Positions 1 through 64,000 of a DNA stretch of 64,000 nt are shown here, one piece after another. The notes beneath the pieces are model-generated. The model was not told the DNA's origin. It worked only from the letters and a program-made list of their open reading frames with translations, and searched no databases. The stretch is taken from contig NZ_VIRL01000008.1 in NCBI RefSeq assembly GCF_006874465.1, positions 62,001-126,000 of the forward strand, in the 5' to 3' direction. This DNA is from Microbispora bryophytorum. GTDB taxonomy: Bacteria > Actinomycetota > Actinomycetes > Streptosporangiales > Streptosporangiaceae. Position numbers and translations under genes: made by a program. Positions within the stretch are counted from its first letter, which is position 1; each line of letters begins with the position of its first letter.

Positions 1-157
1 TGTTCGCGCCGTCCTCGGTGCGGAGCAGGTTCTCCAGCAGGATCTTCAGGCTGTACGGGAGGCGCGCCGACCCCTCGACGGCGTCCAGCCGGTAGATCTC
101 GTACGACGCGTCACCGACGCGCAGCGTGTCACGGCTGCCGAAGCTGTTCGCGGACAC
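1..157 (-). CDS. acnA: Aconitate hydratase, N-terminal 52 residues (partial)
   Basis: This is the 5' end of a gene that runs off the left edge. The 52 residues read [14 protein letters not shown], then [11 protein letters not shown] and [14 protein letters not shown]. This is the characteristic start of AcnA-type aconitases, which interconvert citrate and isocitrate in the TCA cycle using a [4Fe-4S] cluster. The cluster cysteines lie outside the window. The GTG start at 157 follows a GGAGGC ribosome binding site. The upstream 270 bases hold two palindromes over a plausible promoter, which suggests control by a MarR-type repressor. The identification rests on the N-terminus only, but the match is distinctive. 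Confidence 0.88.
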
Positions 158-270
158 GAAGTTCGCCTCCCCAGGGTTCCGGGCTTGTCTCAGGTTTCGT
201 GTGCATCCTCCCGCACGCCCGGGACACTCCTGACAATCAGGTTGCCCTAACCTGTGCGGGTCGACGGATG

Positions 271-312
271 TCTCGATGTCAAGATATCCCTCAAGATATC
301 TCGACATCAAGT
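271..312 (-). promoter_or_regulatory. Tandem palindromic operators over the acnA promoter
   Basis: Two near-palindromes, TCTCGATGTCAAGA (271-284) and TCTCGACATCAAGT (299-312), lie 28 bp apart. Together they also form a larger inverted repeat (arms 275-288 and 295-308, one mismatch). On the minus strand TTGATG (310-305) and TATCTT (286-281) give a -35/-10 pair with an 18-bp spacer that overlaps both sites. The form resembles operators of the TamR/UrtR branch of MarR regulators, which are known to control aconitase in Streptomyces. The regulator assignment is inference. The nearest divergent gene ends at 427, so acnA is the only obvious target. Confidence 0.55.
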
Positions 313-426
313 TACTAATTGGTAGGCTGTGGTTATGGCGCCAACATCGGCAGAGAGCCGGATTTTTCGGCTTTCGGGAAGTTCCTGCGGCCGCGCCTAG
401 CGCCGCCTAGCGCGGAGGCGTCCCAC

Positions 427-1149
427 TCAGGCGGGCATGAGCCGCAGACAGAACAGCGCGATCACCACGATCGACAGGGCGGGGCCGAGGAACTGCTTCT
501 CGAACGCCTTGCCGGTCTTGATGCCGATGTCCCACGGCAGTAGCCAGCGTCCCTTGATCGGCCATAAGACGGGGCAGCCGCGCTCGGTGAGGCAGTCGCC
601 GATCACGTGCACCAGGCAGCCGACCCCGATGGCCAGTCCCAGCCAGGAGTAGGTGACCCCGAGCGTCATGAAGGTCAGGAACAACCCCGCGGTGAGTCCC
701 ACGTTCACGATCGCGGAGGTGAGCGTCCTGCCCGGCACGCCGATGCCCACGGCGCGGATCGCCAGACCGATCATCAGCACGACCATGATGTCGCGGCCGA
801 TGGGGTAGCGGTCACCGAGAAGGTGCGCGCCCACCCCCATCAGGACGGCGAACAGCAGCGAGTGGGTGGCGTGCCGGTGCCCGCCGCTCACGAAGTTCAC
901 ACCCTTGCTGAGCAACCAGGTCACGGGTCCGAACGTCTGGGCGATCGTGGCACTGGGGTGGTCGAGATCGGGCAGCATGGCCGCGCCCGCGCACATCACG
1001 GCGCCCGCGACGAGCTCGGGCGGGGTCAGGATCGGCCCGGTCAACGTCGCCAGCTCCGGGCGTCCCAGCGCATCCGGCAGCGCCACCAGGGCCGGCGAGA
1101 CCGCCAGCCACATCGCTGCCCCGCTGAGGGCGTGCGAGTGCCCCATCAT
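427..1149 (-). CDS. Metal-dependent hydrolase, YdjM/DUF457 membrane family
   Basis: A 240-residue protein with several hydrophobic segments and the His/Asp signature of the LexA-regulated YdjM/DUF457 family: MGHSHALSG at the N-terminus, LPDLDHPSA, HRHATHS, and HVIGDCLTERG with WPIKGRW near the C-terminus. The family is predicted to be membrane-embedded metal-dependent hydrolases; no substrate is established. I start at 1149 (MMGHSH), because family members begin with this motif. An upstream in-frame start at 1209 would add 20 residues with no family character. No clear ribosome binding site is visible. It stands alone between the acnA promoter and the padR gene. The family call is good; the function is unknown. 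Confidence 0.72.
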   Translation of the reverse strand: MMGHSHALSGAAMWLAVSPALVALPDALGRPELATLTGPILTPPELVAGAVMCAGAAMLPDLDHPSATIAQTFGPVTWLLSKGVNFVSGGHRHATHSLLFAVLMGVGAHLLGDRYPIGRDIMVVLMIGLAIRAVGIGVPGRTLTSAIVNVGLTAGLFLTFMTLGVTYSWLGLAIGVGCLVHVIGDCLTERGCPVLWPIKGRWLLPWDIGIKTGKAFEKQFLGPALSIVVIALFCLRLMPA

Positions 1150-1314
1150 GACAAGATCACGCTTTGAAACTGTACGGCAAAGCACCGACAAATTCCGCGA
1201 AGCGCCCACCCGTGGGGGCCGTGTCGCACCCCATCGGCACGGCGACGGCGGAACGCGCCGCGAGGGCGAACGGAAGACGCGGAACAGGCCGCGCGAGGGC
1301 GGCCGGAAATGACA

Positions 1315-1378
1315 AAGACGGGATCGTCCCGCTCCAAGAGCACCCCCCAGCCCTCTCAGAGCAGAACGATCCCGTCTT
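1315..1378. other. 13-bp inverted repeat in the DUF457-padR intergenic region
   Basis: The arms AAGACGGGATCGT (1315-1327) and ACGATCCCGTCTT (1366-1378) are exact reverse complements, separated by 38 bases. The stretch 1150-1550 otherwise contains no credible gene, only GC-rich sequence and the padR promoter region. The arm ends in CTT rather than a U tract. It could be a long-loop terminator-like hairpin or a protein-binding element. I cannot tell which. Confidence 0.4.
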
Positions 1379-1472
1379 CGTGAGAGGTAACGCTCCGGTC
1401 TCGGGACGTGTTCCCCTTCCGCGAAAAACTTCCGCGTGAGCTACGTCACTTGCACTCGGGGATTGTCGCAAG

Positions 1473-1492
1473 AACGATCGCGATATATCGTT
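1473..1492. promoter_or_regulatory. Palindromic element upstream of padR
   Basis: The element aacgatcgcgatatatcgtt has 6-bp outer arms (aacgat/atcgtt) and contains the perfect palindrome CGATATATCG (1481-1490). It lies 58 bp before the padR start. Autoregulation through AT-rich dyads is common for PadR repressors, so this is a candidate operator for the padR-DUF1707 unit. Inference from position and symmetry only. Confidence 0.4.
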
Positions 1493-1550
1493 GAGGCATC
1501 GAGAACGGATCGTGAACCAGGCGAATCGTTGACCACAAGGGGGCACTGCG

Positions 1551-2300
1551 ATGAGTTCGGCACACGCGGTCGGCGGGCCCTGGGCCCGCCCGGAGCACGG
1601 ACACCGGTTCAGGCACGAGTTCAGACACGAGATGCGGCGCGCGCTGCGCGAGGCGCTGACGAAGGGGGCAGTCATGTGGCAGCAGGAACATCACGAGGGC
1701 GGGGGCCCTCACGAGCACCGGCACAGGGGCGGCATGCGGGGGCGCGGCCCCTGGGGCGGCTTCGGGCCCGGCGGCCCGTTCGGGCCGCCCTGGGCGGGCG
1801 GCGGCTTCCCGTTCGGCGCCCGCGGGCTCGGACGGCCGAGGAAGGCCAAGCGCGGTGACGTACGGGCGGCGATCCTCGCCCTGCTCGCCGAGGAGCCGCG
1901 CAACGGCTACCAGATCATCCAGGAGATCGCCGAGCGCAGCCAGGGCGGATGGAAGCCCAGCCCGGGCGCGGTCTACCCGGCGCTGCAGCAGCTCACCGAC
2001 GAGGCCCTGGTGCGCGCGGAGGAGACCGACGGGCGCAAGACGTTCCAGCTCACCGAGGCCGGCCGCGCCTACATCGAGGAGCACGGGGACGAGGTCCGGG
2101 CGCCCTGGGAGGAGATGACGCCGGACATCGGGGACAACGTCCACGAGCTGTTCGACCTGTCCAGGCAGGCGGCGTCCGCGCTGTTCCAGATCGCCCACTC
2201 GGGCAGCGAGGGGCAGGTCAGGCAGGCGAGGCAGGTCCTGACCGAGACCAGGCGGCAGCTCTACCAGATCCTCGCCGACGGCGACCCTGTGGAGGAATGA
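1551..2300 (+). CDS. PadR family transcriptional regulator with His/Gly-rich N-terminus
   Basis: A 249-residue regulator. The C-terminal ~150 residues are a PadR winged helix (KRGDVRAAILALLAEEPRNG, then QIIQEI, SPGAVYPALQQL, DGRKTFQLT) followed by a helical dimerisation region. The first ~100 residues are a low-complexity extension rich in His, Gly, Phe and Pro (GHRFRHEFRHEM, EHHEGGGPHEHRHRGG, WGGFGPGGPFGPP). It could bind metal, but this is not shown. The ATG at 1551 follows AAGGGGG. A second in-frame ATG at 1674 also follows AAGGGGG, so two isoforms are possible. The gene is translationally close to the DUF1707 gene, which it probably regulates together with itself. Confidence 0.85.
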   Translation: MSSAHAVGGPWARPEHGHRFRHEFRHEMRRALREALTKGAVMWQQEHHEGGGPHEHRHRGGMRGRGPWGGFGPGGPFGPPWAGGGFPFGARGLGRPRKAKRGDVRAAILALLAEEPRNGYQIIQEIAERSQGGWKPSPGAVYPALQQLTDEALVRAEETDGRKTFQLTEAGRAYIEEHGDEVRAPWEEMTPDIGDNVHELFDLSRQAASALFQIAHSGSEGQVRQARQVLTETRRQLYQILADGDPVEE

Positions 2301-2302
2301 CG

Positions 2303-3001
2303 ATGGTCTCCCCCGACGAGCCCGCCGCCGCAGGCGGCGCACACGCCCCCCGCGGCGGCGACGCGCCAGGTGCCGGGGCCACGGGCCACGCCCCGTCGAG
2401 CGGTCCGGCCCATGCCCCGTCCGCGTACGGCGGGCTACGGATCGGCGACCGGGAGCGCGACGAGGTGACGCGGCTCCTGCACGACGCGTTCGCGCAGGGC
2501 CGCATCACCCGCGAGGAGCTCGACGAGCGTCTCGACGCGACGCTCTCGGCGCGCACGGCCGAGGACCTGCGGCGGGTGACCGCCGACCTGCCGGGCGCGT
2601 GGCAGGGTGACGCCCGGACGGGGGGCGCTCCGGGCGGCGCCTCGGGCCGCGGACACCGGGCCGGCGATCCACGGGCCGGGAGCCCGTGGCACCCGGGCTT
2701 CCCCTCCGCCGGCCTGCCCGGTTTCCCCGGCGCTCCCGTGGGCGCGCACCCCGGGCCGTACTGGGCGGACGGCACCTCGGGACACGGCGCATGGGGACAC
2801 GGCATGGGCCCGCGGCGCCGCCGCCACCATCGGCATCCCGCGATGTTCCTCATCCCGGTGGCCGCGATCGTCGTCCTGATGGCCGGTCCGATGTGGCCGC
2901 CGTTCCTGGTGCTCAAACTCGTGTTCGTCGCCATGCTCGTGAAGGTGGTGCTCGGCCTGACCCAGCACCGTCGTCGGCACCGCTACCCCACCCGGCACTG
3001 A
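2303..3001 (+). CDS. DUF1707 (SHOCT-like) domain membrane protein
   Basis: A 232-residue protein. Residues ~40-90 carry a DUF1707 domain (LRIGDRERDEV, LHDAFAQGRITREELDERL, RTAEDLRRVTADLP). A Gly/Pro/His-rich linker follows, then two close transmembrane segments (AMFLIPVAAIVVLMAGPMW and FLVLKLVFVAMLVKVVLGL) and a basic tail. Such proteins often sit next to PadR regulators in actinobacteria; their role is unknown. The upstream gene stop overlaps an ATG at 2297, but the GGAGG at 2291 is better spaced for the ATG at 2303, which I use. The hairpin right at its stop suggests the transcript ends here. Confidence 0.75.
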   Translation: MVSPDEPAAAGGAHAPRGGDAPGAGATGHAPSSGPAHAPSAYGGLRIGDRERDEVTRLLHDAFAQGRITREELDERLDATLSARTAEDLRRVTADLPGAWQGDARTGGAPGGASGRGHRAGDPRAGSPWHPGFPSAGLPGFPGAPVGAHPGPYWADGTSGHGAWGHGMGPRRRRHHRHPAMFLIPVAAIVVLMAGPMWPPFLVLKLVFVAMLVKVVLGLTQHRRRHRYPTRH

Positions 3002-3072
3002 CCTCCGGTCGTGCGTGCCGGAGGTCCAGGTGATCACTCCTCGGTAGGACCGCGTCAGCCGTCCACCGAGGA
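3001..3072 (+). terminator. Two successive hairpins after the padR-DUF1707 unit
   Basis: The arms acctccgg (3001-3008) and ccggaggt (3018-3025) form an 8-bp stem with a 9-base loop immediately at the stop codon. A second dyad, tcctcggt (3038-3045) with accgagga (3065-3072), follows. This is likely factor-independent or stalling termination. The remaining sequence to 3359 contains no recognisable gene; it includes the promoter region of the small peptide gene. Confidence 0.5.
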
Positions 3073-3359
3073 GGAACCGGGACACGAGCCGTTGCCGCGG
3101 GTCAAGCGGAGGCACGCGCCGCACCGCTGTCGGGCGGCTGTCGGGCGGCTGTCGGGGCGCCGGAACCGCCGAGCGGGAGCCGTGGTTACGAGCGACGTGT
3201 TCGATGCCCTCAGGGCAGCCGACGGCGGATTCCTGAGATTGGACGCCTGTCGGACAAGTCCGCCTGGATTGGGCCTTGACCACGGATCGGGAGCGGCCAA
3301 CGATCGACGTGTCGCCCTCGGGGGAGAGTTTGCGGCCATGCCGACGAACGGAGGGTGAG

Positions 3360-3488
3360 ATGAAGCCGGCCGAGCCAGAACCCGAGGTGGTGCAGGAGAC
3401 CGAAGCGACAGCGTGGACGAGGCAGATCAGGATCAGGCTGCTGGACGCGACGGAGACGGCCGTGTGCAGCAACTCGACGGGGAACTGA
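3360..3488 (+). CDS. Small 42-residue peptide gene upstream of a DUF6879-like gene
   Basis: A short ORF with an excellent ribosome binding site (GGAGG at 3350-3354, 5-base spacing to ATG). The first half is acidic (MKPAEPEPEVVQETEATAW). The second half is RQIRIRLLDATETAVC, followed by SNSTGN. An acidic leader plus a short C-terminal core with one Cys and several Ser/Thr is the layout of some ribosomally made modified peptides. No modifying enzyme lies next to it, however, and I do not recognise the family. It is 103 bases upstream of, and co-directional with, the DUF6879-like gene. Coding is supported by the ribosome binding site and position only. Confidence 0.5.
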   Translation: MKPAEPEPEVVQETEATAWTRQIRIRLLDATETAVCSNSTGN

Positions 3489-3591
3489 TTCACCCGACGT
3501 CCGCGGAAGACCCACGCGCGCCACGTCTCCAAATCCGGGCCGGAGCCGGCGCGCTCCGACCAGCGATTCGGCTTCGGCCGAAGGAGATTTC

Positions 3592-4221
3592 ATGCCCGGA
3601 GAAGCGTTCGAGCACGTCAGAAAGACCGCGGGAGAGGTGCTTCCCGCGGCGTCGTACCGGACCGAGCTCTACGACCACCTGCGCCGGATCGAGGGCGTGG
3701 TATGGAAGCTGGAACGCGCCCAGCACTTCCACGAACCCGACACCCCGAGTTGGGTGGCCATGATGAACGGAGACTGGGACCGGTCGCTCGCGCTGATGGA
3801 CGAGATGCGCTTCGCCGACGACCTGCCACCCCGGGCGGAGTTGCGTCGCCTGCGGATCGTCGAGATGCCGCCGACGCCGTACCTGCAGTGGGAGATCGTC
3901 CTGCTCGCGGCGCGCACGCGGGCGGGCGAGCGGGCACGCGCGCTGCACACCCGGTCCGTACGCCACCTGGAGAACCGCGCGCCGCTGCCCGAGCTGCTGA
4001 TCCTCGACCGGGACCTGATGTACGAGGTCCTCTACGACGAGATCGGCGCCCATGTGGGCGGACGACGGATCACCGACACCCGGGTCGTCGAGGACTGCGT
4101 CCGAGCCGTCGCCGAGCTGTACGCCGACGCCGAGGACATGGTGGCCTTCCACGACCGTGAGGTGACGCACCTGCCGCCGCCGGTCGCCCGGCGGATCCTG
4201 TCCCGCCCCGGCCACCCCTGA
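3592..4221 (+). CDS. DUF6879-like protein
   Basis: A 209-residue soluble protein with no signal peptide. The region with YDHLRRIEGVVWKLERAQHF, then LRRLRIVEMPPTPYLQWEI and a late DLMYEVLYDE, resembles the actinobacterial DUF6879 family. Such genes often sit beside XRE regulators, DUF397 genes or small peptide genes. No biochemical function is known. The start at 3592 follows a strong AAGGAGATTTC ribosome binding site. The 42-residue peptide gene at 3360 precedes it in the same direction, so the two may form a unit. The family call is from memory of sequence style, hence the moderate confidence. Confidence 0.5.
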   Translation: MPGEAFEHVRKTAGEVLPAASYRTELYDHLRRIEGVVWKLERAQHFHEPDTPSWVAMMNGDWDRSLALMDEMRFADDLPPRAELRRLRIVEMPPTPYLQWEIVLLAARTRAGERARALHTRSVRHLENRAPLPELLILDRDLMYEVLYDEIGAHVGGRRITDTRVVEDCVRAVAELYADAEDMVAFHDREVTHLPPPVARRILSRPGHP

Positions 4222-4253
4222 GACGGGCCCCACCCCCGCCGGCGGGACAGGGC

Positions 4254-4754
4254 TCAGGCCCCGTCCCGCCGGTGTTCCTCCAGCGCCGCGCGCAGGGTGG
4301 CGAGCGTCGCGGCGGTCCGGGTGAGGTCGGCGGCCGGGACGGCGGCGGTGCGGGCCGCCAGCTCGGCCTTGAAAGTCGGGCGGGCCGCGGCCAGGAGCCG
4401 GGCCCCCTCCGGTGTGAGGCTGAGGACGGAGGACCGCCGGTCCTCCGGATGCGCGGCGCGCACGCACAGGCCCGCGCTCTCGATCCGGTCGACGGCCTTG
4501 CTCACGGCTCCGACGGTGATCCCCACCTCGCGCGCGATGTCGAGCACCCGGCACCTGGGGCGGCCGTCGATGATCCCCAGGAACTCGAACTGACCCAGGC
4601 CGATGCCGTGCTCGGCACGCAATCGGTCGTCCACCGCGTTGTACAGCCGGATCTCGACCCGGACGAGATCGGTGAACAGCCGTGTGATGTCCAGGGAATC
4701 GTCTTCCAAGGAATCGGATCGAGGATCGCACGTGCATTCCACGGAAAACATCAT
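4254..4754 (-). CDS. MarR family transcriptional regulator
   Basis: A 166-residue MarR protein. It has a helical dimerisation start (LDITRLFTDLVRVEIRLYN), a winged helix (IGLGQFEFLGIID, VLDIAREVGITVGAVSKAVD, and the wing HPEDRRSSVLSLTPEG), and a C-terminal helix. I chose the start at 4754 because AGGGTGAG directly precedes two consecutive ATGs; the longer frame upstream has no family character. The N-terminus MMFSVECTCDPRSD carries two Cys two residues apart, which could be redox-sensitive as in OhrR-type MarRs (inference). It lies 87 bases downstream of mug in the same direction. Its target is unknown. Confidence 0.82.
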   Translation of the reverse strand: MMFSVECTCDPRSDSLEDDSLDITRLFTDLVRVEIRLYNAVDDRLRAEHGIGLGQFEFLGIIDGRPRCRVLDIAREVGITVGAVSKAVDRIESAGLCVRAAHPEDRRSSVLSLTPEGARLLAAARPTFKAELAARTAAVPAADLTRTAATLATLRAALEEHRRDGA

Positions 4755-4840
4755 CTCACCCTGACCACATTGCAGGTCCGCAGAGCCGCCGCCGCCGGGA
4801 TCCGGGAGCGGGCCGTCCCTGACCGCCGTGGTCGATCCAG

Positions 4841-5380
4841 TCAGGCACGCGGCGCGCGCAGGCGGGCCATCTCGGCCGCGATGGCCTCCAGCCTCCAGTG
4901 CGCGTTCAGCCCGCTGGGGTTGGGCAGCACCCACAGCGCCGCCCCGCCGATCGTCTCCTCCTGCGGGCCGATCTGGGCGGCGGGGTGCGCGAAGGCGACC
5001 CGATAGGCCGACACCCCCGCTACCGCCAGGACACGGGGGCGGACCTCCGCCACCAGCCGCGCGAGCCTCTCGCCGCCCACGCGGAGCTCCTCCGGGTCCA
5101 GCTCGCCGGCCCGGGCGGTCGCCCGGGCCACGATGTTGGTGATGCCCAGCCCGTACGACGGGAGCAGGTGCTGCTCGTACGGCACGAGCCTGCGCGGCAC
5201 GAGACCGGACAGGTGCAGGGCGGGCCAGAACCGGTTACCCGGCCGGGCGAAGTGATGACCGGTCGCGGCCGAGTAGAGGCCGGGGTTGATCCCGCAGAAC
5301 AGCACGTCGAGCCCGGGGCCGAGCACGTCCTCGATCGTCGCGTTTCTGGCCGCCTCGATGTCGGCCTTGGTGGGGGCCAT
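4841..5380 (-). CDS. mug: G/U mismatch-specific DNA glycosylase
   Basis: A 179-residue uracil-DNA glycosylase superfamily protein of the Mug/TDG branch. It removes uracil or thymine mispaired with guanine in base excision repair. The active-site motif GINPG (residues ~30-34, LFCGINPGLYSAATGHH) and the late motif NPSGLN, which inserts into DNA, are both present. The length is normal for Mug. Start ATG at 5380; the ribosome binding site is weak. It may be co-transcribed with the downstream marR gene. Family assignment is firm. Confidence 0.88.
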   Translation of the reverse strand: MAPTKADIEAARNATIEDVLGPGLDVLFCGINPGLYSAATGHHFARPGNRFWPALHLSGLVPRRLVPYEQHLLPSYGLGITNIVARATARAGELDPEELRVGGERLARLVAEVRPRVLAVAGVSAYRVAFAHPAAQIGPQEETIGGAALWVLPNPSGLNAHWRLEAIAAEMARLRAPRA

Positions 5381-5512
5381 GCCGCGATGCTAGTGCCCCC
5401 TCCCGCCGGTCCTCGCCCTGGGCGAATCCTGTCCTCGCGGCACGAGACCGGCCGTCCGCTCCCGGTCGCGTTCCAGACGGCGGCGGCGCGCAGGTGGTCG
5501 CCGGAACAGCGG

Positions 5513-5884
5513 TCAGACGGCGAAGAGCAGGGCGGCGCTGATCAGAACCACCACGGCGGTCGCGAAGTGGATGCCGAACGCGACCGCCCGGGTGCCGCCG
5601 TTGCGCAGCACGATCAGGGTGTCGCCCAGGGGGATCAGGGCGACGATCAGCATGTACCAGGCCTCGGCGCGGGCGCCGGCGAAGACCAGTAGGGCCAGGC
5701 CCAGCAGACCGTAGCCTCCGTCACGCAGGCCCTTGATCGTCAGGTAGGCGACGTCGCCGTCCTTCTTGGCCGGGACGCCGTAGCCGGCGGCCGCGGCGTG
5801 GGGCACGAGCAGGAAGCGGGCTCCGATGAACAGGACGAACAGGTTGAGGACGACGGCGAGGCCGTAAGCGATGGGGGTGAGCAC
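5513..5884 (-). CDS. DUF4267 family membrane protein
   Basis: A 123-residue membrane protein with four predicted hydrophobic helices, starting VLTPIAYGLAVVLNLFVLF. It contains IKGLRDGGYGLLGLALL and LIPLGDTLIVLRNGG, typical of DUF4267. The function is unknown. I prefer the GTG at 5884, preceded by GGAGAG at 6-base spacing, over the ATG at 5896 that lies against the operator. It is divergent from a TetR gene, with two matching palindromes between them, so it is very likely the target of that repressor. Confidence 0.7.
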   Translation of the reverse strand: MLTPIAYGLAVVLNLFVLFIGARFLLVPHAAAAGYGVPAKKDGDVAYLTIKGLRDGGYGLLGLALLVFAGARAEAWYMLIVALIPLGDTLIVLRNGGTRAVAFGIHFATAVVVLISAALLFAV

Positions 5885-5899
5885 GTCTCTCTCCATAAT

Positions 5900-5962
5900 C
5901 TAGCGGCGCTAGTAACGAGAACGACGCTAGCAGAGCGCCGCAACGAACGCTAGCGCTGCTAG
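5900..5962. promoter_or_regulatory. Paired TetR-type operators between DUF4267 and tetR
   Basis: CTAGCGGCGCTAG (5900-5912) and CTAGCGCTGCTAG (5950-5962) are 13-bp near-perfect palindromes spaced exactly 50 bp apart, one next to each divergent start codon. A partial third copy (CGCTAGCAG, 5925-5933) lies between them. The arrangement fits a repressor shutting both directions, with the tetR product as the obvious binder. Confidence 0.65.
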
Positions 5963-5972
5963 AATTCCAAGC

Positions 5973-6545
5973 ATGTCGATCCAGTCGCGCAGAGAGCGCG
6001 AGCGCGCCGAGCGGGAGAAGCTGATCGTCACGGCGGCCAGGGAGCTCGCCGAGGCCGAGGGCTGGGAGGCGGTGACGACGCGGCGGCTGGCCGAGCGGGT
6101 CGAATACAGCCAGCCGGTGCTCTACAGCCATTTCAAGAACAAGGTCGCGATCATGGCGGCGGTCGCCGTGGAGGGCTGCGCCGACCTGGCCGAGGAGCTG
6201 CGCGCGGCCCGGACCGCCGCGCCGGACGCCCGCCGCGCGCTCGCCGACGTCGGCGCGGCCTACGCGGCTTTCGCCGAGCGGCGCCCGGCCCTCTACGACG
6301 CGATGTTCAGCCAGTTCGTCGCGCTGCCGTTCGCGACCCCCGAGGCGCCGCCCGCCCTGCACGCGGCCTTCGGCGAGCTGGTCGAGGCCGTCCGCCCTCA
6401 CGCGGGCGGCGACGACCTGCCCATGCTCACCGAGACCTTCTGGGCCGCCCTGCACGGACTGGTCACCCTCATGCGCGACGGGCGGCTCCCGCGCGAGCAC
6501 CACGACCACAGGCTCGCGCTGCTCCTGGCCCGTTTCACGGGCTGA
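5973..6545 (+). CDS. TetR family regulator of the divergent DUF4267 gene
   Basis: A 190-residue TetR protein. A basic N-terminus (SIQSRRERERAEREKLI) leads into the helix-turn-helix (AARELAEAEGWEAVTTRRLA, EYSQPVLYSHFKNKVAI). The C-terminal ligand domain is of the TetR_C_33-like type and contains WAALHGLVTLMRDG. The ATG at 5973 lies only 10 bases after an operator and has no clear ribosome binding site, so the transcript may be leaderless. Likely autoregulated and a repressor of the DUF4267 membrane protein. The inducer is unknown. Confidence 0.82.
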   Translation: MSIQSRRERERAEREKLIVTAARELAEAEGWEAVTTRRLAERVEYSQPVLYSHFKNKVAIMAAVAVEGCADLAEELRAARTAAPDARRALADVGAAYAAFAERRPALYDAMFSQFVALPFATPEAPPALHAAFGELVEAVRPHAGGDDLPMLTETFWAALHGLVTLMRDGRLPREHHDHRLALLLARFTG

Positions 6546-6561
6546 GCCCGAAACCGGCGGC

Positions 6562-7158
6562 TCAGCGGAAGGGCCGCGCCATCTCGTCGAGAGCCTGCTC
6601 CATGATCCGGAAGAGCGGGCGGGCCTCCTGCTCCTCGATCCAGATGTGCGTCGCGATGCGCAACGCGGCGAGGAACGCGGCGGCCATGGTCCGGCACTTC
6701 AGGTCGGCGGCCGGCTCTCCCGCCCCGTCGCGGTCGGAGATCGCCTGGACCAGCTCCCGTTCGAGTGCGGCGTGGTTGGCGAGCTGCCGGGCGAGCAGGG
6801 ACGGGTGGCGCTTGGTGAGCGTGGTGCGCACCGCCCACTCCCGGTCGGGCTCGCCCACGTCCTCCAGCTCGTCGCGCACCGCCGCGCGCAGCGCCTGCCA
6901 GCCCGACTCCCCTGCCGGCCGTTCGCGGATCGCCCGCACCAGTGACCGGACGCGCTGCTCCTCGCCGTACAGGAGGGCGTCCTCCTTGCTGCCGAAGTAG
7001 TTGGAGAAGGTCCGGCGCGAGATGTTGGCGGCCTCCACGATGTCGTCGACGGTGACGTGGTCGAGCCCTCGATCCACGGCGAGCCGCAGCGCGGCCTTGT
7101 GGATGGCCTGCCGCGTCTCGGCCTTCTTACGCTCGCGCAACCCCGCCGTCGTCTCCAT
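6562..7158 (-). CDS. TetR family repressor of the divergent drug exporter
   Basis: A 198-residue TetR regulator. The DNA-binding domain spans ~10-60 (RKKAETRQAIHKAALRLAVD, VDDIVEAANISRRTFSNYFG, SKEDALLYGEE). The C-terminal helical domain is variable. It is divergent from the 14-TM exporter at 7265, with a perfect 13-bp palindrome in the gap. This is the classic arrangement for a repressor that releases exporter expression on binding the drug. Start ATG at 7158; no good ribosome binding site is visible. The role is inferred from context. Confidence 0.82.
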   Translation of the reverse strand: METTAGLRERKKAETRQAIHKAALRLAVDRGLDHVTVDDIVEAANISRRTFSNYFGSKEDALLYGEEQRVRSLVRAIRERPAGESGWQALRAAVRDELEDVGEPDREWAVRTTLTKRHPSLLARQLANHAALERELVQAISDRDGAGEPAADLKCRTMAAAFLAALRIATHIWIEEQEARPLFRIMEQALDEMARPFR

Positions 7159-7193
7159 GGTGGGCTTCAGCTTAGCCGCTTAAACATTGCCTA

Positions 7194-7217
7194 TTGCGCA
7201 AACTTGCCCAGTGGGCA
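7194..7217. promoter_or_regulatory. Candidate TetR operator in the tetR-exporter gap
   Basis: TGCCCAGTGGGCA (7205-7217) is a perfect palindrome around G7211. TTGCGCAA (7194-7201), another perfect dyad, lies next to it. Both are within the 106-bp divergent gap, 48 bp or more before the exporter start. Confidence 0.55.
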
Positions 7218-7264
7218 TGTAATCTTGGATCAGTTGTCCTCACCCATCCGATTGGAGGCTGCGC

Positions 7265-8845
7265 GTGAGCGCACCCACGCTGCCGGAGGCCGGGCCGAAA
7301 AGCCAACGGCAGGTACTCGAAGCGCTGAGCGGGCTGCTCCTCGTCCTGTTCATCGCGATGATCAGCAGCACGATCGTGTCGGTCGCGCTCCCCCAGATCA
7401 TCGGTGCGCTGAACGGCACCCAGTCGCAGTACACCTGGGTGGTCACCGCGGCGCTGCTCACCACGACCGCCTCGACCCCCATCTGGGGCAAGCTCGCCGA
7501 CCTGTTCAGTAAGAAGCTGCTGATCGAGGTCGCCATCGGCATCTTCCTTGTCGCCTCGTTCGCCTGCGGTTTCGCCCAGAGCACCCCGATGCTGATCGCC
7601 TTCCGCGCGGTCCAGGGCCTGGGCATGGGCGCCCTGCAGATCCTGGTCCAGGTCGTCATCGCCGCGATGATCCCGCCGAAGGAGCGCGGCAAGTACAACG
7701 GATACCTCGGCGCGGTCATCGCCGTGGCCACGGTCGGCGGCCCGCTGCTCGGCGGTCTGATCACCGACACCTCGTGGCTCGGCTGGCGGTGGTGCTTCTT
7801 CCTGCCGATCCCGTTCGCACTCGTCGCCCTGGTCGTCCTGCACCGCACGCTCAACGTGGCGTCCATCCGCCGTCCGGAGACCTCGGTCGACTACGTGGGC
7901 GCCCTCCTGATCGCGATCGGCGTGAGCGTCCTGCTGGTCTGGGTGACGTTCGTCGGCAACTCCTTCGACTGGATCTCCTGGCAGACCCTCGCCATGGTCG
8001 GCGCCGCGATCGTGCTGCTGGTCCTGGCCGTGTGGGTCGAGACCGTGGTCCGGGAGCCCGTCGTCCCTCTGCACGTCGTGCGGCGGCGGGTGCCCGCCCT
8101 CGCGATCCTGGCCAGCCTGGCCGTGGGCATGGCGATGTTCGGCGGCGCCGTCTTCCTGGGGCAGTACTTCCAGATCGGCCGCGGCTACAGCCCCACCGAG
8201 GCGGGCCTGCTCACCATCCCGATGATGTTCGGCGTCCTCGTGTCGTCCACGATCTCGGGGCGGATGGTGTCCCGCAGCGGACGGGTCAAGCCGTACATCC
8301 TGGTCGGCTCGATCGTGCTCACGCTCGGCTTCGCGGCCCTGTCCGCAGTCGACCACGAGACCTCGCTGGTCCTCGTCGGCGCGGGGATGCTGGTGGTCGG
8401 GGTCGGCGTCGGCATGTCCATGCAGAACCTCGTCCTGGCCGTGCAGAACACCGTCCCCCTGCGTGAGCTGGGCGCGGCCAGCGGCGCCGTCACGTTCTTC
8501 CGCTCGCTGGGCGGCACGATCGGCGTCTCGATCCTCGGCGCGGTGCTGGCGAACCGGGTCACCGAGAACATCGTCGCGGGCCTCGCGAAGGCCGGCATCC
8601 AGCCGGCCGGGCTGCAGGATGGCGGCACCCTCAACATCAAGGCGATGCCCGAGCCGATCCGCAGCGTCGTGCGCGCCGCCTACGGCGACGCCACCGGCCA
8701 CATCTTCCTCATCTCGGCCTGCATCGCGGTCGTCGGCGTCCTCGCCGTGCTGTTCCTCCCGCAGGTGCGGCTGCGCGACAGCGTCGACCTGGCCGAGCCG
8801 GCCGCCGCCGGATCGGACGCGCCCGCCTCGGCCGAGCCCCGCTGA
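7265..8845 (+). CDS. MDR family MFS transporter, DHA2/EmrB-QacA type
   Basis: A 526-residue exporter with about 14 transmembrane helices, the DHA2 hallmark. It probably uses the proton gradient to expel drugs or other hydrophobic compounds. Motifs include VALPQIIGALNG after TM1, WGKLADLFSKK (motif A loop) and GPLLGGLI (antiporter motif C-like). The C-terminal tail (ADPAAAGSDAP-like, Ala-rich) is cytoplasmic. GTG start at 7265 with GGAGG seven bases upstream. Divergent from, and presumably repressed by, the TetR at 6562. A strong hairpin downstream ends the unit. The substrate cannot be predicted. Confidence 0.9.
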   Translation: MSAPTLPEAGPKSQRQVLEALSGLLLVLFIAMISSTIVSVALPQIIGALNGTQSQYTWVVTAALLTTTASTPIWGKLADLFSKKLLIEVAIGIFLVASFACGFAQSTPMLIAFRAVQGLGMGALQILVQVVIAAMIPPKERGKYNGYLGAVIAVATVGGPLLGGLITDTSWLGWRWCFFLPIPFALVALVVLHRTLNVASIRRPETSVDYVGALLIAIGVSVLLVWVTFVGNSFDWISWQTLAMVGAAIVLLVLAVWVETVVREPVVPLHVVRRRVPALAILASLAVGMAMFGGAVFLGQYFQIGRGYSPTEAGLLTIPMMFGVLVSSTISGRMVSRSGRVKPYILVGSIVLTLGFAALSAVDHETSLVLVGAGMLVVGVGVGMSMQNLVLAVQNTVPLRELGAASGAVTFFRSLGGTIGVSILGAVLANRVTENIVAGLAKAGIQPAGLQDGGTLNIKAMPEPIRSVVRAAYGDATGHIFLISACIAVVGVLAVLFLPQVRLRDSVDLAEPAAAGSDAPASAEPR

Positions 8846-8846
8846 G

Positions 8847-8896
8847 CCCTGTCCGCCGAACCCTGTCCGCTGAACCCTGTCCCCTGAACCCTGCCC
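8847..8896. repeat. 14-bp tandem repeat after the exporter gene
   Basis: Three copies of a ccctgtccgctgaa-like unit (8847-8860, 8861-8874, 8875-8888) and a partial fourth begin directly after the stop codon. Variation is confined to one or two bases per copy. Confidence 0.75.
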
Positions 8897-8980
8897 CCGG
8901 GTACGGCTTCCCGGATACGGCCCCTGAGCCCGGCCCCCGGGTACGGCTCCCGTCGCGTGAGCGGGAGGCCGTACCCGGGG
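8895..8980. terminator. Strong bidirectional hairpin with duplicated left arm
   Basis: The arm 8935-8952 (ccccgggtacggctcccg) pairs with 8962-8980 (cgggaggccgtacccgggg), leaving one bulged base and a 9-base loop. An almost identical left arm occurs at 8895-8912, so the right arm has two alternative partners. It sits between the convergent exporter and pnkp genes and can end both transcripts. Confidence 0.7.
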
Positions 8981-8990
8981 CCGTCCGGTG

Positions 8991-11477
8991 TCACAGACGG
9001 GGATCGACCGGCTCGGACTCCAGCGCGAGGACGGCGAAGACCGCCTCGTGGATCCGCCACAGCGGCTCGCCCTCGGCCAGGCGCGTCAGCGCCTCCAGGC
9101 CGAGCGCGTGCTCCCGCAGCGCCAGTGACCGCTTCCTGCCGGTGAACCTGCGCCGCAGCACGTCGAGCGACTCCGTGTAGTCGGGGCCGTAGATGATCCG
9201 CAGATACTCACGGCCCCGCACCTTCACGCCCGGCTGCACCCGTCCCTCCTGATGCGCGGCCGGTTTGACCACCATGCCCTCTCCCCCGGCCTCGGTCAGC
9301 GCCGTCCACCACGCGATGGCCGCCTCCCGCTCCTCCGGCGAGTCGAGGGAGACGAACACGTGACGGGTCGGCGTCACGAGCGGCGAGTCCATCAGGCCGA
9401 GCGTCTTCAGGTGCCACTCGTGCGGCTCCTCCACCACCGTCGCCCTGCCCTCGCAGGCGAGGATCTGGAACGGCGCGAGCCGTACGCCGTCGAGGCCCGA
9501 GACCGGCCAGCAGTAACGGGCATAGGCGTCGCGGAACCGGGCAGCGTTGTGGGCACGGCGGCGGGTGCGGTCGAGCAGAGCGCCTACGTCCAGGCCACGT
9601 CCCGCCGCCGACTCCAGCGCCGCGACCGCCTCGGGCAGGGCCACCCGGGCGGCCGCCCCCACCGAGGCGTACTGGTCGCGGATCAGCCCCTCCGCCTTTG
9701 CCGACCACGGCAGCAGCTCGCAGTCGAGCACCACCCAGTCGGTCTCCAGCGCCTCCCACAGCGGCGCGGCCGCCTCGCGCAGCCGGTCCACCAGTTCCGG
9801 CCCGCGCTCGTCGAAGAAGGGCCGCCCGGTGCGGGTGTAGACGCTGCCCGTCGTGCCGTCGGCGACGCCGAAGCGGCGGGCCGCCGCCTCCGGCGTCCGC
9901 GCCAGCACGGCGATCGCCCGCGAACCCATGTGCTTCTCCTCGCACACCACCCGGGTCACCCCCGCCCGCGCGAACTCGTCGAACGCCTCGGCCGGGTGCT
10001 CCAGGAAGCCCTCCAGCGCGGAGGTCTCCGGCGGAGCCATGGTCGGCGGCAGGTAGACAAGCCAGCGGGGGTCCACGGCGAACCGGCTCATGATCTCCAG
10101 CGCGGCGCGGGAGTTCTCCTCCGCGATTCTGATCCGGCCGCCAAACCGCGTCTCCACGAAGCGGGTGCCGTCCACGTCGCCGATGTCCAGCACACCGGGG
10201 TCGCGGGCCGGGGCCGACGCCGCCAGGGGCCGCGTGGGCTCGTACCAGACCTTCTCCGCCGGGACCGAGACGAGCTCGCGCTCGGGGTAGCGCAGGGCGG
10301 TCAGCCGCCCGCCGAAGACCACGCCGGTGTCGAGGCAGATGGTGTTGTTGACCCACTCCGGCTCCGGCACCGGGGTGTGCCCGTAGACGACCATGGCGCG
10401 CCCCCGGTAGTCGTTCGCCCAGGGGTAGCGCACCGGCAGGCCGTACTCGTCGGTCTCCCCGGTCGTGTCGCCGTACAGCGCGAACGCCCGCACCCGCCCG
10501 GAGGCCCGTCCGTGATAGGCCTCCTTGAGCCCCGCGTGCGCGACCACCAGCCTGCCGCCGTCGAGGCGGTAGTGGCTGATGAGACCGTCCATGAACGTCC
10601 TGGCGGCCGCGCGGAACTCCTCCGGCTCGGCGGCGAGCTGCTCCAGCGACCGCTCAAGGCCGTGGGCGACCCGCACCTTGCGGCCGTCGAGGGCCCGCAC
10701 CAGCTTCTGCTCGTGGTTGCCGGACACGCACAGGGCGGTCCCCGCCTCGACCATGCTCATGACCAGCCGCAGCACACCCGGCGTGTCCGGGCCGCGGTCG
10801 ACCAGGTCGCCGACGAAGACCGCCGTACGCCCCTCGGGGTGGACGGCGCCGTCCGGCCCGACCTTCCAGCCGAGCCGCACCAGCAGGGACTCCAGCTCGG
10901 CCCGGCAGCCGTGCACGTCGCCGATGACGTCGAACGGCCCGGTGAGGTGGGTCTTGTCGGTCCACGCCTTCTCGTACGTGACGGTCACGTCGTCGATCTC
11001 GTCGCCGTGCAGCACGTGGACCCGGCGGAAGCCGTCCTTGGCGATCTTGCCGAGCGACCGGCGCAGCTCCTTGCGCTGCCGGGTGATCACGTGGGGGCCG
11101 AAGGCCCGGTCGGGGCGGGCCGCGTTGCGGGCGCGCGCCACCTCCTCCGGCGCGTCGAGCACGATGGCGTCCGCGAGCACGTCGTGAGATCTGGCCAGCT
11201 CGATGAGCTTCCTGCGGGCCTCCCACTGCACGTTGGTCGCGTCCACCACCGTGAGGAGCCCCCGCCGCAGGCGGATGCCCACGATGTGGTGGAGCAGGTC
11301 GAACGCCTCGGGCGTGGCCGTCTGGTCGTTCTCGTCGTCGGCGACCAGGCCGCGGCAGAAGTCGGACGAGACGACCTGCGTGGGCGCGAAGTGCCGGGCC
11401 GCGAACGTCGACTTGCCGCTCCCGGAGATGCCGACGATCACCACCAGCGACAGCTCCGGCACGCTGATCTCGGTCAC
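8991..11477 (-). CDS. pnkp: Polynucleotide kinase-phosphatase-ligase (Pnkp), RNA repair
   Basis: An 828-residue three-domain enzyme. The N-terminal kinase has the P-loop VGISGSGKST. The central metallophosphatase has GDVHGCRAEL, GDLVDRGPDT, GNHEQK and YGHTPVPEPE. The C-terminal adenylyltransferase/ligase-like domain has the nucleotidyl lysine in EEKHMGSRA. With Hen1 it heals and seals RNAs cut by ribotoxins: the 5' end is phosphorylated, the 2',3' phosphate removed and the ends ligated, and Hen1 2'-O-methylates the junction to prevent re-cutting. The GTG start at 11477 overlaps the hen1 stop (GTGA) and has GGAGGGAGGAG upstream, so the genes are translationally coupled. The length fits the family. 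Confidence 0.93.
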   Translation of the reverse strand: MTEISVPELSLVVIVGISGSGKSTFAARHFAPTQVVSSDFCRGLVADDENDQTATPEAFDLLHHIVGIRLRRGLLTVVDATNVQWEARRKLIELARSHDVLADAIVLDAPEEVARARNAARPDRAFGPHVITRQRKELRRSLGKIAKDGFRRVHVLHGDEIDDVTVTYEKAWTDKTHLTGPFDVIGDVHGCRAELESLLVRLGWKVGPDGAVHPEGRTAVFVGDLVDRGPDTPGVLRLVMSMVEAGTALCVSGNHEQKLVRALDGRKVRVAHGLERSLEQLAAEPEEFRAAARTFMDGLISHYRLDGGRLVVAHAGLKEAYHGRASGRVRAFALYGDTTGETDEYGLPVRYPWANDYRGRAMVVYGHTPVPEPEWVNNTICLDTGVVFGGRLTALRYPERELVSVPAEKVWYEPTRPLAASAPARDPGVLDIGDVDGTRFVETRFGGRIRIAEENSRAALEIMSRFAVDPRWLVYLPPTMAPPETSALEGFLEHPAEAFDEFARAGVTRVVCEEKHMGSRAIAVLARTPEAAARRFGVADGTTGSVYTRTGRPFFDERGPELVDRLREAAAPLWEALETDWVVLDCELLPWSAKAEGLIRDQYASVGAAARVALPEAVAALESAAGRGLDVGALLDRTRRRAHNAARFRDAYARYCWPVSGLDGVRLAPFQILACEGRATVVEEPHEWHLKTLGLMDSPLVTPTRHVFVSLDSPEEREAAIAWWTALTEAGGEGMVVKPAAHQEGRVQPGVKVRGREYLRIIYGPDYTESLDVLRRRFTGRKRSLALREHALGLEALTRLAEGEPLWRIHEAVFAVLALESEPVDPRL

Positions 11478-13003
11478 GACCGCTCCTCCCTCCTGCTGAA
11501 GACCGCCATCTGGGTGGGCGGGCCCACCTCGGGGTCGTCCTCGCCGACCGGCCGCACATCGGCCGCGTAGCCGTACGTCTCGCACACGCCCGCCACCCAT
11601 CGGGCGAACTCCGCCCGGCTCCACTCGAACCGGTGGTCGGGGTGGCGGCGCGCCCCCGCGAGCAGCTCGTACCTGACGTTGTGCTCCACGTTGGGCGTGG
11701 TGACGATCACGTGTGCGGGCCGCGCCGTGCCGAAGACCACGCGTTCGAGCGCGGGCAGGCGCGGCGGGTCCACATGCTCGACGACCTCCATCAGCACCGC
11801 GGCGTCGTACCCTGCCAGGCGCGCGTCGGTGTAGGTCAGCGAGCCCTGGAACAGCTCCAGCCTGGCCCGCTTGGCGTCCGGCATCCGGTCGGTGCGCAGG
11901 CGGCGGTCGGCCATCGCGAGCGCGCGGGCCGAGACGTCCATGCCGGCCACCTTGGCGAAGGCCGGGTCGGCCAGCAGCGCCGACAGCAGCTGCCCCGAGC
12001 CGCAGCCGAGGTCGAGCACGGTGCGGGCGCCGACCTCCCGCAGCACCGCCACGACGGCCTCCCGGCGCAGCGTGTTCAGCGGCACCCGCTCCTCACCCGC
12101 CCCGTCACCGGGCTTGTCCTCAGGCTGGTCTCCGGGCTTGTCCTCAGGCTTGTCACCGGGCTTGTCACTGAGGTTGTCACGGGGCTCGTCAGCGGGCCTG
12201 TCATCGGAGACAGCCTCGGCGCCCGGCTCCTCCTCGACCGGCGGGTCCAGGCTCTCCTCCACGTCGTCGCCCAGCTCGGCGAGACGGGCGAAGGCGGCGC
12301 GGGTGAGCGCCCACCGCCGGCCGAGATACCGACGGGTGATCAGGCCCTTGTCCGGATGGCCGGCCAGCCAGCCCTCTCCGGCGCGGACGAGCTTGTCGAC
12401 CTCGTCGCCCGCCAGCCAGTAGTGCTTGGCGTCGTCCAGCACCGGCAGCAGGACGTACAGGTGGTTGAGCGCGTCGGCCAGGCGCACATTGCCGCGCAGC
12501 GCGAGCCGTACGTACCGGGACTCGCCCCACTCGGGGAAACCGGGGTCCAGCGGCACGGCCTCGGCTCCGACCTCCCAGCCCAGCGGCCCGAACAGCCGGT
12601 GCGCGAGATCGGCCCCGCCCCGGCACGGCAGGGCGGGCAGGCCGATCTCCAGGGGAATCGGCCCGTCCGCGAGAGCCTGCCGCGAGGCGCACCGGCCGGT
12701 CCGCGCCGTGCGGAACACGTCGGCGAGCGCCGACGCCAGCAGGGAGGACGCGGCGTACGGCCGGTCGTTGACGTACTGCCCCAGGGAGAAGTCGGGCGAG
12801 GACGAGCCCCTAGAACGGGCCAGCCGCACCGGGTCGATCTCCAGCAGCAGCGCCGCGGTGCACCGATCCTCGCCCGCCTCTGGGTAGAAGACCCGCGCCA
12901 TGCCGGACGACTGCTCGAACTCCTGCACCCGGTCGGGGTGCTTGTGCAGGAGGAAGCCGAGGTCCGTGGCAGGCCGCAGAGTCGTCGAGATCGTGAGGAG
13001 CAC
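11474..13003 (-). CDS. hen1: RNA 3'-terminal 2'-O-methyltransferase Hen1
   Basis: A 509-residue bacterial Hen1. The N-terminal half is the ligase-activating domain (LLTISTTLRPATDLGFLLHK, with FSLGQYVNDRPYAASS). The C-terminal half is the methyltransferase, with the SAM motif TVLDLGCGSGQLL, the metal motif MEVVEHVDPPR, and VIVTTPNVEHNVRYE. Between them (residues ~265-305) is an acidic linker of repeated DKPGDKPED-like units, longer and more repetitive than I would expect. GTG start at 13003. It precedes and overlaps pnkp. Together they are the complete bacterial RNA repair and protection module. Confidence 0.93.
   Translation of the reverse strand: MLLTISTTLRPATDLGFLLHKHPDRVQEFEQSSGMARVFYPEAGEDRCTAALLLEIDPVRLARSRGSSSPDFSLGQYVNDRPYAASSLLASALADVFRTARTGRCASRQALADGPIPLEIGLPALPCRGGADLAHRLFGPLGWEVGAEAVPLDPGFPEWGESRYVRLALRGNVRLADALNHLYVLLPVLDDAKHYWLAGDEVDKLVRAGEGWLAGHPDKGLITRRYLGRRWALTRAAFARLAELGDDVEESLDPPVEEEPGAEAVSDDRPADEPRDNLSDKPGDKPEDKPGDQPEDKPGDGAGEERVPLNTLRREAVVAVLREVGARTVLDLGCGSGQLLSALLADPAFAKVAGMDVSARALAMADRRLRTDRMPDAKRARLELFQGSLTYTDARLAGYDAAVLMEVVEHVDPPRLPALERVVFGTARPAHVIVTTPNVEHNVRYELLAGARRHPDHRFEWSRAEFARWVAGVCETYGYAADVRPVGEDDPEVGPPTQMAVFSRREERS
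12108..12206 (-). repeat. Degenerate repeats encoding the Asp/Lys/Pro linker of Hen1
   Basis: About eight copies of a 12-bp element like CCGGGCTTGTCC or CCAGGCTTGTCC, partly ordered as 24-bp pairs, encode a run of DKPGDKPED-type residues between the two Hen1 domains. The uniform spacing and near identity suggest slippage expansion, so the linker length may vary between strains. Confidence 0.6.
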
Positions 13004-13060
13004 CCGACAAAGTGTGCCGGATGCCCCTTTCGACCGGCTATGGCTTTTCAGGCCTGCGGG

Positions 13061-13129
13061 CTCACACGTGCGAGAGCACCCTTCTCACACGTGCCGCAGC
13101 ACCCTTCTCACACGTGCGGAAGCACCTCG
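13061..13129. repeat. 23-bp triplication at the 3' end of the LLM oxidoreductase gene
   Basis: Three tandem units start at 13061, 13084 and 13107, each ctcacacgtg followed by 13 similar bases (agcaccctt ending in the first two). The third unit is the end of the coding sequence (codons for VLPHV and stop). The first two repeat this end, stop codon included, downstream of the gene. Confidence 0.8.
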
Positions 13130-14025
13130 GCCGCGATCAGCTCCAGGTGCTCCAGGTCGTGCAGGTCGAGAACCTGCAGGTAGAGACGCTCGGCGCCCAT
13201 CTCGGCGAACCGGCCGATCTTGTCCACGATCTCCTGCGGCGTGCCCGCCAGCCCGTTGACACGCAGCTCGTCGACATTGCGGCCGATGCCGGCGGCCCGC
13301 CGGGCGATCTCCGCCTCGTCCCGCCCGGCGCAGATGATCTGCGCCGCCGACAGCAGGACGGTCTCCCGGCCCGCGGCGTCGCACGCCTGCCTGACCCGGT
13401 CGAAGGCCGCGGCGGTGTCCTCGGGAAGGTGGAACGGCACGTTGTACTCGTCGGCGAACCGCGCGACCAGCCGCGGCGTCCGCTTGGCGCCGCCGCCGCC
13501 GATGATGACGGGCGGCCGGGGCCGCTGGGCCGGCTTGGGCAGCCCCGGGGAGTCGGCCAGCCGATAGTGCGCGCCCTCGAAGGAGAACGGCTTGTCCGCC
13601 GCCCACAACCCGGTGACGATCTCGAGCTGCTCCTCCAGGCGCTCGAACCGCTCGCCCAGGGAGGGGAAGGGGATCCCGTACGCCGTGTGCTCCTCCTCGA
13701 ACCAGCCGGTGCCGAGACCCAGCTCCACGCGGCCGCCGCTCATCTGGTCGACCTGGGCCACGCTGATCGCCAGCGGACCGGGCAGCCGGAACGTCGCGGC
13801 GCTCACGAGCGTGCCCAGCCGGATGCGCGAGGTCTCCCGCGCGAGACCGGCCAGGGTGATCCACGCGTCGGTCGGGCCCGGGGCCGGGTCGCCGTCGCCC
13901 ATCCGCAGGTAATGGTCGGACCGGAAGAACGCGTCGAACCCGAGCCGCTCAGCCGCCTGCGCCACCCTGAGCAGATCGTCGTAGCTCGCCCCCTGCTGGG
14001 GCTCGGTGAAGATCCTCAATTTCAT
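13108..14025 (-). CDS. LLM-class F420-dependent oxidoreductase
   Basis: A 305-residue luciferase-like TIM-barrel flavoenzyme, probably using coenzyme F420. It begins MKLRIFTEPQQGASYDDLLR and has the family features FDAFFRSDHYL, RIRLGTLVSAATFR, GGRVELGLGTGWFEEEH and PPVIIGGGG. Many actinobacterial members reduce or oxidise unidentified substrates, so no pathway can be given. ATG start at 14025 preceded by GGACGG. The last codons lie in the third unit of a 23-bp tandem repeat, suggesting a recent local triplication at the 3' end that left the reading frame intact. Confidence 0.85.
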   Translation of the reverse strand: MKLRIFTEPQQGASYDDLLRVAQAAERLGFDAFFRSDHYLRMGDGDPAPGPTDAWITLAGLARETSRIRLGTLVSAATFRLPGPLAISVAQVDQMSGGRVELGLGTGWFEEEHTAYGIPFPSLGERFERLEEQLEIVTGLWAADKPFSFEGAHYRLADSPGLPKPAQRPRPPVIIGGGGAKRTPRLVARFADEYNVPFHLPEDTAAAFDRVRQACDAAGRETVLLSAAQIICAGRDEAEIARRAAGIGRNVDELRVNGLAGTPQEIVDKIGRFAEMGAERLYLQVLDLHDLEHLELIAAEVLPHV

Positions 14026-14117
14026 CCGTCCATTATCCCCGCCCCCGCGACCGCCGCTTGCTAGAGTGCGAGCCGCCTGTGCGTAACGTAGTCACATCAC
14101 AACTCAGGGTGGTGAGC

Positions 14118-15257
14118 GTGGACTCCGCACGTCATTCCCGCGAAGCGGGCCGCCCCTCGCGCTCCCTCGTCTTCCTGGCCTCGGCCGCGCTCGTCGCGGG
14201 CACCGGCGCGGCGCTGTGGGCCCTGCCCGCCGCCCCGACCGGCGGCTGGGCCGCGACGCCCGGGGGCGAGCCCGGGGTCACGGCCGGCGGTGGGACGTCT
14301 CCGGCCTCGCCGGTGCCGGAGACGCTGGTCGCCGCGCGCCAGACCGTCACCTCGCCGGCCCCGCCCGCCGCCGCGCCCCCGGCCGACGAGCCCGCGGCCC
14401 GTTATCGGGGGTTCCTCGACGCCGCCGGTGAGCCGCGCCCGGAACTGCTGCGGGCGGGGGTGCGCTCGTTCGCCATCGGGCACATCGTCGCCGGCCCCGG
14501 CGGCTGCGCTCCCCACTGGGCGGGGGCGCAACCGCGGGGCGGATACTCCGTCACGGCGCGGGTCGACCGGCTGCGGGCCGACGGCCGCGAGGTGTGGGCG
14601 GCGTTCGGCGGGCCGTACGGGCAGGAGCTGGCGGTCACCTGCGAGGATCCGGCCCGGCTGCTCGCCGCCTACCGCCATGTCGTGTCGGCGCTCGACCCTC
14701 CCGGCGTCGACTTCGAGGCCGGTGGGGCGGCCGGCCCCGCCGCCGTCCGCCGCCGCGCCGCCGCCGTCGCCCGGTTGCAGCGCGACGCGCGGTCGCACGG
14801 CCGCTCCCTGCGGGTCACGTTCACCCTTCCCGCCTCCCGGCGCGGCCTGGAGCCCGCCGACCAGGAGATGCTGCGGGCGACCCGCGAGGAAGGCGTGGAG
14901 ATCGAGTCCGTCGGCCTGCTCGTGCCGATCGCCTCCGGCGTCTCGAACCTCCACGACCTGGCCGTCGCCGCGCGGGCGGCGCGCCTCCAGATCGCCACGG
15001 CGCTGGACGTGCCGCCCGACCGGGCATGGCGGCGGATGGGCCTCGCGCCGGTCCTGGCCGGCGCCGGCGACCTCGGCATGGACGAGGCCGGGCGGCTGGC
15101 GGCGTTCCGGGCCCGCAACGGCCTGGGCTGGCTGTCCCTGCGGGGCGCCAGTCCGGCCGACGACGTCGTACGGATCCTGACCCGGCCGTCGCACCCCGAC
15201 GCGGGCGTCGCCCGCCCCGAGGTCGCGCCCGGGGCTCCTCCCGTCCGCCCCCGGTGA
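14118..15257 (+). CDS. Exported GH18-like (chitinase-fold) protein, probably catalytically atypical
   Basis: A 379-residue protein. An N-terminal membrane or signal segment (SLVFLASAALVAGTGAALWA) is followed by a Pro/Ala-rich stretch and then a domain resembling GH18 chitinase-like TIM barrels (RSFAIGHIVAGPGGCAPHW, GREVWAAFGGPYGQEL, VVSALDPPGVDFEAGG). The normal catalytic signature DGxDxDxE appears degenerate here (PGVDFEAGG), so hydrolysis is doubtful and carbohydrate binding is possible. GTG start at 14118 with AGGG eight bases upstream. It sits alone between convergent or divergent housekeeping genes. The fold assignment is moderate and the function unknown. Confidence 0.5.
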   Translation: MDSARHSREAGRPSRSLVFLASAALVAGTGAALWALPAAPTGGWAATPGGEPGVTAGGGTSPASPVPETLVAARQTVTSPAPPAAAPPADEPAARYRGFLDAAGEPRPELLRAGVRSFAIGHIVAGPGGCAPHWAGAQPRGGYSVTARVDRLRADGREVWAAFGGPYGQELAVTCEDPARLLAAYRHVVSALDPPGVDFEAGGAAGPAAVRRRAAAVARLQRDARSHGRSLRVTFTLPASRRGLEPADQEMLRATREEGVEIESVGLLVPIASGVSNLHDLAVAARAARLQIATALDVPPDRAWRRMGLAPVLAGAGDLGMDEAGRLAAFRARNGLGWLSLRGASPADDVVRILTRPSHPDAGVARPEVAPGAPPVRPR

Positions 15258-15300
15258 TCCTTCTCGGCGGCGCCGCGCTCGTCGGGCGAGCGGCGCGGGC

Positions 15301-16569
15301 TCAGTCCCTGACGAGCAGCGCGACGCACTCCACGTGGTGGGTCATGGGGTACTGGTCGAAGGCCCGCAGGTCCTCCAGCCGGTAGCCGTGCCCGGCGAAC
15401 CAGGCGACGTCCCTGGCCAGCGTGGCGGGGTCGCACGAGACGTACACCACGCGCGAGGCCTGCAGGCCGGCGACGCGCTCGACCACCGCACGGCCGAGAC
15501 CCGCGCGGGGCGGGTCGGCCACCACCAGGTCGGCCCGTTCGATCCGCAGCCGGTCGAGCGCCTCCTCCACCCTGCCTCGCTCGACCTGCGCCTGCGGCAG
15601 GTCACGCAGGTTGAACCGGGCGTCCTGCGCCGCCTGCGGCTCGGACTCGACGCCGAGCACCGCGCCCTCGGGGCCGACGGCCTCGGCGAGCCCGGCGGCG
15701 AACAGACCGGCGCCGCAGTAGAGGTCGAGCGCCCACTCCCCCGGCTCGGGCCGGCCGAGGTCGAGCACCGCACCGAGCAGCGTGGCCGCCGCGCCCGGGT
15801 GGACCTGCCAGAATCCGCTCGCGGTGACCCGGAAGTCCCGTTCGCCCACCCGCTCGGTCAGCGAGGCCCGGCCACGCAGCGCCCGCGTGCCCCGCCTGCC
15901 CTCGTCGAGCAGGACCGAGGCGTCCACGTCCGGGATGTCCGCCCGGCGGCGCGGGACGGGTTCGACGATCACGGCGCGGTCGCCGCCGGAGGCGGCCACC
16001 ACCTCGACCGCGGCGGCCCCCGGCCAGGCCAGGCGTTCCGCGCCGACCTCCTCGACGGCGGGGTGCGCGATGAGGCACTCGGTGACGTGCTCGATGTCGT
16101 GCGACCGGTGCCGCCGCAGCCCCGCCGTGCCGTCCCGCTCCACGGCGAACCGCACGCGGGTGCGCCACCCGAGGCCGTTCTCCGCCCCCGGCACCTCCTC
16201 GACCACGACCTTGAGGTCGAGGCTCGCCAGGCGCCGGAACTGCTCGGCGACCACGTCGGCCTTGAGCCGACGCTGCGCCTCCAGCGACGCGTGCTGCCAG
16301 TCGCAGCCGCCGCAGCGGCCGGGGCCGGCGAACGGGCAGGGCGGCGTGACCCGGTCGGGTGAGGGCTCCAGGACCTCGACCGCGTCGGCCCGCAGGAACT
16401 TCGTGGTCTCCTCGGTGACCTCGGCGACCACCCGCTCGCCGGGCAGGGCGTGCCGGACGAAGACCACCCGGCCCTCGTGCCTGGCCACACACCAGCCGCC
16501 GTTGGCGACGGTGTCCACCGTCAGTTCGAGCCGTTCGCCGGCCATGTCGGCCTCTTTCGTATCGGTCAT
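15301..16569 (-). CDS. Class I SAM-dependent RNA m5U methyltransferase (TrmA/RlmD-like)
   Basis: A 422-residue enzyme. The N-terminal TRAM domain (RLELTVDTVANGGWCVARHE) binds RNA. The cysteine cluster CPFAGPGRCGGCDW plus a later Cys (HVTECLI) would hold a [4Fe-4S] centre. The C-terminal Rossmann domain has LDLYCGAGLFAAGLAEAVG, ADLVVADPPRAGLG and the catalytic Cys in VVYVSCDPATLARD. It methylates uracil C5 in rRNA or tRNA; the position is not predictable. The start at 16569 overlaps the upstream permease stop (ATGA). An internal ATG at 16545 has a better GAGG site. It forms an operon with the permease, an order also recalled from M. tuberculosis Rv2689c-Rv2690c. Confidence 0.88.
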   Translation of the reverse strand: MTDTKEADMAGERLELTVDTVANGGWCVARHEGRVVFVRHALPGERVVAEVTEETTKFLRADAVEVLEPSPDRVTPPCPFAGPGRCGGCDWQHASLEAQRRLKADVVAEQFRRLASLDLKVVVEEVPGAENGLGWRTRVRFAVERDGTAGLRRHRSHDIEHVTECLIAHPAVEEVGAERLAWPGAAAVEVVAASGGDRAVIVEPVPRRRADIPDVDASVLLDEGRRGTRALRGRASLTERVGERDFRVTASGFWQVHPGAAATLLGAVLDLGRPEPGEWALDLYCGAGLFAAGLAEAVGPEGAVLGVESEPQAAQDARFNLRDLPQAQVERGRVEEALDRLRIERADLVVADPPRAGLGRAVVERVAGLQASRVVYVSCDPATLARDVAWFAGHGYRLEDLRAFDQYPMTHHVECVALLVRD

Positions 16570-18608
16570 GCCTTGACCTGTGTGTCCTTAGGTGGGTGCT
16601 GATAGGAGCGGCGGGAGGCGCCGGGAGCGGATGGCTCCCTGCGGCCCTTGAGGCGGTCGGAGGAGGCGAGCTGGAACGGCACGCTCGTGACCATGACCCC
16701 GGGCTTGAACAGCAGTCGTCCCTTGAGCCGCAGCGCGCTCTGGTTGTGCAGCAGGTGCTCCCACCAGCGGCCGACCACGTACTCGGGGATGTAGACCGTC
16801 ACGACGTCGCGCGGCGAGCGCCGCCGCAGCGATTTCACGTATTCGAGCACCGGGCCGGTGATCTCCCGGTACGGCGAGTCGAGGATCTTCAGCGGCGCCT
16901 CGATGCCGCGCCGATCCCATTCCTCTCTGAGCCTGTTCGCCTCGTCGGCGTCCACGCTGACGGTCACGGCCTCCAGGGTCGACGGACGAGTCGCTCTGGC
17001 GTACGCGAGCGCGCGGAGCGTCGGCTTGTGGATCTTCGAAACGAGCACGATCGCGTGGTTGCGGGCGGGCAGCAGCGACTCCTCGCTCTCATGCCCCTCC
17101 GGCGCGGCGAGTTCCTCGGCGACCCGGTCGTAGTGGCGCCTGATGCCCTTCATCATGAGGAAGAGCACCGGCATCGCGATGCAGACGATGTACGCGCCGT
17201 GCGTGAACTTGGTGGCGAGCACGACGACGAGCACGAGCCCGGTCATGACCGCGCCGAAGCCGTTGATCACCCGTGAGCGCATCATGTGGAAGCGCGCCCT
17301 CGCGTCGGTCTCGGTCCTCAGGTGACGGGTCCAGTGCCGGACCATGCCGATCTGGCTGAGGGTGAACGAGACGAACACGCCGACGATGTAGAGGTTGAGC
17401 AGCTTGCTCACGTCCGCGTCGAACGCCCAGATCAGCAGGCAGGCTCCGGCCGCGAGGATGACGATGCCGTTGCTGAACGCGAGGCGGTCGCCCCGGGTGT
17501 GGAGCTGACGCGGCAGGTAACGGTCCTGGGCGAGGATCGAGCCGAGCACCGGGAAACCGTTGAACGCGGTGTTGGCGGCCAGGAACAGGATGAGTGCGGT
17601 CACCGCGGCGATCACGACGAACAGGAACGAGCCGTGGCCGAAGACGGCGGAGGCGACCTGGGCGATGATCGGCTGCTGGTAGTAGCCGGGCCCGGCCGGG
17701 TGCCCGGCGATGATGACGTCCCTGGCCACAAACGCCGGGTCGGTCAGCTTCACGCCCGACTTGAGGCCGAGGAAGATGATCCCGCTGAACATCGTGACCG
17801 CGATGAGGCCCATCATGAGCAGCGTGGTCGCGGCGTTCTTGCTCTTGGGCTTGCGGAAGGCCGGCACGCCGTTGCTGATCGCCTCGACGCCGGTGAGCGC
17901 GGCGCATCCGGACGAGAAGGCGCGCAGCACCAGGAACGCCATCGCGAATCCGGCGAGATCGGCCTGCTGCCCGATGATCCGGTAGTCGGCGGTGGGTGCG
18001 CGCAGGTCGTCGCCGAGCACGACCAGCCGGAACAGGCCCCACGCGACCATGCCGATGACCGCGATCATGAAGGCGTAGGTCGGAACGGCGAACGCGACAC
18101 CCGATTCCCGGAGGCCGCGCAGGTTCATGATCGTCAGGAGTGTGACGATGGATATCGCCACCAACGGGCGGTGTTCGGCGACGAAGGGGATCGTCGCGCC
18201 CACGTAGTCGGCGCCGTTGGCGACCGACACCGCCACGGTCAGCACGTAGTCGACGAGCAGGGCGCTCGCGACGGTCAGCCCGGCGGTCGGCCCCAGGTTC
18301 GTCGTCGCCACCTCGTAGTCGCCGCCGCCGCTGGGATAGGCGTGCACGTTCTGCCGGTAGGAGGCGACCACCGTGAGCATGACGAGGACGACGCCCGCCG
18401 CGACCCACGGGCTGACGCTGTAGAGGCCGACCCCGCCGATCGACAGGATGACCAGAATCTCCTGCGGTGCGTACGCGACCGATGACAGTGCGTCACTCGC
18501 GAACACGGGCAGTGCCACGCGCTTGGGCAGCAACTGATGGTGGAGCGCGGTGCTCCGCAGAGCCCGCCCCACGAGGAGCCGCTTGACAAGATCTGGCACC
18601 TTCGACAC
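16566..18608 (-). CDS. APC-superfamily permease, KimA-like potassium importer
   Basis: A 680-residue membrane protein with about 12 transmembrane helices and a ~150-residue soluble C-terminal domain. The start (LLPKRVALPVFASDALSSVA, with PQEILVILSIGG), the GGGDYEVATTNLGP segment and the C-terminal domain with VPEYVVGRWWEHLLHNQSA-like sequence match the actinobacterial relatives of KimA. KimA imports K+ with protons and is inhibited by c-di-AMP in Bacillus. The divergent pair of TrkA-type regulators supports a role in potassium homeostasis. GTG start at 18608; no strong ribosome binding site. Amino acid transport remains the alternative. Confidence 0.75.
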   Translation of the reverse strand: MSKVPDLVKRLLVGRALRSTALHHQLLPKRVALPVFASDALSSVAYAPQEILVILSIGGVGLYSVSPWVAAGVVLVMLTVVASYRQNVHAYPSGGGDYEVATTNLGPTAGLTVASALLVDYVLTVAVSVANGADYVGATIPFVAEHRPLVAISIVTLLTIMNLRGLRESGVAFAVPTYAFMIAVIGMVAWGLFRLVVLGDDLRAPTADYRIIGQQADLAGFAMAFLVLRAFSSGCAALTGVEAISNGVPAFRKPKSKNAATTLLMMGLIAVTMFSGIIFLGLKSGVKLTDPAFVARDVIIAGHPAGPGYYQQPIIAQVASAVFGHGSFLFVVIAAVTALILFLAANTAFNGFPVLGSILAQDRYLPRQLHTRGDRLAFSNGIVILAAGACLLIWAFDADVSKLLNLYIVGVFVSFTLSQIGMVRHWTRHLRTETDARARFHMMRSRVINGFGAVMTGLVLVVVLATKFTHGAYIVCIAMPVLFLMMKGIRRHYDRVAEELAAPEGHESEESLLPARNHAIVLVSKIHKPTLRALAYARATRPSTLEAVTVSVDADEANRLREEWDRRGIEAPLKILDSPYREITGPVLEYVKSLRRRSPRDVVTVYIPEYVVGRWWEHLLHNQSALRLKGRLLFKPGVMVTSVPFQLASSDRLKGRREPSAPGASRRSYQHPPKDTQVKA

Positions 18609-18714
18609 GTCTGTTGAGCCTAGTCCCCCGGCGCCGCGCCCGGGTCATGCGGTGGCGCGGAGTGGCGACATACTGTCTGCAAGAGGAGACCGCCACAACC
18701 CACGGCGGGGGAGC

Positions 18715-19383
18715 ATGCATATTGTGATCATGGGATGTGGCCGGGTCGGCTCGACCCTGGCGCACATCCTTGAGGACAACGGGCACTCGGTCGCCGTGAT
18801 CGACCGCGACCCGCAGGCCTTCCGGCGGCTGCGGGCCGGCTTCCGGGGCCGCAGGGTCACCGGCATCGGCTTCGACCGCGACGTGCTCGAAGAGGCCGGC
18901 ATCACCTCGGCCGCCGCCTTCGTCGCCGTGAGCAGCGGGGACAACTCCAACATCATTTCCGCCCGGGTCGCCCGGGAGATGTTCGGCGTGGACACCGTGG
19001 TCGCCCGCATCTACGACCCTCGCCGCGCCGAGGTCTACCAGCGGCTCGGCATTCCCACCGTGGCGACGGTCCGCTGGACCGCCGACCAGATCCTTCGCCG
19101 GGTGCTGCCCGAGGGCGCCGAGCCCCTCTGGCGGGACCCGACCGGCACGGTCATCCTCGCCGAGGTGGCCTTCCACCAGGGCTGGATCGGCACCCGGGCC
19201 AGGGTGATCGAGGACGTCACCGGCGCGCGCGTGGCCTTCGTCAACCGCATGGGCGAGGCGCTCGTGCCGAAGGACGCCACCGTCCTCCAGGAAGGTGACC
19301 TCCTCCACCTGGTCGCCGCCGAGAACGAGATGGACCGAATCAACAAGGCGCTGTCCGCCCCGCCGTCCGACGAGGAGCACTGA
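18715..19383 (+). CDS. TrkA-family potassium uptake protein (first of pair, CeoB-like)
   Basis: A 222-residue TrkA protein. RCK-N is a Rossmann domain with the nucleotide motif MGCGRVGSTLA and the acidic end of strand 2 (VAVIDRDPQAF). RCK-C is C-terminal (VILAEVAFHQGWIGTRA, LVPKDATVLQEGDLLHLV). It should sit on the cytoplasmic face of a K+ transporter and gate it by NAD(H)/ATP binding. ATG at 18715 with GGGGGAGC upstream. It overlaps the second trkA gene by one base. The pairing and the divergent permease match ceoB-ceoC of mycobacteria as recalled. No TrkH/KtrB pore gene is in the window. Confidence 0.87.
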   Translation: MHIVIMGCGRVGSTLAHILEDNGHSVAVIDRDPQAFRRLRAGFRGRRVTGIGFDRDVLEEAGITSAAAFVAVSSGDNSNIISARVAREMFGVDTVVARIYDPRRAEVYQRLGIPTVATVRWTADQILRRVLPEGAEPLWRDPTGTVILAEVAFHQGWIGTRARVIEDVTGARVAFVNRMGEALVPKDATVLQEGDLLHLVAAENEMDRINKALSAPPSDEEH

Positions 19384-20051
19384 TGCGCGTCACCATCGCC
19401 GGCGCGGGAGCCGTCGGCCGTTCCATCGCGGCGGAGCTCCTGGAGAACGGTCACGAGGTCCTGCTCATCGATATCGACCCCCGCGCCATCAAGATCGACA
19501 GCGTGCCGCGGGCCGAGTGGCTGCTCGCCGACGCCTGTGAGATCTCCTCGCTGGACGAGGCCGGGCTGAACAGTTGCCAGGTCGTGATCGCCGCCTCGGG
19601 CGACGACAAGGTCAACCTCGTGGTCTCGCTGCTCGCCAAGACCGAGTACGGCGTGCCGCGGGTGGTCGCCCGGGTCAACCACCCCAAGAACGAGTGGCTG
19701 TTCAACGAGTCGTGGGGCGTGGACGTCGCCGTCTCCACCCCGCGCCTGCTGTCGGCCCTGGTCGAGGAGGCGGTCAGCGTCGGCGACCTGGTGCGCCTGA
19801 TGACCTTCCGGCAGGGCCAGGCCAACCTGGTGGAGCTCACGCTGGCCGATGACGCCCCGGTGGTGGGTCAGCGGGCCGGCTCGGTGCCGTGGCCGGTGGA
19901 CTCCGCCCTCGTGGCGATCCTGCGCGAGGGCCGGGTGCTGGTTCCCTCGGCCGACGACCCGCTGGAGGCCGGCGACGAGCTGCTGTTCGTGGCCAGCCAG
20001 GAGGTCGAGAACGAGCTCACCGAACTGCTGTCGGCCCACGGGCGTCCCTGA
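19383..20051 (+). CDS. TrkA-family potassium uptake protein (second of pair, CeoC-like)
   Basis: A 222-residue paralogue of the preceding gene. RCK-N carries AGAGAVGRSIA, VLLIDIDPRAIK, CQVVIAASGDDKVN and VARVNHPKNEW. RCK-C includes VELTLADDAPVVGQRAG and DPLEAGDELLFVAS. Its start codon overlaps the previous stop (TGATG), showing translational coupling and probably a hetero-oligomeric gating ring. A 19-bp perfect hairpin terminates the unit a few bases after the stop. Family call is firm; the partner channel is inferred to be the divergent KimA-like permease or one encoded elsewhere. Confidence 0.87.
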   Translation: MRVTIAGAGAVGRSIAAELLENGHEVLLIDIDPRAIKIDSVPRAEWLLADACEISSLDEAGLNSCQVVIAASGDDKVNLVVSLLAKTEYGVPRVVARVNHPKNEWLFNESWGVDVAVSTPRLLSALVEEAVSVGDLVRLMTFRQGQANLVELTLADDAPVVGQRAGSVPWPVDSALVAILREGRVLVPSADDPLEAGDELLFVASQEVENELTELLSAHGRP

Positions 20052-20058
20052 CCCGCGT

Positions 20059-20099
20059 ACGACTCAGGCCCCGGGCATACTGCCCGGGGCCTGAGTCGT
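20059..20099. terminator. Bidirectional terminator, 19-bp perfect stem
   Basis: acgactcaggccccgggca (20059-20077) pairs exactly with 20081-20099 around a three-base loop, and is followed on the plus strand by TTT. It lies between the convergent trkA pair and the DUF3159 gene and should stop both transcripts. Confidence 0.88.
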
Positions 20100-20112
20100 T
20101 TCCGCGTGATCG

Positions 20113-20781
20113 TCAGATGGACGGCTGCGCCGGCGGCTGCATCGGAGTGCGGCCCCGGGCGAGCACCCACACCATCGCGCCGAGCGCCGCGACCTGCAGC
20201 GGCCAGCCGAGAGCGATCTTGGCCACGCCGAGGGCGGTCACCTGGTCCGCCCAGTAAAGCGGCAGCTGGACCATCACCCTCAGCAGGCACGGCAGCATGA
20301 GCAGCCACGTGAGCCGCGAGCACAGCCGAACCAGCGCGGAGTCGCCGTGCCAGGCCGTCGGGTCGCCGGTCACCGAGCCGATCAGGAAGCCCACGACCGG
20401 CCAGCGGACCACGATCGACAGCAGCATGCCGGCGGCGTAGGCCCCGTTGTAGAGGATCCCGGGCAGGAACACGTCCTTGGCGTCGCCGGTGCGGGCCGCG
20501 AAGAACGCGCCGATCCCGATGCCGACGAGGCTGTTGAGCACGAACTGCGGCGTGGTGCGCTGCGCGAGCCGCACCAGCAGGAGCACCACCGCCGATGCGA
20601 TGCCGACGATCAGCGAGGGCTTCAGCTCGTTGGTGCCCATCCACGTGCCGGTGAAGGCGAGCGTGGGCACCGCCGCCTCGACGATCCCGCGCCTGCCGCC
20701 CAAGGCCTTGCTCATCTGTGCGCGAACCGCCGCCTCGACGGTGGCGTGCGCCGCGGGGGCCGTCATGTCCGCTGTGCTCAT
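20113..20781 (-). CDS. DUF3159 integral membrane protein
   Basis: A 222-residue protein with about six transmembrane helices, matching the actinobacterial DUF3159 family (GIVEAAVPTLAFTGTWMGT, then FVLNSLVGIGIGAFFAA, DVFLPGILYNGAYAAGMLL, and a WPVVGFLIGSVTGDPTAW stretch). The function is unknown; recalled relatives include Rv2693c. ATG at 20781 with AGGAGACCGT upstream; a longer GTG start at 20808 is not needed. It follows the OB-fold gene by 16 bases, so the two are probably an operon. Family call good, role unknown. Confidence 0.8.
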   Translation of the reverse strand: MSTADMTAPAAHATVEAAVRAQMSKALGGRRGIVEAAVPTLAFTGTWMGTNELKPSLIVGIASAVVLLLVRLAQRTTPQFVLNSLVGIGIGAFFAARTGDAKDVFLPGILYNGAYAAGMLLSIVVRWPVVGFLIGSVTGDPTAWHGDSALVRLCSRLTWLLMLPCLLRVMVQLPLYWADQVTALGVAKIALGWPLQVAALGAMVWVLARGRTPMQPPAQPSI

Positions 20782-20797
20782 ACGGTCTCCTGAGAGA

Positions 20798-21190
20798 TCA
20801 AGGGCCACCGGCCGGGCGTAGCTCGTAGCGGGGGTTGAACATGACCTTGCGGCCGTCCTGGAGGCTGACCAGCCCTTCGGCCCGCACCACCCGGCCCGGC
20901 TCGATGCCGGCGATCTTCCGACGGCCGAGCCAGACCAGGTCGATCACGTCCGACCCGTCGTACAGCTCGGCCTCGAGGGCGGGAGCGCCGCCGCGCGGGC
21001 GGAGGGTCACGGTGCGCAGCGTGCCCGCCACACATGTCCGCTGGCGCTCACCGCACCGCGCGATGGGAGTGGCCCCCTCGTGCTCCAGGTCCTCCTGGAG
21101 CTCGGCGGCCTCCAGTTCGGCCTGGCTGGTGGTCAGCCTCTGGAAGAAGCCCCGCAGTCCGCCGCGTCTGGCAGGCTCCGGCGTGCCCAT
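20798..21190 (-). CDS. OB-fold nucleic acid binding protein
   Basis: A 130-residue protein. An N-terminal helical part (SQAELEAAELQEDLEHEGA) is followed by an OB-fold (RCGERQRTCVAGTLRTVTL, LEAELYDGSDVIDLVWLGRR, IAGIEPGRVVRAEGLV). Two Cys (RCGERQRTC) are conserved in the actinobacterial family, as recalled for Rv2694c. It is probably a single-domain RecG/tRNA-anticodon-type OB protein that binds DNA or RNA; no reaction is known. It starts at 21190 and leads the two-gene unit with DUF3159. A small UUCG-loop hairpin lies just upstream. Confidence 0.78.
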   Translation of the reverse strand: MGTPEPARRGGLRGFFQRLTTSQAELEAAELQEDLEHEGATPIARCGERQRTCVAGTLRTVTLRPRGGAPALEAELYDGSDVIDLVWLGRRKIAGIEPGRVVRAEGLVSLQDGRKVMFNPRYELRPAGGP

Positions 21191-21219
21191 CGGTCACTCA
21201 CCCAGCTTCCTCGTTCGCG

Positions 21220-21235
21220 ATCCCCTTCGGGGGAT
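21220..21235. other. Small stable hairpin upstream of the OB-fold gene
   Basis: atcccc (21220-21225) and ggggat (21230-21235) pair around TTCG. The hairpin lies between the DUF3710 stop and the OB-fold start. On the plus strand it would be a stable UUCG tetraloop; on the minus strand, the sense strand of these genes, the loop reads CGAA. It may act as a processing or pausing element. Confidence 0.35.
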
Positions 21236-21364
21236 TCGTCGTCCTGGCTCCAGCCTAGGCCCGTCGTTTCCCACCGCAGCATACGTGAGCCGGTTTCGGG
21301 CCAGAAGGACGGTCAGGGCAGGGCTTACCCCCCGATTCGGTCAACCGCCGCGTCCCGGACGGCG

Positions 21365-22060
21365 TCAGCGGATCTCGCTGATCTCCGGACCACGTTCGAA
21401 GGGCCGGAGCTCCTCCTGCCGGGCCCCCTGCTGCTCCTCCATGGCCTGCCTGGCCTCGGTGGGCAGCCGGAGCTGGATCGCCTCCCTGGGCGGCATCGGC
21501 TCGTCGCCGCGCACGACGACGATGCCGCGCACGACGTCCTCCAGGACCCGCGCCGCCTCCGGGTCGACCGCCGCCCTGCCGCTGATCACGGCGCGGAGGA
21601 ACCAGCGCGGCCCGTCGACACCGACGTAGCGCACCGGCTGCCGTCCCTGCGCCTGACCCTGGCCCTGTGTGGGCACCTCGGCCGCGACCTCCGGGCCGAA
21701 CGGGCCGTCCCGGTCCTCGGCCGAGCCGCCGGCGGCCACCACCTCACGGGCGAGTTCGGCGCGCACCTCGTCCCAGATCCCGCTGCGCTTGGGCGCGGCG
21801 AAGGCGTTCACCTGAAGGGCGCTCTCCTCGACCAGGACGATCACACCGTCGACCTGGTCGCCCGCCATGCTGAGCTGGATCTCGAATCCGGGACCGACGG
21901 GCAGGCGCAGGCCCCCCAGGTCCACACGCTCGGCCTCCGGGTAGTCGTCAGCGGCGTCCCAGGGGCCCGTCCTCCGCGCCTGGGCGGGGCTCTCCCCCCG
22001 CACGACGACTGGTGCGGTCTCCTCCTCCGCGCGTTGCCGGCGTCGCAACACTTGTCTCAC
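21365..22060 (-). CDS. DUF3710 domain protein
   Basis: A 231-residue soluble protein of the actinobacterial DUF3710 family. It has VDLGGLRLPVGPGFEIQLSM, VDGVIVLVEESALQVNAFAA and WDEVRAELAREV, and late RYVGVDGPRWFLRAVISG and EDVVRGIVVVRGDEPMPPR. The function is unknown. It lies directly downstream of dut, as in mycobacteria (Rv2696c-Rv2697c, recalled), which hints at a link to nucleotide metabolism, though none is shown. The start could be GTG 22060 or GTG 22051; the GAGGAG upstream is slightly too close to the first. It ends in a charged tail. Confidence 0.8.
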   Translation of the reverse strand: MRQVLRRRQRAEEETAPVVVRGESPAQARRTGPWDAADDYPEAERVDLGGLRLPVGPGFEIQLSMAGDQVDGVIVLVEESALQVNAFAAPKRSGIWDEVRAELAREVVAAGGSAEDRDGPFGPEVAAEVPTQGQGQAQGRQPVRYVGVDGPRWFLRAVISGRAAVDPEAARVLEDVVRGIVVVRGDEPMPPREAIQLRLPTEARQAMEEQQGARQEELRPFERGPEISEIR

Positions 22061-22099
22061 TCTCCTCGCATCGTGGCCCGGTTCCCGGGTTCCGCGGTG

Positions 22100-22537
22100 T
22101 CAGCTACCCGTCGAGCCGAACCCGTTCGTGCCCCGTACGGAGCCGGGCAACCGGTCTACCTCGTAGAACGCCGCCCGTTCCACCCGCTGGACGACGAGCT
22201 GGGCGATGCGGTCACCGCGCCGGAACCGCACCGGGTCCTTGGCGTCGGTGTTGATCATCGTCACTTTGATCTCGCCCCGGTAGCCGGCGTCGATCGTGCC
22301 CGGCGCGTTGACCAGCGTGACCCCGTGCCGGGCCGCCAGGCCCGACCGCGGATGGACGAAGGCGGCGTACCCGTCCGGCAGCGCGATGGCGACGCCGGTC
22401 CGCACGACCGCCCGCTCGCCGGGCAGCAACTCCACGTCCTCCGCCGCGAACAGGTCGGCCCCGGCATCACCCGGATGCGCGTACGACGGGAGCGGAAGGT
22501 CCGGATCGAGCCGGTGGATCAGGATCTCGACACTCAT
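22100..22537 (-). CDS. dut: dUTP diphosphatase (trimeric dUTPase)
   Basis: A 145-residue enzyme that hydrolyses dUTP to dUMP and pyrophosphate, keeping uracil out of DNA and feeding thymidylate synthesis. All five motifs are visible: [58 protein letters not shown] and the C-terminal [10 protein letters not shown] lid. The start ATG at 22537 has GAGG eight bases upstream; an ORF start at 22585 would add non-family residues. It precedes DUF3710 in an apparent operon and lies within the conserved core block. Confidence 0.95.
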
Positions 22538-22655
22538 CGGACGGCCTCGATCCCGCGATTCGGTACAGGGCAGCTCATGCCACACCCTCGCCTGGCGGCT
22601 CGGGGTTGCGTCGTGCCGAAGGCGCGCAGATCAGCACCTCGCGAATTGCGCTGTG

Positions 22656-22690
22656 TTCCTTGGTTCGCTCGCTACGCTCGCTCACGAGGC
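22656..22690. repeat. REP-like GC-rich element (GAGCGAGCGTAGCGAGCGAA type)
   Basis: The minus strand reads a GAGCGAGCGTAGCGAGCG motif followed by AACCAAGGAACACAGC, in the gap between dut and the AI-2E transporter. Read in one frame it gives SERSERTKEHS, a string I recall from spurious short proteins in many actinomycete genomes. This suggests a dispersed noncoding repeat family rather than a gene. Confidence 0.4.
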
Positions 22691-22696
22691 AAGACC

Positions 22697-24031
22697 CTAC
22701 CCGTTGTGCTGGGGGGACACCGCCTCTCCCGCTCCGGAGGGCGGGCGCGCCGTCTCCGGTCCCTGTCCGCCCTGTCCGCCCTGCTCGCCGCGCCCTGAGT
22801 CGGCGGGCTGGGACGGGTGAGAGGGCGCGGGCTCCGCGGCGCCGGCCTCGGGCCGCGGGGGCAGGTCCCCGGCACCGGGCTCCGGCTGCGGGGGCACGTC
22901 CCCGGCACCGGGCTCCGCTCCGGGCTCGGCCGCGCCCGGCGGGCCGCCTTCGGAGGGCGGCTCGATGGCGGGGGGCCGGCCGCGGCGCAGTTCTGGCAGC
23001 GCGCGGTAGATGACCGCCGTGAGCGGCACGGCCACCACCGCGCCCGCGATGCCGCCGAGCACGCCGCCCACCGCGAGGACGAGGATGATCGCCAGAGGGT
23101 GGAACTCCAGGGCCCGGCCCACGATGAGCGGCTGGAGCACGTGGTTCTCCAGTTGCTGCTCGACCACGAGGACGCCCACGAAGATCAGCGCCAGGAACCA
23201 GCCCCGGGAGCCGAAGGTCACCAGCGTCGCGATGGTGCCCGCGAACAGGATGCCGACGATCGGGATGAAGCTGGCGACGAAGACCAGCACCGCGAGGGGC
23301 GCCCACAGCGGCACCTGCATCCCCGCGAGCACCACTCCGATCACGAGCCCGTGGATGGCGGCGACCGCCACCGTGCCGTGCACGTAGTGGGAGATCGTCG
23401 CCCAGGCGGCGCGGCCCGCGCGGTCGACGCGCGTGGAGGCGCCGCCGAAGGCGCGCAGGAACCAGACCCAGATCCGGTCGCCGTCCTTCAGCAGGAAGAA
23501 GGTGACGAAGAGGATCAGCACGATGGAGGTGAGCACCTCGACGACCGCGGTGGCGCCGCTCAGCACCGTGCTGGTGATCTGACTGCGGTATTGGGTCACC
23601 TGGCTGCTGAGCTGGTCCACGAAGTCGGCGATCTGCGCCTCCTTCAGGTGGAGGGGGCCGTGCAGCAGCCAGTCCTGGACGTTGCGAGCGGTCACCTGGA
23701 TCTGCAGGACCAGCCGGGGGAACTCCTCGTTCGCCCGCACGCCGATGAGGAACCCGATGCCGACGATCAGCGCGAGGCCGAGCAGCATCGTGAGCCACGT
23801 CGCGTAGATCGGCCGGAGCCCGGCGGCACGCAGCCGGCGGGTCAATGGGTGAAGCAGGGCCGCGAGCAGCAGCGCGACCACCACCGGCATGACGACGAAG
23901 CTGATCCTTTCGATGATCAGCCAGAAAACGTAGATCATCCCACCGAGCAGCAACAGCCGCCAGCTCCACGCGGCCATCGTGGCCAGCGTCGGCGGAACCC
24001 TCTCCGAGGTACTGCGGTTAGACGGGATCAC
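22697..24031 (-). CDS. AI-2E family transporter
   Basis: A 444-residue membrane protein of the AI-2E (PerM/YdiK) family. The N-terminal helices include LLLLGGMIYVFWLIIERISF. The middle region resembles the family, with ILFVTFFLLKDGDRIWVWFL and AAIHGLVIGVVLAGMQVP. A characteristic C-terminal helix block contains FIPIVGILFAGTIATLV and VEQQLENHVLQPLIVGRAL. The last ~95 residues are a Pro/Gly/Glu tail predicted to be disordered. Substrates vary between members and are often unknown; Na+/H+ exchange has been shown for some. ATG at 24031. It stands alone between dut and valS. Confidence 0.85.
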   Translation of the reverse strand: MIPSNRSTSERVPPTLATMAAWSWRLLLLGGMIYVFWLIIERISFVVMPVVVALLLAALLHPLTRRLRAAGLRPIYATWLTMLLGLALIVGIGFLIGVRANEEFPRLVLQIQVTARNVQDWLLHGPLHLKEAQIADFVDQLSSQVTQYRSQITSTVLSGATAVVEVLTSIVLILFVTFFLLKDGDRIWVWFLRAFGGASTRVDRAGRAAWATISHYVHGTVAVAAIHGLVIGVVLAGMQVPLWAPLAVLVFVASFIPIVGILFAGTIATLVTFGSRGWFLALIFVGVLVVEQQLENHVLQPLIVGRALEFHPLAIILVLAVGGVLGGIAGAVVAVPLTAVIYRALPELRRGRPPAIEPPSEGGPPGAAEPGAEPGAGDVPPQPEPGAGDLPPRPEAGAAEPAPSHPSQPADSGRGEQGGQGGQGPETARPPSGAGEAVSPQHNG

Positions 24032-24183
24032 GGATCCAGCCTGGCATGTCGGCGGGCGGGATGCGCAGTCGTTTTACCCGCGTGTGGAGGTCGCCTCCGC
24101 CGCGCCCTCGCCGCAGGTCCCCGGCCGCGGGCCGTCACCCGTACCGAAACGTCCGGGAACACCGTGGAACGTCCCAAACGTCA

Positions 24184-24223
24184 CCGGCCACCGCCGTCAC
24201 CACGAAGGCACGGCGGTGGCCGG
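24184..24223 (-). terminator. Terminator after valS
   Basis: ccggccaccgccgt (24184-24197) and acggcggtggccgg (24210-24223) form a perfect 14-bp stem with a 12-base loop, eight bases past the valS stop. The rest of the gap up to 24031 carries only the upstream region of the AI-2E gene. Confidence 0.75.
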
Positions 24224-24231
24224 CGGTGGCC

Positions 24232-26766
24232 TCACGCGGTCAGCTCGGCGACCGCGTCGAGCGGGCCGTCACCGGGGTCGAGGACGAACTCCTCGACGTT
24301 GCCGGCCGCGCACAGGTCGTCCTGGGCCATCCGGACGAGGTCCGCCTGGCCCCCCGACACGGTGAGCCGGGCGACCTCGGCCCGCATCGACAGCCGCGCC
24401 TCGGACTTGGCCCGCCGCACCCGGCGGAGCACCTCCGCCACGGCGTCCAGCACCGCGGGATCGCCGTGCCGCGCCTCGGGCAGCTCGCCGGCGGACGGCC
24501 AGGCGGCCCGGTGCACCGAGCCCTCCCGCCACCACCCCCAGACCTCCTCGGTCACGAACGGCAGGAACGGCGCGAACAGCCGCAGCAGCACGTCGAGCGC
24601 CCGCCGCAGGGCGGCGACGGCCGAGGCGTCCCCGTCGTACGCGCGGGCCTTGACCAGCTCCACGTAGTCGTCGCAGAACGACCAGAAGAAGCGTTCGGTC
24701 CGCTCCAGCGCCCTGGTGTAGTCGTAGGACTCGAACGCGTCGGTGGCCTCGGCGACGACCGCCCCCAGCGCGGCCAGCATGGACAGGTCGACCGGCTCGG
24801 TCACCTCGCCGCCGCCCTCGGACCGGAAGCCGAGCACGAACTTCGACGCGTTGAGGATCTTGATGGCCAGCCGGCGGCCGATCTTGATCTGCCCGGTGTC
24901 GAACGCCGTGTCGGTGCCGGGGCGCCCGTTCGCCGCCCAGTAGCGGACCGCGTCGGAGCCGTACTCCACCAGCAGGCCCATGGGCGTGACCACGTTGCCC
25001 TTGGACTTCGACATCTTCTTGCGGTCGGGGTCGAGGATCCACCCGGAGATCCCCGCGTGCCGCCAGGGCAGCCCGCCGTGCTCCAGGTGCGACCGCACGA
25101 CCGTGGAGAACAGCCAGGTACGGATGATCTCGTGGGCCTGGGGCCGCAGGTCCATCGGGAAGACGCGGCGGAACAGGTCGTCGTCGCGCTCCCACCCGGC
25201 GGCGATCTGCGGGCTCAGCGACGAGGTCGCCCATGTGTCCATGACGTCGGGATCGGCGGCGAAGCCGAGCGGCTTGCCCCGCTGGTCCTCGGTGTATCCG
25301 GGAGGCACGTCGCTGGACGGGTCGACCGGCAGCGCCGACTCGGGCGGGACGATCGGCGCCTCGTGGATCGGCTCGCCTCCGGCGTCGAGCGGGTACCAGA
25401 CCGGGATCGGCACGCCGAAGAACCGCTGGCGGGAGATCAGCCAGTCGCCCGCCAGGCCCTCCACCCAGTTGTCGTATCTGACCCGCATGTGCGGCGGGTG
25501 CCACTCCAGCTCCCGGCCGCGCTCCAGGAGCTCGGCGCGCAGCTTCGCGTCCCTGCCGCCGTTGCGGATGTACCACTGCCGGGTGGTGACGATTTCGAGG
25601 GGCCGGTCGCCCTTCTCGTAGAACTTCACCGGACGCTGGATCCTGCGCGGCTCGCCGTCCAGGTGGCCGGACTCGCGCAGCATCTCCACGATGCGCTCGC
25701 GCGCGCTGTGCACGGTCTTGCCGGCCAGCTCGGCGTACGGCCCGGCCGGCACGCCCTGGGGCGGCTCGGGCAGCAGGCGGCCGTCCCAGCCGATGACCGG
25801 CCGGGTGGGCAGGTCGAGCTCGCGCCACCACGTCACGTCGGTGACGTCGCCGAACGTGCAGATCATCGCGATGCCCGAGCCCTTGTCGGGCTCGGCGAGG
25901 TGGTGGGCCACGACCGGCACCTCGACCCCGAAGACCGGGGTGCGGACGGTGGTGCCGAACAGCGGCCGGTAGCGCTCGTCGTCGGGGTGGGCGACCAGCG
26001 CCACGCAGGCCGGGATCAGCTCGGGCCGGGTCGTCTCGATCCACACCGTCCCGCCGGGGCCGTCGCCGTCCGGCCGTTCGAACCCGATGCGGTGGAAGGC
26101 GCCGGGCCACTCCCGGTCCTCCAGCTCGGCCTGGGCCACGGCCGTGCGGAACGTCACGTCCCACAGGGTCGGGGCCTCGGCGACGTACGCCTCGCCGCGG
26201 GCGAGGTTGCGCAGGAACGCGCGCTGGGATGCCGCCCGCGAGGTGGCGTCGATGGTCGCGTACGTCATCGACCAGTCCACCGACAGGCCGAGGCGGCGCC
26301 ACAGCTCCTCGAACGCCTTCTCGTCCTCGGCGGTCAGCCGCTCGCACAGCTCGATGAAGTTGCGGCGCGAGATCGGCACCTGCCGCTTGGCGTCCGGCTT
26401 GCCGGGCGGCGCGAAGTCCGGGTCGTACGGCATGGAGGGGTCGCACCGCACGCCGAAGTGGTTCTGCACGCGGCGCTCGGTGGGCAGGCCGTTATCGTCC
26501 CACCCCATCGGGTAGAAGACCTCGCGCCCCCGCATCCGCTGGTAGCGGGCGATCGTGTCCGTGTGCGTGTAGGAGAAGACGTGCCCCACGTGAAGGGACC
26601 CGGAGACGGTAGGCGGGGGGGTGTCGATGGAGTAGACCTCGTCCCTGCCCCGGGACCGGTCGAACCGGTAGGTGCCCTGCGCCTCCCAGCGCGCTACCCA
26701 TACCGCTTCCAAGCCGTCGAGTGTTGGTTTCTCGGGCATGGCTGCGGGGAGTCGCTGTTCGGTCAT
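24232..26766 (-). CDS. valS: Valyl-tRNA synthetase (short, [17 protein letters not shown] type)
   Basis: An 844-residue class I synthetase that attaches valine to tRNA-Val. The HIGH motif is in [20 protein letters not shown] and the KMSKS motif is KKMSKSKGN. An editing (CP1) domain and anticodon-binding region are present. The HIGH region differs from the common bacterial form (NVTGSLHxGHA), and there is no long C-terminal coiled coil. This form is recalled from archaea and a subset of bacteria. It may be the only ValS or a second one. The start ATG at 26766 ([15 protein letters not shown]) was chosen from family N-termini; its ribosome binding site is weak. Confidence 0.92.
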
Positions 26767-26835
26767 GCCACCACATGGTATGGCGTGGACCGTCACCCCG
26801 CGGGGAGACACTAGGGTCGTTATCGAGGAGGAATC

Positions 26836-27153
26836 ATGGCGGACATGGCTCGGGAGGCCAAGCGCGAAATCGGCGCGATGGACAAGCCCGACATGCAGTG
26901 GCGGATCGTCGGCGGCCTGCTCGGCCTGGCGGTGGGCTTCTGCTCGCGTAAGGTGCTGACGTTCGCGTGGGAGAAGGCGACCGGCAAGAAACCGCCGGCG
27001 AGCGTCGACTCCCCCGACATCGGACTCGGCGAGGCGATCGCGTACGCCGTCGTGATGGGTCTGGGCATGGAGATCACGCGGATCGTCGTCACACGGTCGG
27101 CGGCGAGGAAGTGGCGCTCCTGGAAGGACGCCGCCCGGGACCTCACTCCCTAG
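26836..27153 (+). CDS. DUF4235 small membrane protein
   Basis: A 105-residue protein with two hydrophobic stretches ([20 protein letters not shown] and [18 protein letters not shown]) and charged ends, matching the DUF4235 family. [16 protein letters not shown], between the segments, is typical. The function is unknown. An excellent GAGGAGG site precedes ATG 26836. It is divergent from valS, and its last 11 bases overlap the 3' end of the convergent otsA gene, so the two messages are antisense to each other at their ends. Confidence 0.8.
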
Positions 27154-28540
27154 GAGCGGCCGGCTCCCCGGACTCCAGGGCCGCGAGGAAGTCGCTGGCC
27201 CACCTGTCCACGTCGTAGGTCGCGACCCTGCGTCTGAGCGAGCGCATCCGGCGCGCCAGCTCGTGCGGGGTCGCCCGCATCGCCGCCAGCATCACCCGCT
27301 TCATGCCGGCGATGTCGTACGGGTTGACCATGTAGGACTGGCGCAGTTCGTCGGCCGCCCCGGCGAACTCGCTCAGCACGAGCGCCCCGCGCAGGTCGTG
27401 GCGGCAGGCGACGTACTCCTTGGCGACGAGGTTCATGCCGTCGCGCAGCGGCGTGACGACCATGACGTCGGCCGCGCAGTAGAGCGCCGCCAGCTCCTCC
27501 TTGTTGTACGACTGGTGGAGGTAGGAGATCGGCATCCGGCCGAGCACGCCGTGCTCGCCGTTGATGCGGCCCACCCTCAGCTCGATGTCGTTGCGCAGCC
27601 GGATGTATTCGGCGACCCGCTCGCGGGTGGGCGTGGCGACCTGCACGAAGACCGCCTCGTCCGGTTTGATCGCGCCGTCGTCGAGCAGCTCGCCGAACGC
27701 CTTGAGCCGCTGGCCGATGCCCTTGGTGTAGTCGAGCCGGTCGACGCCGAGCAGCACGTGCTCGGGATCGCCCAGCTCGGCGCGGATCTCCTTGGCCCGC
27801 TGCTGGATGCGCGGCTCCCGGACGAGCTGGTCCAGCTCGCCGAAGTCGACCGAGATCGGGAACGACTCGGCACGGACCGTCCGGTCCCCGAGCTGGATCG
27901 CGTTGCGGAGGTGCTGCACGCCGAGCAGGCGGCGGCACAGGCGCAGGAAGTTGGCGGCGCCGCCCGGCCGCTGGAAGCCCACGAGATCGGCCCCGAGCAG
28001 TCCTTCGAGGATCTCGTTGCGCCAGGGCAGCTGGTAGAACAGCTCGCCCGGCGGGAACGGGATGTGCAGGAAGAAGCCGATCTTCAGGTCGGGCCGCAGC
28101 TTCCGCAGCATCGCGGGCACGAGCTGGAGCTGGTAGTCCTGCACCCACACGACCGCGCCGGGCGCGGCGGCGTCCGCGGCAGCGCGGGCGAACCGGTCGT
28201 TGACCGCCCGGTACGCGTCCCAGAGCACGCGCGAGTAGACGGGCGTGGCGACCACGTCGTGGTAGAGCGGCCACAGCGTGGCGTTGGAGAAGCCTTCGTA
28301 GTACAGCTCGACCTCGAGCTGCGACAGCGGGATGGGAATCAGGTGCATCCCGTCGTGGTCGAAGGGCTTCAGCTCCTCCCCCGCCGCGCCGGTCCAGCCG
28401 AGCCAGGCTCCGTCACGGCGTTGCATGACGGGCGCGATGGCGGTCACGAGCCCTCCCGGGCTGCGCCGCCACTCGTTCTCGCCCACGCGGTCGACCGGCA
28501 GCCGGTTCGCGACGATCAGAAATGAGCTGGTGCCACGCAT
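27143..28540 (-). CDS. otsA: Trehalose-6-phosphate synthase
   Basis: A 465-residue GT20 glycosyltransferase that joins UDP- or GDP-glucose with glucose-6-phosphate to give trehalose-6-phosphate. It has the N-terminal loop ANRLPVDRV and [12 protein letters not shown], then [43 protein letters not shown] and the C-terminal [14 protein letters not shown]. The length matches OtsA without a fused phosphatase, and no otsB is adjacent. ATG at 28540 after GGAGGAG. The product protects against osmotic and desiccation stress. The upstream ~260 bases hold two dyads that may regulate it. Confidence 0.95.
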
Positions 28541-28634
28541 GAATCTCCTCCAGGTGGTCGCCTGTGACCACCATACGGAAAGTCACCAAGGACCCCCATA
28601 CCCGTAAGAACGTGCACAATCCACGCTGGTCACT

Positions 28635-28684
28635 GTGAGAATGATCTCACGCAGCTCATATGGGGTCGGCAAGAGGTTTAGACC
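28635..28684. promoter_or_regulatory. Two dyads upstream of otsA
   Basis: GTGAGA-ATGA-TCTCAC (28635-28650) is a perfect 6-bp-arm dyad. GGTTTAGACC (28675-28684) is a near-palindrome one base from the GGTCTAGACC core of DasR/GntR-type sites. Both lie 95-145 bp before the otsA start in the only regulatory space available to it. No gene occupies 28541-28801. Functional assignment is speculative. Confidence 0.35.
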
Positions 28685-28801
28685 AATCGGTGACACTTCT
28701 CTACCCGGAAGATCAGGACGGCCGGAGATGCCGATTGGGTCGGGCACCGGGGCCACAAGGGAGATCGGGCGGCGCGAGGGGCCAAGCCGGACGGCAGGGT
28801 G

Positions 28802-29554
28802 TCAGCCGGGCGGCAGGGCTTGCTGGCGGCGCAGATCCGCGCGTACGGCGACGGCGAGTTTCCTGGTGGCTGCCCGGTTCAGCGCGCCGCCGGCCACCGC
28901 GCCGGTGAGGAAGGGGCCGAGCGTGGTGAGGTGGCGGCCGAGCGTGCGCATCAGGCGGTTGCGCAGGGCGGTCTTGGCGGCGGTCCCGAGCGCGAGCGTG
29001 GCCGAGCCGGGGGCGAGGGGGGTGACGCCCCGCTGCTTGGACCAGGCGAGCGCGAACGCGGTCGCCCTCTGGCTGCCGTTGCCGGGGACCTTCACGCCGT
29101 ACACCTCGTGCAGTTCGGCGAGGAGCTTCACTTCGATGGCCGCGACGACCAGCGTCTCGGCCACGATCTGGGCGGGGGCCGACAGCAGGAGCGGCGGGGC
29201 GGCGAACTCGGCCGCGGCGAGCGCCCCGCCGACCGCGCCGACCGCCGTCGTCGCCTTCGCGGCGGTGCGGACCAGATCGTCGGCGAGTTGCTCGCCGGTG
29301 AGCCCGTAGTGGTGTTCCCGCAGTGTCTCGAGGTCCCTGACCGGTAACCGCGGGGCGATGTTCATGAAGACGTCGGCCAGCCATCGCCCCCGGCCGACCC
29401 CCCGTGCACGTGCCTTCCCGGCGGATCTCGCCAATGCCCCGCCGAGGCGGCCGAGCAGCCGACGCCGCTCGGCCCCGTCCGTCTCCTCAGGGGCGACGAG
29501 TTTGCCGACCAGGTCGGCCACCTCGTTGTTTGATTCATCCGCTGCTGAAGTCAC
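28802..29554 (-). CDS. Hypothetical Ala-rich membrane-associated protein (EcsC-like?)
   Basis: A 250-residue protein I do not recognise firmly. It starts acidic (VTSAADESNNEVADLVGKLV) and has the motif PRLPVRDLETLREHHYGLTG. A long Ala/Leu hydrophobic region follows (AVGGALAAAEFAAPPLLLSA), with PAQIVAETLVVAAIEVKLLA and LHEVYGV, which recall EcsC-type proteins. A second weaker hydrophobic part, HLTTLGPFLTGAVAGGALN, precedes a basic tail. GTG start at 29554 with GGGAGG six bases upstream. It follows the DUF4193 gene by 19 bases in the same direction, so the two are probably co-transcribed. Confidence 0.5.
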   Translation of the reverse strand: MTSAADESNNEVADLVGKLVAPEETDGAERRRLLGRLGGALARSAGKARARGVGRGRWLADVFMNIAPRLPVRDLETLREHHYGLTGEQLADDLVRTAAKATTAVGAVGGALAAAEFAAPPLLLSAPAQIVAETLVVAAIEVKLLAELHEVYGVKVPGNGSQRATAFALAWSKQRGVTPLAPGSATLALGTAAKTALRNRLMRTLGRHLTTLGPFLTGAVAGGALNRAATRKLAVAVRADLRRQQALPPG

Positions 29555-29573
29555 GGACCCTCCCAAGGGTCTC

Positions 29574-29873
29574 CTAGGCGGCGCACTCGCGGCAGACCTG
29601 CTGGCCGTTCTTCTCTGAGGCCAGCTGGCTGCGGTGGTGCACCAGGAAGCACCGCGAACAGGTGAATTCGTCGGCCTGCCGAGGAATCACCCGCAGCGAG
29701 AGCTCCTCATTCGACAGATCCGCCCCCGGCAACTCCAACGACTCGGCCAGATCGGTCTCGTCGATGTCGATGCTGCCCGACGACTTGTCGCTCCTACGCG
29801 CCTGCAGTTCCTGGAGGCTGTCCTCGCTGAGATCGTCATCGGTCTTACGCGGGCTGTCGTAGTCGGTAGCCAT
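29574..29873 (-). CDS. DUF4193 zinc-ribbon protein
   Basis: A 99-residue acidic protein of the actinobacterial DUF4193 family. It starts MATDYDSPRKTDDDLSED and ends with a four-cysteine ribbon (FTCSRCFLVHHRSQL then QVCRECAA) that should bind zinc. The recalled homologue is Rv2699c. The function is unknown, though its acidity and zinc ribbon suggest contact with the transcription or translation machinery (inference). ATG at 29873 with GGAG seven bases upstream. It heads a unit with the 28802 gene. The 260-base gap upstream holds its promoter and no other gene that I can see. Confidence 0.88.
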   Translation of the reverse strand: MATDYDSPRKTDDDLSEDSLQELQARRSDKSSGSIDIDETDLAESLELPGADLSNEELSLRVIPRQADEFTCSRCFLVHHRSQLASEKNGQQVCRECAA

Positions 29874-30132
29874 CTGCTACTCCATCCCCCTCATCTATCT
29901 GCCTGCGCCTGTGTCGCGCGTGGATAACGCTCGGAAGGCCCGTGTTGTGCCCGCGGAGGCCGCTAAATTGTGCATTCGGTACCCGCTTGAACGAACACTG
30001 AACCTTCCGATACGCGAGGGGCCGTCCCACCGGGGGCTGCGGTTAGCCAAATATGGCGAAAACCACAGTATCGGCGGTATCCCCACCGCGTTCGACGGCA
30101 CATCCAACCACATGTACGGCGTGCTCGCTCCA

Positions 30133-31587
30133 TCAGCGCGCCGACTGCGGTGTCCCCGGAGATACCCCGGCCCCGGACAGACGCACCGTCACCACGAGAC
30201 CGCCCCCGTCGCGGGGGACGGCGGCGACCTTCCCGCCGTGCGCGCGAACGATCGCCCGCACGATGGACAGGCCGAGACCCGCGCCCTTGGCGGACTGGAC
30301 CCGGTCGGCATTCAGACGCCGGAACGGCTCGAACAGGCCCTCCACCTCGTACGCGGGAACGTGCGGTCCCGTGTTCGCGACCTGAACAACCGCACCCCCG
30401 TCCACAATTCCCGTACGGACCCATACTTTTCCGGACTCGCCGAGATTGTGCTTGATTCCGTTCTCCACGAGGTTGGAGACACAGCGTTCTATGAGAACGG
30501 GGTCGCCCGTCGTCGCCGCCGGGTGGAGGTCGTATTCGACCGTCACGCCCTCCTCCCCGGCGAAGGGGGCCAGTTGCTCCACCGCCGTCCTGGCGACCTC
30601 CTGGACGTCCAGGGGCTTTCGCACCGACAGCTCGCGCTCGCTGCGGGCGAGCAGCAGCAGGCCCTCGATCAGCCGCTCGTTGCGTGCGGTGGTGCCGAGG
30701 AGCGTGCGCCCGAGCACCTTCAGATCGTCCGACGCCTCGGGGTCGGACAGGGCCACCTCCAGCACCGTGCGGTTGATCGCCAGCGGCGTCCGCAGCTCGT
30801 GCGAGGCGTTGTCGACGAACCTCCGCTGCACGTCGAAGGCGGTGTTGAGCCGGGTGAGCATCGCGTCGAAGGTGTCGGCCAGCTCCTTCAACTCGTCGTC
30901 GGGGCCCTGGAGGTCGATGCGCTCGTGGGCGAGCGAGGTCTCCGACAGCTTCCGCGCGGTCGCCGTCATCTTGATGACGGGCCGCAGCGCCCGGTCCGCC
31001 ACGACGTATCCCAGCATCAGCGCCAGGATCCCCACGCCCAGCAGGGCCAGCAGCGCCCGCTTCAGCAGCTCGGCCCGCGCCACCGCGGTGACCTCCGCCT
31101 GCGACTGGGCGAACTGGTGGTTGGCCTCGTCGATCCACTCCTGCGGCACGCTCCCGCGCGGGAAGATGATCTGCGGCACACTCTGCCAGCCGATGTCGAT
31201 CGCCTGGCCGAGCAGCACGTACATGACCATCACCAGCAGCGCGCCGGCGACGAAGACCAGCGCGGCGTACGTGAGGGTCAGGCGCCAGCGGATGCTGATG
31301 CGGTTCTGCAGCGACTTGATCTCGCTGAGCAGGTTGCCCCGCTGCACGGGGTGGGCCACCAGGGGCGGCGGGCCGTCCCAGGCGGGCGGGCCGCTGGGCG
31401 GCGGCGGCACCTGGCTGCGGTAGGGACCGGTGCCCATCGGGGCCGACATCCGCGGGGTGCGACCCGCCGGAGCCCGGCCGCCGGCCGCGGCCGCCACGTC
31501 CGGCGAGGTCGTGGCGGCGTCGGATTCGGCGGGCACCGGGAGGATTTGGGGCGCCCTCCTCTCGGAGGCGTCACGCGGTTCGCTCAC
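30133..31587 (-). CDS. cutS: Sensor histidine kinase, CutS-like
   Basis: A 484-residue kinase. It has a Pro-rich cytoplasmic N-terminus (~85 residues), TM1 (LTYAALVFVAGALLVMVMYV), an extracytoplasmic loop of ~50 residues, and TM2 (LLALLGVGILALMLGYVV). HAMP, HisKA with the phospho-His at ~263 (DNASHELRTPL), and an ATPase domain (NLVENGIKHN, KGAGLGLSIVRAIVRAHGG) follow. The GTG start at 31587 follows GGGAGGGGG; the longer frame would overlap the regulator gene. Position next to DUF4193 and the monophosphatase gene matches cutRS of Streptomyces as recalled. The sensor loop contains no cysteine. Confidence 0.85.
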   Translation of the reverse strand: MSEPRDASERRAPQILPVPAESDAATTSPDVAAAAGGRAPAGRTPRMSAPMGTGPYRSQVPPPPSGPPAWDGPPPLVAHPVQRGNLLSEIKSLQNRISIRWRLTLTYAALVFVAGALLVMVMYVLLGQAIDIGWQSVPQIIFPRGSVPQEWIDEANHQFAQSQAEVTAVARAELLKRALLALLGVGILALMLGYVVADRALRPVIKMTATARKLSETSLAHERIDLQGPDDELKELADTFDAMLTRLNTAFDVQRRFVDNASHELRTPLAINRTVLEVALSDPEASDDLKVLGRTLLGTTARNERLIEGLLLLARSERELSVRKPLDVQEVARTAVEQLAPFAGEEGVTVEYDLHPAATTGDPVLIERCVSNLVENGIKHNLGESGKVWVRTGIVDGGAVVQVANTGPHVPAYEVEGLFEPFRRLNADRVQSAKGAGLGLSIVRAIVRAHGGKVAAVPRDGGGLVVTVRLSGAGVSPGTPQSAR

Positions 31588-31627
31588 AAGGGCCCCCTCC
31601 CTCGGGACGCGGCGACGGCCCGGATCG

Positions 31628-32281
31628 TCACAGCCGGTACCCGACACCGGGCACGGTCTCGATGACCGGCGGATCGCCCAGCTTCTTGCGCAGCGTCATC
31701 ATGGTCACCCTGACCACGTTCGTGAACGGGTCGATGTTCTCGTCCCACGCCTTGTCGAGCAGGTCCTCCTGGCTGACGACGGCGCCCTCGGCCCGCATCA
31801 GCTCCTCCAGCACCGCGAACTCCTTCTTGGTGAGGTGGACCTCGACCCCGTCCCTCGACACCTGGCGTTTGCCGGGGTCGAGCCGGACGCCGGCGCGTTC
31901 GAGCACGGGCGGCAGCGGCGGCGCGGACCTGCGGCCGAGCGCGCGCACCCGGGCCACGAGCTCCATGAACACGAACGGCTTGGCCAGATAGTCGTCGGCG
32001 CCCAGCTCCAGCCCCTCGACCTTGTCGTCCACGTCGCCCGCGGCCGTCAGCATGATGATCCGGGAGGCCGACCGCTCGGCGACCAGGCGGCGAGCCACCT
32101 CGTCGCCGTGCACCTTGGGCAGGTCGCGGTCGAGCACGATCACGTCGTAGTCGATGTAGCCGGTCTTCTCCAAAGCGGCGGCGCCGTCGTAGGCGACGTC
32201 CACGGCCATCGCCTCCCGGCGGAGGCCGGTGGCGATCGCGTCCGCGAGCACCCGCTCGTCCTCCACCACAAGCACGCGCAT
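31628..32281 (-). CDS. cutR: OmpR-family response regulator, CutR-like
   Basis: A 217-residue regulator. The receiver domain (residues 1-118) has the acidic pair ED at 7-8, phospho-Asp 51 (VIVLDRDLPKVHGDE) and the conserved Lys in LAKPFVF. The C-terminal winged helix (KRQVSRDGVEVHLTKKEFAV to ETVPGVGYRL) is of OmpR type. The start ATG at 32281 follows AGGAGGACTTG; the TTG just before it is not needed. It precedes the kinase gene by 40 bases, and the two form a two-component operon. Direct repeats (GTAAGC, 10-bp spacing) in its upstream region could be its own binding site. Confidence 0.9.
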   Translation of the reverse strand: MRVLVVEDERVLADAIATGLRREAMAVDVAYDGAAALEKTGYIDYDVIVLDRDLPKVHGDEVARRLVAERSASRIIMLTAAGDVDDKVEGLELGADDYLAKPFVFMELVARVRALGRRSAPPLPPVLERAGVRLDPGKRQVSRDGVEVHLTKKEFAVLEELMRAEGAVVSQEDLLDKAWDENIDPFTNVVRVTMMTLRKKLGDPPVIETVPGVGYRL

Positions 32282-32329
32282 CAAGTCCTCCTAGCTGGTA
32301 CGACGCCCCTCATTGTGGTCATATTCGGC

Positions 32330-32372
32330 GTAAGCCGCTGGTAAGCGGTTCCGGCACTCTACGTGACGTAGA
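32330..32372. promoter_or_regulatory. Direct repeats and palindrome in the cutR / small-gene divergent gap
   Basis: GTAAGC occurs at 32330-32335 and 32340-32345, a 10-bp period typical of OmpR-family binding. CTCTACGTGACGTAGAG (32356-32372) is a 17-bp palindrome with one central base. Both lie between the divergent cutR and 54-residue protein genes and could serve either. Confidence 0.45.
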
Positions 32373-32523
32373 GCACAGAAATTCACAGGTTTACGCTCGA
32401 CCCGGACATGGGTAAGGCCCGTGACACCCTCCATTGTCGTGTGCCGGGGAATGGCGCGCCTCTCCGCAGGACCTGTGCCGTAGCCCCCCGTGACACGTTT
32501 CGCCCCCTGAGAAAGAAGGTGAG

Positions 32524-32688
32524 ATGGGCGAGTTCACGACCACGATCGAAACCAGGCTCGACCAGGCCTACAAGGGTCTTGAAGAGGCCACCACGAGCGG
32601 GGACGACTTCCTCGCCGACACCCTCACCGCCGAGATCGAGGACCTGCACCGTCTCGCCGAGGATCACGGCATCGACATCCAGCGCTGA
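32524..32688 (+). CDS. Small acidic 54-residue protein
   Basis: A short ORF with a good ribosome binding site (AAGAAGGTGAG before ATG 32524) and a terminator directly after it. It starts MGEFTTTIETRLDQAYKG, continues LEEATTSGDDFLADTLTAEI and ends EDLHRLAEDHGIDIQR. It is acidic and predicted to be all helical, with heptad-like spacing of Leu. I know of no function; short proteins at this place are recalled from related genomes. It is divergent from cutRS and shares a regulatory gap with it. Confidence 0.65.
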   Translation: MGEFTTTIETRLDQAYKGLEEATTSGDDFLADTLTAEIEDLHRLAEDHGIDIQR

Positions 32689-32704
32689 CCGGAACCGACA
32701 CTGA

Positions 32705-32736
32705 CGAGGGGGCCCGCCGTACGGCGGGCCCCCTCG
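32705..32736. terminator. Perfect 32-bp palindrome terminator
   Basis: cgagggggcccgccgt (32705-32720) is followed directly by its exact reverse complement (32721-32736). It lies between the 54-residue gene and the convergent inositol monophosphatase gene. Confidence 0.8.
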
Positions 32737-32833
32737 CCTGTGCGCAGGGTGAAGCCGGCGCGAACGTCACGCGAATTCACGGCTCCCGGGCCGCCTCCGC
32801 GCACGCTCCCGGCGAACAGCCGCGCTCGTGTGC

Positions 32834-33655
32834 TCAATCGTGCTCGGGGTCGAGGGGGACGAGCAGGTCGTGCAGTTCCTCGAAGAGCCCCGGAGCGGCG
32901 CACAGGGCCATGTCGGGACTGACCGGCCTGCCGTTCAGGCCGCCGATGCGGGCTCCGGCCTCCACGGCGACGAGGCCGGCCGCCGCGTGGTCCCAGTAGT
33001 TGGTGCCGCGCTCGTAGTAGGCGTCGACCCGGCCCGCGGCGACCGAGCAGAGATCGATCGCGCACGAGCCGCCGCGCCGGATGTCCCTGACCTGTGGCAC
33101 CACCTGCGCCAGCACCTCGGCCTGCACCCGGCGCCGCCCGGCCTCGTAGCCGAACCCGGTGGCGACGAGGGCCTTGGCCAGCGGGACGCCGGTGTTGCAG
33201 CGCAGCCGCTCGCCCCTCAGCCAGGCGCCGCCGCCCTTCGACGCGGTGAACAACTCACCGCGCGGCACGTTGTGCACCACTCCGGCGACGATCTCGCCGT
33301 CCACCTCGACGCCGATGCTGACCGCCCAGTCCGGCAGGCCGTACAGGAAGTTGACCGTGCCGTCGATGGGGTCGACGACCCACCGGACGCCGCCCTCGCC
33401 GGGAGTATCGCCGCCCTCCTCGCCGAGGACCGCGTCGCGCGGCCTGGCCTCGGCGATCCTGCCGCGGATCAGTTCCTCCGCGGCCCGGTCGAGCGCGGTG
33501 ACGACGTCGGTGGGGCTCGACTTGGTGGCGAGCACCTCGGGCCGCGCGGGCCGCTTGGCGAGGAGCATCTGGCCGGCCTCCTCCGCTATGCCGGCCGCCA
33601 GCTCCAGCAGCTCCTCCGCCCGCGCGCGGTCATGCCGGTACTCCCGCTCGTCCAT
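32834..33655 (-). CDS. suhB: Inositol monophosphatase family protein
   Basis: A 273-residue Mg2+-dependent phosphatase of the inositol monophosphatase family. Metal-site motifs are GEEGGD, WVVDPIDGTVNFLYGLPDW and NYWDHAAAGLVAVEAGARIG. It probably dephosphorylates inositol-1-phosphate or a related sugar phosphate. Actinobacteria need inositol for phosphatidylinositol and mycothiol. ATG at 33655 (MDEREYRHDRARAEELLELA) has AGGAGGGGG upstream at slightly long spacing. An ORF start further upstream would add an atypical Arg/Gly tail. Its position near DUF4193 and cutRS matches the recalled core block (Rv2701c, SCO5860). Confidence 0.87.
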   Translation of the reverse strand: MDEREYRHDRARAEELLELAAGIAEEAGQMLLAKRPARPEVLATKSSPTDVVTALDRAAEELIRGRIAEARPRDAVLGEEGGDTPGEGGVRWVVDPIDGTVNFLYGLPDWAVSIGVEVDGEIVAGVVHNVPRGELFTASKGGGAWLRGERLRCNTGVPLAKALVATGFGYEAGRRRVQAEVLAQVVPQVRDIRRGGSCAIDLCSVAAGRVDAYYERGTNYWDHAAAGLVAVEAGARIGGLNGRPVSPDMALCAAPGLFEELHDLLVPLDPEHD

Positions 33656-33766
33656 CCTCGCCTGCCCCCTCCTCGTACGTGCTCCACCGAAGCGGCCGGC
33701 GCCCGGCTCGGGCGTCGGCCGCATGGATGACATCCTCCCAAACCGGGATCTACCGCCACTCAACGG

Positions 33767-35758
33767 TCAGCTCAGGGACGGCGGCCGGGTCCACTCCTCG
33801 TCCAGGACGTGCTGAGAAAGGAAGGCGAGGACGGTCTCGTACCAGGCGATCGCGTTGCCGGGCTTGAGCACCCAGTGGTTCTCGTCGGGGAAGTAGAGGA
33901 ACTTCGACTCGACCCCCGACCGCTGGAGGTCCCACCACAGCCGCAGGCCCTCGCCGATCGGCACGCGGTAGTCCTTGTCGCCGTGGATCACCAGCATCGG
34001 CGTTCTGATCTCCCCGAGCGACCGGTGGGGCGACAGCCGGGCGTACCGGGCGGACCCGGGGAGGCCGAACTCCCGCTGCCAGTAGTTCGCTCCGTCGGTG
34101 GTGCCCGCGAACTGGTCCAGGTTCCACAGCGAGGCGTGCGTCACGACGGCCCGGAACCGGTCGGTGTGCCCGGCGACCCAGTTGGCCATGTAGCCGCCGA
34201 ACGAGCCGCCCATCGCCGCCGTCCGCTGCTCGTCGATCTCCGGCCGCTTGAGGCACTCGTCCGTGATCGCCATGAGGTCGGCGTGGGTCACCGGCCCCCA
34301 GTCGCCCCAGCCCCGCTCGACCATGCCCTGGCCGTACCCGGTGGACAGGCAGGGGTCGGGCAGCAGCACGGCGTAGCCGTGCCGGGCCATGAGCCAGGGG
34401 TTCCACCGCCAGCTCCAGTCGTTCCAGCTCGACAGCGGGCCGCCGTGGATCCACAGCAGGAAGGGCGCCGGGTCCTCGGCCGTCGCCTCCGCGGGGACGA
34501 CCAGCCAGCCGCGGATCTCGGTCCCGTCCTCGGCCGTCGCGCTCACCTCGGTCAGCGTGCCGGGCAGGTCGAGCGCCGGCGTGGGCGAGGGCAGCGTGGT
34601 CACCGAGCCGTCGGCGGCGATCCGCACCGGCCGCGGCGGCGAGTCGACCGCGCCGCGCAGAGCGTAGACCGAGCCGTCCGGCGCCGGGCACAGCTCGGCG
34701 TACGCACCGTCGTCCGGGGTCACCCGGGTGACCTCGCCGTCGAGGGGGACGCCGTCGAGGGAAACGCGGAAGACCGGCCGGCGGCCCTGGTGGTCGGCGG
34801 CGAAGAAGAGCTCCTGGGAGGAGGGCGCCCACGCGACCGCCGCGGGGAAGATCTCCGCGGCGACCGCGCGTCCCTCGCCCGTGTCCAGGTCGACCACCCA
34901 CAGGTCGAGCGCGACCGCCGTCTCCTCGGCGCCGTGCCGCTCCCGCACGCAGGCGACCAGGCGCCCGTCGGGCGACACCGTGACCGGACCGCCGAAGTCG
35001 TGCCCGCCGGACGTCGCGAGCGTGCGCCGGGACCCGTCCGCGACGTCGATCGCGACCAGGTCCCAGCGGACGTCGCCGTTCGGGAGCGGTGCCCGCCAGG
35101 TCGCGACCACGGTCCGCCCGTCGGGGGTGAGGTCGAACGACATGTGCTCGTCCAGCGCGCCGCCGGGTGCGGGCGTGAGATCGCGCACGTCCTCCAGGCC
35201 CTCGCGTACGGCGCGGCCGGCGAACAGCCGCGTCTGCGCCGGGCCGAGGTCGTGGTCCCAGTAGCGCACCGGGTAGCCCTCGTGCAGGATCGCGCTGACC
35301 CCGGCCTCCTCGCGGGCCTTGCGGCGCTCCTCCTCGGTGGCGGCGTCGCCGGGCAGCACCTCGGAGGAGTAGACGACCGTGCCGCCCGCCGCCCGCACGC
35401 CGCCGATCCCGCCGGGGCGGGTGGCGACGCGCACCGGCTCGCCGCGCTCGGGCAGCAGCCACAGGGCGGCGCTGTCGCCACCGGCCTCCTTGGCCGTCTC
35501 GTCGGGCCTGCGGGAGACGAACAACAGGGTCCCGTCGGGCGCGAACTCGGCCCCCGCCTCCCCCTTCGCCGACCGTGTCAGCCGGCGGGGCTCGCCTCCG
35601 GGGTCCTGGGGGATCTCCCACAGCGCGGCGCCGTACGACTTGCCGTCGGCGTTGAGCGACTGGACCACGGACACGAGCCGGGTCCCGTCGGGCGACAGCC
35701 GCAAGGAGTTCACGCGTGGCAGGGCCGTGTATTCGCGGATGTCCGGAAATTGGCTCAC
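33767..35758 (-). CDS. S9 family peptidase (acylaminoacyl-peptidase/prolyl oligopeptidase type)
   Basis: A 663-residue cytoplasmic serine peptidase with no signal peptide. The first ~400 residues are a beta-propeller with repeated SPDG-type blades (RLSPDGTRLVSVV, FDLTPDGRTVVATW, TVSPDGRLVACVRE). The C-terminal alpha/beta hydrolase has the nucleophile in AAMGGSFGGYMANW, the Asp in VIHGDKDYRVP and the His in PDENHWVLK. It is expected to cleave short peptides or remove blocked N-terminal residues. ATG at 35758; the ribosome binding site is weak. It is divergent from the ferrochelatase gene. Confidence 0.9.
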   Translation of the reverse strand: MSQFPDIREYTALPRVNSLRLSPDGTRLVSVVQSLNADGKSYGAALWEIPQDPGGEPRRLTRSAKGEAGAEFAPDGTLLFVSRRPDETAKEAGGDSAALWLLPERGEPVRVATRPGGIGGVRAAGGTVVYSSEVLPGDAATEEERRKAREEAGVSAILHEGYPVRYWDHDLGPAQTRLFAGRAVREGLEDVRDLTPAPGGALDEHMSFDLTPDGRTVVATWRAPLPNGDVRWDLVAIDVADGSRRTLATSGGHDFGGPVTVSPDGRLVACVRERHGAEETAVALDLWVVDLDTGEGRAVAAEIFPAAVAWAPSSQELFFAADHQGRRPVFRVSLDGVPLDGEVTRVTPDDGAYAELCPAPDGSVYALRGAVDSPPRPVRIAADGSVTTLPSPTPALDLPGTLTEVSATAEDGTEIRGWLVVPAEATAEDPAPFLLWIHGGPLSSWNDWSWRWNPWLMARHGYAVLLPDPCLSTGYGQGMVERGWGDWGPVTHADLMAITDECLKRPEIDEQRTAAMGGSFGGYMANWVAGHTDRFRAVVTHASLWNLDQFAGTTDGANYWQREFGLPGSARYARLSPHRSLGEIRTPMLVIHGDKDYRVPIGEGLRLWWDLQRSGVESKFLYFPDENHWVLKPGNAIAWYETVLAFLSQHVLDEEWTRPPSLS

Positions 35759-35844
35759 CGCTCGAACCTACTCCGTGACGCACGCACCACCCAAGCCGTC
35801 AGGCGCGGGCGGAACCGTCGTACCGCCCGCGTAAGGTGTGGCGC

Positions 35845-36831
35845 ATGGGGAGCACCAACGGATACGACGCCCTGCTCGTCGTCTCCTTCGGCGGGCCGGA
35901 GAAGCCCGAGGACGTCATGCCGTTCCTGGAGAACGTCGTGCGCGGCCGGGGCGTGCCACGCGAGCGGCTGCTTGAGGTCGAGGCGCACTACCAGGGGTTC
36001 GGCGGGGTCAGCCCGATCAACCAGCAGTGCCGTGACCTGATCGCCGCGCTCGACGTGGACCTGCCGGTCTACTGGGGCAACCGCAACTGGCACCCGTTCC
36101 TTGAGGACACGGTCCGGCGGATGAAGGACGACGGCGTCCGCAAGGCGGCGGCCTTCGTCACCGCGGCCTACAGCTCCTACTCGTCCTGCCGGCAGTACCT
36201 CGACGACATCGCCCGTGCCCGCGCCGCCGTCCCCGGCGCACCCGAGATCGTCAAGCTCCGCCACTACTACGACCATCCCGGATTCATCGCGGCGATAGCC
36301 GACCACACTCGCGAGGCCCTCGATCGCCTGCCGGCCGACGTCCGCGAGCAGGCCCGCCTCGTCTTCACCGCGCACAGCATCCCCGTCTCCATGAACCGCA
36401 CGGCCGGGCCCGCGGGTGGCGCGTACGAGGCCCAGCTCAGGCGGGCCGCCGAACTGGTGACCACGCAGGTCGACGAGGGACGGGCCTGGGACCTGGTCTG
36501 GCAGAGCCGCAGCGGCCCGCCGCAGGTGCCCTGGCTGGAGCCCGACGTGTGCGACCACCTGGAGGCGCTGCACGCCGAGGGCGTGCGGTCGGCGGTCCTG
36601 GTGCCCATCGGGTTCGTCTCCGATCACATGGAGGTCGCCTACGACCTCGACGTGGAGGCCGCGGCCACGGCCGAGAAGCTCGGCATGGCCCTCACCAGGG
36701 CGTCGACCGCAGGCACCCACCCGCGGTTCGTGTCGATGGTGGCCGAGCTGCTCGCCGAGCCCGAGCCCGTGCCGTGCGCGGCGACCTGCTGCCCGGCGCC
36801 CGTCCGGCCCGCCCACGGGCCGGGCCGGTAG
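35845..36831 (+). CDS. hemH: Ferrochelatase (coproporphyrin III type)
   Basis: A 328-residue ferrochelatase that inserts Fe2+ into coproporphyrin III or protoporphyrin IX at the end of heme synthesis. It shows ALLVVSFGGPEKPEDVMPFL, GGVSPINQQC, VYWGNRNWHPF, the catalytic TAHSIPVSM and a late VPIGFVSDHMEV. Four Cys candidates for the [2Fe-2S] centre seen in actinobacterial enzymes are present: one in YSSYSSCRQYL and three in the C-terminal PCAATCCPAP. ATG at 35845 is preferred over GTG 35836. It is a lone gene here; the recalled Streptomyces order also places it near sepH and the monophosphatase. Confidence 0.93.
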   Translation: MGSTNGYDALLVVSFGGPEKPEDVMPFLENVVRGRGVPRERLLEVEAHYQGFGGVSPINQQCRDLIAALDVDLPVYWGNRNWHPFLEDTVRRMKDDGVRKAAAFVTAAYSSYSSCRQYLDDIARARAAVPGAPEIVKLRHYYDHPGFIAAIADHTREALDRLPADVREQARLVFTAHSIPVSMNRTAGPAGGAYEAQLRRAAELVTTQVDEGRAWDLVWQSRSGPPQVPWLEPDVCDHLEALHAEGVRSAVLVPIGFVSDHMEVAYDLDVEAAATAEKLGMALTRASTAGTHPRFVSMVAELLAEPEPVPCAATCCPAPVRPAHGPGR

Positions 36832-36861
36832 CGGCCCGCCGTCGCGGGTCCCCCGGCTCTG

Positions 36862-38067
36862 TCAGGAGGCGTACGTGCGGGCGTACGCCTCCGCGAGCGA
36901 CAGGACCTTGTTCACGTAGTCCCAGGAGTGGTTGTAGAACCACACGGCCTTCCTGAGCTTGTCGCCCCCCGCCCCGGCCCCGTTGGCGCACAGGTATTTG
37001 GCCGCCGACGGCACCGCGTCGTAGGGGCTCCAGATGTCCGCCGCGCCGTCACCGTCGCCGTCCACGCCGTACGTCTTCCAGGTGGCGGGCATGAACTGCA
37101 TCGGCCCGAGCGCCCCCGCCGACGAGGGGCCGTTGTTGCGGCCGTGGCTGCTCTCGACCTGGCCGATCGCGGCGAGGACGGTCCACGAGAGGCCGGGGCA
37201 GACAGTGGCGGACCTCTGGTAGAGGTCGAGGTAGCTTGTGGGCCGTCCCACCAGGGCCTGCCCCGGCGTGGCCGTGGGCCGCGGCCGTACGGCGGCCTCG
37301 CCGACCCTCACGACCTGCGCGCCCTTGCCGAGCAGGCGCGCGACCGACTTGTCGCTCACCTTGCCCGGGTCGCCGTGGACCAGCACCACGACGCCGCCGG
37401 GGAAGCCGAGCTTGCGGCCCAGGTCCTGGCTGACCAGGCCGTCGACGCCCGGCAGCCCGAGCGAGGCCGAGGCCGCCACGCGCAGCCGGGGGCCCCGGTC
37501 GATCTGGTACTCCGCGCCGAGCCGCATGCCGAGACGTTTGACCGTGGCCGCGTCGGCGACCATCTCGCCCCGCGCGAGCGCGCTCCACACCTCCGGGTGA
37601 TCGGCCACGTTCTTCGGCGTCCACGACCGGAACGTGGCCGGGTCGACCGCGAGCAGCCGAAGGGTCGTGCCGGACACGCGCACGGCGCCGCCGTCGGCGA
37701 CCGCCACCTTCTGCACGTGCCGCAGCTTGGCGATCTTCAACAGGGTGCTCTGCGGCACCCGCTTCGGGGAGATCGCCAGCAGGTGCGGCAGCGTGACCTG
37801 CACGCCGGGCCCGCCGACGACGGGCGCGCTCGACGGCAGCGTGCGATCGGGCATGAGGCTTCCCGCCGTCGCCCGCGCGGCCGGAAGGGGGTTGTCGGCC
37901 CGGGTGCGGTCCGTCTCCGCCCGGCCGCCGCCGGCCGCCAGCGCGCCGTCACCGGGCCAGGTGACCAGGAAGGCGGTGCCCGCGGTCATGACGCTCAGGA
38001 TCACGACCGCGAGGCCGGACACGATCGGGCGCAGCCGCATGGAGGTGGAATGAGTGGACGACCTCAC
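36862..38067 (-). CDS. Secreted or membrane-anchored lytic transglycosylase
   Basis: A 401-residue cell-wall hydrolase. The N-terminal membrane segment (IVSGLAVVILSVMTAGTAFL) is followed by an Ala/Pro region. A ~200-residue middle part has no clear family (it includes LPHLLAISPKRVPQSTL and LGMRLGAEYQIDRGP). A C-terminal SLT domain has the catalytic Glu in IGQVESSHGRNNGPS, then GALGPMQFMPATWKTYGVD, a DGDGDG loop and WSPYDAVPSAAKYL. It cleaves peptidoglycan between MurNAc and GlcNAc. The GTG start at 38067 follows GGAGGGG. The middle domain looks sporulation- or anchoring-related, but I cannot name it. Confidence 0.85.
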   Translation of the reverse strand: MRSSTHSTSMRLRPIVSGLAVVILSVMTAGTAFLVTWPGDGALAAGGGRAETDRTRADNPLPAARATAGSLMPDRTLPSSAPVVGGPGVQVTLPHLLAISPKRVPQSTLLKIAKLRHVQKVAVADGGAVRVSGTTLRLLAVDPATFRSWTPKNVADHPEVWSALARGEMVADAATVKRLGMRLGAEYQIDRGPRLRVAASASLGLPGVDGLVSQDLGRKLGFPGGVVVLVHGDPGKVSDKSVARLLGKGAQVVRVGEAAVRPRPTATPGQALVGRPTSYLDLYQRSATVCPGLSWTVLAAIGQVESSHGRNNGPSSAGALGPMQFMPATWKTYGVDGDGDGAADIWSPYDAVPSAAKYLCANGAGAGGDKLRKAVWFYNHSWDYVNKVLSLAEAYARTYAS

Positions 38068-38215
38068 TTCAGCCCCTCCACCCCCGGCACGGAAAAATCA
38101 CTTGCCTCATGATAGGCGGGTACGCGATGGTCAAACCGGAGACAAACGCCGTCCGCGTGTCCCGGGGCCGCCCGGGGCCGCCGCCGCTGTCGAACGGCCG
38201 GCCCGGACGCACACG

Positions 38216-38255
38216 CACTACAGTGCCGGACACCGTAGTGCCGAACACAGTGCCG
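38216..38255 (+). promoter_or_regulatory. Inverted and direct repeats before the MFS gene
   Basis: CACTAC (38216-38221) and GTAGTG (38235-38240) form a dyad. AGTGCCG recurs at 38222, 38237 and 38249. The cluster ends 15 bases before the MFS start and is a candidate operator; no regulator gene is adjacent. Confidence 0.4.
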
Positions 38256-38269
38256 AAGGGGAACACACC

Positions 38270-39463
38270 ATGGTCGGGCCGTATCGGGGGCTGTTCGGCA
38301 CGCCCGGAGTCAAGGGCTTCGTCATCACGGGATTCATCGGGCGGGCGCCCATGTCGATGCTCGGCATCGGCGTCATCCTGCTGATCACCGCCATCACCGG
38401 CTCGTACGCGAAGGCGGGCGCCGTGGCGGCGACCTTCTCGATCGCGGTCGCCGTGGCCGGGCCCCTCGCGGGGCGGCTGGTGGACCGGTTCGGCCAGGCG
38501 CGGGTTCTGCTCCCCCTGGTGCTGCTGCACGCCTGCTCGCTCACCACCCTGATGTTGTGCGCGCACGCCGGGGCTCCCGAATGGACGCTGTACGCCGCGG
38601 GCGCGGCGTCCGGGGCCACCGGGATCTCGCTCGGCTCGATGGTCCGGGCCCGCTGGACGCACGTGCTCGACGACCCCGCCAAGCTGCACACCGCGTTCTC
38701 GTTCGAGTCCGTGGCCGACGAGCTGATCTTCGTCGGCGGCCCCGCCTTCGTGACCGCCCTCACGATCGCGATCAACCCGTACGCGGGCCTGATCGCCGCG
38801 ATCGTGCTGACCGTGTCGGGCACGCTGGCGTTCGCCTCCCTCCGCGGCACCGAACCGCCTGCCGTACGGCACCGGGGGGCGGCCGGGTCCCCGATCGCGA
38901 TCCCGGGCGTGGCGCTGCTGTCGGCGGTGTTCCTGGCCATGGGCGCGGTGTTCGGTTCCGTCGACATCATCACCGTGGCCTTCGCGGAGGAGCACGGCAG
39001 CAAGGGCGCGGCCGGTCTGCTCCTCGCGTCGATCGCATGCGGCAGCGCGGTCTCCGGCCTGTGGTACGGCTCGCGGCACTGGAAGATCAGCATGCGTGCC
39101 CGGTTCGTCCGCGGCCTGTCGCTGTTCGCCGCCGGTCTCACGCCGGTGCTGCTCATGCGCGACGTGCGGGTCATGGCGCTGGCGCTCTTCATCGCCGGCC
39201 TGTCCATCTCGCCCACCATCATCACCGGGTTCTCGCTGGTGGAGCGCATGGTCCCGGCGGCCCAGCTCAACGAGGGCATGGCGTGGATCACCACCTCGAT
39301 CAACCTTGGCGTGGCCGTGGGCTCCTGGGCCGGCGGACGGCTGACCGACGCGTTCGGGGCGTCCAACGCGTACGGCTTCTCCTATGCCTGCGCGCTGCTC
39401 GCGGCCGTCGTGGGCCTCGGCGGTTCGGCACTGGTCCGGGTGCGTCACCAGCACACGAACTGA
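38270..39463 (+). CDS. MFS transporter, 12-TM
   Basis: A 397-residue major facilitator protein with about 12 helices and a short basic end. It starts MVGPYRGLFGTPGVKGFVIT. The motif A loop is GRLVDRFGQARVL, and there is a second-half equivalent (GRLTDAFGAS). A region like MVRARWTHVLDDPAKLHTAF, also found in other actinobacterial exporters, follows TM5. The substrate is unknown. ATG at 38270 has AAGGGG ten bases before; an upstream in-frame extension to 38054 is not needed. Repeats just before the start suggest specific regulation. Confidence 0.83.
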   Translation: MVGPYRGLFGTPGVKGFVITGFIGRAPMSMLGIGVILLITAITGSYAKAGAVAATFSIAVAVAGPLAGRLVDRFGQARVLLPLVLLHACSLTTLMLCAHAGAPEWTLYAAGAASGATGISLGSMVRARWTHVLDDPAKLHTAFSFESVADELIFVGGPAFVTALTIAINPYAGLIAAIVLTVSGTLAFASLRGTEPPAVRHRGAAGSPIAIPGVALLSAVFLAMGAVFGSVDIITVAFAEEHGSKGAAGLLLASIACGSAVSGLWYGSRHWKISMRARFVRGLSLFAAGLTPVLLMRDVRVMALALFIAGLSISPTIITGFSLVERMVPAAQLNEGMAWITTSINLGVAVGSWAGGRLTDAFGASNAYGFSYACALLAAVVGLGGSALVRVRHQHTN

Positions 39464-39546
39464 GACCTCCGGCCCCGTAGGCAGCGGGCCGACTCATGAG
39501 TAGTGTTCATGTCCACCCCGAGGCAGGTGCCGGGGCGAGGAGGAGC

Positions 39547-40839
39547 ATGGACGCCTTCGTCAACTGGGCGCGCAACCAGTCGGCCACCCCCTCGGAGGTC
39601 CGCGTCCCCGCGTCGGCGTCCGAGGTCGCCGACGCCGTACGGGAGGCCGCGAAGACCGGCCGGCGGGTGCGCATGACCGGCACGGGACACTCCTTCACCG
39701 GGGTCGCGCTCACCGACGGCATCCTGCTGCGCCCCGGCGCGCTGACCGGCGTCCTCGACGCGGGCGACGGGTGGGTCACGGTCGCCGCGGGCACCCCGCT
39801 CCACGCGCTCAACGAGGAGCTCCACCGGCGCGGCCTGGCCCTGGCGAACATGGGCGACATCACGGCCCAGACCGCCGCCGGGGCGATCCAGACCGGGACC
39901 CACGGCACCGGTAGGCACGTCGGCGGCCTCGCCGACCAGGTCGTCGAACTGGAGATGGTGCTCGCCGACGGCTCCGTGACGACCGTGCGCGAGGGCGACC
40001 TGTTCGACGCGGCGCGGGTGGGCCTCGGCGCGCTCGGCATCCTCACCGCCGTCACGTTCCGGGTCGAACCCGCGTTCCTCCTGCGCAACCGCCGCGATCC
40101 GATGGCGTTCAGCCGGATCCTCGACCAACTGGACGACCTGACGGAGGCCGACGACCACCTCGACTTCTTCTGGCTCCCGCACACCGACACCTGCCTGGTC
40201 AAACGCAACAACCGCCACCCCGGCCCCGCCCGGCCGCCGGCCGCCTTCAAGCGCTGGCTCGACAACGTCTTCCTGGAGAACACGCTGTTCGGCGCGGCCT
40301 GCGCCCTCGGGGCCCGCTTCCCCGGCGCGGTGCCCGCGATCAACGGGATCTCCGCGCGCATGCTCGGCTCGTCGGAGTGCGTCGACACCTCTTACAAGAT
40401 CTTCACGTCCGTGCGCGAGGTCCGCTTCCTGGAGATGGAGTACGCCGTCCCGCGCCACCACCTCGCCCAGGCCCTGCGGGAGACCCGGGACCTCGTGGAG
40501 CGGTCGGGCTGGCCGATCACCTTCCCGGTCGAGGTGCGGGTCACTCCGCCCTCGGACGCCTGGCTGTCCACCGCGTACGGCAGGCCCTCGGCGTACGTCG
40601 CCTGCCACGTCTACCGCCAGGCGCCCAACCCCGCGTACTTCGAGGGAGTGGAGGAGATCATGGTCAGGCTGGGGGGCCGGCCCCACTGGGGCAAACTGCA
40701 CACCCGCGACGCGGACTACCTGCGTGGCGTGTATCCGAGGTTCGGCGACTTCCTCGCGCTGCGCCGCGAGATGGACCCGGACGGGCTGTTCTCCAACGAT
40801 TACCTCGACCGGGTGCTCGGCGCGTCGCGGGAAGGCTGA
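39547..40839 (+). CDS. FAD-dependent sugar lactone oxidase (D-arabinono-1,4-lactone oxidase type)
   Basis: A 430-residue VAO-family flavoenzyme. The FAD-binding PCMH domain has RMTGTGHSFTGVALTDG (the His can bind FAD covalently) and QTGTHGTGRHVGGLADQV. The C-terminal ALO domain has the motif GGRPHWGKLH. Relatives oxidise L-gulono-, L-galactono- or D-arabinono-lactones, or alditols, with O2. The physiological substrate is unknown. The start ATG 39547 follows GAGGAGGAGC. An ORF start at 39496 has no ribosome binding site. It lies after the MFS gene in the same direction, 83 bases apart, so co-transcription is possible. Confidence 0.85.
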   Translation: MDAFVNWARNQSATPSEVRVPASASEVADAVREAAKTGRRVRMTGTGHSFTGVALTDGILLRPGALTGVLDAGDGWVTVAAGTPLHALNEELHRRGLALANMGDITAQTAAGAIQTGTHGTGRHVGGLADQVVELEMVLADGSVTTVREGDLFDAARVGLGALGILTAVTFRVEPAFLLRNRRDPMAFSRILDQLDDLTEADDHLDFFWLPHTDTCLVKRNNRHPGPARPPAAFKRWLDNVFLENTLFGAACALGARFPGAVPAINGISARMLGSSECVDTSYKIFTSVREVRFLEMEYAVPRHHLAQALRETRDLVERSGWPITFPVEVRVTPPSDAWLSTAYGRPSAYVACHVYRQAPNPAYFEGVEEIMVRLGGRPHWGKLHTRDADYLRGVYPRFGDFLALRREMDPDGLFSNDYLDRVLGASREG

Positions 40840-41339
40840 CCCCATCGCCGCGTAAAGTCCCTCTCCACGGTCCGGCGTCTTCCGCGTGTCGCGTTGCCCG
40901 CGCCGGCCCTCGGGCAGGCACATTGCGGAGCACGGGCACACCAGAGCCCGGCGCGCCACTCGAACCCGAGGGAGCAAGCAGGAATGAGACCCTCCCGCAG
41001 GTCCGGCCGGACGGCGTACGGCACGGTCACACCGCCGTGCGCCGCGCCCGTGCCGTACGGACGGGCGGTGGGCGCGCACCACCTGAGGAGACACGACCCT
41101 CGCTCTCGCCTTCCGGGCCGGATCGGCGGCGCGGCCGCCGCCTGCGCACTGCCGCTTCCGGACGACCGACAGGTTGCGGAAAGGTGAACACGAAAAATGT
41201 GACCGGGGTCACAACACCTGCCTCGCCCCCTGGCGAGGCGATGTTCGGACATGCCGGGTACGGTGCTGGAAGGCAACCGGTTCACGCGAGAGACTCAAGG
41301 GTCCGGGGGAAGACAGAGCACGACGACGAAGGGACTCGC
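40840..41339. other. 500-bp gap before sepH with hairpin
   Basis: gtacggcacgg (41016-41026) and ccgtgccgtac (41048-41058) form an exact 11-bp stem with a 21-base loop, possibly the terminator of the oxidase message. An ORF over 40984-41187 has a passable ribosome binding site, but Arg/Pro/Ala shadow-like composition, and I do not call it. The rest is the sepH upstream region, with the CRP-type site described separately. Confidence 0.45.
41198..41213 (+). promoter_or_regulatory. CRP-type site upstream of sepH
   Basis: TGTGA-CCGGGG-TCACA is an exact match to the CRP/FNR-family consensus TGTGA-N6-TCACA and a perfect 16-bp palindrome. It is centred about 134 bp before the sepH start codon in a 500-bp gene-free gap. 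Actinomycete Crp binds this form. Binding is inferred. Confidence 0.55.
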
Positions 41340-44021
41340 ATGCAGGAGCTCCGTCTCGTCGCGGTAAGTGAAGACGGAACGTACCTCGTCCTGGCGACAG
41401 CCGGGCGGGGCACGCGCTTCACGCTGCCCGTCGACGACCGGCTCCGCGCTGCGGTTCGCGGCAACTTCTCCCGTCTCGGCCAGTACGAGATCGAAGTGGA
41501 GAGCCCGTTGCGTCCCAAGGAGATCCAGGCGCGCATCCGTGCCGGCGAGACGGCGGAGGAGATCGCGGCCACCGCCGGTATTCCGGTGGAGAGAGTCCGT
41601 TGGTTCGAGGGACCGGTTCTCCAGGAGCGCGAGTACATGGCCCAGCAGGCCCAGCGGGTCGCGGTCCGGATGCCGGGCGAGACGACCCCCGGGCCCACGC
41701 TCGGCGAGCTGGTCGCCGAGCGGTTGACCCGGCGCGGCGTGCCCGCCGACGAGATCGACTGGGACTCCGCCAAGCGCGACGACAACCTGTGGCGGGTGCG
41801 GCTCGGCTTCGTCTGGAACGGTCACACCCGCCACGCCGAGTGGCTCTTCGACCCGCGCCGCCGCCACATCACCCCGAACGACGACGAGGCCATGCGCCTG
41901 TCGGCCGCCGAGTACGTCGAGCCCGAGCGGGACAACGCCACCGTGCGCCCCTTCATGCCCCGCCTCGCGTCCAAGCTCGCCCCGGTGCCGCCGCTGCCCG
42001 AGGTGACCTCTTCCCGCCGCGACGAGCCGGGTCTCGGCGTGCCTGCCATACGCTCCGAGCCCGCCGCGCTTCCCGAGCCCCTGCCGCCGCCTCGGCTGAG
42101 CCCGCCGCTGCGCGCGGAGACCGTACGGCACGAGCGGCCTGAGCCGTATGCCGACGAGCCGTCGGCGTACCGGCCCGAGCCGTACGCGGACGAGCCGGCG
42201 GCGTACCGGCCCGAACTGACCCCGGTGCCCTTCCGGCTGCCGCAGTCGCTCATCGCCGCGCACGATGCCGTGCTCCCGCCGCCCACCGCCGAACCCAGGG
42301 TGGAGCCCACCCCGCAGGCCGGATCCACCGCGCAGGCCGGATCCACCCCGCAGGCCGCTCCTTCGCGTACGCCCGCCGGCCCCGTCCCGGCCACCGACCC
42401 CGCCCCTGCCCCTGCCCCCGGCGGCGTTCCGGACGCTCCGGACTCGAACGCCGCCGGAGACGGCGCGGTCCGCGTGGGCGGTCGAGACGCCGCGGGACCG
42501 CAGGCCGCGTCCCGGCCGCCCGCGGATGCCGTCGCACCCGCGCCGGTTGCGGACACCGCCGCATCGGTCCCCGTGACCGACGGGAACAGCGCCACCTCGG
42601 TCCCCGTGACCGACGGGAACAGCGCCACCTCGGTCCCCGTGACCGACGGGAACAGCGCCACCTCGGTCCCCGTGACCGACGGGGACAGCGCCGTATCGGT
42701 CCCCGTGACGGGTGGGGACAGCGCCGCCGGTGAGACTGCGGTCGCCGAACCGGCGTCCCTCCCGCAGGAGCCCGCCGTCCCGGACGAGGCTCCCCACATC
42801 CCGACCGGCGTGACGCCGTCCAGTGGCGCGGCGGACACCCAGGAGGCCGTGCGCCCGGCGACGCCGCCCGCGGACCACGTGGCCGCCGAGGACTCGGCGC
42901 CCGCCGGCACCAGCACGCCCGCGGCCACCACGGCGATCACGAGCACCACGGCGACAGCCAGCACCACGTCGACTCCGGAATCCGCCGCGGGCTCCGGCCT
43001 GGACTCCCGTCCGGACTTCCGTCCGGACTCCACTGAGCACGCCACTGAGCAATCCACTGGGCAGCCCACTGCGCAATCCACTGAGCACTCCACTGGGCAG
43101 TCCACTCCGGACTCCGGGGCGACAGGCCCCGGGGTGACGGACGTCGTAGCCGCTGCCTCGTCCTCCCAGGACGCCGAGGGCTCCGTCCGCGAAAGCGCGG
43201 AGCCCCCCATGCAGGCCAGCGTGCAGGCTGCCGCAGCCACGGAGGCCGCGAGTCCGGCCGAGCCCTCGACCGCCGTGTCCGCGTCGCGGCCGGTCCAAAG
43301 CACGGTCACGGAAACGGCGGCGGACGCGGGCGCGGGCGCAGCCACGGACACGGACGCAGCCACGGGGGCGACAGCCGACCCGGCCGAGGGCGGCGCGGCG
43401 AACGAAGCGTCGCCGGCGGCCGCGGTTCCGGTCTCCGTTCCCGCGCCGGCTCCGCCGGTGGAGCCCACGAAGGAGCCCGCTCCGAGCCCTGCGGCCGACG
43501 CCACGGTGGTGAGTGTGCCCGCGCAGAGCGCGCCCTCGGAGGACACTGCGACGCCCACCTCAGCACCCACGGCTCCGAAGCCCATTCCCAAGCCCACTCC
43601 CAAGCCCGCTCCGAAGCCCAGCCCAGCGCCTGCCGCTCCTGCCGCACCGGCGACTCCGGCCGCGGCCCCGGCGGCACAGGCCACGCCACAGGGCCCCGCC
43701 GCGCAGCCCGCGGCCGAGGCCACTCCCGCGCCGCAGGCACCTGCACGGCAAGCACCCGCGGCCCAGGCTCCCGCAGCCCAGGCACCCGCGGCCGCCCCGG
43801 CGCCCCGGACAGGGGACGCCGGGAAGAACCAGCGCGCGGGCGACGGGTCCAAGGACGGGGCGAAGGAGGCGCAGAAGGAGGCTCCGAAGGACGCCAAGCC
43901 CGACACGCCCGCCCCGCCCGTGCCGAAGCCGGCTCCCCCGCGGCCCCGCAAGTCGCGCGGACGCCGGGCGTCGGTGCCGACCTGGGACGAGATCATGTTC
44001 GGCGCGCGCAAGCAGGATTGA
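41340..44021 (+). CDS. sepH: Septation protein SepH with a greatly enlarged disordered C-terminal region
   Basis: An 893-residue protein. Residues 1-~165 are the DUF3071 domain of SepH (MQELRLVAVSEDGTYLVLA, LRPKEIQARIRAGETAEEIA, the helix-turn-helix-like EEIAATAGIPVERVRWFEGP, DNLWRVRLGFVWNGHTRHAE). SepH stimulates FtsZ assembly and division in Streptomyces. The last residues, RGRRASVPTWDEIMFGARKQ, are the conserved SepH C-terminus. Between them lie ~700 residues of Ala/Pro/Thr/Ser sequence with YADEP repeats, five TDGNSATSVPV units, Ser-Thr-Gln-Glu repeats and Pro-Lys runs. Known SepH proteins are about 340 residues. ATG at 41340. A CRP-type site lies upstream. Confidence 0.9.
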   Translation: MQELRLVAVSEDGTYLVLATAGRGTRFTLPVDDRLRAAVRGNFSRLGQYEIEVESPLRPKEIQARIRAGETAEEIAATAGIPVERVRWFEGPVLQEREYMAQQAQRVAVRMPGETTPGPTLGELVAERLTRRGVPADEIDWDSAKRDDNLWRVRLGFVWNGHTRHAEWLFDPRRRHITPNDDEAMRLSAAEYVEPERDNATVRPFMPRLASKLAPVPPLPEVTSSRRDEPGLGVPAIRSEPAALPEPLPPPRLSPPLRAETVRHERPEPYADEPSAYRPEPYADEPAAYRPELTPVPFRLPQSLIAAHDAVLPPPTAEPRVEPTPQAGSTAQAGSTPQAAPSRTPAGPVPATDPAPAPAPGGVPDAPDSNAAGDGAVRVGGRDAAGPQAASRPPADAVAPAPVADTAASVPVTDGNSATSVPVTDGNSATSVPVTDGNSATSVPVTDGDSAVSVPVTGGDSAAGETAVAEPASLPQEPAVPDEAPHIPTGVTPSSGAADTQEAVRPATPPADHVAAEDSAPAGTSTPAATTAITSTTATASTTSTPESAAGSGLDSRPDFRPDSTEHATEQSTGQPTAQSTEHSTGQSTPDSGATGPGVTDVVAAASSSQDAEGSVRESAEPPMQASVQAAAATEAASPAEPSTAVSASRPVQSTVTETAADAGAGAATDTDAATGATADPAEGGAANEASPAAAVPVSVPAPAPPVEPTKEPAPSPAADATVVSVPAQSAPSEDTATPTSAPTAPKPIPKPTPKPAPKPSPAPAAPAAPATPAAAPAAQATPQGPAAQPAAEATPAPQAPARQAPAAQAPAAQAPAAAPAPRTGDAGKNQRAGDGSKDGAKEAQKEAPKDAKPDTPAPPVPKPAPPRPRKSRGRRASVPTWDEIMFGARKQD
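42564..42728 (+). repeat. Five 33-bp tandem repeats within sepH
   Basis: Units start at 42564, 42597, 42630, 42663 and 42696. The first three are nearly identical and the last two diverge. Each encodes SVPVTDGNSAT or a variant, at residues 409-463. DNA-level identity, not only protein similarity, indicates recent expansion by slippage or recombination. Confidence 0.9.
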
Positions 44022-44090
44022 CCGCGCAGGACGCGGCACGGCACCTGGGGCGGAGCCGCCCACGGAGCCGGCATCGTCACACCGGCGGAT

Positions 44091-44132
44091 GAGGGCCGGC
44101 CGGCGGGTTCGCGAACTCGCCGGCCGGCCCTC
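44091..44132. terminator. Hairpin terminator after sepH
   Basis: gagggccggccggcg (44091-44105) and cgccggccggccctc (44118-44132) pair perfectly, with an inner gttcgcgaac dyad in the loop. It lies 70 bases past the sepH stop. The remainder of 44022-44389 shows no gene and should contain the haloperoxidase promoter. Confidence 0.75.
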
Positions 44133-44389
44133 CGCCGTCTGCCGGGCCGTGCCCCTCGGTCCCGAACACTCCGTTGCCCCAAGGACGCGTCCGGGACGCT
44201 TGTCGATTCGCGGCGTGACCAGACGCGCTCGTCCCGGCATCCCACGCGAGCAGGGCCGTACGGGACCGTCCGGAACAGTTCCGCACGATCATGAGCCTTG
44301 TCACGCGGCCCGTCGATCGAAGATCTTCCGTGGTGCACCCCCTCTCCCGGCACCCGGCCGGAGCTCGGGGGCTTCCCCGGAGGTTCTCC

Positions 44390-45784
44390 TTGCATCCACG
44401 ATCATGGTGGAAACGCGTTCGCGTGATCGCGGCGGCAGCTGTTGTTGCCGCCGGCACGCTGGTCGCGCTCCCCCAGGCGGCGCACGCGGCGGTCACGGGG
44501 CCACCGCCGCAGGCGTCCGCCTTCGATCACGTGCTCTACTGGAACACCGTCTTCCTCGACACCATCCGCACCCTTCCCCGCGACGGCGTCGACCCGCAGC
44601 ACAGCCACGACGGGGACCCGACCTTGCTCGCGCGGGCCGGCGCCATGCTGCACATCGCCGTCCACGACGCGAACTGGCCGGCCGCGCCGGTCACGTACCT
44701 GCCCAAGATCACGCAGCAGAACCCGAACGACTCGATAGAGGCCACGATGGACGCGGCGGCGCACCGCGTGCTCGAACACCTCTATCCCTACATCGACTTC
44801 GACGCGAACCTGGCCTACGCGCTCGCGCAGATCCCCTCGTCGGTGCCGTCCCGCTACGTCCAGGGCGGCCGGACCGACGGCGAGAGGATCGGCGACCTGA
44901 TGATCGCCGAAAGGTCGGGGGACGGGCCGGCGTTCGACCTCTCATACACAGAGGGGACGGTCCCCGGCGCGTGGCGGCAGACGGGCTCCGGACCGGCGGT
45001 GGCGCCGAACTGGTGGAAGCTCAAGCCGTTCGCCATGACGTCCCCCACGCAGTTCCGGCCGCCGCCGCCCGGCGGCTTCACCTCCTACGACCAACTCGTC
45101 CGCAGCTCCCAGTACGCCCAGCAGGTCAACGAGGTCAAGGCGTATGGCGGGGCGAAGAACCCGACCTCGCGGTCCGCCGACCAGACGCAGGCGGCGTTCT
45201 TCTGGGCCAACGACGGCAAGGGCACCTATCGGCCGGTGGGGCAGCTGTTCGCCATCACCCAGACGGTCGCCAGGCAGAGGGGGCTGAGGCAGAACGAGAC
45301 GGCCGAGTTGTTCAACCTCGTGTCCATGGCGCTGGCCGACGCGTCGATCATCGCCTGGGGAGCGAAGTTCGACACGCCGATCGACCTGTGGCGGCCGGAA
45401 AGCGCCATCAAGCTGGCCGACACGAGCCTCAATCCCGCCGTCACACCCGATTCCTCCTGGGAGCCGCTGTCGGTGAACGCCGCCGGGCAGCACTTTTCGC
45501 CGCCCTTCCCCTCGTACATATCGGGGCACGCCACGTTCGCGGGCGCATGGGCGGGCGTGATGCAGAGGTGGTTCGGGCACAACCTGACCTTCACCGCGCC
45601 CACCGACGATCCGAACGCCAACCCGAAGACCAGGACCTTCACGAGTTTCGAGCAGGCCGCCGAGGAGGACGCCCTCAGCCGGCTCTGGCTCGGCGTCCAC
45701 TACCGCTGGGACGCCGACCGCGGACTCGACGCGGGATTCAACCTGGGTGACTTCGTCTACGTGACCAAGCGCGACCAGGGATAG
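44390..45784 (+). CDS. Secreted vanadium-dependent haloperoxidase/phosphatase family protein
   Basis: A 464-residue protein. A TTG start at 44390 with GGAGG six bases upstream gives a classic signal peptide (RVIAAAAVVAAGTLVAL, cut after AHA). The C-terminal PAP2/haloperoxidase core contains vanadate-site residues: K326 and R335 (KFDTPIDLWRPESA), S378-G379-H380 (SYISGHATF), R431 and H437 (SRLWLGVHYRWD). Such enzymes oxidise halides with H2O2 or, without vanadate, act as phosphatases. A longer ATG start at 44291 would bury the signal. It is a lone gene; the halide and the role cannot be read from sequence. Confidence 0.87.
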   Translation: MHPRSWWKRVRVIAAAAVVAAGTLVALPQAAHAAVTGPPPQASAFDHVLYWNTVFLDTIRTLPRDGVDPQHSHDGDPTLLARAGAMLHIAVHDANWPAAPVTYLPKITQQNPNDSIEATMDAAAHRVLEHLYPYIDFDANLAYALAQIPSSVPSRYVQGGRTDGERIGDLMIAERSGDGPAFDLSYTEGTVPGAWRQTGSGPAVAPNWWKLKPFAMTSPTQFRPPPPGGFTSYDQLVRSSQYAQQVNEVKAYGGAKNPTSRSADQTQAAFFWANDGKGTYRPVGQLFAITQTVARQRGLRQNETAELFNLVSMALADASIIAWGAKFDTPIDLWRPESAIKLADTSLNPAVTPDSSWEPLSVNAAGQHFSPPFPSYISGHATFAGAWAGVMQRWFGHNLTFTAPTDDPNANPKTRTFTSFEQAAEEDALSRLWLGVHYRWDADRGLDAGFNLGDFVYVTKRDQG

Positions 45785-45913
45785 GAACCGAGCACCCGAC
45801 CTCCAGGCCCTCCGGGCGGCGCAACCCGCCGACCCGGGGGGCTGCCTCGCGTCATCGATCTTTGTTAGTGTTTCGCCCGGATCGACGCCGAAGCGTGGCT
45901 TGGGAGGATCGTC

Positions 45914-47116
45914 GTGTCAGGGCCGTTCAGCGTGCCTCCCCAGCCCGACGGCGTGACCACCGCGGCCGAATTCGTCGCCGCTCTGGGCCGTCTCCGCCAG
46001 TGGTCCGGGCTGACTTACCGGCAGCTCACGGCCGCCGCGAAGGCGTCGGGAGACGTGCTGCCCCCCAGCACGATCGCGGGAGCACTCGGGCGCACGACCC
46101 TCCCGAGGGAGGAGTTCGTGGCGGCTTTCGTGCGAGCCTGCGGGCTCGGCGAGGCCGAGACGGCGCGCTGGGTGGCGCACAGAAAACGGCTGGCCGCCGG
46201 CATGGCGCCTCCGGCCGATCCCCACGACGCGGCAGCAGGCCCGGACCGGCCGCCCGTCCCGCCGGAGCAGCCCGGCCCGGATGGGCGGCCCGATCAGGCC
46301 GACCGCTTCGAGCCCGGCCGTCTCGACGGGCGCGAACAGACCGGTCCCCCAAACTCTGCCGGACCGCGCGACCCCACCGAACCGCGCGACGCCGCCGTGC
46401 CACGCGACCCGGCCGGACCGGGCGCGGACGCCGTACGGCCGCAGACCCGGGCGCTGCGACGGTTCGTCATAGCCGGGGCCGTTGTCCTGGTCCTGCTCCT
46501 CGCCACGGGCACGGTCCTGTCGCAACTGCGTGTCTCCTGGGCCGGCGGCCGCGCACGGCCCTCGGCCTTCCCCACCGCGACGACCGGGAGCGGCCTGACC
46601 CCGCCCTCCGCCGCACCGGCGGCCGGAAGCGGCCGCACCCCGCCCGACGGCTGGTATCACATCGTCCCGTCGCACGTCGCCGACCGCGACCTGTGTATCG
46701 GGGAGGGACGCGAGCGCAACAGGCGGACCGACCGGCCACTGGCCGTCCAGCGGAGCTGCCGGGATATCGTCCCCGACACCTACGTGCAGTCGGTCGGCGG
46801 CGGCGCCTACGAGATCCAGTGGCATCATCCCAAGGAGGGCGTCGGCTGCCTCACCGTCGACGAGGCGCTGCGCGGCCCTGACGTGCTGATCGCTCCCGAG
46901 AACTGCTCCGGCGCGGCGCACCAGCGGTTCCTGCTGGAGCCCGCGGGGGCCGGGTTCGCCCTGCGTCCCCTGCACAGCGGGCTGTGCCTGGGAGCGCTGT
47001 ACGGCGAGCCCGACGTGACCCCAGGCGCTGAGCTCGCCCAGGAGTCCTGCACCGGGCGGCGTGACCAGGTGTTCCTCTTCCGCCCGGCGCCCGCCCCCAC
47101 CTGGACGCCTCGCTGA
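45914..47116 (+). CDS. XRE helix-turn-helix / single TM / extracytoplasmic beta-trefoil protein
   Basis: A 400-residue protein with three parts. Residues ~15-95 are an XRE-like helix-turn-helix (LRQWSGLTYRQLTAAAKASG, LPPSTIAGALGR, LPREEFVAAFVRACG). A Pro/Asp-rich linker leads to one membrane helix at ~181-203 (FVIAGAVVLVLLLATGTVL). Outside, residues ~240-400 resemble a ricin-type trefoil with six Cys and QxF-like ends (CLGALYGEPDVTPGAELAQE, then CTGRRDQVFLF). This could be a one-component membrane sensor that binds DNA inside and sugar or cell wall outside (inference). GTG start at 45914 after GGGAGG. Confidence 0.7.
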   Translation: MSGPFSVPPQPDGVTTAAEFVAALGRLRQWSGLTYRQLTAAAKASGDVLPPSTIAGALGRTTLPREEFVAAFVRACGLGEAETARWVAHRKRLAAGMAPPADPHDAAAGPDRPPVPPEQPGPDGRPDQADRFEPGRLDGREQTGPPNSAGPRDPTEPRDAAVPRDPAGPGADAVRPQTRALRRFVIAGAVVLVLLLATGTVLSQLRVSWAGGRARPSAFPTATTGSGLTPPSAAPAAGSGRTPPDGWYHIVPSHVADRDLCIGEGRERNRRTDRPLAVQRSCRDIVPDTYVQSVGGGAYEIQWHHPKEGVGCLTVDEALRGPDVLIAPENCSGAAHQRFLLEPAGAGFALRPLHSGLCLGALYGEPDVTPGAELAQESCTGRRDQVFLFRPAPAPTWTPR

Positions 47117-47326
47117 TCCGGACTCGCCGATCGGGCTCGCTGTCCGGGCCGAGCTCCCACCAGCCCGGAGAACAGCAACAGTGACCTCTCCCTGCATGCT
47201 CCTGCCCACGCCTAACCAGTTGGTCCGGGTTCCTCGCCGTACGGTGGGTGCGGCGCGCACATACCTCTTATGATCGTTAACGCATGGGTTCATCACTCGG
47301 AGCATCGATCGCGCGGAAGGCGACGA

Positions 47327-48148
47327 ATGACGGAGACAGGACGCGTTCCGCAGGGTGTTGATCCGAGAGTCCCGAGCGTGGCGCGCATCTACGACTACTT
47401 CCTCGGCGGCAAGGACAACTTCGCCTCCGATCGCGAGGCCGCCGACCGGGTCATCCGGCTCGGCCGCGAGCAGGGGTACGACATCCCCGCGCTGGCCCGC
47501 GCCAACCGCGCCTTCCTGGTGCGGGTGATCAGGGAACTGACCGATGCCGGCGTGCGCCAGTTCCTCGACATCGGGACCGGCCTGCCCACCCAGCAGAACG
47601 TGCACCAGGTCGCCGCGACGTTCGGTCCGCGTTCCCGCACCGTCTACGTGGACAACGATCCGACGGTTCTCGTGCACGCACGCGCCATCCTCGCCGACAC
47701 GCCCGACACGGTCGTCGTGGAGGGGGATCTGCAGCGGCCCGGCGAGATCCTCGCCGACGAGCGGGTCCGCGCTCACCTGGACTTCGACCGGCCGGTGGCG
47801 ATCCTCGCGCTGGCGGTCCTGCACTTCTTCACCGACGACGCGGAGGTGAGCCGGATCATCTCGAATCTGCGGGACGGGCTGCCCTCCGGCGGCTACCTCG
47901 CCATCTCCCACACCTATGTCCGCCGCTCCGACCAGAACAATGTGGAGCAGGCACAGTCGGTCTACGGCAAGACCTCCGCCGGGGGCTTCGTGCACCGTGG
48001 ACCCGAGGAACTCGCCGCCATGCTGAACGGCATGGAGATTCTGGAGCCCGGCGTCGTGCCCGTCGAGCTCTGGCGTCCCCGCCACGACCAGTACCCGGGC
48101 GACCCCGGCAACAGCGGTTACATCGGAGTCCTGGCCCGCCGCCCCTGA
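47327..48148 (+). CDS. DUF574 family SAM-dependent methyltransferase
   Basis: A 273-residue protein of the DUF574 (Methyltransf_19) family, which is expanded in actinomycetes. Typical parts are VDPRVPSVARIYDYFLGGKD (the family start), FLDIGTGLPTQQNVHQVA (SAM-binding loop), YVDNDPTVLVHARAIL and AILALAVLHFF. It is presumed to methylate a small molecule, but no substrates are established. ATG at 47327 after GGAAGGCGACGA; the ORF could extend to 47270, where no ribosome binding site is visible. No obvious operon partner. Confidence 0.88.
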   Translation: MTETGRVPQGVDPRVPSVARIYDYFLGGKDNFASDREAADRVIRLGREQGYDIPALARANRAFLVRVIRELTDAGVRQFLDIGTGLPTQQNVHQVAATFGPRSRTVYVDNDPTVLVHARAILADTPDTVVVEGDLQRPGEILADERVRAHLDFDRPVAILALAVLHFFTDDAEVSRIISNLRDGLPSGGYLAISHTYVRRSDQNNVEQAQSVYGKTSAGGFVHRGPEELAAMLNGMEILEPGVVPVELWRPRHDQYPGDPGNSGYIGVLARRP

Positions 48149-48185
48149 GTCCTCGCCCAGCCCTCTCCGCCTTCTCAGCCGCGCC

Positions 48186-48234
48186 GTCAGCGATATGTCA
48201 GCGGCTGACGGCCGCCCTCAGAGCCGTGTCAGCG
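48186..48234 (+). promoter_or_regulatory. GTCAGCG repeats before the DrrAB exporter operon
   Basis: GTCAGCG occurs at 48186, 48197 (11-bp period) and 48228. The second copy is part of the perfect dyad GTCAGCGGCTGAC (48197-48209). Heptamers with 11-bp spacing are typical of SARP/BTAD regulators, and a BTAD gene lies just beyond the operon. Confidence 0.45.
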
Positions 48235-48276
48235 TCGCCCCGCAGAGTGGAGGCGCACACGACCGGAGGAGACGAC

Positions 48277-49239
48277 ATGGGCTATGCGATCCAGGCCGAT
48301 GGCCTGGCGAAACGGTACGGCGAGACGAGGGCGCTCGACGGGGTGGACCTTGAGGTGCCGCAGGGCCGCCTCCTGGGCGTCCTGGGCCCCAACGGGGCGG
48401 GGAAGACCACGGCGGTGCGAATCCTGGCGACGCTCGTGCGGCCGGACGGGGGCGGGGCGCGCGTGTCGGGGTTCGACGTGGTCCGGCAGGCGCACCAGGT
48501 GCGCTCGCTCATCGGGCTGACCGGGCAGTACGCGGCCGTCGACGACGCCCTCACCGGGGTCGAGAACCTCATGATGATCGGCCGCCTGCTGGGCCTGACG
48601 AGGGCGGACGCACGGCGCCGGGCCGACGGCCTGCTCGACCGCTTCGCGCTCACCGACGCGGGCGGGCGGGCGGCCAAGACCTACTCGGGCGGAATGCGCC
48701 GCCGGCTCGACCTCGCCGCGAGCCTCGTCGGCCGCCCCCGGGTGCTGTTCCTGGACGAGCCGACGAGCGGCCTCGACCCGCGCAGCCGCACCGAGCTGTG
48801 GGGCGTCGTCCGCGGCCTGCAGGACGAGGGCGTGACCGTCCTGCTCACCACGCAGTACCTGGAGGAGGCCGACCGGCTCGCGGACGACATCGTGGTGTTC
48901 GACCACGGAAAGGTCATCGCGAGCGGCACGCCGGACGACCTGAAGGCGGCGACCCGGGGCCAGGTCCTGGAGGTGCGGCCCATCGAGGCCACGTACCTCG
49001 ATCTCGTCCGCCGCGTGGTGGCCGACGTGCTCGACGTCACGCCGGAGGTCTCCCAGGGCCAGGTAACGGCTCCGGTGCGCGACCCCGCGGCCGTCCCCGC
49101 GATCGTACGGCGCCTCGACGACCTCGACGTGGTCGCGGCGGAGCTGTCGCTGCGCCGGGCGAGCCTCAACGAGGTGTTCCTCGCACTGACCGGGCACCGC
49201 GCCGAGGACGAGCAGCAGGGCGCCGAGGCCGCGGCGTGA
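48277..49239 (+). CDS. DrrA-type ABC exporter ATP-binding protein
   Basis: A 320-residue ATPase of the DrrA (daunorubicin resistance) family. It has Walker A GPNGAGKTTAVRILATL, Q-loop LTGQYAAVDDALTG, signature YSGGMRRRLDLAASL, Walker B VLFLDEPTSGLDP and the C-terminal ATP-binding-associated region ending in EVFLALTGHRAED. It powers export with the membrane partner encoded 46 bases downstream. ATG at 48277 after GGAGGAGACGAC. Repeats upstream may bind the BTAD regulator encoded at the other end of the operon. The exported compound is unknown: antibiotic, lipid or other. Confidence 0.92.
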   Translation: MGYAIQADGLAKRYGETRALDGVDLEVPQGRLLGVLGPNGAGKTTAVRILATLVRPDGGGARVSGFDVVRQAHQVRSLIGLTGQYAAVDDALTGVENLMMIGRLLGLTRADARRRADGLLDRFALTDAGGRAAKTYSGGMRRRLDLAASLVGRPRVLFLDEPTSGLDPRSRTELWGVVRGLQDEGVTVLLTTQYLEEADRLADDIVVFDHGKVIASGTPDDLKAATRGQVLEVRPIEATYLDLVRRVVADVLDVTPEVSQGQVTAPVRDPAAVPAIVRRLDDLDVVAAELSLRRASLNEVFLALTGHRAEDEQQGAEAAA

Positions 49240-49285
49240 GCCCGCGACGGGAGCCGCAGGACGCACCAAGCGACGAGGAGAGAAG

Positions 49286-50098
49286 ATGACCACGATCACC
49301 CAGACCGCGCCCGCGGTCGCGGCGTCCTCCCGGCCGGGCGCGGGAGCGGCCCTGCGCCAGACGATGACGCTCGCCTGGCGGAGCATGGTGCAGATCAAGC
49401 ACAACCCGATGGAGCTGCTCGACCTCAGCGTGCAGCCGATCATGTTCCTGCTGCTGTTCACCTACGTGTTCGGCGGCGCGATCGCGGGGTCCACGGGCGA
49501 CTACCTGCAGTTCGCGCTGCCTGGCCTGGTCGCGCAGAACATGCTGTTCGCGAGCATGACCACGGCCGTCGGATTGAACGTCGACATCGCCAAGGGCGTG
49601 TTCGACCGGCTGCGCAGCCTGCCGATCTCCCGCTCCGCCCCGCTGGCCGGGCGCATCGTCGCCGACACGCTGAAGCAGGTGTGGGCGTTCGCCCTGTTCC
49701 TCGGGCTGGGCCTGGTGCTCGGGTTCCGCGTGCACACGGGGATCGCCGGGGTGCTGGGCGCACTCGCGCTGCTGCTGGCGTTCGCACTCGCGATGTCGTG
49801 GACGGCGGTGCTGGTCGGGGTCACGGCCGCGAGCATGGAGAAGGTACAGATCCTGATGTTCTCGCTGATGATGCCGATCACCTTCACCAGCAACGCCTTC
49901 GTCGCCACCGACACCATGCCGTCCTGGCTGCAGAAGTGGGTGGAGGTCAACCCGGTCAGCCACCTGGCTGACGCCGTACGCGGACTGCTCGGCGGCGGGC
50001 CGGTCGCGTCGGACGCCACGATCTCGCTGCTGTGGGCCGCGGGCATCGCCGTCGTCGTCGCCCCGCTCGCCGTCCGCGCCTTCCGCAACCGCATCTGA
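49286..50098 (+). CDS. DrrB-type ABC-2 exporter permease
   Basis: A 270-residue ABC-2 membrane protein with six helices. It has MVQIKHNPMELLDLSVQPI and FTYVFGGAIAG (the usual DrrB start region), FDRLRSLPISRSAPLAGRIV, and VNPVSHLADAVRGLLGGGP before the last helix. It pairs with the ATPase encoded upstream to form a homodimeric-type exporter. ATG at 49286 with AGGAGAGAAG. It ends 33 bases before the stop of the convergent BTAD regulator. Substrate unknown; drug or lipid export is the family norm. Confidence 0.92.
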   Translation: MTTITQTAPAVAASSRPGAGAALRQTMTLAWRSMVQIKHNPMELLDLSVQPIMFLLLFTYVFGGAIAGSTGDYLQFALPGLVAQNMLFASMTTAVGLNVDIAKGVFDRLRSLPISRSAPLAGRIVADTLKQVWAFALFLGLGLVLGFRVHTGIAGVLGALALLLAFALAMSWTAVLVGVTAASMEKVQILMFSLMMPITFTSNAFVATDTMPSWLQKWVEVNPVSHLADAVRGLLGGGPVASDATISLLWAAGIAVVVAPLAVRAFRNRI

Positions 50099-50131
50099 AA
50101 GCAGCGCTGCGGGGTGCCCGCGGTCGCGGAC

Positions 50132-53100
50132 TCACGTCCTACGGGACGCGAGGGCCAGCACCTCGTCGCGCCGCAGGGCGCGCCCGCGCTCACCGCACCG
50201 GGAGAACTCCACGGACCCGAGCACGGCCCGCACGGCGTCGGCCACCCTCCGGTGGTCGACGCTCGGGTCGTGGACGAACCCGCGGACGGCCTCCGCCCCG
50301 CCGAGGATGACGGCGGCCCGCGCGTGGTCGCCCTCGTGGACGGCGAGCGCCGCGTGCCCGACGAGCGCGTGCCCGACGACCGGGGCGTCGCCGGACTTCA
50401 CCGCGAGGGCCAGCGCCCTGTCGTGCAGGGTGCGGGCCGCCGCCGCGTCTCCCTCCTGCCCGGCCAGCATGCCGAGCGAGGTCGTCAGCGTCGCCTCGAA
50501 CTGGGGGATGGCCGGCGTGGACCGGAGCAGCCGGACGGCCTCGTCGTAGTGACGCCGCGCCGTCTCGAGGTCGCCGTCCGCTCGGGCGAAGTCGCCCCGC
50601 ACGTGCCGCACCCCGGCCAGCCCGATGGGGTCGCCGGTGGCGCCGCACAGCCGCTCGGTCTCCCGCAGAGCCGCCTCGGCGGCCTCCCGGTCGCCCGCCG
50701 CGCTCAGCGCGACCGCCAGGCGGGTGCGCAGGAACGGCGTCTCCTCGACGGCCCCGACCTCCTCCAGGAGCGCGATCGCCTCCTTCATGAGGGGCACGGC
50801 CTTCCGGAGGTCGCCGCGCATCACGTTCGTCTCCGCGAGGACGCTCAGGCAGTTCCCCACCCCCCACCGGTCTCCGACCGTCCTGAACGTGTCGAGCGCG
50901 AGCACCAGGTCGGCCTCGCCCTCCTCGGAACGTCCCGCGTTGAAGTGCAGGTGGGCGCGGAAGATACGGGCGGAGGCGGCGACCCAGCCGTCCGGATGTC
51001 CGAGCAGCGGCTCCAGCTGAGCCTCCGCCTCCTGCCGCAGGCCGGAGAACATCGACATGATCGGCATCGCGATCGCCACGAGGGGGTGCGGAGCGGCGTC
51101 CCGGATGCCGCGCGCGTAGCGGGCCGTGACCGCCAGGCTCCGCCCGGCCTGCGCCAGGTTCCCCTCCCCGCCCGCACTCGTGATGCCGTGCACCGCGTGG
51201 GCCAGCGCCAGCCGCGCGGGGTCGCCGTCGTCGCCCGCCAGGGCCAGCGCCTCCGCCGACCGCTGGGCGCCCTCCAGCCGCTGGCCGGACAGCCACCAAT
51301 ACCACCCGAGTCCGCCGACCAGGCGCAGCGCGAGGTCCGCCTCGGCCTCCTCGCAGGCCCATCTGAGGGCCGCCGACAGGTTGTCGTGTTCCGCCGACAG
51401 CCGGGCCAGACACACGAGCTGCTCCGCACCGCGCAGGTGTGGCTCGGTGTCCGCGGCGAGGCGGGCGAAGAACTCTGCGTGGGCGAGCCGCACCTTCCGC
51501 TCCTCACCCGACTCGGCCAGGCGTTCCGCGGCGTACGCCTTGATCGTCTCCAGCATGCGGTAGCGGCCGCCGTCGAACACGACCAGCGACTTGTCCACCA
51601 GCCTGCCGAGCACGTCGATGTCGCCCTCGCAGACCTGCTCGGCGGCCTCCAGCGTGGCCCCGCCCGCGAACACCGCCAGCCGTGCGGCGAGCGCGCGCTC
51701 GCCGGCGTCGAGCAGGTCCCAGCTCCACTCCACGACGGCGCGGAGCGTCTGGTGGCGGGGCACGGCCGTACGGCTTCCGCCGGTGAACAGCCGGAACCGA
51801 TCGCCGAGCCGCTCGGCGATCTGCCCGGCCGACAGCATGCGGAGCCGGGCGGCGGCCAGCTCGATGGCAAGCGGCATGCCGTCGAGCTCGCGGCAGATGC
51901 GCTCGACGGCGTCGCGCTCGCCGTCCACCAGATAGCCGGGCCGTTTGGCGGCCGCCCGCTCGGCGAACAGCCGCACGGCGTGACCGGCCCCGAGCGGCCC
52001 GACCGGCCACAGCCGCTCTCCGGTGATGCCGAGCGGCTCCCTGCTGGTGGCGAGGATGCGCAGGCCGGGGCACTCGGCGAGGAGCCGGTCGGCGAGCGCG
52101 GCGGCCGGCTCGATCACGTGCTCGCAGTTGTCCAGCACGATCAGCGTGTCGCGCGCCGCCAGAGCGGAGACGAGCCGGGACACCGGGTCGGACTCCCCAC
52201 CCGGCGCGGACGGCATGGCGGGCGCCGCGCGCACGGGCACCAGGCCGGTGTCGCGCAGGCCGAGCGCGGTCAGGGCGGCCTGCGGCACCTCCGCCGCGTC
52301 CCCGACGGGTGCGAGCTCGACCAGCCAGACGCCGTCGGGCATGCGCGCGGCGATCGCCTCGGCCGACTCCACCGCGAGCCTCGTCTTGCCCGCACCGCCC
52401 GGGCCGAGCAGTGTGACCAGGCGGTCGGCGGCGAGGAGCCCGCCGATCCTGCGGACGTCGTCGTCCCGGCCGACGAAGCTGGTCAGCCGCGCACTCAGGT
52501 TGCCCCGGCGCGCAGCGCGCGGCGACGGCCCGTCCACCGGGGCGAGCCCCTGCTCCATCCGGGCGAACCTCCTGGGCGTCACCCCGGGTGACGGGCGGGT
52601 TCCCTCCTCGGGTGCCTCGCCCCTCAGCATCGCGAGGTGAAGCCCGGCCAGAGCCGGCGAGGGGTCGGCCCCGAGCAGGTCGGCGAACACGGACCGGGCC
52701 TCCTCGTAGGCGGCCAGCGCCTCGACCCGGCGGCCCGCCCCGTAGAGGGCGCGCATGAGCTGCCCGTGCGGCCGTTCCCGCAGCGGGTGGGCGGCGACGA
52801 GCAGCCGCAGCTCCGAGATCAGGTCGGCGTGCCGGCCCAGGGCCAGCTCCGCCTCGATCCTGTCCTCGGCGGCCGCGATCCTGAGCCCCTCCAGCCGGGC
52901 CACCTCGACCTCGGCGTCCGGCAGGTCGGTCAGCGGAGCGCCGCGCCACAGGCCGAGCGCCTCACGCAGCAGGCCGGCGGCGTAGCCCGGATCGCCCGCG
53001 GCCAGCGCCGCGGCGCCCTCCCCCGCGAGGCGGGCGAACCTGTGGAGGTCCACCTGGTCGGGGGAGACGGCCAGGCGGTAGCCGGACGGCCCGCCGACCA

Positions 53101-53332
53101 CCAGGCCACGGTCGACCGTGGCCCGTAGCCGGGACACCAGCGCCTGCAGGGCGTTCCCCACGCCGCTGGGCGGGCGGTCGTCCCACACCCCCGCCACGAG
53201 CGCCTCGGTGGAGACGGTGCGCCCGGCGTCCAGCAGCAGGAGCGTCAGCAGGGCCCGCAGCCGCCGCCCGCCGACCTCGACCGGCTGCCCGTCGCGCCGT
53301 ACGTCGAGGGGGCCCAGAACGGCGAAGCTCAT
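50132..53332 (-). CDS. AfsR/SARP-type BTAD regulator with NB-ARC ATPase and TPR region
   Basis: A 1066-residue regulator. It has an N-terminal OmpR-like DNA-binding domain (FAVLGPLDVRRDGQPVEVGG, RRLRALLTLLLLDAG), then a BTAD helical domain (ADGVRLYDAL-like, here LREALGLWRGAPLTDLPDAE). An NB-ARC/AAA ATPase with P-loop LLGPGGAGKTRLA and Walker B TLIVLDNCEHVIEP follows, then ~450 residues of TPR-like helices (NLSAALRWACEEAEADLALR, and many A-L-x3-G repeats). Such proteins activate secondary-metabolite or transport genes on nucleotide and ligand signals. ATG 53332 follows GGGAGTGGGC; upstream ATGs are less well placed. It converges on drrAB, its likely target. Confidence 0.9.
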   Translation of the reverse strand: MSFAVLGPLDVRRDGQPVEVGGRRLRALLTLLLLDAGRTVSTEALVAGVWDDRPPSGVGNALQALVSRLRATVDRGLVVGGPSGYRLAVSPDQVDLHRFARLAGEGAAALAAGDPGYAAGLLREALGLWRGAPLTDLPDAEVEVARLEGLRIAAAEDRIEAELALGRHADLISELRLLVAAHPLRERPHGQLMRALYGAGRRVEALAAYEEARSVFADLLGADPSPALAGLHLAMLRGEAPEEGTRPSPGVTPRRFARMEQGLAPVDGPSPRAARRGNLSARLTSFVGRDDDVRRIGGLLAADRLVTLLGPGGAGKTRLAVESAEAIAARMPDGVWLVELAPVGDAAEVPQAALTALGLRDTGLVPVRAAPAMPSAPGGESDPVSRLVSALAARDTLIVLDNCEHVIEPAAALADRLLAECPGLRILATSREPLGITGERLWPVGPLGAGHAVRLFAERAAAKRPGYLVDGERDAVERICRELDGMPLAIELAAARLRMLSAGQIAERLGDRFRLFTGGSRTAVPRHQTLRAVVEWSWDLLDAGERALAARLAVFAGGATLEAAEQVCEGDIDVLGRLVDKSLVVFDGGRYRMLETIKAYAAERLAESGEERKVRLAHAEFFARLAADTEPHLRGAEQLVCLARLSAEHDNLSAALRWACEEAEADLALRLVGGLGWYWWLSGQRLEGAQRSAEALALAGDDGDPARLALAHAVHGITSAGGEGNLAQAGRSLAVTARYARGIRDAAPHPLVAIAMPIMSMFSGLRQEAEAQLEPLLGHPDGWVAASARIFRAHLHFNAGRSEEGEADLVLALDTFRTVGDRWGVGNCLSVLAETNVMRGDLRKAVPLMKEAIALLEEVGAVEETPFLRTRLAVALSAAGDREAAEAALRETERLCGATGDPIGLAGVRHVRGDFARADGDLETARRHYDEAVRLLRSTPAIPQFEATLTTSLGMLAGQEGDAAAARTLHDRALALAVKSGDAPVVGHALVGHAALAVHEGDHARAAVILGGAEAVRGFVHDPSVDHRRVADAVRAVLGSVEFSRCGERGRALRRDEVLALASRRT

Positions 53333-53537
53333 GCCCACTCCCGGCGTGTCCCCCTGCATGCCTCGATTGTGGCGGATAAGGGCACTCGGAGCCTCACACC
53401 CCCACATACCGGTTCTCCGCACGTACCGATCGATTCGGGAGAACGCGGAGGTCAGCGCCTCGCACGGCCCCGGTCATCGGTACGGATCACCGCGATCCGG
53501 TCGGGGCACGTGTCCAATCCGCGTAGCATCATCGGGC

Positions 53538-54083
53538 ATGGGGTCGCCGAGAAAATCAGCGGTCGCGCGGGCCGCCGTCACGGTGACGGCGCTCACGCTG
53601 GCCGCGTCGGGCTGTGGAATCCTGGGCGGGGGATCGCCGAGGAACCTCGACGTCATCAGCGTGTCGAGCCCGCAGTTCCGCGACGGCGCCCCCCTGCCGG
53701 ACGACTACTCCTGTAAGGGGGGGCAGGGCAACCCGCCTCTCCGCTGGTCGGGCACGTCGGGCGCCAAGTCGGTGGCCCTCGTGGTCGACGACAACAGTCC
53801 CCGCAGCGGCCCGGAGGTGCACTGGGTGGTGTTCGACATCGACCCCGCGACGACCGAGCTGGGCATGGACGACGTCCCCCGGGGGGCCCGCCAGGGCATG
53901 ACGTCGAACGGGAAGGTGGGCTATGCGCCCCCATGCCAGGCCGGCGGCAGCTACCGTTTCACTGTCTACGCGCTGAACACGAAGCTCGACCTGAAGCAGG
54001 GCGCCGACCTCGCGAAGACCCTGGAGGGCATCGCGAGTCACACCATCGCCCGTGGGCGCCTCACGGCGAACACGATCGAGTGA
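53538..54083 (+). CDS. YbhB/YbcL-type PEBP lipoprotein
   Basis: A 181-residue lipoprotein of the phosphatidylethanolamine-binding protein (Raf-kinase-inhibitor-like) family. The signal (AVTVTALTLAASGCGILGG) has a lipobox with the Cys at ~25. The PEBP core has NPPLRWSGTSGAKSVALVVD, the ligand-pocket DxxxP-type region SGPEVHWVVFDIDP, GYAPPCQAGGSYRFTVYALN, and a C-terminal AxHTIARG-like helix. Bacterial members have no firm role; ligand binding in the envelope is likely. ATG at 53538 with CGGGC. It is divergent from the BTAD regulator across a ~205-base gap with no other feature that I can name. Confidence 0.85.
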   Translation: MGSPRKSAVARAAVTVTALTLAASGCGILGGGSPRNLDVISVSSPQFRDGAPLPDDYSCKGGQGNPPLRWSGTSGAKSVALVVDDNSPRSGPEVHWVVFDIDPATTELGMDDVPRGARQGMTSNGKVGYAPPCQAGGSYRFTVYALNTKLDLKQGADLAKTLEGIASHTIARGRLTANTIE

Positions 54084-54280
54084 CATGCATCGAGTGACAT
54101 GCTGGGCACCGGAGGTAGTCGTGCTACACCAATCTTCACCTAGGGTGTGACAACGGTCATTGTGGTCGAGCAGAATCGGATCCAATTGCTGAGCGCAGGT
54201 GATCAAAGGGGACAGGTCGCGTCGATGGCCGCGCGACCTCACCGGCGCCGCAGAAAGGCCATCGCCTTGAGGGTGGTGCT

Positions 54281-56245
54281 ATGACTGCGGTCATTGTGGG
54301 TCTTGTCGCCGTCGTGCTTCTCGTGCTGCTGGTCGTGGCGCTGGGCATGCGGTCGATGAACCGCAGAGAGAGCGCTCTCTCCGCCGAGCGCCTCAAGGCG
54401 ATGGCAGAGAACAAGGGACCCAAGCCCCGGCGGCCCGCCGAGGAGACGTTCTTCGAGAGCTTCCCCGCGGGGTTCGACGCCTTCGAGGAGCCGGAGAAGG
54501 AGCGTCCGGCGCCCCGCCCTGCCCCCCGCCCCGGCGGGCGGCAGGCGGCACGGCCCGCGCAGCGCGGCGGCAAACAGGCCGCCGCCGCCCGCGGCAAGCG
54601 CGGCGTGGACGAGTGGGGCGGCGCCGACGACTACGATGACGACTACTGGTCGCGCGTACGCGCCGACGACGGCGGCTTCGGGGGGACGATCGCCGCGAGG
54701 ATGGCCACCCCCCGGCCGATCGACGAGACCGCGGGCGCGGCCCAGATGGCCGACCCCGACGCCGCGACCGTGCAGGCCCCCCTGCCCGCCCGCCCGAACC
54801 GCGCCCGGCGCGCCGGCGCCGACGAGCCCGTGCTTCCCGGCGCCCCCGTCCCCGCCTCGGCCATGGCCGACCAGAAGACCGTCACCTTCTCCGCTCCGAC
54901 GCCCGACCTGCTCGACGTCCCCGCCGCTCCGGCCGGCTCCCCGTCGACCGGTCCCTTCGACGCGAGCCGCGCGACCGGCCCGTTCGACGCCCCCGCGGCG
55001 AGTGGCGCCCCCGCGTCCCCGGCCGGCGACCCCTTCGCGGCCCCCGCCGGAACCCGGTCGGGCACACCCGGCACGTCCAGCCGCAGGCCGAGCAGGTCCG
55101 GCCGCTCATCGCGCGCGGCCCGCCGCGCCACGGCCGCCGCGGGCGATGCCGGGCAGGCCGGCGGCTCCCACGACAGCCACCAGGCCACGGGCCCGTTCCC
55201 GTCGGCCCCGAGCGCCGGCGCGTACGGGACGCAGCCGAACGCCGACCCCCTGGGGATCGCGGCGAGCACCGGCCCGTTCGGGGCTCCCGCCTACGACACG
55301 CCCGCGGCCACCGGGCCGTTCGCCTCGCAGGGCGGCGCGGGCTCCCACGACGGCCGCGCGACGGGCGGCTACGCCGCGACGCCGTCCTCCCCCATCTCGG
55401 CCGCCGGGTCCGCCGCCGGCGCGTACGATCCGGCCCGCACGAGCGGCGCGTTCGAGGCCGCCGCGCCCGCCACCTCGCCGACCACCTCGCCGGCCGACGC
55501 TCTCGCCGACCCCGCTGCCCGTTCGACCGGCGGCTCCTTCGACGCGTGGGCGGCGAGCTACGACACGCCCCGATCCGACGCCTACGACTCGTCCCACGTC
55601 GCGACGGGCCCGTTCCGCGCGGCCGGCGCCTCGCCGTCCTACCCGCCCAACCCGGCGGCGACCGGCACCGACGGAGCGGGTGCCACCGACTCCGGCTGGC
55701 CGGTCACCGGCAGCTACCCGCCGGTCCCCGCCGCCTCCGGTCCCGCGACGGACTCCTCCTGGCCGGGCGCCCGCGACGTGCTCGACGACCCGGAACCGGC
55801 GCACGGCGCGTCCTCCTGGCCCAACGCGGAGACCTACCAGACCCCGGCCTACGACGGCTACGCGTCCGCCTACCCGGCGGAGGGCGGCTACCCGGCCGCC
55901 TCGGCGCCGTCGCCCGCCGCGCCCTCCACCCCGTCATACGAGGTGAGCGCGGGCTGGGCGACGATCGACGCCTCGGACACGGTGACCGGTTCGGCTCCGG
56001 CGACCGCCTCGCCGTACGAGTCGGCGGGCTACGACGCGCCGTCCGGGCAGAGCCAGTACGGCTACGACCGGCAGCAGCAGGGGTACGGCGGCGTCCAGCA
56101 GCCGTCGTGGCCCGAGCAGCAGGACGCCGCCGGAAGCTGGCCCTCCTACGACGAGGCCCACGACGACGCCTCCACCTCCGCGAGCGGGCGGCGGCGGGGC
56201 AGCCACCGCAACCCCGAGAGCGACTATCCCGACTACTACCGGTGA
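54281..56245 (+). CDS. Single-TM protein with a long disordered tail bearing repeated TGPF motifs
   Basis: A 654-residue protein. Residues 1-22 are one membrane helix (MTAVIVGLVAVVLLVLLVVA), followed by a basic stretch and ~600 residues rich in Ala, Pro, Ser, Gly and Thr, with no folded domain that I recognise. The motif (S/A)TGPF occurs six times and related SGAF or TGGY elements several more. These are short putative phosphothreonine- or partner-binding elements seen in other actinobacterial signalling tails (recalled). It ends RGSHRNPESDYPDYYR. ATG 54281 after GAGGG; its first codons overlap the stop of a possible 45-codon leader ORF (54147-54284). Function unknown. Confidence 0.65.
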   Translation: MTAVIVGLVAVVLLVLLVVALGMRSMNRRESALSAERLKAMAENKGPKPRRPAEETFFESFPAGFDAFEEPEKERPAPRPAPRPGGRQAARPAQRGGKQAAAARGKRGVDEWGGADDYDDDYWSRVRADDGGFGGTIAARMATPRPIDETAGAAQMADPDAATVQAPLPARPNRARRAGADEPVLPGAPVPASAMADQKTVTFSAPTPDLLDVPAAPAGSPSTGPFDASRATGPFDAPAASGAPASPAGDPFAAPAGTRSGTPGTSSRRPSRSGRSSRAARRATAAAGDAGQAGGSHDSHQATGPFPSAPSAGAYGTQPNADPLGIAASTGPFGAPAYDTPAATGPFASQGGAGSHDGRATGGYAATPSSPISAAGSAAGAYDPARTSGAFEAAAPATSPTTSPADALADPAARSTGGSFDAWAASYDTPRSDAYDSSHVATGPFRAAGASPSYPPNPAATGTDGAGATDSGWPVTGSYPPVPAASGPATDSSWPGARDVLDDPEPAHGASSWPNAETYQTPAYDGYASAYPAEGGYPAASAPSPAAPSTPSYEVSAGWATIDASDTVTGSAPATASPYESAGYDAPSGQSQYGYDRQQQGYGGVQQPSWPEQQDAAGSWPSYDEAHDDASTSASGRRRGSHRNPESDYPDYYR

Positions 56246-56298
56246 TTTTCCCGTTCCCTGCCTGGTGACGACCTCCGCGGCTGGCATATTGTCAGCCC

Positions 56299-58575
56299 AT
56301 GACAATCAGTGACGACGCGGTCTCGCTACGTAACTGGAAGTCCGTGCTCCGGCGTGACGTACCCGCGTCGCTGGTGGTCTTCCTGGTGGCGGTGCCGCTG
56401 TCGCTCGGCATCGCCGTCGCGTCCGGCGCACCGGTGGCGGCCGGGCTCGTCGCCGCCGTGGTCGGCGGCGTGGTGGCCGGCGCCCTCGGCGGATCCGTCG
56501 TCCAGGTGAGCGGTCCGGCCGCGGGGCTGTCCCTGGTGGTCGCCGAACTCGTCCACACGTACGGCTGGCGCGCCACGTGCGCCATCACCGTCATGGCCGG
56601 CCTCCTCCAGTTGGTCCTCGGCGGGCTCAAGGTGGCGCGGGCGGCGCTCGGGGTCTCCCCCGCCGTCGTCCACGGCATGCTCGCCGGGGTCGGCGTGGTG
56701 ATCGCGCTGTCCCAGTTGCACATCGTGCTCGGCGGTGCGCCACAGCGCTCCGCGCTGGAGAACGTCCTCGAACTCCCCGCCCAGATCCTCGACAACCACA
56801 CGCACGCCGTCATGATCGGCGTGCTGACGATCGGGGTCCTGCTCGTGTGGGGCCGCATCCCCCGGCTGCGCACCGTGCCCGCCCCGCTCGCCGCCCTGAT
56901 GATCGCCGCGCTGACGGCCGCGGTGACGGGCTGGGACCTGACGAAGGTGGACCTGAAGGGCGGGTTCTCCTCCGTCCAGGGACCTGTGATGCCGCAGGGC
57001 GACTGGCACGCGATCGCCGGAGCCGTCCTGCTCGTCGCCCTCCTCGCCGGAGTGGAGTCGCTGCTGACCTGCGTCGCGTCCAACCGCCTGCACGACGGGC
57101 CCCGCGCCGATCTCGACCGCGAACTCACCGCGCAGGGCGTGGCGAACGCGCTGTCCGGCGCGCTCGGCGGCCTTCCGGTGGCGGGTGTCGTCGTCCGGAC
57201 GACCACCAACGCGCGGGCGGGCGCCCGGAGCCGCTGGTCCGCGGTGCTCCACGGGGTGTGGGTGCTGCTGTTCACCACGGCCTTCGCCTGGATGATCACG
57301 TTGATCCCCCTGGAGGCGCTCGCGGCGCTGCTGCTGTTCATCGGCGTGCAGATGGTCAACCTCGGGCACGTACGCAACCTGCGCAGCCACCGTGAGATGC
57401 CGGTCTACTTCGTGACGATGGCCGCGGTCGTGCTGATCGGTCTGGCCGAGGGCGTGGCGATCGGCCTCGGGCTGGCCGCCCTGCTCGCCCTGCGCCGCCT
57501 GGCCTGGGTGTCGGTCGACGCACGGGAGACGGGCGAGCGGCGCTGGCGGGTGGTCGTCACCGGATCGCTGACGTTCCTCGGCGTGCCCCGGCTGACCGAG
57601 GCGCTGCGCGGCATCCCCGCGGGGGTCGTGGTCGAGCTCGACCTGCACCTCGACTTCATGGACAACGCCGCCTTCGAGGCGCTGCACGCCTGGCGGCTTG
57701 AGCACGAACGCACCGGCGGTGTCATCGACGTGGACGAGCCGCACGGCGAGTGGTACGCCGCCGCGATCAACGGCGTCCGCCTGTTCCCAGCCAGGATTCC
57801 GCCCCGGCACGACCGCTGGTGGCTGCCCTGGGCCTACCGGCGCCACTCCCGTCGCATGGACGCCGCGGCCGGGGACGCCGGGTCCTACGCCGTGCTCAGC
57901 GCGGACGGCGGAGGCCACGACGACGTCCCCGTGCTCTGCGAGCCGCAGGGCATGCCCGACCTGATGGAGGGGACGCGGGAGTTCCAGCGCAGGACCGCGC
58001 CGATGGTCCGGTCGGTGCTCCACCGCATGGCCCGCAAGCAGTCGCCGTCGCACCTGTTCATCACCTGCGCTGACTCCCGCATCGTGCCGAACATCATCAC
58101 CGCGAGCGGTCCCGGCGACCTGTTCACGCTGCGCAACATCGGCAACCTCGTGCCGCGCGCCGGCGCCGTGCCCGCCGACGACTCGGTCGCGGCCACGATC
58201 GAGTACGCGGTGAAGGTGCTCGATGTGCGCATGATCACCGTCTGCGGGCATTCGGGATGCGGCGCCATGGCCGCCCTGCTGGGCGAGGTGCCCGACCTGC
58301 CCGCGCTGCGCAGCTGGCTGCGGCACGGACGGCAGAGCCTGGCCAGGTTCGTGGCCGCCGAGTCGTGTGACGACGACGCCGGGCCGCTCGACCGGCTCTG
58401 CCGGACCAACGTGATCCAGCAGCTCGACAATCTGCGCACCCACCCGTTCGTGGACACCCTCGTACGGGCCGGGGAGCTGGAGCTCATGGGGCTGTACTTC
58501 GACATCGGCGCGGCGCGGGTGCACCTGCTGGATCGGGAACGCTTCACGCCGGTCCCCGAGCTGCGCACCGGCTGA
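56299..58575 (+). CDS. SulP anion (bicarbonate) transporter fused to beta-carbonic anhydrase
   Basis: A 758-residue fusion. Residues ~12-400 are a SulP transporter of about 11-14 helices (DVPASLVVFLVAVPLSLGIA, VSGPAAGLSLVVAELVHTYG, NALSGALGGLPVAGVVVRTT). A short STAS-like part (VVVTGSLTFLGVPRLTEALR, DFMDNAAFEALHAW) follows. Residues ~550-758 are beta-carbonic anhydrase with zinc ligands C590, H651 and C654 and the D592/R594 pair (ITCADSRIVPN, CGHSGCGAM). Coupled CO2 hydration and bicarbonate transport is the likely role; such fusions are known in actinobacteria. ATG at 56299; the domain order is as in known fusions. Confidence 0.9.
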   Translation: MTISDDAVSLRNWKSVLRRDVPASLVVFLVAVPLSLGIAVASGAPVAAGLVAAVVGGVVAGALGGSVVQVSGPAAGLSLVVAELVHTYGWRATCAITVMAGLLQLVLGGLKVARAALGVSPAVVHGMLAGVGVVIALSQLHIVLGGAPQRSALENVLELPAQILDNHTHAVMIGVLTIGVLLVWGRIPRLRTVPAPLAALMIAALTAAVTGWDLTKVDLKGGFSSVQGPVMPQGDWHAIAGAVLLVALLAGVESLLTCVASNRLHDGPRADLDRELTAQGVANALSGALGGLPVAGVVVRTTTNARAGARSRWSAVLHGVWVLLFTTAFAWMITLIPLEALAALLLFIGVQMVNLGHVRNLRSHREMPVYFVTMAAVVLIGLAEGVAIGLGLAALLALRRLAWVSVDARETGERRWRVVVTGSLTFLGVPRLTEALRGIPAGVVVELDLHLDFMDNAAFEALHAWRLEHERTGGVIDVDEPHGEWYAAAINGVRLFPARIPPRHDRWWLPWAYRRHSRRMDAAAGDAGSYAVLSADGGGHDDVPVLCEPQGMPDLMEGTREFQRRTAPMVRSVLHRMARKQSPSHLFITCADSRIVPNIITASGPGDLFTLRNIGNLVPRAGAVPADDSVAATIEYAVKVLDVRMITVCGHSGCGAMAALLGEVPDLPALRSWLRHGRQSLARFVAAESCDDDAGPLDRLCRTNVIQQLDNLRTHPFVDTLVRAGELELMGLYFDIGAARVHLLDRERFTPVPELRTG

Positions 58576-58770
58576 GCGGCGCACCGGCCGGGCTGCGGTC
58601 TACTGAGCTGCGGTCCGGCCGCGCCAGAGGGAATGGCCGTGCCGGGGAGAGCGACCGTGCGGCGGCGCGCCGGGGCCGTACCGGCGCCTGCCTTCCGCTG
58701 ACAGCGGACCATGTCCGCCGACCGTGAAACGGGGCAGACGTGTGGCACGGGCGGGCCAAGGATGACCGTT

Positions 58771-59781
58771 ATGAAGATTCTTGTCATCGGCGGTTCGGTG
58801 TTTCTCGGACGCGCCATAGTGGACGAGGCGCTGCGGCGCGGACATGAGGTCACGACGTTCAACCGGGGCAGGAGCGGAGCGGACCTGCCCGGTGTGGAGG
58901 CGGTGCGCGGCGACCGCGAGAGCACCGACGACCTGCGGCGGCTTGCCGGCGGCAGGCAGTGGGACGCGGTGATCGACGTGTGCGGGTTCGTCCCCCGCGT
59001 CGTCCTGGAGTCGGTGCGCACGCTGTCCGGGCACGCTCCGCACTACACGTTCATCTCCAGCATCTCCGCCTACCCGGACTGGCCCGGCACGTCCGGCCTC
59101 GACGAGACCTCCCCCCTGCACGAGTGCCCGCCGGACGTGGACGCCGAGTTCGGCGACTACGGCGTGCTGAAGGCCGGTTGTGAGCGGGCGGTCGAGCAGC
59201 ACTTCGACGGCGCCGCCCTGATCATCCAGCCCGGCCTGATCCTCGGCCCGCACGAGAACGTGGGCCGGCTGCCCTGGTGGCTCACCCGCATCTCCAAAGG
59301 TGGGCGCGTGCTCGCTCCTGGCGACCCGGCCCTGCCGATCCAGCTCATCGACGCCCGCGACATCGCCGCGTTCACCCTCGGCCAGGCGGCCAGGGGCACA
59401 ACCGGCCGCTACATGACGGGCGGGGTGCAGGGCAACGCCACGTACGGCGGCTGGCTGAACGACTGCGTGGAGGTCACCGGCTCCGACGCGGAGCTGGTGT
59501 GGGCCGACGACGAGTTCCTGGTCGGCCAGGGCGTGCAGATGTGGACCGAGCTTCCGCTGTGGTATCCGGCGGCGGACCGCGAAGGCGTGTGGACGCATTC
59601 CTCGGCGAAGGCGATCGCCGCGGGTCTCACCTGCCGGCCCGTGCGGGAGACCGTCCGGGACACCTGGGAGTGGCTGAAGGACATCCCCGAGGAGCGGCGC
59701 AGCTTCGGCGGCCGGATGCACCACGGCATCGCCTCCGACAAGGAGGCGCACATCCTCGCCGCCTGGGATGCCCGCTCCTGA
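58771..59781 (+). CDS. Extended-SDR NAD-dependent epimerase/reductase
   Basis: A 336-residue Rossmann protein. The nucleotide motif is MKILVIGGSVFLGRAIVDEA (GGxxFLGR). The catalytic region reads FISSISAYPDWPGTSG with a later DYGVLKAGCERAV (YxxxK-type). It resembles UDP-glucose-4-epimerase-like and mRNA-binding-type atypical SDRs, with no sugar-nucleotide specificity that I can identify. ATG at 58771 preceded by AAGG at nine bases; longer in-frame starts at 58711 and 58762 are poorer. It stands between the SulP fusion and the PemK-domain gene, same direction, 45 bases before the latter. Confidence 0.8.
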   Translation: MKILVIGGSVFLGRAIVDEALRRGHEVTTFNRGRSGADLPGVEAVRGDRESTDDLRRLAGGRQWDAVIDVCGFVPRVVLESVRTLSGHAPHYTFISSISAYPDWPGTSGLDETSPLHECPPDVDAEFGDYGVLKAGCERAVEQHFDGAALIIQPGLILGPHENVGRLPWWLTRISKGGRVLAPGDPALPIQLIDARDIAAFTLGQAARGTTGRYMTGGVQGNATYGGWLNDCVEVTGSDAELVWADDEFLVGQGVQMWTELPLWYPAADREGVWTHSSAKAIAAGLTCRPVRETVRDTWEWLKDIPEERRSFGGRMHHGIASDKEAHILAAWDARS

Positions 59782-59826
59782 CCGCGACCGGCCTGCGCGC
59801 TCGCGGGGAGCCGTAGGCTGTCGGCC

Positions 59827-60474
59827 ATGATCTGGGTGGTTGTGATCGTCGCCGTGCTGGTCGTTCTCGGAGCACTCGGGGTGACCGGGCGCCTGCCGGG
59901 GGTCTCACGCCGACGGTCCGCGCCGCGCCCCCCGTCGGGCGGCCATCCGTCGGGCCGCGCCGGCCGGACCGCGCGGCCCGGTGGTCGTGCCCCGGCCGGG
60001 ACCACGGGGCCGGGCACCAGGTCCGGTGGCGGCACCGCTCCCGGCACGAGGCGCGGCACCACCTCCGGGGCGGGGGCCCGAAGCGGAGGCCGGGCCGCGG
60101 GCCGAGCGACGGGCGGCGAAGCGGGCGCGCGCGGCGGTGCGGCCACCCAGTCCGGTCCGCAGCCCGGTGAGATCTGGTGGGCCGACGTGCCCTACGAGGA
60201 CGGGCCGGGCCACAAGGTGCGCCCCTGCGTGGTGCTCAGGACACACCGGGACGGCGCCGAGGTCCTGAAGATCACAAGTCAGGACCGCAGCGACCGCTCC
60301 GATCACGTGGAGATCCCCACCCGCACCTGGGACCCGGACGCCGACCACAACAGCTTCCTCGATCTCACCGGTCCGGTCCGCGTGCCCGTCGCCGACTTCC
60401 AGGACAGGGCGGGCCAGCTCGACGCGCGCGTCTGGCGGCAGGTCTGCCGCCTCCACGAGATCACCCCGAACTGA
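59827..60474 (+). CDS. Membrane-anchored PemK/MazF-family protein
   Basis: A 215-residue protein in three parts. There is an N-terminal membrane helix (MIWVVVIVAVLVVLGALGV), a ~90-residue Gly/Arg/Thr/Ser/Ala linker (residues ~25-115), and a C-terminal PemK/MazF domain. The domain has PGEIWWADVPYEDGPGHKVR, the conserved RPCVVL, then LKITSQDRSD and DLTGPVRVPVADF. MazF toxins cut mRNA. Whether this one is active when tethered to the membrane is unknown, and no antitoxin gene is adjacent. ATG at 59827 with a weak ribosome binding site. The linker and anchor are the unusual part. Confidence 0.8.
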   Translation: MIWVVVIVAVLVVLGALGVTGRLPGVSRRRSAPRPPSGGHPSGRAGRTARPGGRAPAGTTGPGTRSGGGTAPGTRRGTTSGAGARSGGRAAGRATGGEAGARGGAATQSGPQPGEIWWADVPYEDGPGHKVRPCVVLRTHRDGAEVLKITSQDRSDRSDHVEIPTRTWDPDADHNSFLDLTGPVRVPVADFQDRAGQLDARVWRQVCRLHEITPN

Positions 60475-60494
60475 GCCGTACCACCGCTCGGGGA

Positions 60495-60565
60495 CCGGGC
60501 CCGTCTTTGGGCCGGGCGCGTCTCCCGGACCGGGCGCGTCTCCCGGGCCGGGCGCGTCTTGGGAC
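60495..60565. repeat. Imperfect 18-bp tandem repeats in the PemK-tetR convergent gap
   Basis: Four copies of a CCGGGCGCGTCTCCCGGA-like unit begin at 60495, 60512, 60530 and 60548 (17- or 18-bp period). They lie between the convergent PemK and TetR genes. Internal GGGC/GCCC dyads could also help termination. Confidence 0.75.
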
Positions 60566-60577
60566 CGGCAGTCGGCG

Positions 60578-61327
60578 TCACCGTGACGACGCGGCCCCTT
60601 CCGAGCCGCCGCTCGGCGGCAGACCCGCGGCGATGCCGTCGAGCAGCCGGTCGAGACCGTACGCGAAGCGGTCGTCGGTGCCCATGTACTCCCGCCCGCC
60701 CTCCTTCGTCATCCGCTCCAGCATGGGATAGTTCCCCGTCGCGATGAGCGACTGGATATAGGACAGGTGCTGCGCCAGCCGTTGCGCCAGCGTGAGCCCC
60801 GACCGCCGGAGCGCCTCGCTATCGGCCAGCTCGCTCTGGATGTAGCCGTTCACGTACGCGAAGACCGCGCCGACGAGGGTCAGCATCCTGTCGACGCTCA
60901 GGCCAAGGCCGTCGAGCATGCCGAGGGCGGTCTCCATCAGACGCGCGCTGTTCGGGCCCGCCTGCGGGCGGCCGGCCGCGAGCGGTGCGAGCCACGGGTG
61001 GCGCAGCATGGTGCGCCGGGCCTGCCAGGCGAGCAGGCGGAGCCCTTCGACCCAGTCATCCGGTGGCCGCCGGTCCTCCGGCAGATACCCGCCCACCGCG
61101 GTGTCGACCATGAGGTCGAACACCTCGTCCTTGCTCGTCACGTACCGGTACAGAGACATCGTGCCCGCTCCGAGATCGGCGGCGAGCCGCCGCATGGAGA
61201 TCGCCTCCAGCCCCTCGGCGTCGGCGATGCGGATCGCCGCCTGCGCGAGTGCGGCGCGACTGAAGCTCGGCCGCGGCCCGCGGGCAGGCCGCTCGGGTCG
61301 CATCCACAGGTTCTCGTGGCCCGTCAT
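60578..61327 (-). CDS. TetR family regulator (tetracycline-repressor-type C domain), regulator of orphan atpB
   Basis: A 249-residue TetR regulator with the usual HTH at residues ~25-75 (FSRAALAQAAIRIADAEG, ISMRRLAADLGAGTMSLYRY, TSKDEVFDLMVDT). The long C-terminal domain is of the TetR_C_1-like type (GLRLLAWQARRTMLRHPWLA, GAVFAYVNGYIQSEL). ATG at 61327 with GGGA upstream. It is divergent from an orphan F0 subunit a gene, with a good promoter and a perfect 17-bp palindrome between them. It therefore most likely represses atpB until an unknown inducer binds. Confidence 0.82.
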   Translation of the reverse strand: MTGHENLWMRPERPARGPRPSFSRAALAQAAIRIADAEGLEAISMRRLAADLGAGTMSLYRYVTSKDEVFDLMVDTAVGGYLPEDRRPPDDWVEGLRLLAWQARRTMLRHPWLAPLAAGRPQAGPNSARLMETALGMLDGLGLSVDRMLTLVGAVFAYVNGYIQSELADSEALRRSGLTLAQRLAQHLSYIQSLIATGNYPMLERMTKEGGREYMGTDDRFAYGLDRLLDGIAAGLPPSGGSEGAASSR

Positions 61328-61354
61328 CGTTGATCGTCCCAGGTCGTCGCACTA

Positions 61355-61413
61355 TTGCGTACACGGTACTCGGTATGTACGATCGCATCGATAAAGTGAG
61401 TACGTCGTACTCA
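61355..61413 (+). promoter_or_regulatory. Promoter and perfect operator of the orphan atpB gene
   Basis: TTGCGT (61355-61360) and TACGAT (61378-61383) are separated by 17 bp, a near-consensus actinobacterial promoter. TGAGTACGTCGTACTCA (61397-61413) is a perfect 17-bp palindrome at about +8 to +24, where a bound repressor would block transcription. It ends 28 bases before the atpB ATG. Confidence 0.65.
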
Positions 61414-61441
61414 GTTTTTACGGCCGGACGAGGGGGTTCCC

Positions 61442-62230
61442 ATGCCCGCCAGCCTCGCCGGGGACGAGTTCACCGTGCCCGGTCTCGAACTGTTCGACTT
61501 TCCGCCGCTGTGGCCCGGCGCGCCACACTGGCTGAACAAGCCCGTAGTGCTGGCCGTGGTCGGCGTGATCCTGCTGTGCGCGCTCGCATGGGGGGCGTTC
61601 GCACGGCCGAAGCTCGTCCCGCGCGGCCTGCAGCACCTCGGCGAATACGGCTATCTGTTCGTCCGCGACCAGGTGGCCCGGCCGTTCCTCGGCGCCGACG
61701 CCGAGAGGTGGATGCCGTTCCTGCTCAGTCTGTTCTCGGTGATCCTGCTGTGGAACCTTTTCGGGGTGATCCCGGGCGTACAGTTCCCGGTGAACTCCCA
61801 CATAGCGTTCCCGGTGGTGTTCGCCGTGGTCGTGTACGTGATCAAGCTCTATCTCGGCTTCCGGCATCACGGGGTGGGCGGATATCTCAAGAGCCTGATG
61901 TTCCCGCCCGGCCTGCCGAAGCCGCTCGCCCTCGCGTTCTACGCGCCCCTCGAACTGCTGCACACGTTCGTCTTCGCGCCGTTCACCCATGCCGTACGGC
62001 TGTTCGCGAACATGTTCGCCGGGCACCTGCTGCTGGCGTTCTTCAGCGCGGTGGGATTCTGGTTCCTCGTCGAGCGCCCCACGGTGCCCGGGTTCCCGGT
62101 GGGCCTCCTCGGCGTGGCCATGGCCGTCCTGATGACCGGGCTGGAGATCTTCATCCAGTTCCTGCAGGCGTTCCTGTTCACCATGCTGGCGGCCATGTAC
62201 ATCGGCAACGCCCTGAACCCGGACCACTGA
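61442..62230 (+). CDS. atpB: Orphan F0F1 ATP synthase subunit a
   Basis: A 262-residue subunit a with five to six helices. It forms the two proton half-channels against the c-ring. Conserved residues are present: the essential Arg R186 (HAVRLFANMFAGHL), H195, E235 and Q242 (GLEIFIQFLQAFLF). R186, the H195/E235 swap pair and Q242 match the functional set, so the protein is probably active. It starts MPASLAGDEFTVPGLELFDF; ATG 61442 after GAGGGGG. Unlike normal atpB it is not followed by atpE, atpF or the F1 genes. A TetR gene precedes it divergently and a YiaA-like gene follows. Confidence 0.92.
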   Translation: MPASLAGDEFTVPGLELFDFPPLWPGAPHWLNKPVVLAVVGVILLCALAWGAFARPKLVPRGLQHLGEYGYLFVRDQVARPFLGADAERWMPFLLSLFSVILLWNLFGVIPGVQFPVNSHIAFPVVFAVVVYVIKLYLGFRHHGVGGYLKSLMFPPGLPKPLALAFYAPLELLHTFVFAPFTHAVRLFANMFAGHLLLAFFSAVGFWFLVERPTVPGFPVGLLGVAMAVLMTGLEIFIQFLQAFLFTMLAAMYIGNALNPDH

Positions 62231-62240
62231 CGCGAGTTCG

Positions 62241-62260
62241 TACTCACCGGTAACTGAGTA
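62241..62260 (+). promoter_or_regulatory. Second TGAGTA-type inverted repeat before the yiaA-like gene
   Basis: TACTCA-CCGGTAAC-TGAGTA has perfect 6-bp arms identical to the half-sites of the atpB operator (TGAGTA/TACTCA), with an 8-bp spacer. It lies 44 bp before the yiaA-like start and suggests the same regulator. Confidence 0.5.
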
Positions 62261-62304
62261 TTGGCGCTCATGTCCGGCAGGCGGACGTCGCGGACGATGG
62301 CGTC

Positions 62305-62589
62305 ATGGCGCAATCGGTGAAACCCCCGACGACAACGGCCTTCTACCTTCAGGCCGTCATCTCGTTCGCGATCTCCCTCGTGGGCCTGGCGGCAGGCATC
62401 ATCTACCTCCCGGTGACGACCTGGGTGCGTTCCTTCCTCGCTCTCGGGCTGATGTACGTGGTGACCTCGACGTTCACGCTGGCCAAGTGCGTACGGGACC
62501 GGCAGGAGGAGGCGACCGTCGTCAGCCGGGTCGACCAGGCCCGGCTCGACAAGCTCCTCGCCGAGCACGACCCCTTCCGGGCCGAATGA
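62305..62589 (+). CDS. YiaA/YiaB-like two-helix membrane protein
   Basis: A 94-residue protein with a YiaAB domain: two hydrophobic helices (AFYLQAVISFAISLVGLAAG and SFLALGLMYVVTSTFTLA), a YLPVTTWVRSFL loop and the KCVRDRQEE end. A short charged tail (DQARLDKLLAEHDPF) follows. The function of YiaA/YiaB is unknown; stress-related roles have been suggested. It follows atpB by 74 bases, with a matching inverted repeat between, so it probably belongs to the same regulon. ATG 62305 has only a weak upstream ribosome binding site. Confidence 0.78.
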   Translation: MAQSVKPPTTTAFYLQAVISFAISLVGLAAGIIYLPVTTWVRSFLALGLMYVVTSTFTLAKCVRDRQEEATVVSRVDQARLDKLLAEHDPFRAE

Positions 62590-62615
62590 GGGCGAGTCCC
62601 GCACGACGAGAAGAG

Positions 62616-62647
62616 GCGGCCTCGGGCCGTCGCCGGACCGAGGCCGC
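62616..62647. terminator. Bidirectional terminator between the yiaA-like gene and the repeat protein gene
   Basis: gcggcctcgg (62616-62625) and ccgaggccgc (62638-62647) form a perfect 10-bp stem with a 12-base loop and short A/T tracts outside. The flanking genes are convergent. Confidence 0.78.
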
Positions 62648-62663
62648 TTGCGGCCGCACGAAC

Positions 62664-64000
62664 TCAGTCGTCCGTGCAGCCCTTGCCCTTGCCCGGCTTC
62701 GTACAGTCGGAGCCCGACGTGGCGCCGACGACGCTGAACGTCGCCGTGCCCGCGTTGGAGGTGTTGCCGGCCTTGTCGGTGGCCCGGTAGCTCACGGTGT
62801 GCGCCCCCGGCTGGCTCACCGCCACCGGCTTGGAGTACAGCGCGAACGGCTGGCCGTCGAGGGAGTACTCCACCGTGGCCACGCCCGACTCGCTGTCGGT
62901 CGCCGAGATGGTGAGCGTGGCGGAGCCGACGTAGTTCCACGCCCAGTCCATGCTGCCGCTGAGCTGCGCCGACATCTGCGGAGCCGTGGTGTCGTCCTGC
63001 TGCGGCGCGACGACCTTGAAGGTCACCGACCCCACCGGCGACGTGTTGCCGGCCATGTCGGTCGCCCGATACTGCACCGTGTGCGACCCGGTCTTGTTCA
63101 CCGAGACCGGAGCCGTGTAGGCCGCGAACGGCTGCGAGTCGAGGGAGTACTCGACCTTGTCGACGCCCGACTCGGTGTCGGTCGCCGAGACCGTCACGGT
63201 GGCCGAGCCGACGTAGTTGCCGTCGGCGTCCTTCGTGCCCGACACACCGGCCGACACCTGCGGCGCGGTGGTGTCCTTGGCCGGCGGGACCACCACGGTA
63301 AACGTCACCGACGCCACCGCCGAGACGTTGCCCGCCTTGTCGGTGGCCCGGTAGCTCACCCGGTGCGCACCCGGCTGGTCGACCGTCAGCGCCTTCGAGT
63401 AGACCGCGAACGGCTGCGAGTCGAGGGAGTACTCGACCTTGTCCACCCCCGACTCGCTATCGCTCGCCGAGATCGTGACAGTGGCGGAGCCCACGTAGTT
63501 GCCGTTGGTGTCCTTGTCACCGGCCACCTGCGCCGACACCTGCGGCGCGGTCGTGTCCTTCGTCGGCGGAGCGACCACCGTGAACGACACCGACCCGACC
63601 GGCGAGACGTTGCCCGCCTTGTCCGTAGCCCGGTACTGCACCGTGTGCGACCCGGCCGTGTTCACCGACACCGGAGCCGAGTACGTCGCGAAGGCCCCGC
63701 CGTCCAGGGCGTACTCGATCCTGTCCACGCCCGATTCGGTGTCGGTCGCCGAGACGGTCACCGTCGCAGAACCGACGTAGTTGCCGTTGGTGTCCTTGTC
63801 ACCGGCCACCTGCGCCGACGCCAGCGGAGGCGTGGTGTCCTTCTGCTCCGCGGAGACGACCGTGAACGACACCGACGCGACGTCGGAGGCGTTCCCGGCC
63901 TTATCGGTGGCCCGGTAGCTCACAGTGTGCGCGCCCGGCTGCTTGACCGCCACCGGCGCCGAGTACAGGCCGAGCGGCTGCCCGTCGAGGGAGTACTCGA
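62664..64000 (-). CDS. OmpL47-type Ig-like repeat protein, C-terminal part (partial)
   Basis: This is the 3' part of a secreted protein whose start lies beyond the right edge. It consists of repeated Ig-like/OmpL47 domains: DTTAPQVSAQVAGDKDTNGN, YVGSATVTVSATDTESGVD, VEYSLDGQPFAVYS and TVSYRATDKAGNVS. Units are exactly 94 residues (282 bp) apart, with boundaries at 62989, 63271, 63553 and 63835. Two types alternate: QPGAHTVSYRATD and GSHTVQYRATD. The end SDCTKPGKGKGCTDD is a short two-Cys basic tail. In related actinobacteria such repeats are attached to secreted enzymes such as glycosidases or ThuA-like domains; the catalytic part is not visible here. Confidence 0.85.
   Translation of the reverse strand, partial: EYSLDGQPLGLYSAPVAVKQPGAHTVSYRATDKAGNASDVASVSFTVVSAEQKDTTPPLASAQVAGDKDTNGNYVGSATVTVSATDTESGVDRIEYALDGGAFATYSAPVSVNTAGSHTVQYRATDKAGNVSPVGSVSFTVVAPPTKDTTAPQVSAQVAGDKDTNGNYVGSATVTISASDSESGVDKVEYSLDSQPFAVYSKALTVDQPGAHRVSYRATDKAGNVSAVASVTFTVVVPPAKDTTAPQVSAGVSGTKDADGNYVGSATVTVSATDTESGVDKVEYSLDSQPFAAYTAPVSVNKTGSHTVQYRATDMAGNTSPVGSVTFKVVAPQQDDTTAPQMSAQLSGSMDWAWNYVGSATLTISATDSESGVATVEYSLDGQPFALYSKPVAVSQPGAHTVSYRATDKAGNTSNAGTATFSVVGATSGSDCTKPGKGKGCTDD
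62680..64000 (-). repeat. Tandem 282-bp repeats alternating in two subtypes
   Basis: Four successive equivalent positions (gtgtcc or gtgtcg) lie at 62989, 63271, 63553 and 63835, each 282 bp apart. Subtypes alternate A-B-A-B-A, giving a 564-bp higher-order period. The last unit at the C-terminal end is the most diverged (DWAWNYVGS instead of the usual loop). Confidence 0.88.

Follow-up and report, generated by a model that had tools for sequence, protein, structure and literature searches.

A long-linker SepH in Microbispora bryophytorum represents the usual form of the protein in core Streptosporangiaceae

The window analyzed here, a 64,000-nucleotide stretch of Microbispora bryophytorum DNA, carries a gene whose product resembles the septation protein SepH at both ends but contains a very long, repetitive linker between them. 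This raises the question of whether such a linker is a peculiarity of this species with a role of its own at the septum, as an earlier note on this DNA proposed, or a property of the group to which the species belongs. The features of the locus are collected in Table 1.

Table 1. Positions of the sepH gene, its conserved and repetitive segments, and the upstream palindrome in the window.
Feature	Position	Strand	Remarks
CRP-type palindrome TGTGACCGGGGTCACA	41198..41213	+	142 bp before the sepH start codon
sepH CDS, 893 aa + stop	41340..44021	+	ORF from ATG 41340 to stop
N-terminal domain, residues 1–220	41340..41999	+	DUF3071 (1–170) and conserved junction (about 201–220)
Linker, residues 222–858 (637 residues)	42003..43913	+	Fast-evolving, predicted disordered
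36-bp tandem repeat, RPEPYADEPxAY unit, 2.2 copies	42135..42214	+	Tandem Repeats Finder
Conserved island AYRPELTPVPFRLPQSL, residues 288–304	42201..42251	+	Within the linker
18-bp repeat array	42307..42357		Tandem Repeats Finder
33-bp (11-residue) tandem array, 5 units	42564..42728	+	First three units identical in DNA
Ser-Thr-Gln/Glu repeat, 12-bp unit (12/24/36-bp)	43029..43106	+	Tandem Repeats Finder
Pro-Lys repeat, 12-bp unit	43573..43620	+	Tandem Repeats Finder
AQAPA repeat, 15-bp unit	43752..43793	+	Tandem Repeats Finder
C-terminal block, residues about 857/859–893	43914..44018	+	Basic KSRGRR patch and ASVPTWDEIMFGARKQD

The N-terminal domain was matched to DUF3071 (Pfam PF11268) with E = 1.2e-60 and 204.9 bits, against a gathering cut-off of 26.9, and the junction follows the family consensus TVTPFVPR..AKLAPVPPL. 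Residues 1–220 share 96–99% identity with 11 Microbispora sequences, and Microbispora species are also the best-scoring named relatives. At the other end, the C-terminal motif of SepH is preceded by a basic patch (KSRGRRASVPTWDEIMFGARKQD); R876–P880 and W882–A889 are invariant in a 28-row alignment, and the motif is present in 76 of the 77 named full frames. Both ends are therefore intact, as had been claimed from the sequence (204.9 bits for the domain; a conserved block at about 857–893). The region without structure that is expected between them is predicted by a low-confidence AlphaFold2 model. A single match to the gene was found in the source genome, which is usual for SepH but not strictly defining. 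The sequence search revealed no solved structure related to the SepH domain; the sole match with E below 0.1, an azurin chain (E = 0.0035), was rejected, as it covers residues 784–843 of the low-complexity linker, outside the domain. We regard the gene as sepH, its product being a long-linker orthologue of the septation protein that binds FtsZ in actinobacteria.

Delimited by our own cuts, the linker has a high content of Ala, Pro, Thr, and Ser. The repeat families noticed earlier (11-residue, Ser-Thr-Gln, and Pro-Lys) were all recovered by Tandem Repeats Finder, which gave the largest array as 33 bp x 5.2 at 42553–42725. Its disorder, likewise proposed earlier, is borne out as a prediction: AlphaFold2 placed neither helix nor strand in residues 171–881, with pLDDT mostly below 50, in a model built from 28 aligned rows and of low confidence overall. 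Whether the C-terminal motif could dock on DUF3071 was examined in two such models, both with an all-coil linker and of low confidence (pTM 0.36 and 0.31). Two estimates of size had to be reduced. The supposed excess of about 700 residues amounts to 549 over the SepH of Streptomyces venezuelae (344 aa, PMC7968930), and the linker is about 1.9 times that whole protein, not about four times the usual protein.

The comparison with relatives was based on 80 named loci (the best 80 of 213), of which 77 contained full frames and 76 also the C-terminal motif; L079, L081, and L105 ran off their contigs, and L093 ended without the motif. The 76 proteins kept measured 433–1044 aa (median 701.5), and the same range was found for the 72 core Streptosporangiaceae that remain without four Actinomadura, 15 of them being longer than 893 aa. 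SepH was 625–912 aa long in ten named Microbispora, and the spacer, by the same cuts, ranged from 177 to 788 residues across the family. The earlier note had taken the length as exceptional and had itself regarded long linkers among the relatives as evidence against this; since 893 aa lies inside the ranges of both the genus and the named relatives, that evidence is now at hand. Long-linker SepH is the usual form in core Streptosporangiaceae, and the single gene studied here is ordinary for its family. The dropped locus L093 (6001–7836), from [Actinomadura] parvosata subsp. kistnae, contains a sepH frame that stops at 612 aa; probably the frame is broken within the linker, either in reality or through sequencing.

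An assembly error or a wrong gene model might also inflate the length, given that repeats are a usual site of such errors and the source genome is a draft of 137 contigs. However, relatives in separate assemblies have a SepH of the same overall plan, terminal motif included, the largest repeat array spans 165 bp, and a genome of the same genus assembled in a single contig (G073) encodes a SepH of 744 aa (L194). This last value shows that the length class is no assembly artefact, the other objection that the earlier note had raised against itself, and we regard this explanation as highly improbable; the copy number of the 33-bp unit comes from one assembly.

To what extent long linkers occur elsewhere was seen in a class sample of 93 loci, of which 83 were kept; seven ran off their stretches (L125, L126, L129, L130, L131, L135, and L191), and three were without the C-terminal motif (L165, L174, and L177). 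In the Streptomyces-like family f17, SepH was 338–369 aa long in 13 of 13 genomes; the values were 261–375 aa in f6 (9 kept) and 372–393 aa in f18 (3 kept), and individual proteins measured 497 aa (f5) and 512 aa (f24). Beyond f1 and f16, one protein exceeded 550 aa (616 aa, f28). The family f16 is long throughout (L144–L154, 593–976 aa, all kept, from the 11 of its 14 genomes that were fetched), and f1 also includes shorter proteins: 426–461 aa in g61, g64, and g65, and 330–491 aa in the branches outside the core (g60, g8, g34, Actinomadura L107, and Bailinhaonella). A tree built from the N-terminal region of 75 sequences gave full support to each of the f1 and f16 groups but none to the backbone between groups; with a border at 550 aa, it requires at least eight changes of length. 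This suggests that SepH may have been lengthened separately in f1 and f16. Among 26 f1 genomes, SepH length followed genome size (rho 0.77, kinship ignored). The linkers of L144 and L147 in f16 contain 29 aromatic residues each, compared with 6 in the linker of the window.

The ends and the linker have evolved very differently. In blocks of 15 residues, mean conservation was 0.98–1.00 at residues 1–105, 0.02–0.49 at 226–855, and 0.88–0.96 at 871–893. Against 11 Microbispora sequences, dN/dS over aligned columns was 0.05–0.13 in the N-terminal domain, 0–0.02 at the C-terminus, and 0.56–0.74 in the linker, the last range being rough because the alignment is of low complexity; it contains many gaps among Microbispora. 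The 33-bp unit occurs in five copies in M. bryophytorum and as one degenerate copy in M. catharanthi (6/33 mismatches), with a possible single unit in M. rosea (8/33 mismatches); none was clear in the nine other Microbispora sequences of the 12 counted, where the best matches had 12–13 mismatches. The linker is different in each species, altered by repeats that keep the frame as well as by gaps and substitutions. Its length is highly variable, and the density of its weak negative charge changes little.

Two kinds of segment deserve separate mention. Ten of the 12 Microbispora sequences, that of the window included, have the island AYRPELTPVPFRLPQSL unaltered, and the remaining two differ from it at three positions. 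Planotetraspora and Sphaerimonospora have variants of it, and a simple motif search gave no match in the remaining genera. In this clade, the island marks one part of the linker as more than a spacer. In M. corallina (L042, 6001–8169) and M. oryzae (L052, 6001–7875), the middle of the linker consists of Ala-Arg-Glu repeats (AREAEAREAA), which replace the Pro/Ala/Thr/Ser sequence of other Microbispora, while both ends are nearly unaltered. Repeats of this kind form single charged helices, and these segments are likely to do so. A frameshift origin found no support in a comparison by eye: the other two frames did not resemble linkers of related species, and stops were present in three of the four alternative frames within the part inspected.

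The net charge of the linker was −0.073 per residue with an SD of 0.019 (73 core sequences, kinship ignored). Its positive fraction ranged over 0.034–0.158 and its negative fraction over 0.084–0.214, and the two covary (r = 0.66, 73 core sequences). An SD of 0.022 would be expected from sampling alone and 0.033 if the fractions were independent; the spread of charge is about what sampling alone predicts, and no narrower.

We propose that the linker is a flexible, sequence-tolerant tether between the two conserved ends. The published data on S. venezuelae SepH give this proposal its outline: the helix-turn-helix (HTH) of the N-terminal domain is needed for FtsZ binding, this domain elutes as a dimer, and both tetramer formation and efficient septal localization require the C-terminal half (PMC7968930). 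The tether would determine how far the C-terminal half can reach from the N-terminal dimer that binds FtsZ, and the 893 aa of M. bryophytorum with their repeats would be the present state of a drifting spacer, with no new function of this species. The fixed ends, the free sequence, the steady charge, and the exchange of coil for presumably helical repeats favor a spacer over a specific binding or condensate module, and on balance we regard the long linker as rather likely to be such a tether. A strong form of the claim is weakened by the same paper, in which the SepH C-terminus, ending in conserved motifs, is termed “largely dispensable” (PMC7968930). Our literature search yielded no experiments on any long-linker SepH.

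The earlier note proposed that the linker may alter FtsZ bundling or mediate condensate formation at the septum; in this reading, it would drive phase separation of SepH or cross-link FtsZ. Phase separation is commonly judged by sticker residues (aromatic residues and Arg) spaced through a disordered region, although other routes exist. Residues 303–858 contain one aromatic residue, 13 Arg, 11 Lys, and 61 Asp/Glu, and do not show such a spread of stickers, so that we found no positive evidence for condensates. The linker is indeed long, repetitive, and predicted to be disordered, and the published SepH is multivalent, forming tetramers (PMC7968930). However, the 33-bp repeat is not common to the genus, and two Microbispora bear a charged, helix-prone segment instead. 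As to bundling, S. venezuelae SepH gave occasional thin FtsZ bundles only, at a high ratio and considered artificial by the authors, and bundling of FtsZ by M. smegmatis SepH is given in a figure title (PMC7968930). Overall, a condensate or bundling module appears quite improbable.

A more serious competitor of the tether is neutral inflation, in which a nearly unselected linker changes size by slippage in G+C-rich DNA and only an open frame to the C-terminal motif matters. This is consistent with the dN/dS of the linker, with the failure of its repeats to recur throughout the genus, with a span of 625–912 aa within one genus, and with a variation in charge that does not exceed the sampling expectation. 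However, none of the 76 named relatives kept falls below 433 aa, while all 13 f17 proteins lie at 338–369 aa, and other proteins of the same genomes show no such growth. RNase E/G, DivIVA, and IF-2 frames were compared in 12 genomes (three proteins only; stop-to-stop frames, hence upper bounds), with five long-SepH genomes (G000, G073, G137, G216, and G219) set against three of f17. The RNase E frames measured 989–1011 residues in the former and 1160–1484 in the latter, and the DivIVA frames matching the first 50 profile positions 305–328 and 382–415, respectively (G216 and G137 have a further, higher-scoring DivIVA-like frame of 278 and 242); the IF-2 frames were slightly longer with long SepH (1047–1094 vs. 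1024–1060), by a few tens at most. None of the three proteins is expanded to a degree comparable to SepH. We consider neutral inflation possible, though somewhat unlikely.

A coupling of SepH to the tail of its partner FtsZ was also considered and rejected. Nine f1 genomes with long SepH (among them G077, whose SepH was measured in part) have an FtsZ of 369–391 residues from the GTGTG motif to the stop, and three f17 genomes have one of 292–300; the 360–436 residues found in short-SepH f1 genomes indicate that FtsZ does not track SepH length within f1. After exclusion of 4 of 30 genomes (G421 with N runs, G118 without the C-terminal peptide, and G431 and G077 with SepH unmeasured), the class as a whole showed a weak correlation (rho 0.47, p = 0.016, n = 26), and f1 taken separately showed no significant one (rho 0.28, p = 0.33, n = 14).

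A wider form of the tether reading would hold that linker length and charge density, not sequence, are under selection, with SepH-specific lengthening that occurred separately in Streptosporangiaceae and f16, a net charge near −0.07 per residue in Streptosporangiaceae, and helix-type swaps in some species. We put this forward as a speculative and rather doubtful extension; if it were true, SepH would act at the Z-ring as an adjustable molecular tether, with longer forms in large-genome actinomycetes.

The region upstream of sepH is conserved in its own way. The perfect palindrome TGTGACCGGGGTCACA occurs once in exact form in the window. Allowing one mismatch raises the count to two, where 0.57 would be expected, and 12 shuffles out of 100 attain as many, so the window alone proves little. 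Among the 80 named loci, TGTGA-N6-TCACA was found in 58 and GTGA-N6-TCAC in 62 within 300 bp upstream, all at −139 to −145, and nine of the remaining 18 have a two-mismatch palindrome at −140 to −144. It was present in five of 32 further loci, all f1, and in none of the 13 f17 or nine f6 loci. The whole genome contains 18 such sites, compared with one for a reversed control. From this conservation, control of sepH by a cAMP receptor protein appears possible in core Streptosporangiaceae. The leader and probable promoter at 41239–41339 (ATGTTCGGACATGCCGGGTACGGTGCTGG ... GACGAAGGGACTCGC-ATG) are, unlike the linker, strongly conserved in core Streptosporangiaceae, and GGACATGCCGGGTACGGTGCTGG also lies upstream in Actinomadura L109 and L110. 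A gene for D-arabinono-1,4-lactone oxidase precedes sepH in the window and was found in 75 of the 80 named loci, and the PAP2/vanadium-chloroperoxidase-like gene that follows it (44291–45784) was found in five, all Microbispora, some of the loci being incomplete.

In conclusion, the long linker is real but belongs to the family. The family pattern, with near-invariant ends, a variable spacer of steady charge density, and at least two families that have long forms, is modest and testable, and the natural length variants can be used to test the role of a disordered tether in an FtsZ regulator. Among the matches listed in our literature search, no title or abstract describes a long-linker SepH, and the main text of the principal SepH paper names neither Streptosporangiaceae nor Nonomuraea (PMC7968930).

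Compared with the best-described member, S. venezuelae SepH (vnz_27360), the protein of M. bryophytorum has the same plan, namely an N-terminal DUF3071 with an HTH, an unstructured C-terminal half, and a basic patch with a conserved 10-residue motif at the far C-terminus, but 893 aa in place of 344 (PMC7968930). The difference lies in the linker, which by the same cuts has 91 residues in the Streptomyces-like relative L113 (347 aa) and 637 in M. bryophytorum. M. smegmatis SepH (MSMEG_5685), of the same protein family, bound FtsZ and stimulated its polymerization (PMC7968930). The f6 relatives (261–375 aa, 9 kept), taken as Mycobacteriales because their best match is a Tsukamurella SepH, have the C-terminal motif as WEDVLLG, whereas M. 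bryophytorum has WDEIMFG. A similar arrangement is known from another divisome protein, FtsZ, whose C-terminal linker, disordered and variable, joins a conserved core to a C-terminal peptide that is likewise conserved; this is a different protein, and over the class the lengths of the two correlate loosely.

Follow-up and report, generated by a model that had tools for sequence, protein, structure and literature searches.

The locus

The window, a 64,000-nt stretch of the Microbispora bryophytorum genome (contig NZ_VIRL01000008.1), carries a stand-alone gene for ATP synthase subunit a, here termed atpB2. It lies divergent from a TetR-family repressor gene, from which it is separated by promoter-like and operator-like elements, and is followed by a yiaA-like gene (Table 1). 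Elsewhere in the window, a single gene at 56299–58575 joins a SulP-type transporter to a STAS-like domain and a carbonic anhydrase, and 59827–60474 encodes a PemK/MazF-like domain after an N-terminal hydrophobic segment and a long low-complexity stretch rich in Gly, Arg and Thr.

Table 1. Features at the tetR–atpB2 locus (positions in the window)
Feature	Position	Strand	Remarks
tetR, SimR-like TetR-family repressor, 249 aa	60578..61327	-	TetR_N + TetR_C_1; divergent from atpB2
-35-like element TTGCGT, putative atpB2 promoter	61355..61360	+	17 bp to -10-like element
O1, operator-like site TGCGTACACGGTACTCG	61356..61372	.	GTAC-N3-GTAC core as in O2
-10-like element TACGAT, putative atpB2 promoter	61378..61383	+
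O2, operator-like site, 17-bp palindrome TGAGTACGTCGTACTCA	61397..61413	.	Arms perfect, central base excepted
atpB2, stand-alone ATP synthase subunit a, 262 aa	61442..62230	+	PF00119, E 1.6e-52
atpB2 codons 163–178, segment differing between orphan and operon copies	61928..61975	+	Codon 174 at 61961–61963
TACTCA-N8-TGAGTA dyad before yiaA	62241..62260	.	Outside the tetR–atpB2 module
yiaA-like gene, 94 aa	62305..62589	+	PF05360; flanking gene

A second gene for subunit a

AtpB2 matches the Pfam family ATP-synt_A (PF00119) over its full length (178.9 bits, cut-off 33.9) and also exceeds the TIGR01131 cut-off, and the gene is complete, as the first-pass annotation of this DNA had stated; all four residues named there (R186, H195, E235 and Q242) are present. 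Subunit a is normally the product of a single-copy operon gene. The Microbispora genome has exactly two PF00119 matches, atpB2 and a main atpB that lies on a different contig inside an ordinary atp operon, and the two proteins are of equal length and 68 % identical. The isolation of atpB2 was likewise borne out, with no other F0/F1 gene in the part of the window scanned for protein families (about 35–62 kb). The only atpE of the genome sits in the main atp operon; hence AtpB2, if it works, must use the common c-ring.

Among the Microbispora copies, the median dN/dS of atpB2 is 0.24, suggesting purifying selection. The structure model of AtpB2 (mean pLDDT 76) matches solved a subunits, and residues 160–211, including R186, form one long helix in it. 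These data support the view that atpB2 encodes a second, TetR-linked and apparently functional subunit a. Among plasmids, the one close match came from Nonomuraea and sits on a record of 11.9 Mb that is catalogued as a plasmid. No description of stand-alone or extra atpB copies was found in the literature searched, which took in only a minority of subscription journals.

The repressor gene and its candidate operators

The predicted domains confirm that the divergent gene belongs to the TetR family, and the closest solved relative of its product is SimR (43 % identity, E 4.8e-52). SimR occupies two operators situated between divergent genes, and the antibiotic simocyclinone releases it (PMC5812520); by analogy, the ligand of TetR may be a natural product.

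A putative promoter precedes atpB2. Its -35-like stretch recurs in most TetR-linked relatives, which carry TAGGCT or TATGGT at the position of the -10-like element. The palindrome O2, downstream of this promoter, had been called perfect; its arms are, but its central base is not, and it is joined by a second candidate operator, O1, which fills the spacer between the -35-like and -10-like elements 41 bp upstream of O2 (centre to centre). The O2 sequence TGAGTACGTCGTACTCA has its sole exact copy in the genome here and is kept in relatives, and almost every TetR-linked locus in other genera carries both O1 and O2.

The genome has one other near-match pair of such sites, on contig C93 (locus L093, 2990–7980; G000:C93, about 39.0–44.0 kb). 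This pair precedes a second SimR-like TetR gene (43 % identity), which lies divergent from genes for an FMN reductase and a two-gene heterodimeric ABC exporter. A wider regulon of TetR was rejected, since the sole other pair thus belongs in front of another SimR-like TetR gene.

The tetR–atpB2 pair is conserved without yiaA

When TetR was compared with 343 genomes of the family, every one of the 26 best matches (≥56 % identity) stood next to an orphan atpB, and those that followed dropped to 51 %. The link to TetR holds in relatives. Of 15 Microbispora genomes, 10 carry the divergent pair (in one case frameshifted) and five have no atpB2; the pair also occurs in Planotetraspora, Microtetraspora, Sinosporangium, some Nonomuraea and further genera. 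TetR and AtpB2 fall into groupings that agree by genus. The divergent pair constitutes a conserved module. The frameshifted copy (genome G010; L056, 5085–5871) has gained one base near codon 139, and the TetR gene beside it is intact; it is either a pseudogene or a sequencing error.

The first-pass annotation had also proposed a YiaA-like partner, and this part of it fell away. In Microbispora genomes lacking tetR–atpB2, yiaA comes after pemK with the same GTACTCA...TGAGTA dyad in front of it, and yiaA was not found beside atpB2 in other genera. We therefore rejected YiaA as a partner of AtpB2: of the suggested tetR–atpB–yiaA order, only tetR–atpB extends to other genera. The dyad before yiaA does exist, but it goes with yiaA, and its occurrence in genomes without the module speaks against its being a TetR site.

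Other stand-alone atpB genes

We sorted the orphan atpB genes into five groups: I (TetR-linked Streptosporangiaceae), S (Streptosporangium), II (Nonomuraea), III (Actinomadura) and IV (near Actinoallomurus). Their surroundings differ. The Nonomuraea orphans are nearly universal, being found in most of the genus at a conserved locus beside HAD hydrolase and beta-N-acetylhexosaminidase-like genes, and no dedicated regulator adjoins them there. The Streptosporangium gene has a TTTGTGAAAGnTTTCACAAA-type palindrome. Orphans of Actinomadura and Thermomonospora either are preceded by a long dyad and accompanied by a different TetR (TetR_C_6 type), or have a MerR gene as neighbour, the latter with or without a mycothiol-dependent isomerase. 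In the Actinomadura orphans (L260–L263), a dyad with 15-bp arms, GATACGCCTGTACCA...TGGTACAGGCGTATC, lies between the different TetR gene and atpB. The orphan near Actinoallomurus has a SimR-like TetR neighbour.

A single origin of all orphan atpB genes was rejected by AU tests (p-AU 5e-5 and 8e-82). The Nonomuraea orphans changed position between analyses: a quick tree grouped them with Nonomuraea operon copies, while a more careful tree built without masking placed them with the TetR-linked group (support 85/91), and masking of residues 157–185 made them leave group I and join the operon copies of their kin. This segment therefore bears a shared signal that is absent from the rest of the protein, which may reflect either convergence or partial gene conversion. 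With 157–185 masked, one clade of I, S and II was not rejected (p 0.18); for this reason, we put the number of times that a stand-alone atpB appears to have arisen in the family at at least three, and do not claim five independent origins.

Residues replaced in the orphan proteins

The essential arginine R186 and the half-channel residues H195, E235 and Q242 are invariant in all orphan groups examined, and H183 and N190 are also kept in the TetR-linked Streptosporangiaceae group. Against 98 operon copies, 73 positions are at least 97 % conserved, and only one of these, residue 174, is replaced in all of groups I, S, II and III. It is Ser in 98 % of the operon copies. Group I has Tyr or His here, group S has Gln or Tyr, group II has Glu apart from one His, and group III has Gln; group IV, the one group of five to retain Ser174, changes N190 instead. 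Changes are concentrated in residues 160–180 in group I (p 2e-4) and group II (p 5e-6), and the enrichment of changes there was not significant in groups S and III.

Two further observations concern this segment. In the Nonomuraea orphans (L201–L220), Ile or Val stands in place of Glu171, which never varies among the operon copies, and Glu in place of Ser174, as if the carboxylate had been shifted by one helical turn. In genome G225, the atpB within the normal atp operon (L075, 5044–5814; L221) has orphan-type Gln174, Phe176 and Thr178; this is the only genome of the family set with a Gln174 operon copy, and it also has an orphan atpB.

By alignment, E171–S174 corresponds to E145–S148 of human ATP6, with Ser174 matching human S148 and yeast S175. 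Yeast oligomycin-resistance positions (oli2/oli4) may also fall in the 163–178 segment, a placement that our search did not confirm. The human and yeast serines lie in the matrix-side hydrophilic pocket, and yeast S175N blocks the proton channel (PMC5095641). In Mycobacterium smegmatis, the lagging-site contacts of bedaquiline are aL170, aP172, aI173 and aV176 (PMC9516385), which align with AtpB2 residues 167, 169, 170 and 173 (given a one-residue length difference downstream), and the squaramide-resistance change aK179N of Mycobacterium tuberculosis (PMC11672644) falls directly after the AtpB2 segment. The residues that distinguish the orphans sit next to the key arginine, in the segment of the a/c interface and the proton exit.

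Possible roles of AtpB2

The first-pass annotation had suggested an inducible replacement subunit. A second, TetR-linked subunit a with differences at the a/c interface survives from that proposal, the YiaA partnership does not. The reading that fits best, at about even odds, is that tetR–atpB2 provides a ligand-induced replacement for subunit a, able to withstand an inhibitor that acts at the a/c interface. The SimR-like TetR would bind both operators and block the atpB2 promoter until released by a small molecule, probably a natural product. AtpB2 would then take the place of AtpB, joining the one c-ring that the two share and the other operon-encoded parts of the enzyme, and its altered cytoplasmic-side segment (163–178, with Ser174 replaced) would keep the proton flow while binding an a/c-interface inhibitor poorly or not at all. 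This reading draws on the conservation of a repressor of drug-sensor type, the shared c-ring, the retention of the catalytic residues and the repeated replacement of one serine. Several observations weigh against it: group IV keeps Ser174, neither group S nor group III shows significant enrichment in 160–180, and no biosynthetic cluster was recognised in the 27 kb scanned upstream of the module (about 35–62 kb of the window).

The main rival is that AtpB2 is a physiological isoform of the proton path, serving at low proton-motive force, under pH stress or at a developmental stage, with TetR sensing a metabolite or an internal signal; we regard this as unlikely, yet still a serious contender. 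AtpB2 would here retune the cytoplasmic proton half-channel (its pKa, slip or direction preference), in keeping with the match of Ser174 to the serine in the proton exit of the human and yeast subunits (PMC5095641). Since S175N blocks the channel in yeast, changes at the matching site of AtpB2 could alter proton flow itself. The Nonomuraea orphans point the same way, both through the replacement of E171 by Ile/Val together with S174 by Glu, as if the carboxylate had moved, and through their nearly genus-wide presence; for orphans so widespread and with no adjacent dedicated regulator, a general role fits at least as well as tolerance of an inhibitor. Such tuning sits less easily with a regulator of the antibiotic-responsive SimR type and with the TetR or MerR neighbours of other groups, and the chemical diversity at residue 174 (Tyr, His, Gln, Glu) is more readily explained by loss of a binding site than by adjustment to a single value.

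The yeast S175N block could also be read as a hint that AtpB2 is a plug (PMC5095641), an induced and poorly conducting subunit that would keep the enzyme from hydrolysing ATP or leaking protons once an uncoupler or pore-former has collapsed the gradient. This is improbable: a plug would not need R186, H195, E235, Q242, H183 and N190, all of which are kept in the TetR-linked Streptosporangiaceae group. We think it very improbable that AtpB2 is simply a decaying duplicate, retained by chance and with no distinct role. The five Microbispora genomes without atpB2 and the single-base frameshift in G010 would suit decay, but the gene occurs in several genera with concordant TetR and AtpB groupings, is under purifying selection, keeps its operator-like sites and belongs to a set with repeated origins.

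The inhibitor-tolerance reading may extend beyond this locus. Inducible exchange of subunit a could be a general defence of Streptosporangiaceae and their kin against natural a/c-interface inhibitors, one that evolved repeatedly, each time with another sensor but with the same proton-exit serine replaced; we hold this tentatively, at somewhat short of an even chance. If it is true, the spare subunits and their repressors would point to natural inhibitors of the a/c interface that form a new class. Regulated exchange of a subunit would give cells a novel means to protect or retune ATP synthase, the orphan AtpBs would show which substitutions nature tolerates at the site targeted by anti-tuberculosis inhibitors of this enzyme, and TetR could become a biosensor for finding the compound behind the module.

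Comparison with known systems

AtpB2 resembles the F-type ATP synthase subunit a (AtpB, PF00119) in fold, in length and in all proton-path residues. It differs in standing alone behind a repressor-type promoter and in the replacement of Ser174 and its neighbours, and the TetR-linked AtpB2 group has one additional residue near 165.

Duplicated resistant target genes are a general concept in antibiotic producers. Like these, atpB2 duplicates an essential target, is altered close to a site where inhibitors are known to act and has its own regulator. Unlike them, it had no biosynthetic cluster recognised nearby (in about 35–62 kb of the window) and encodes a subunit of a multi-part machine, and resistance here is putative; no such case for subunit a was found in the literature searched.

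The alternate F1F0 ATPase (TIGR03306 and its operon) also brings a second subunit a into one genome. Assignment of AtpB2 to it was rejected, as AtpB2 reaches 52.4 bits against a cut-off of 302.1 for TIGR03306 and the genome has no second or companion c subunit.

The arrangement is also like the SimR/SimX repressor–exporter pair of the simocyclinone producer (PMC5812520), in that a SimR-like TetR gene lies divergent from its presumed target with two operator-like sites between them. The two systems differ in their targets, an ATP synthase subunit here and an exporter in the case of SimX, and their repressors share 43 % identity.
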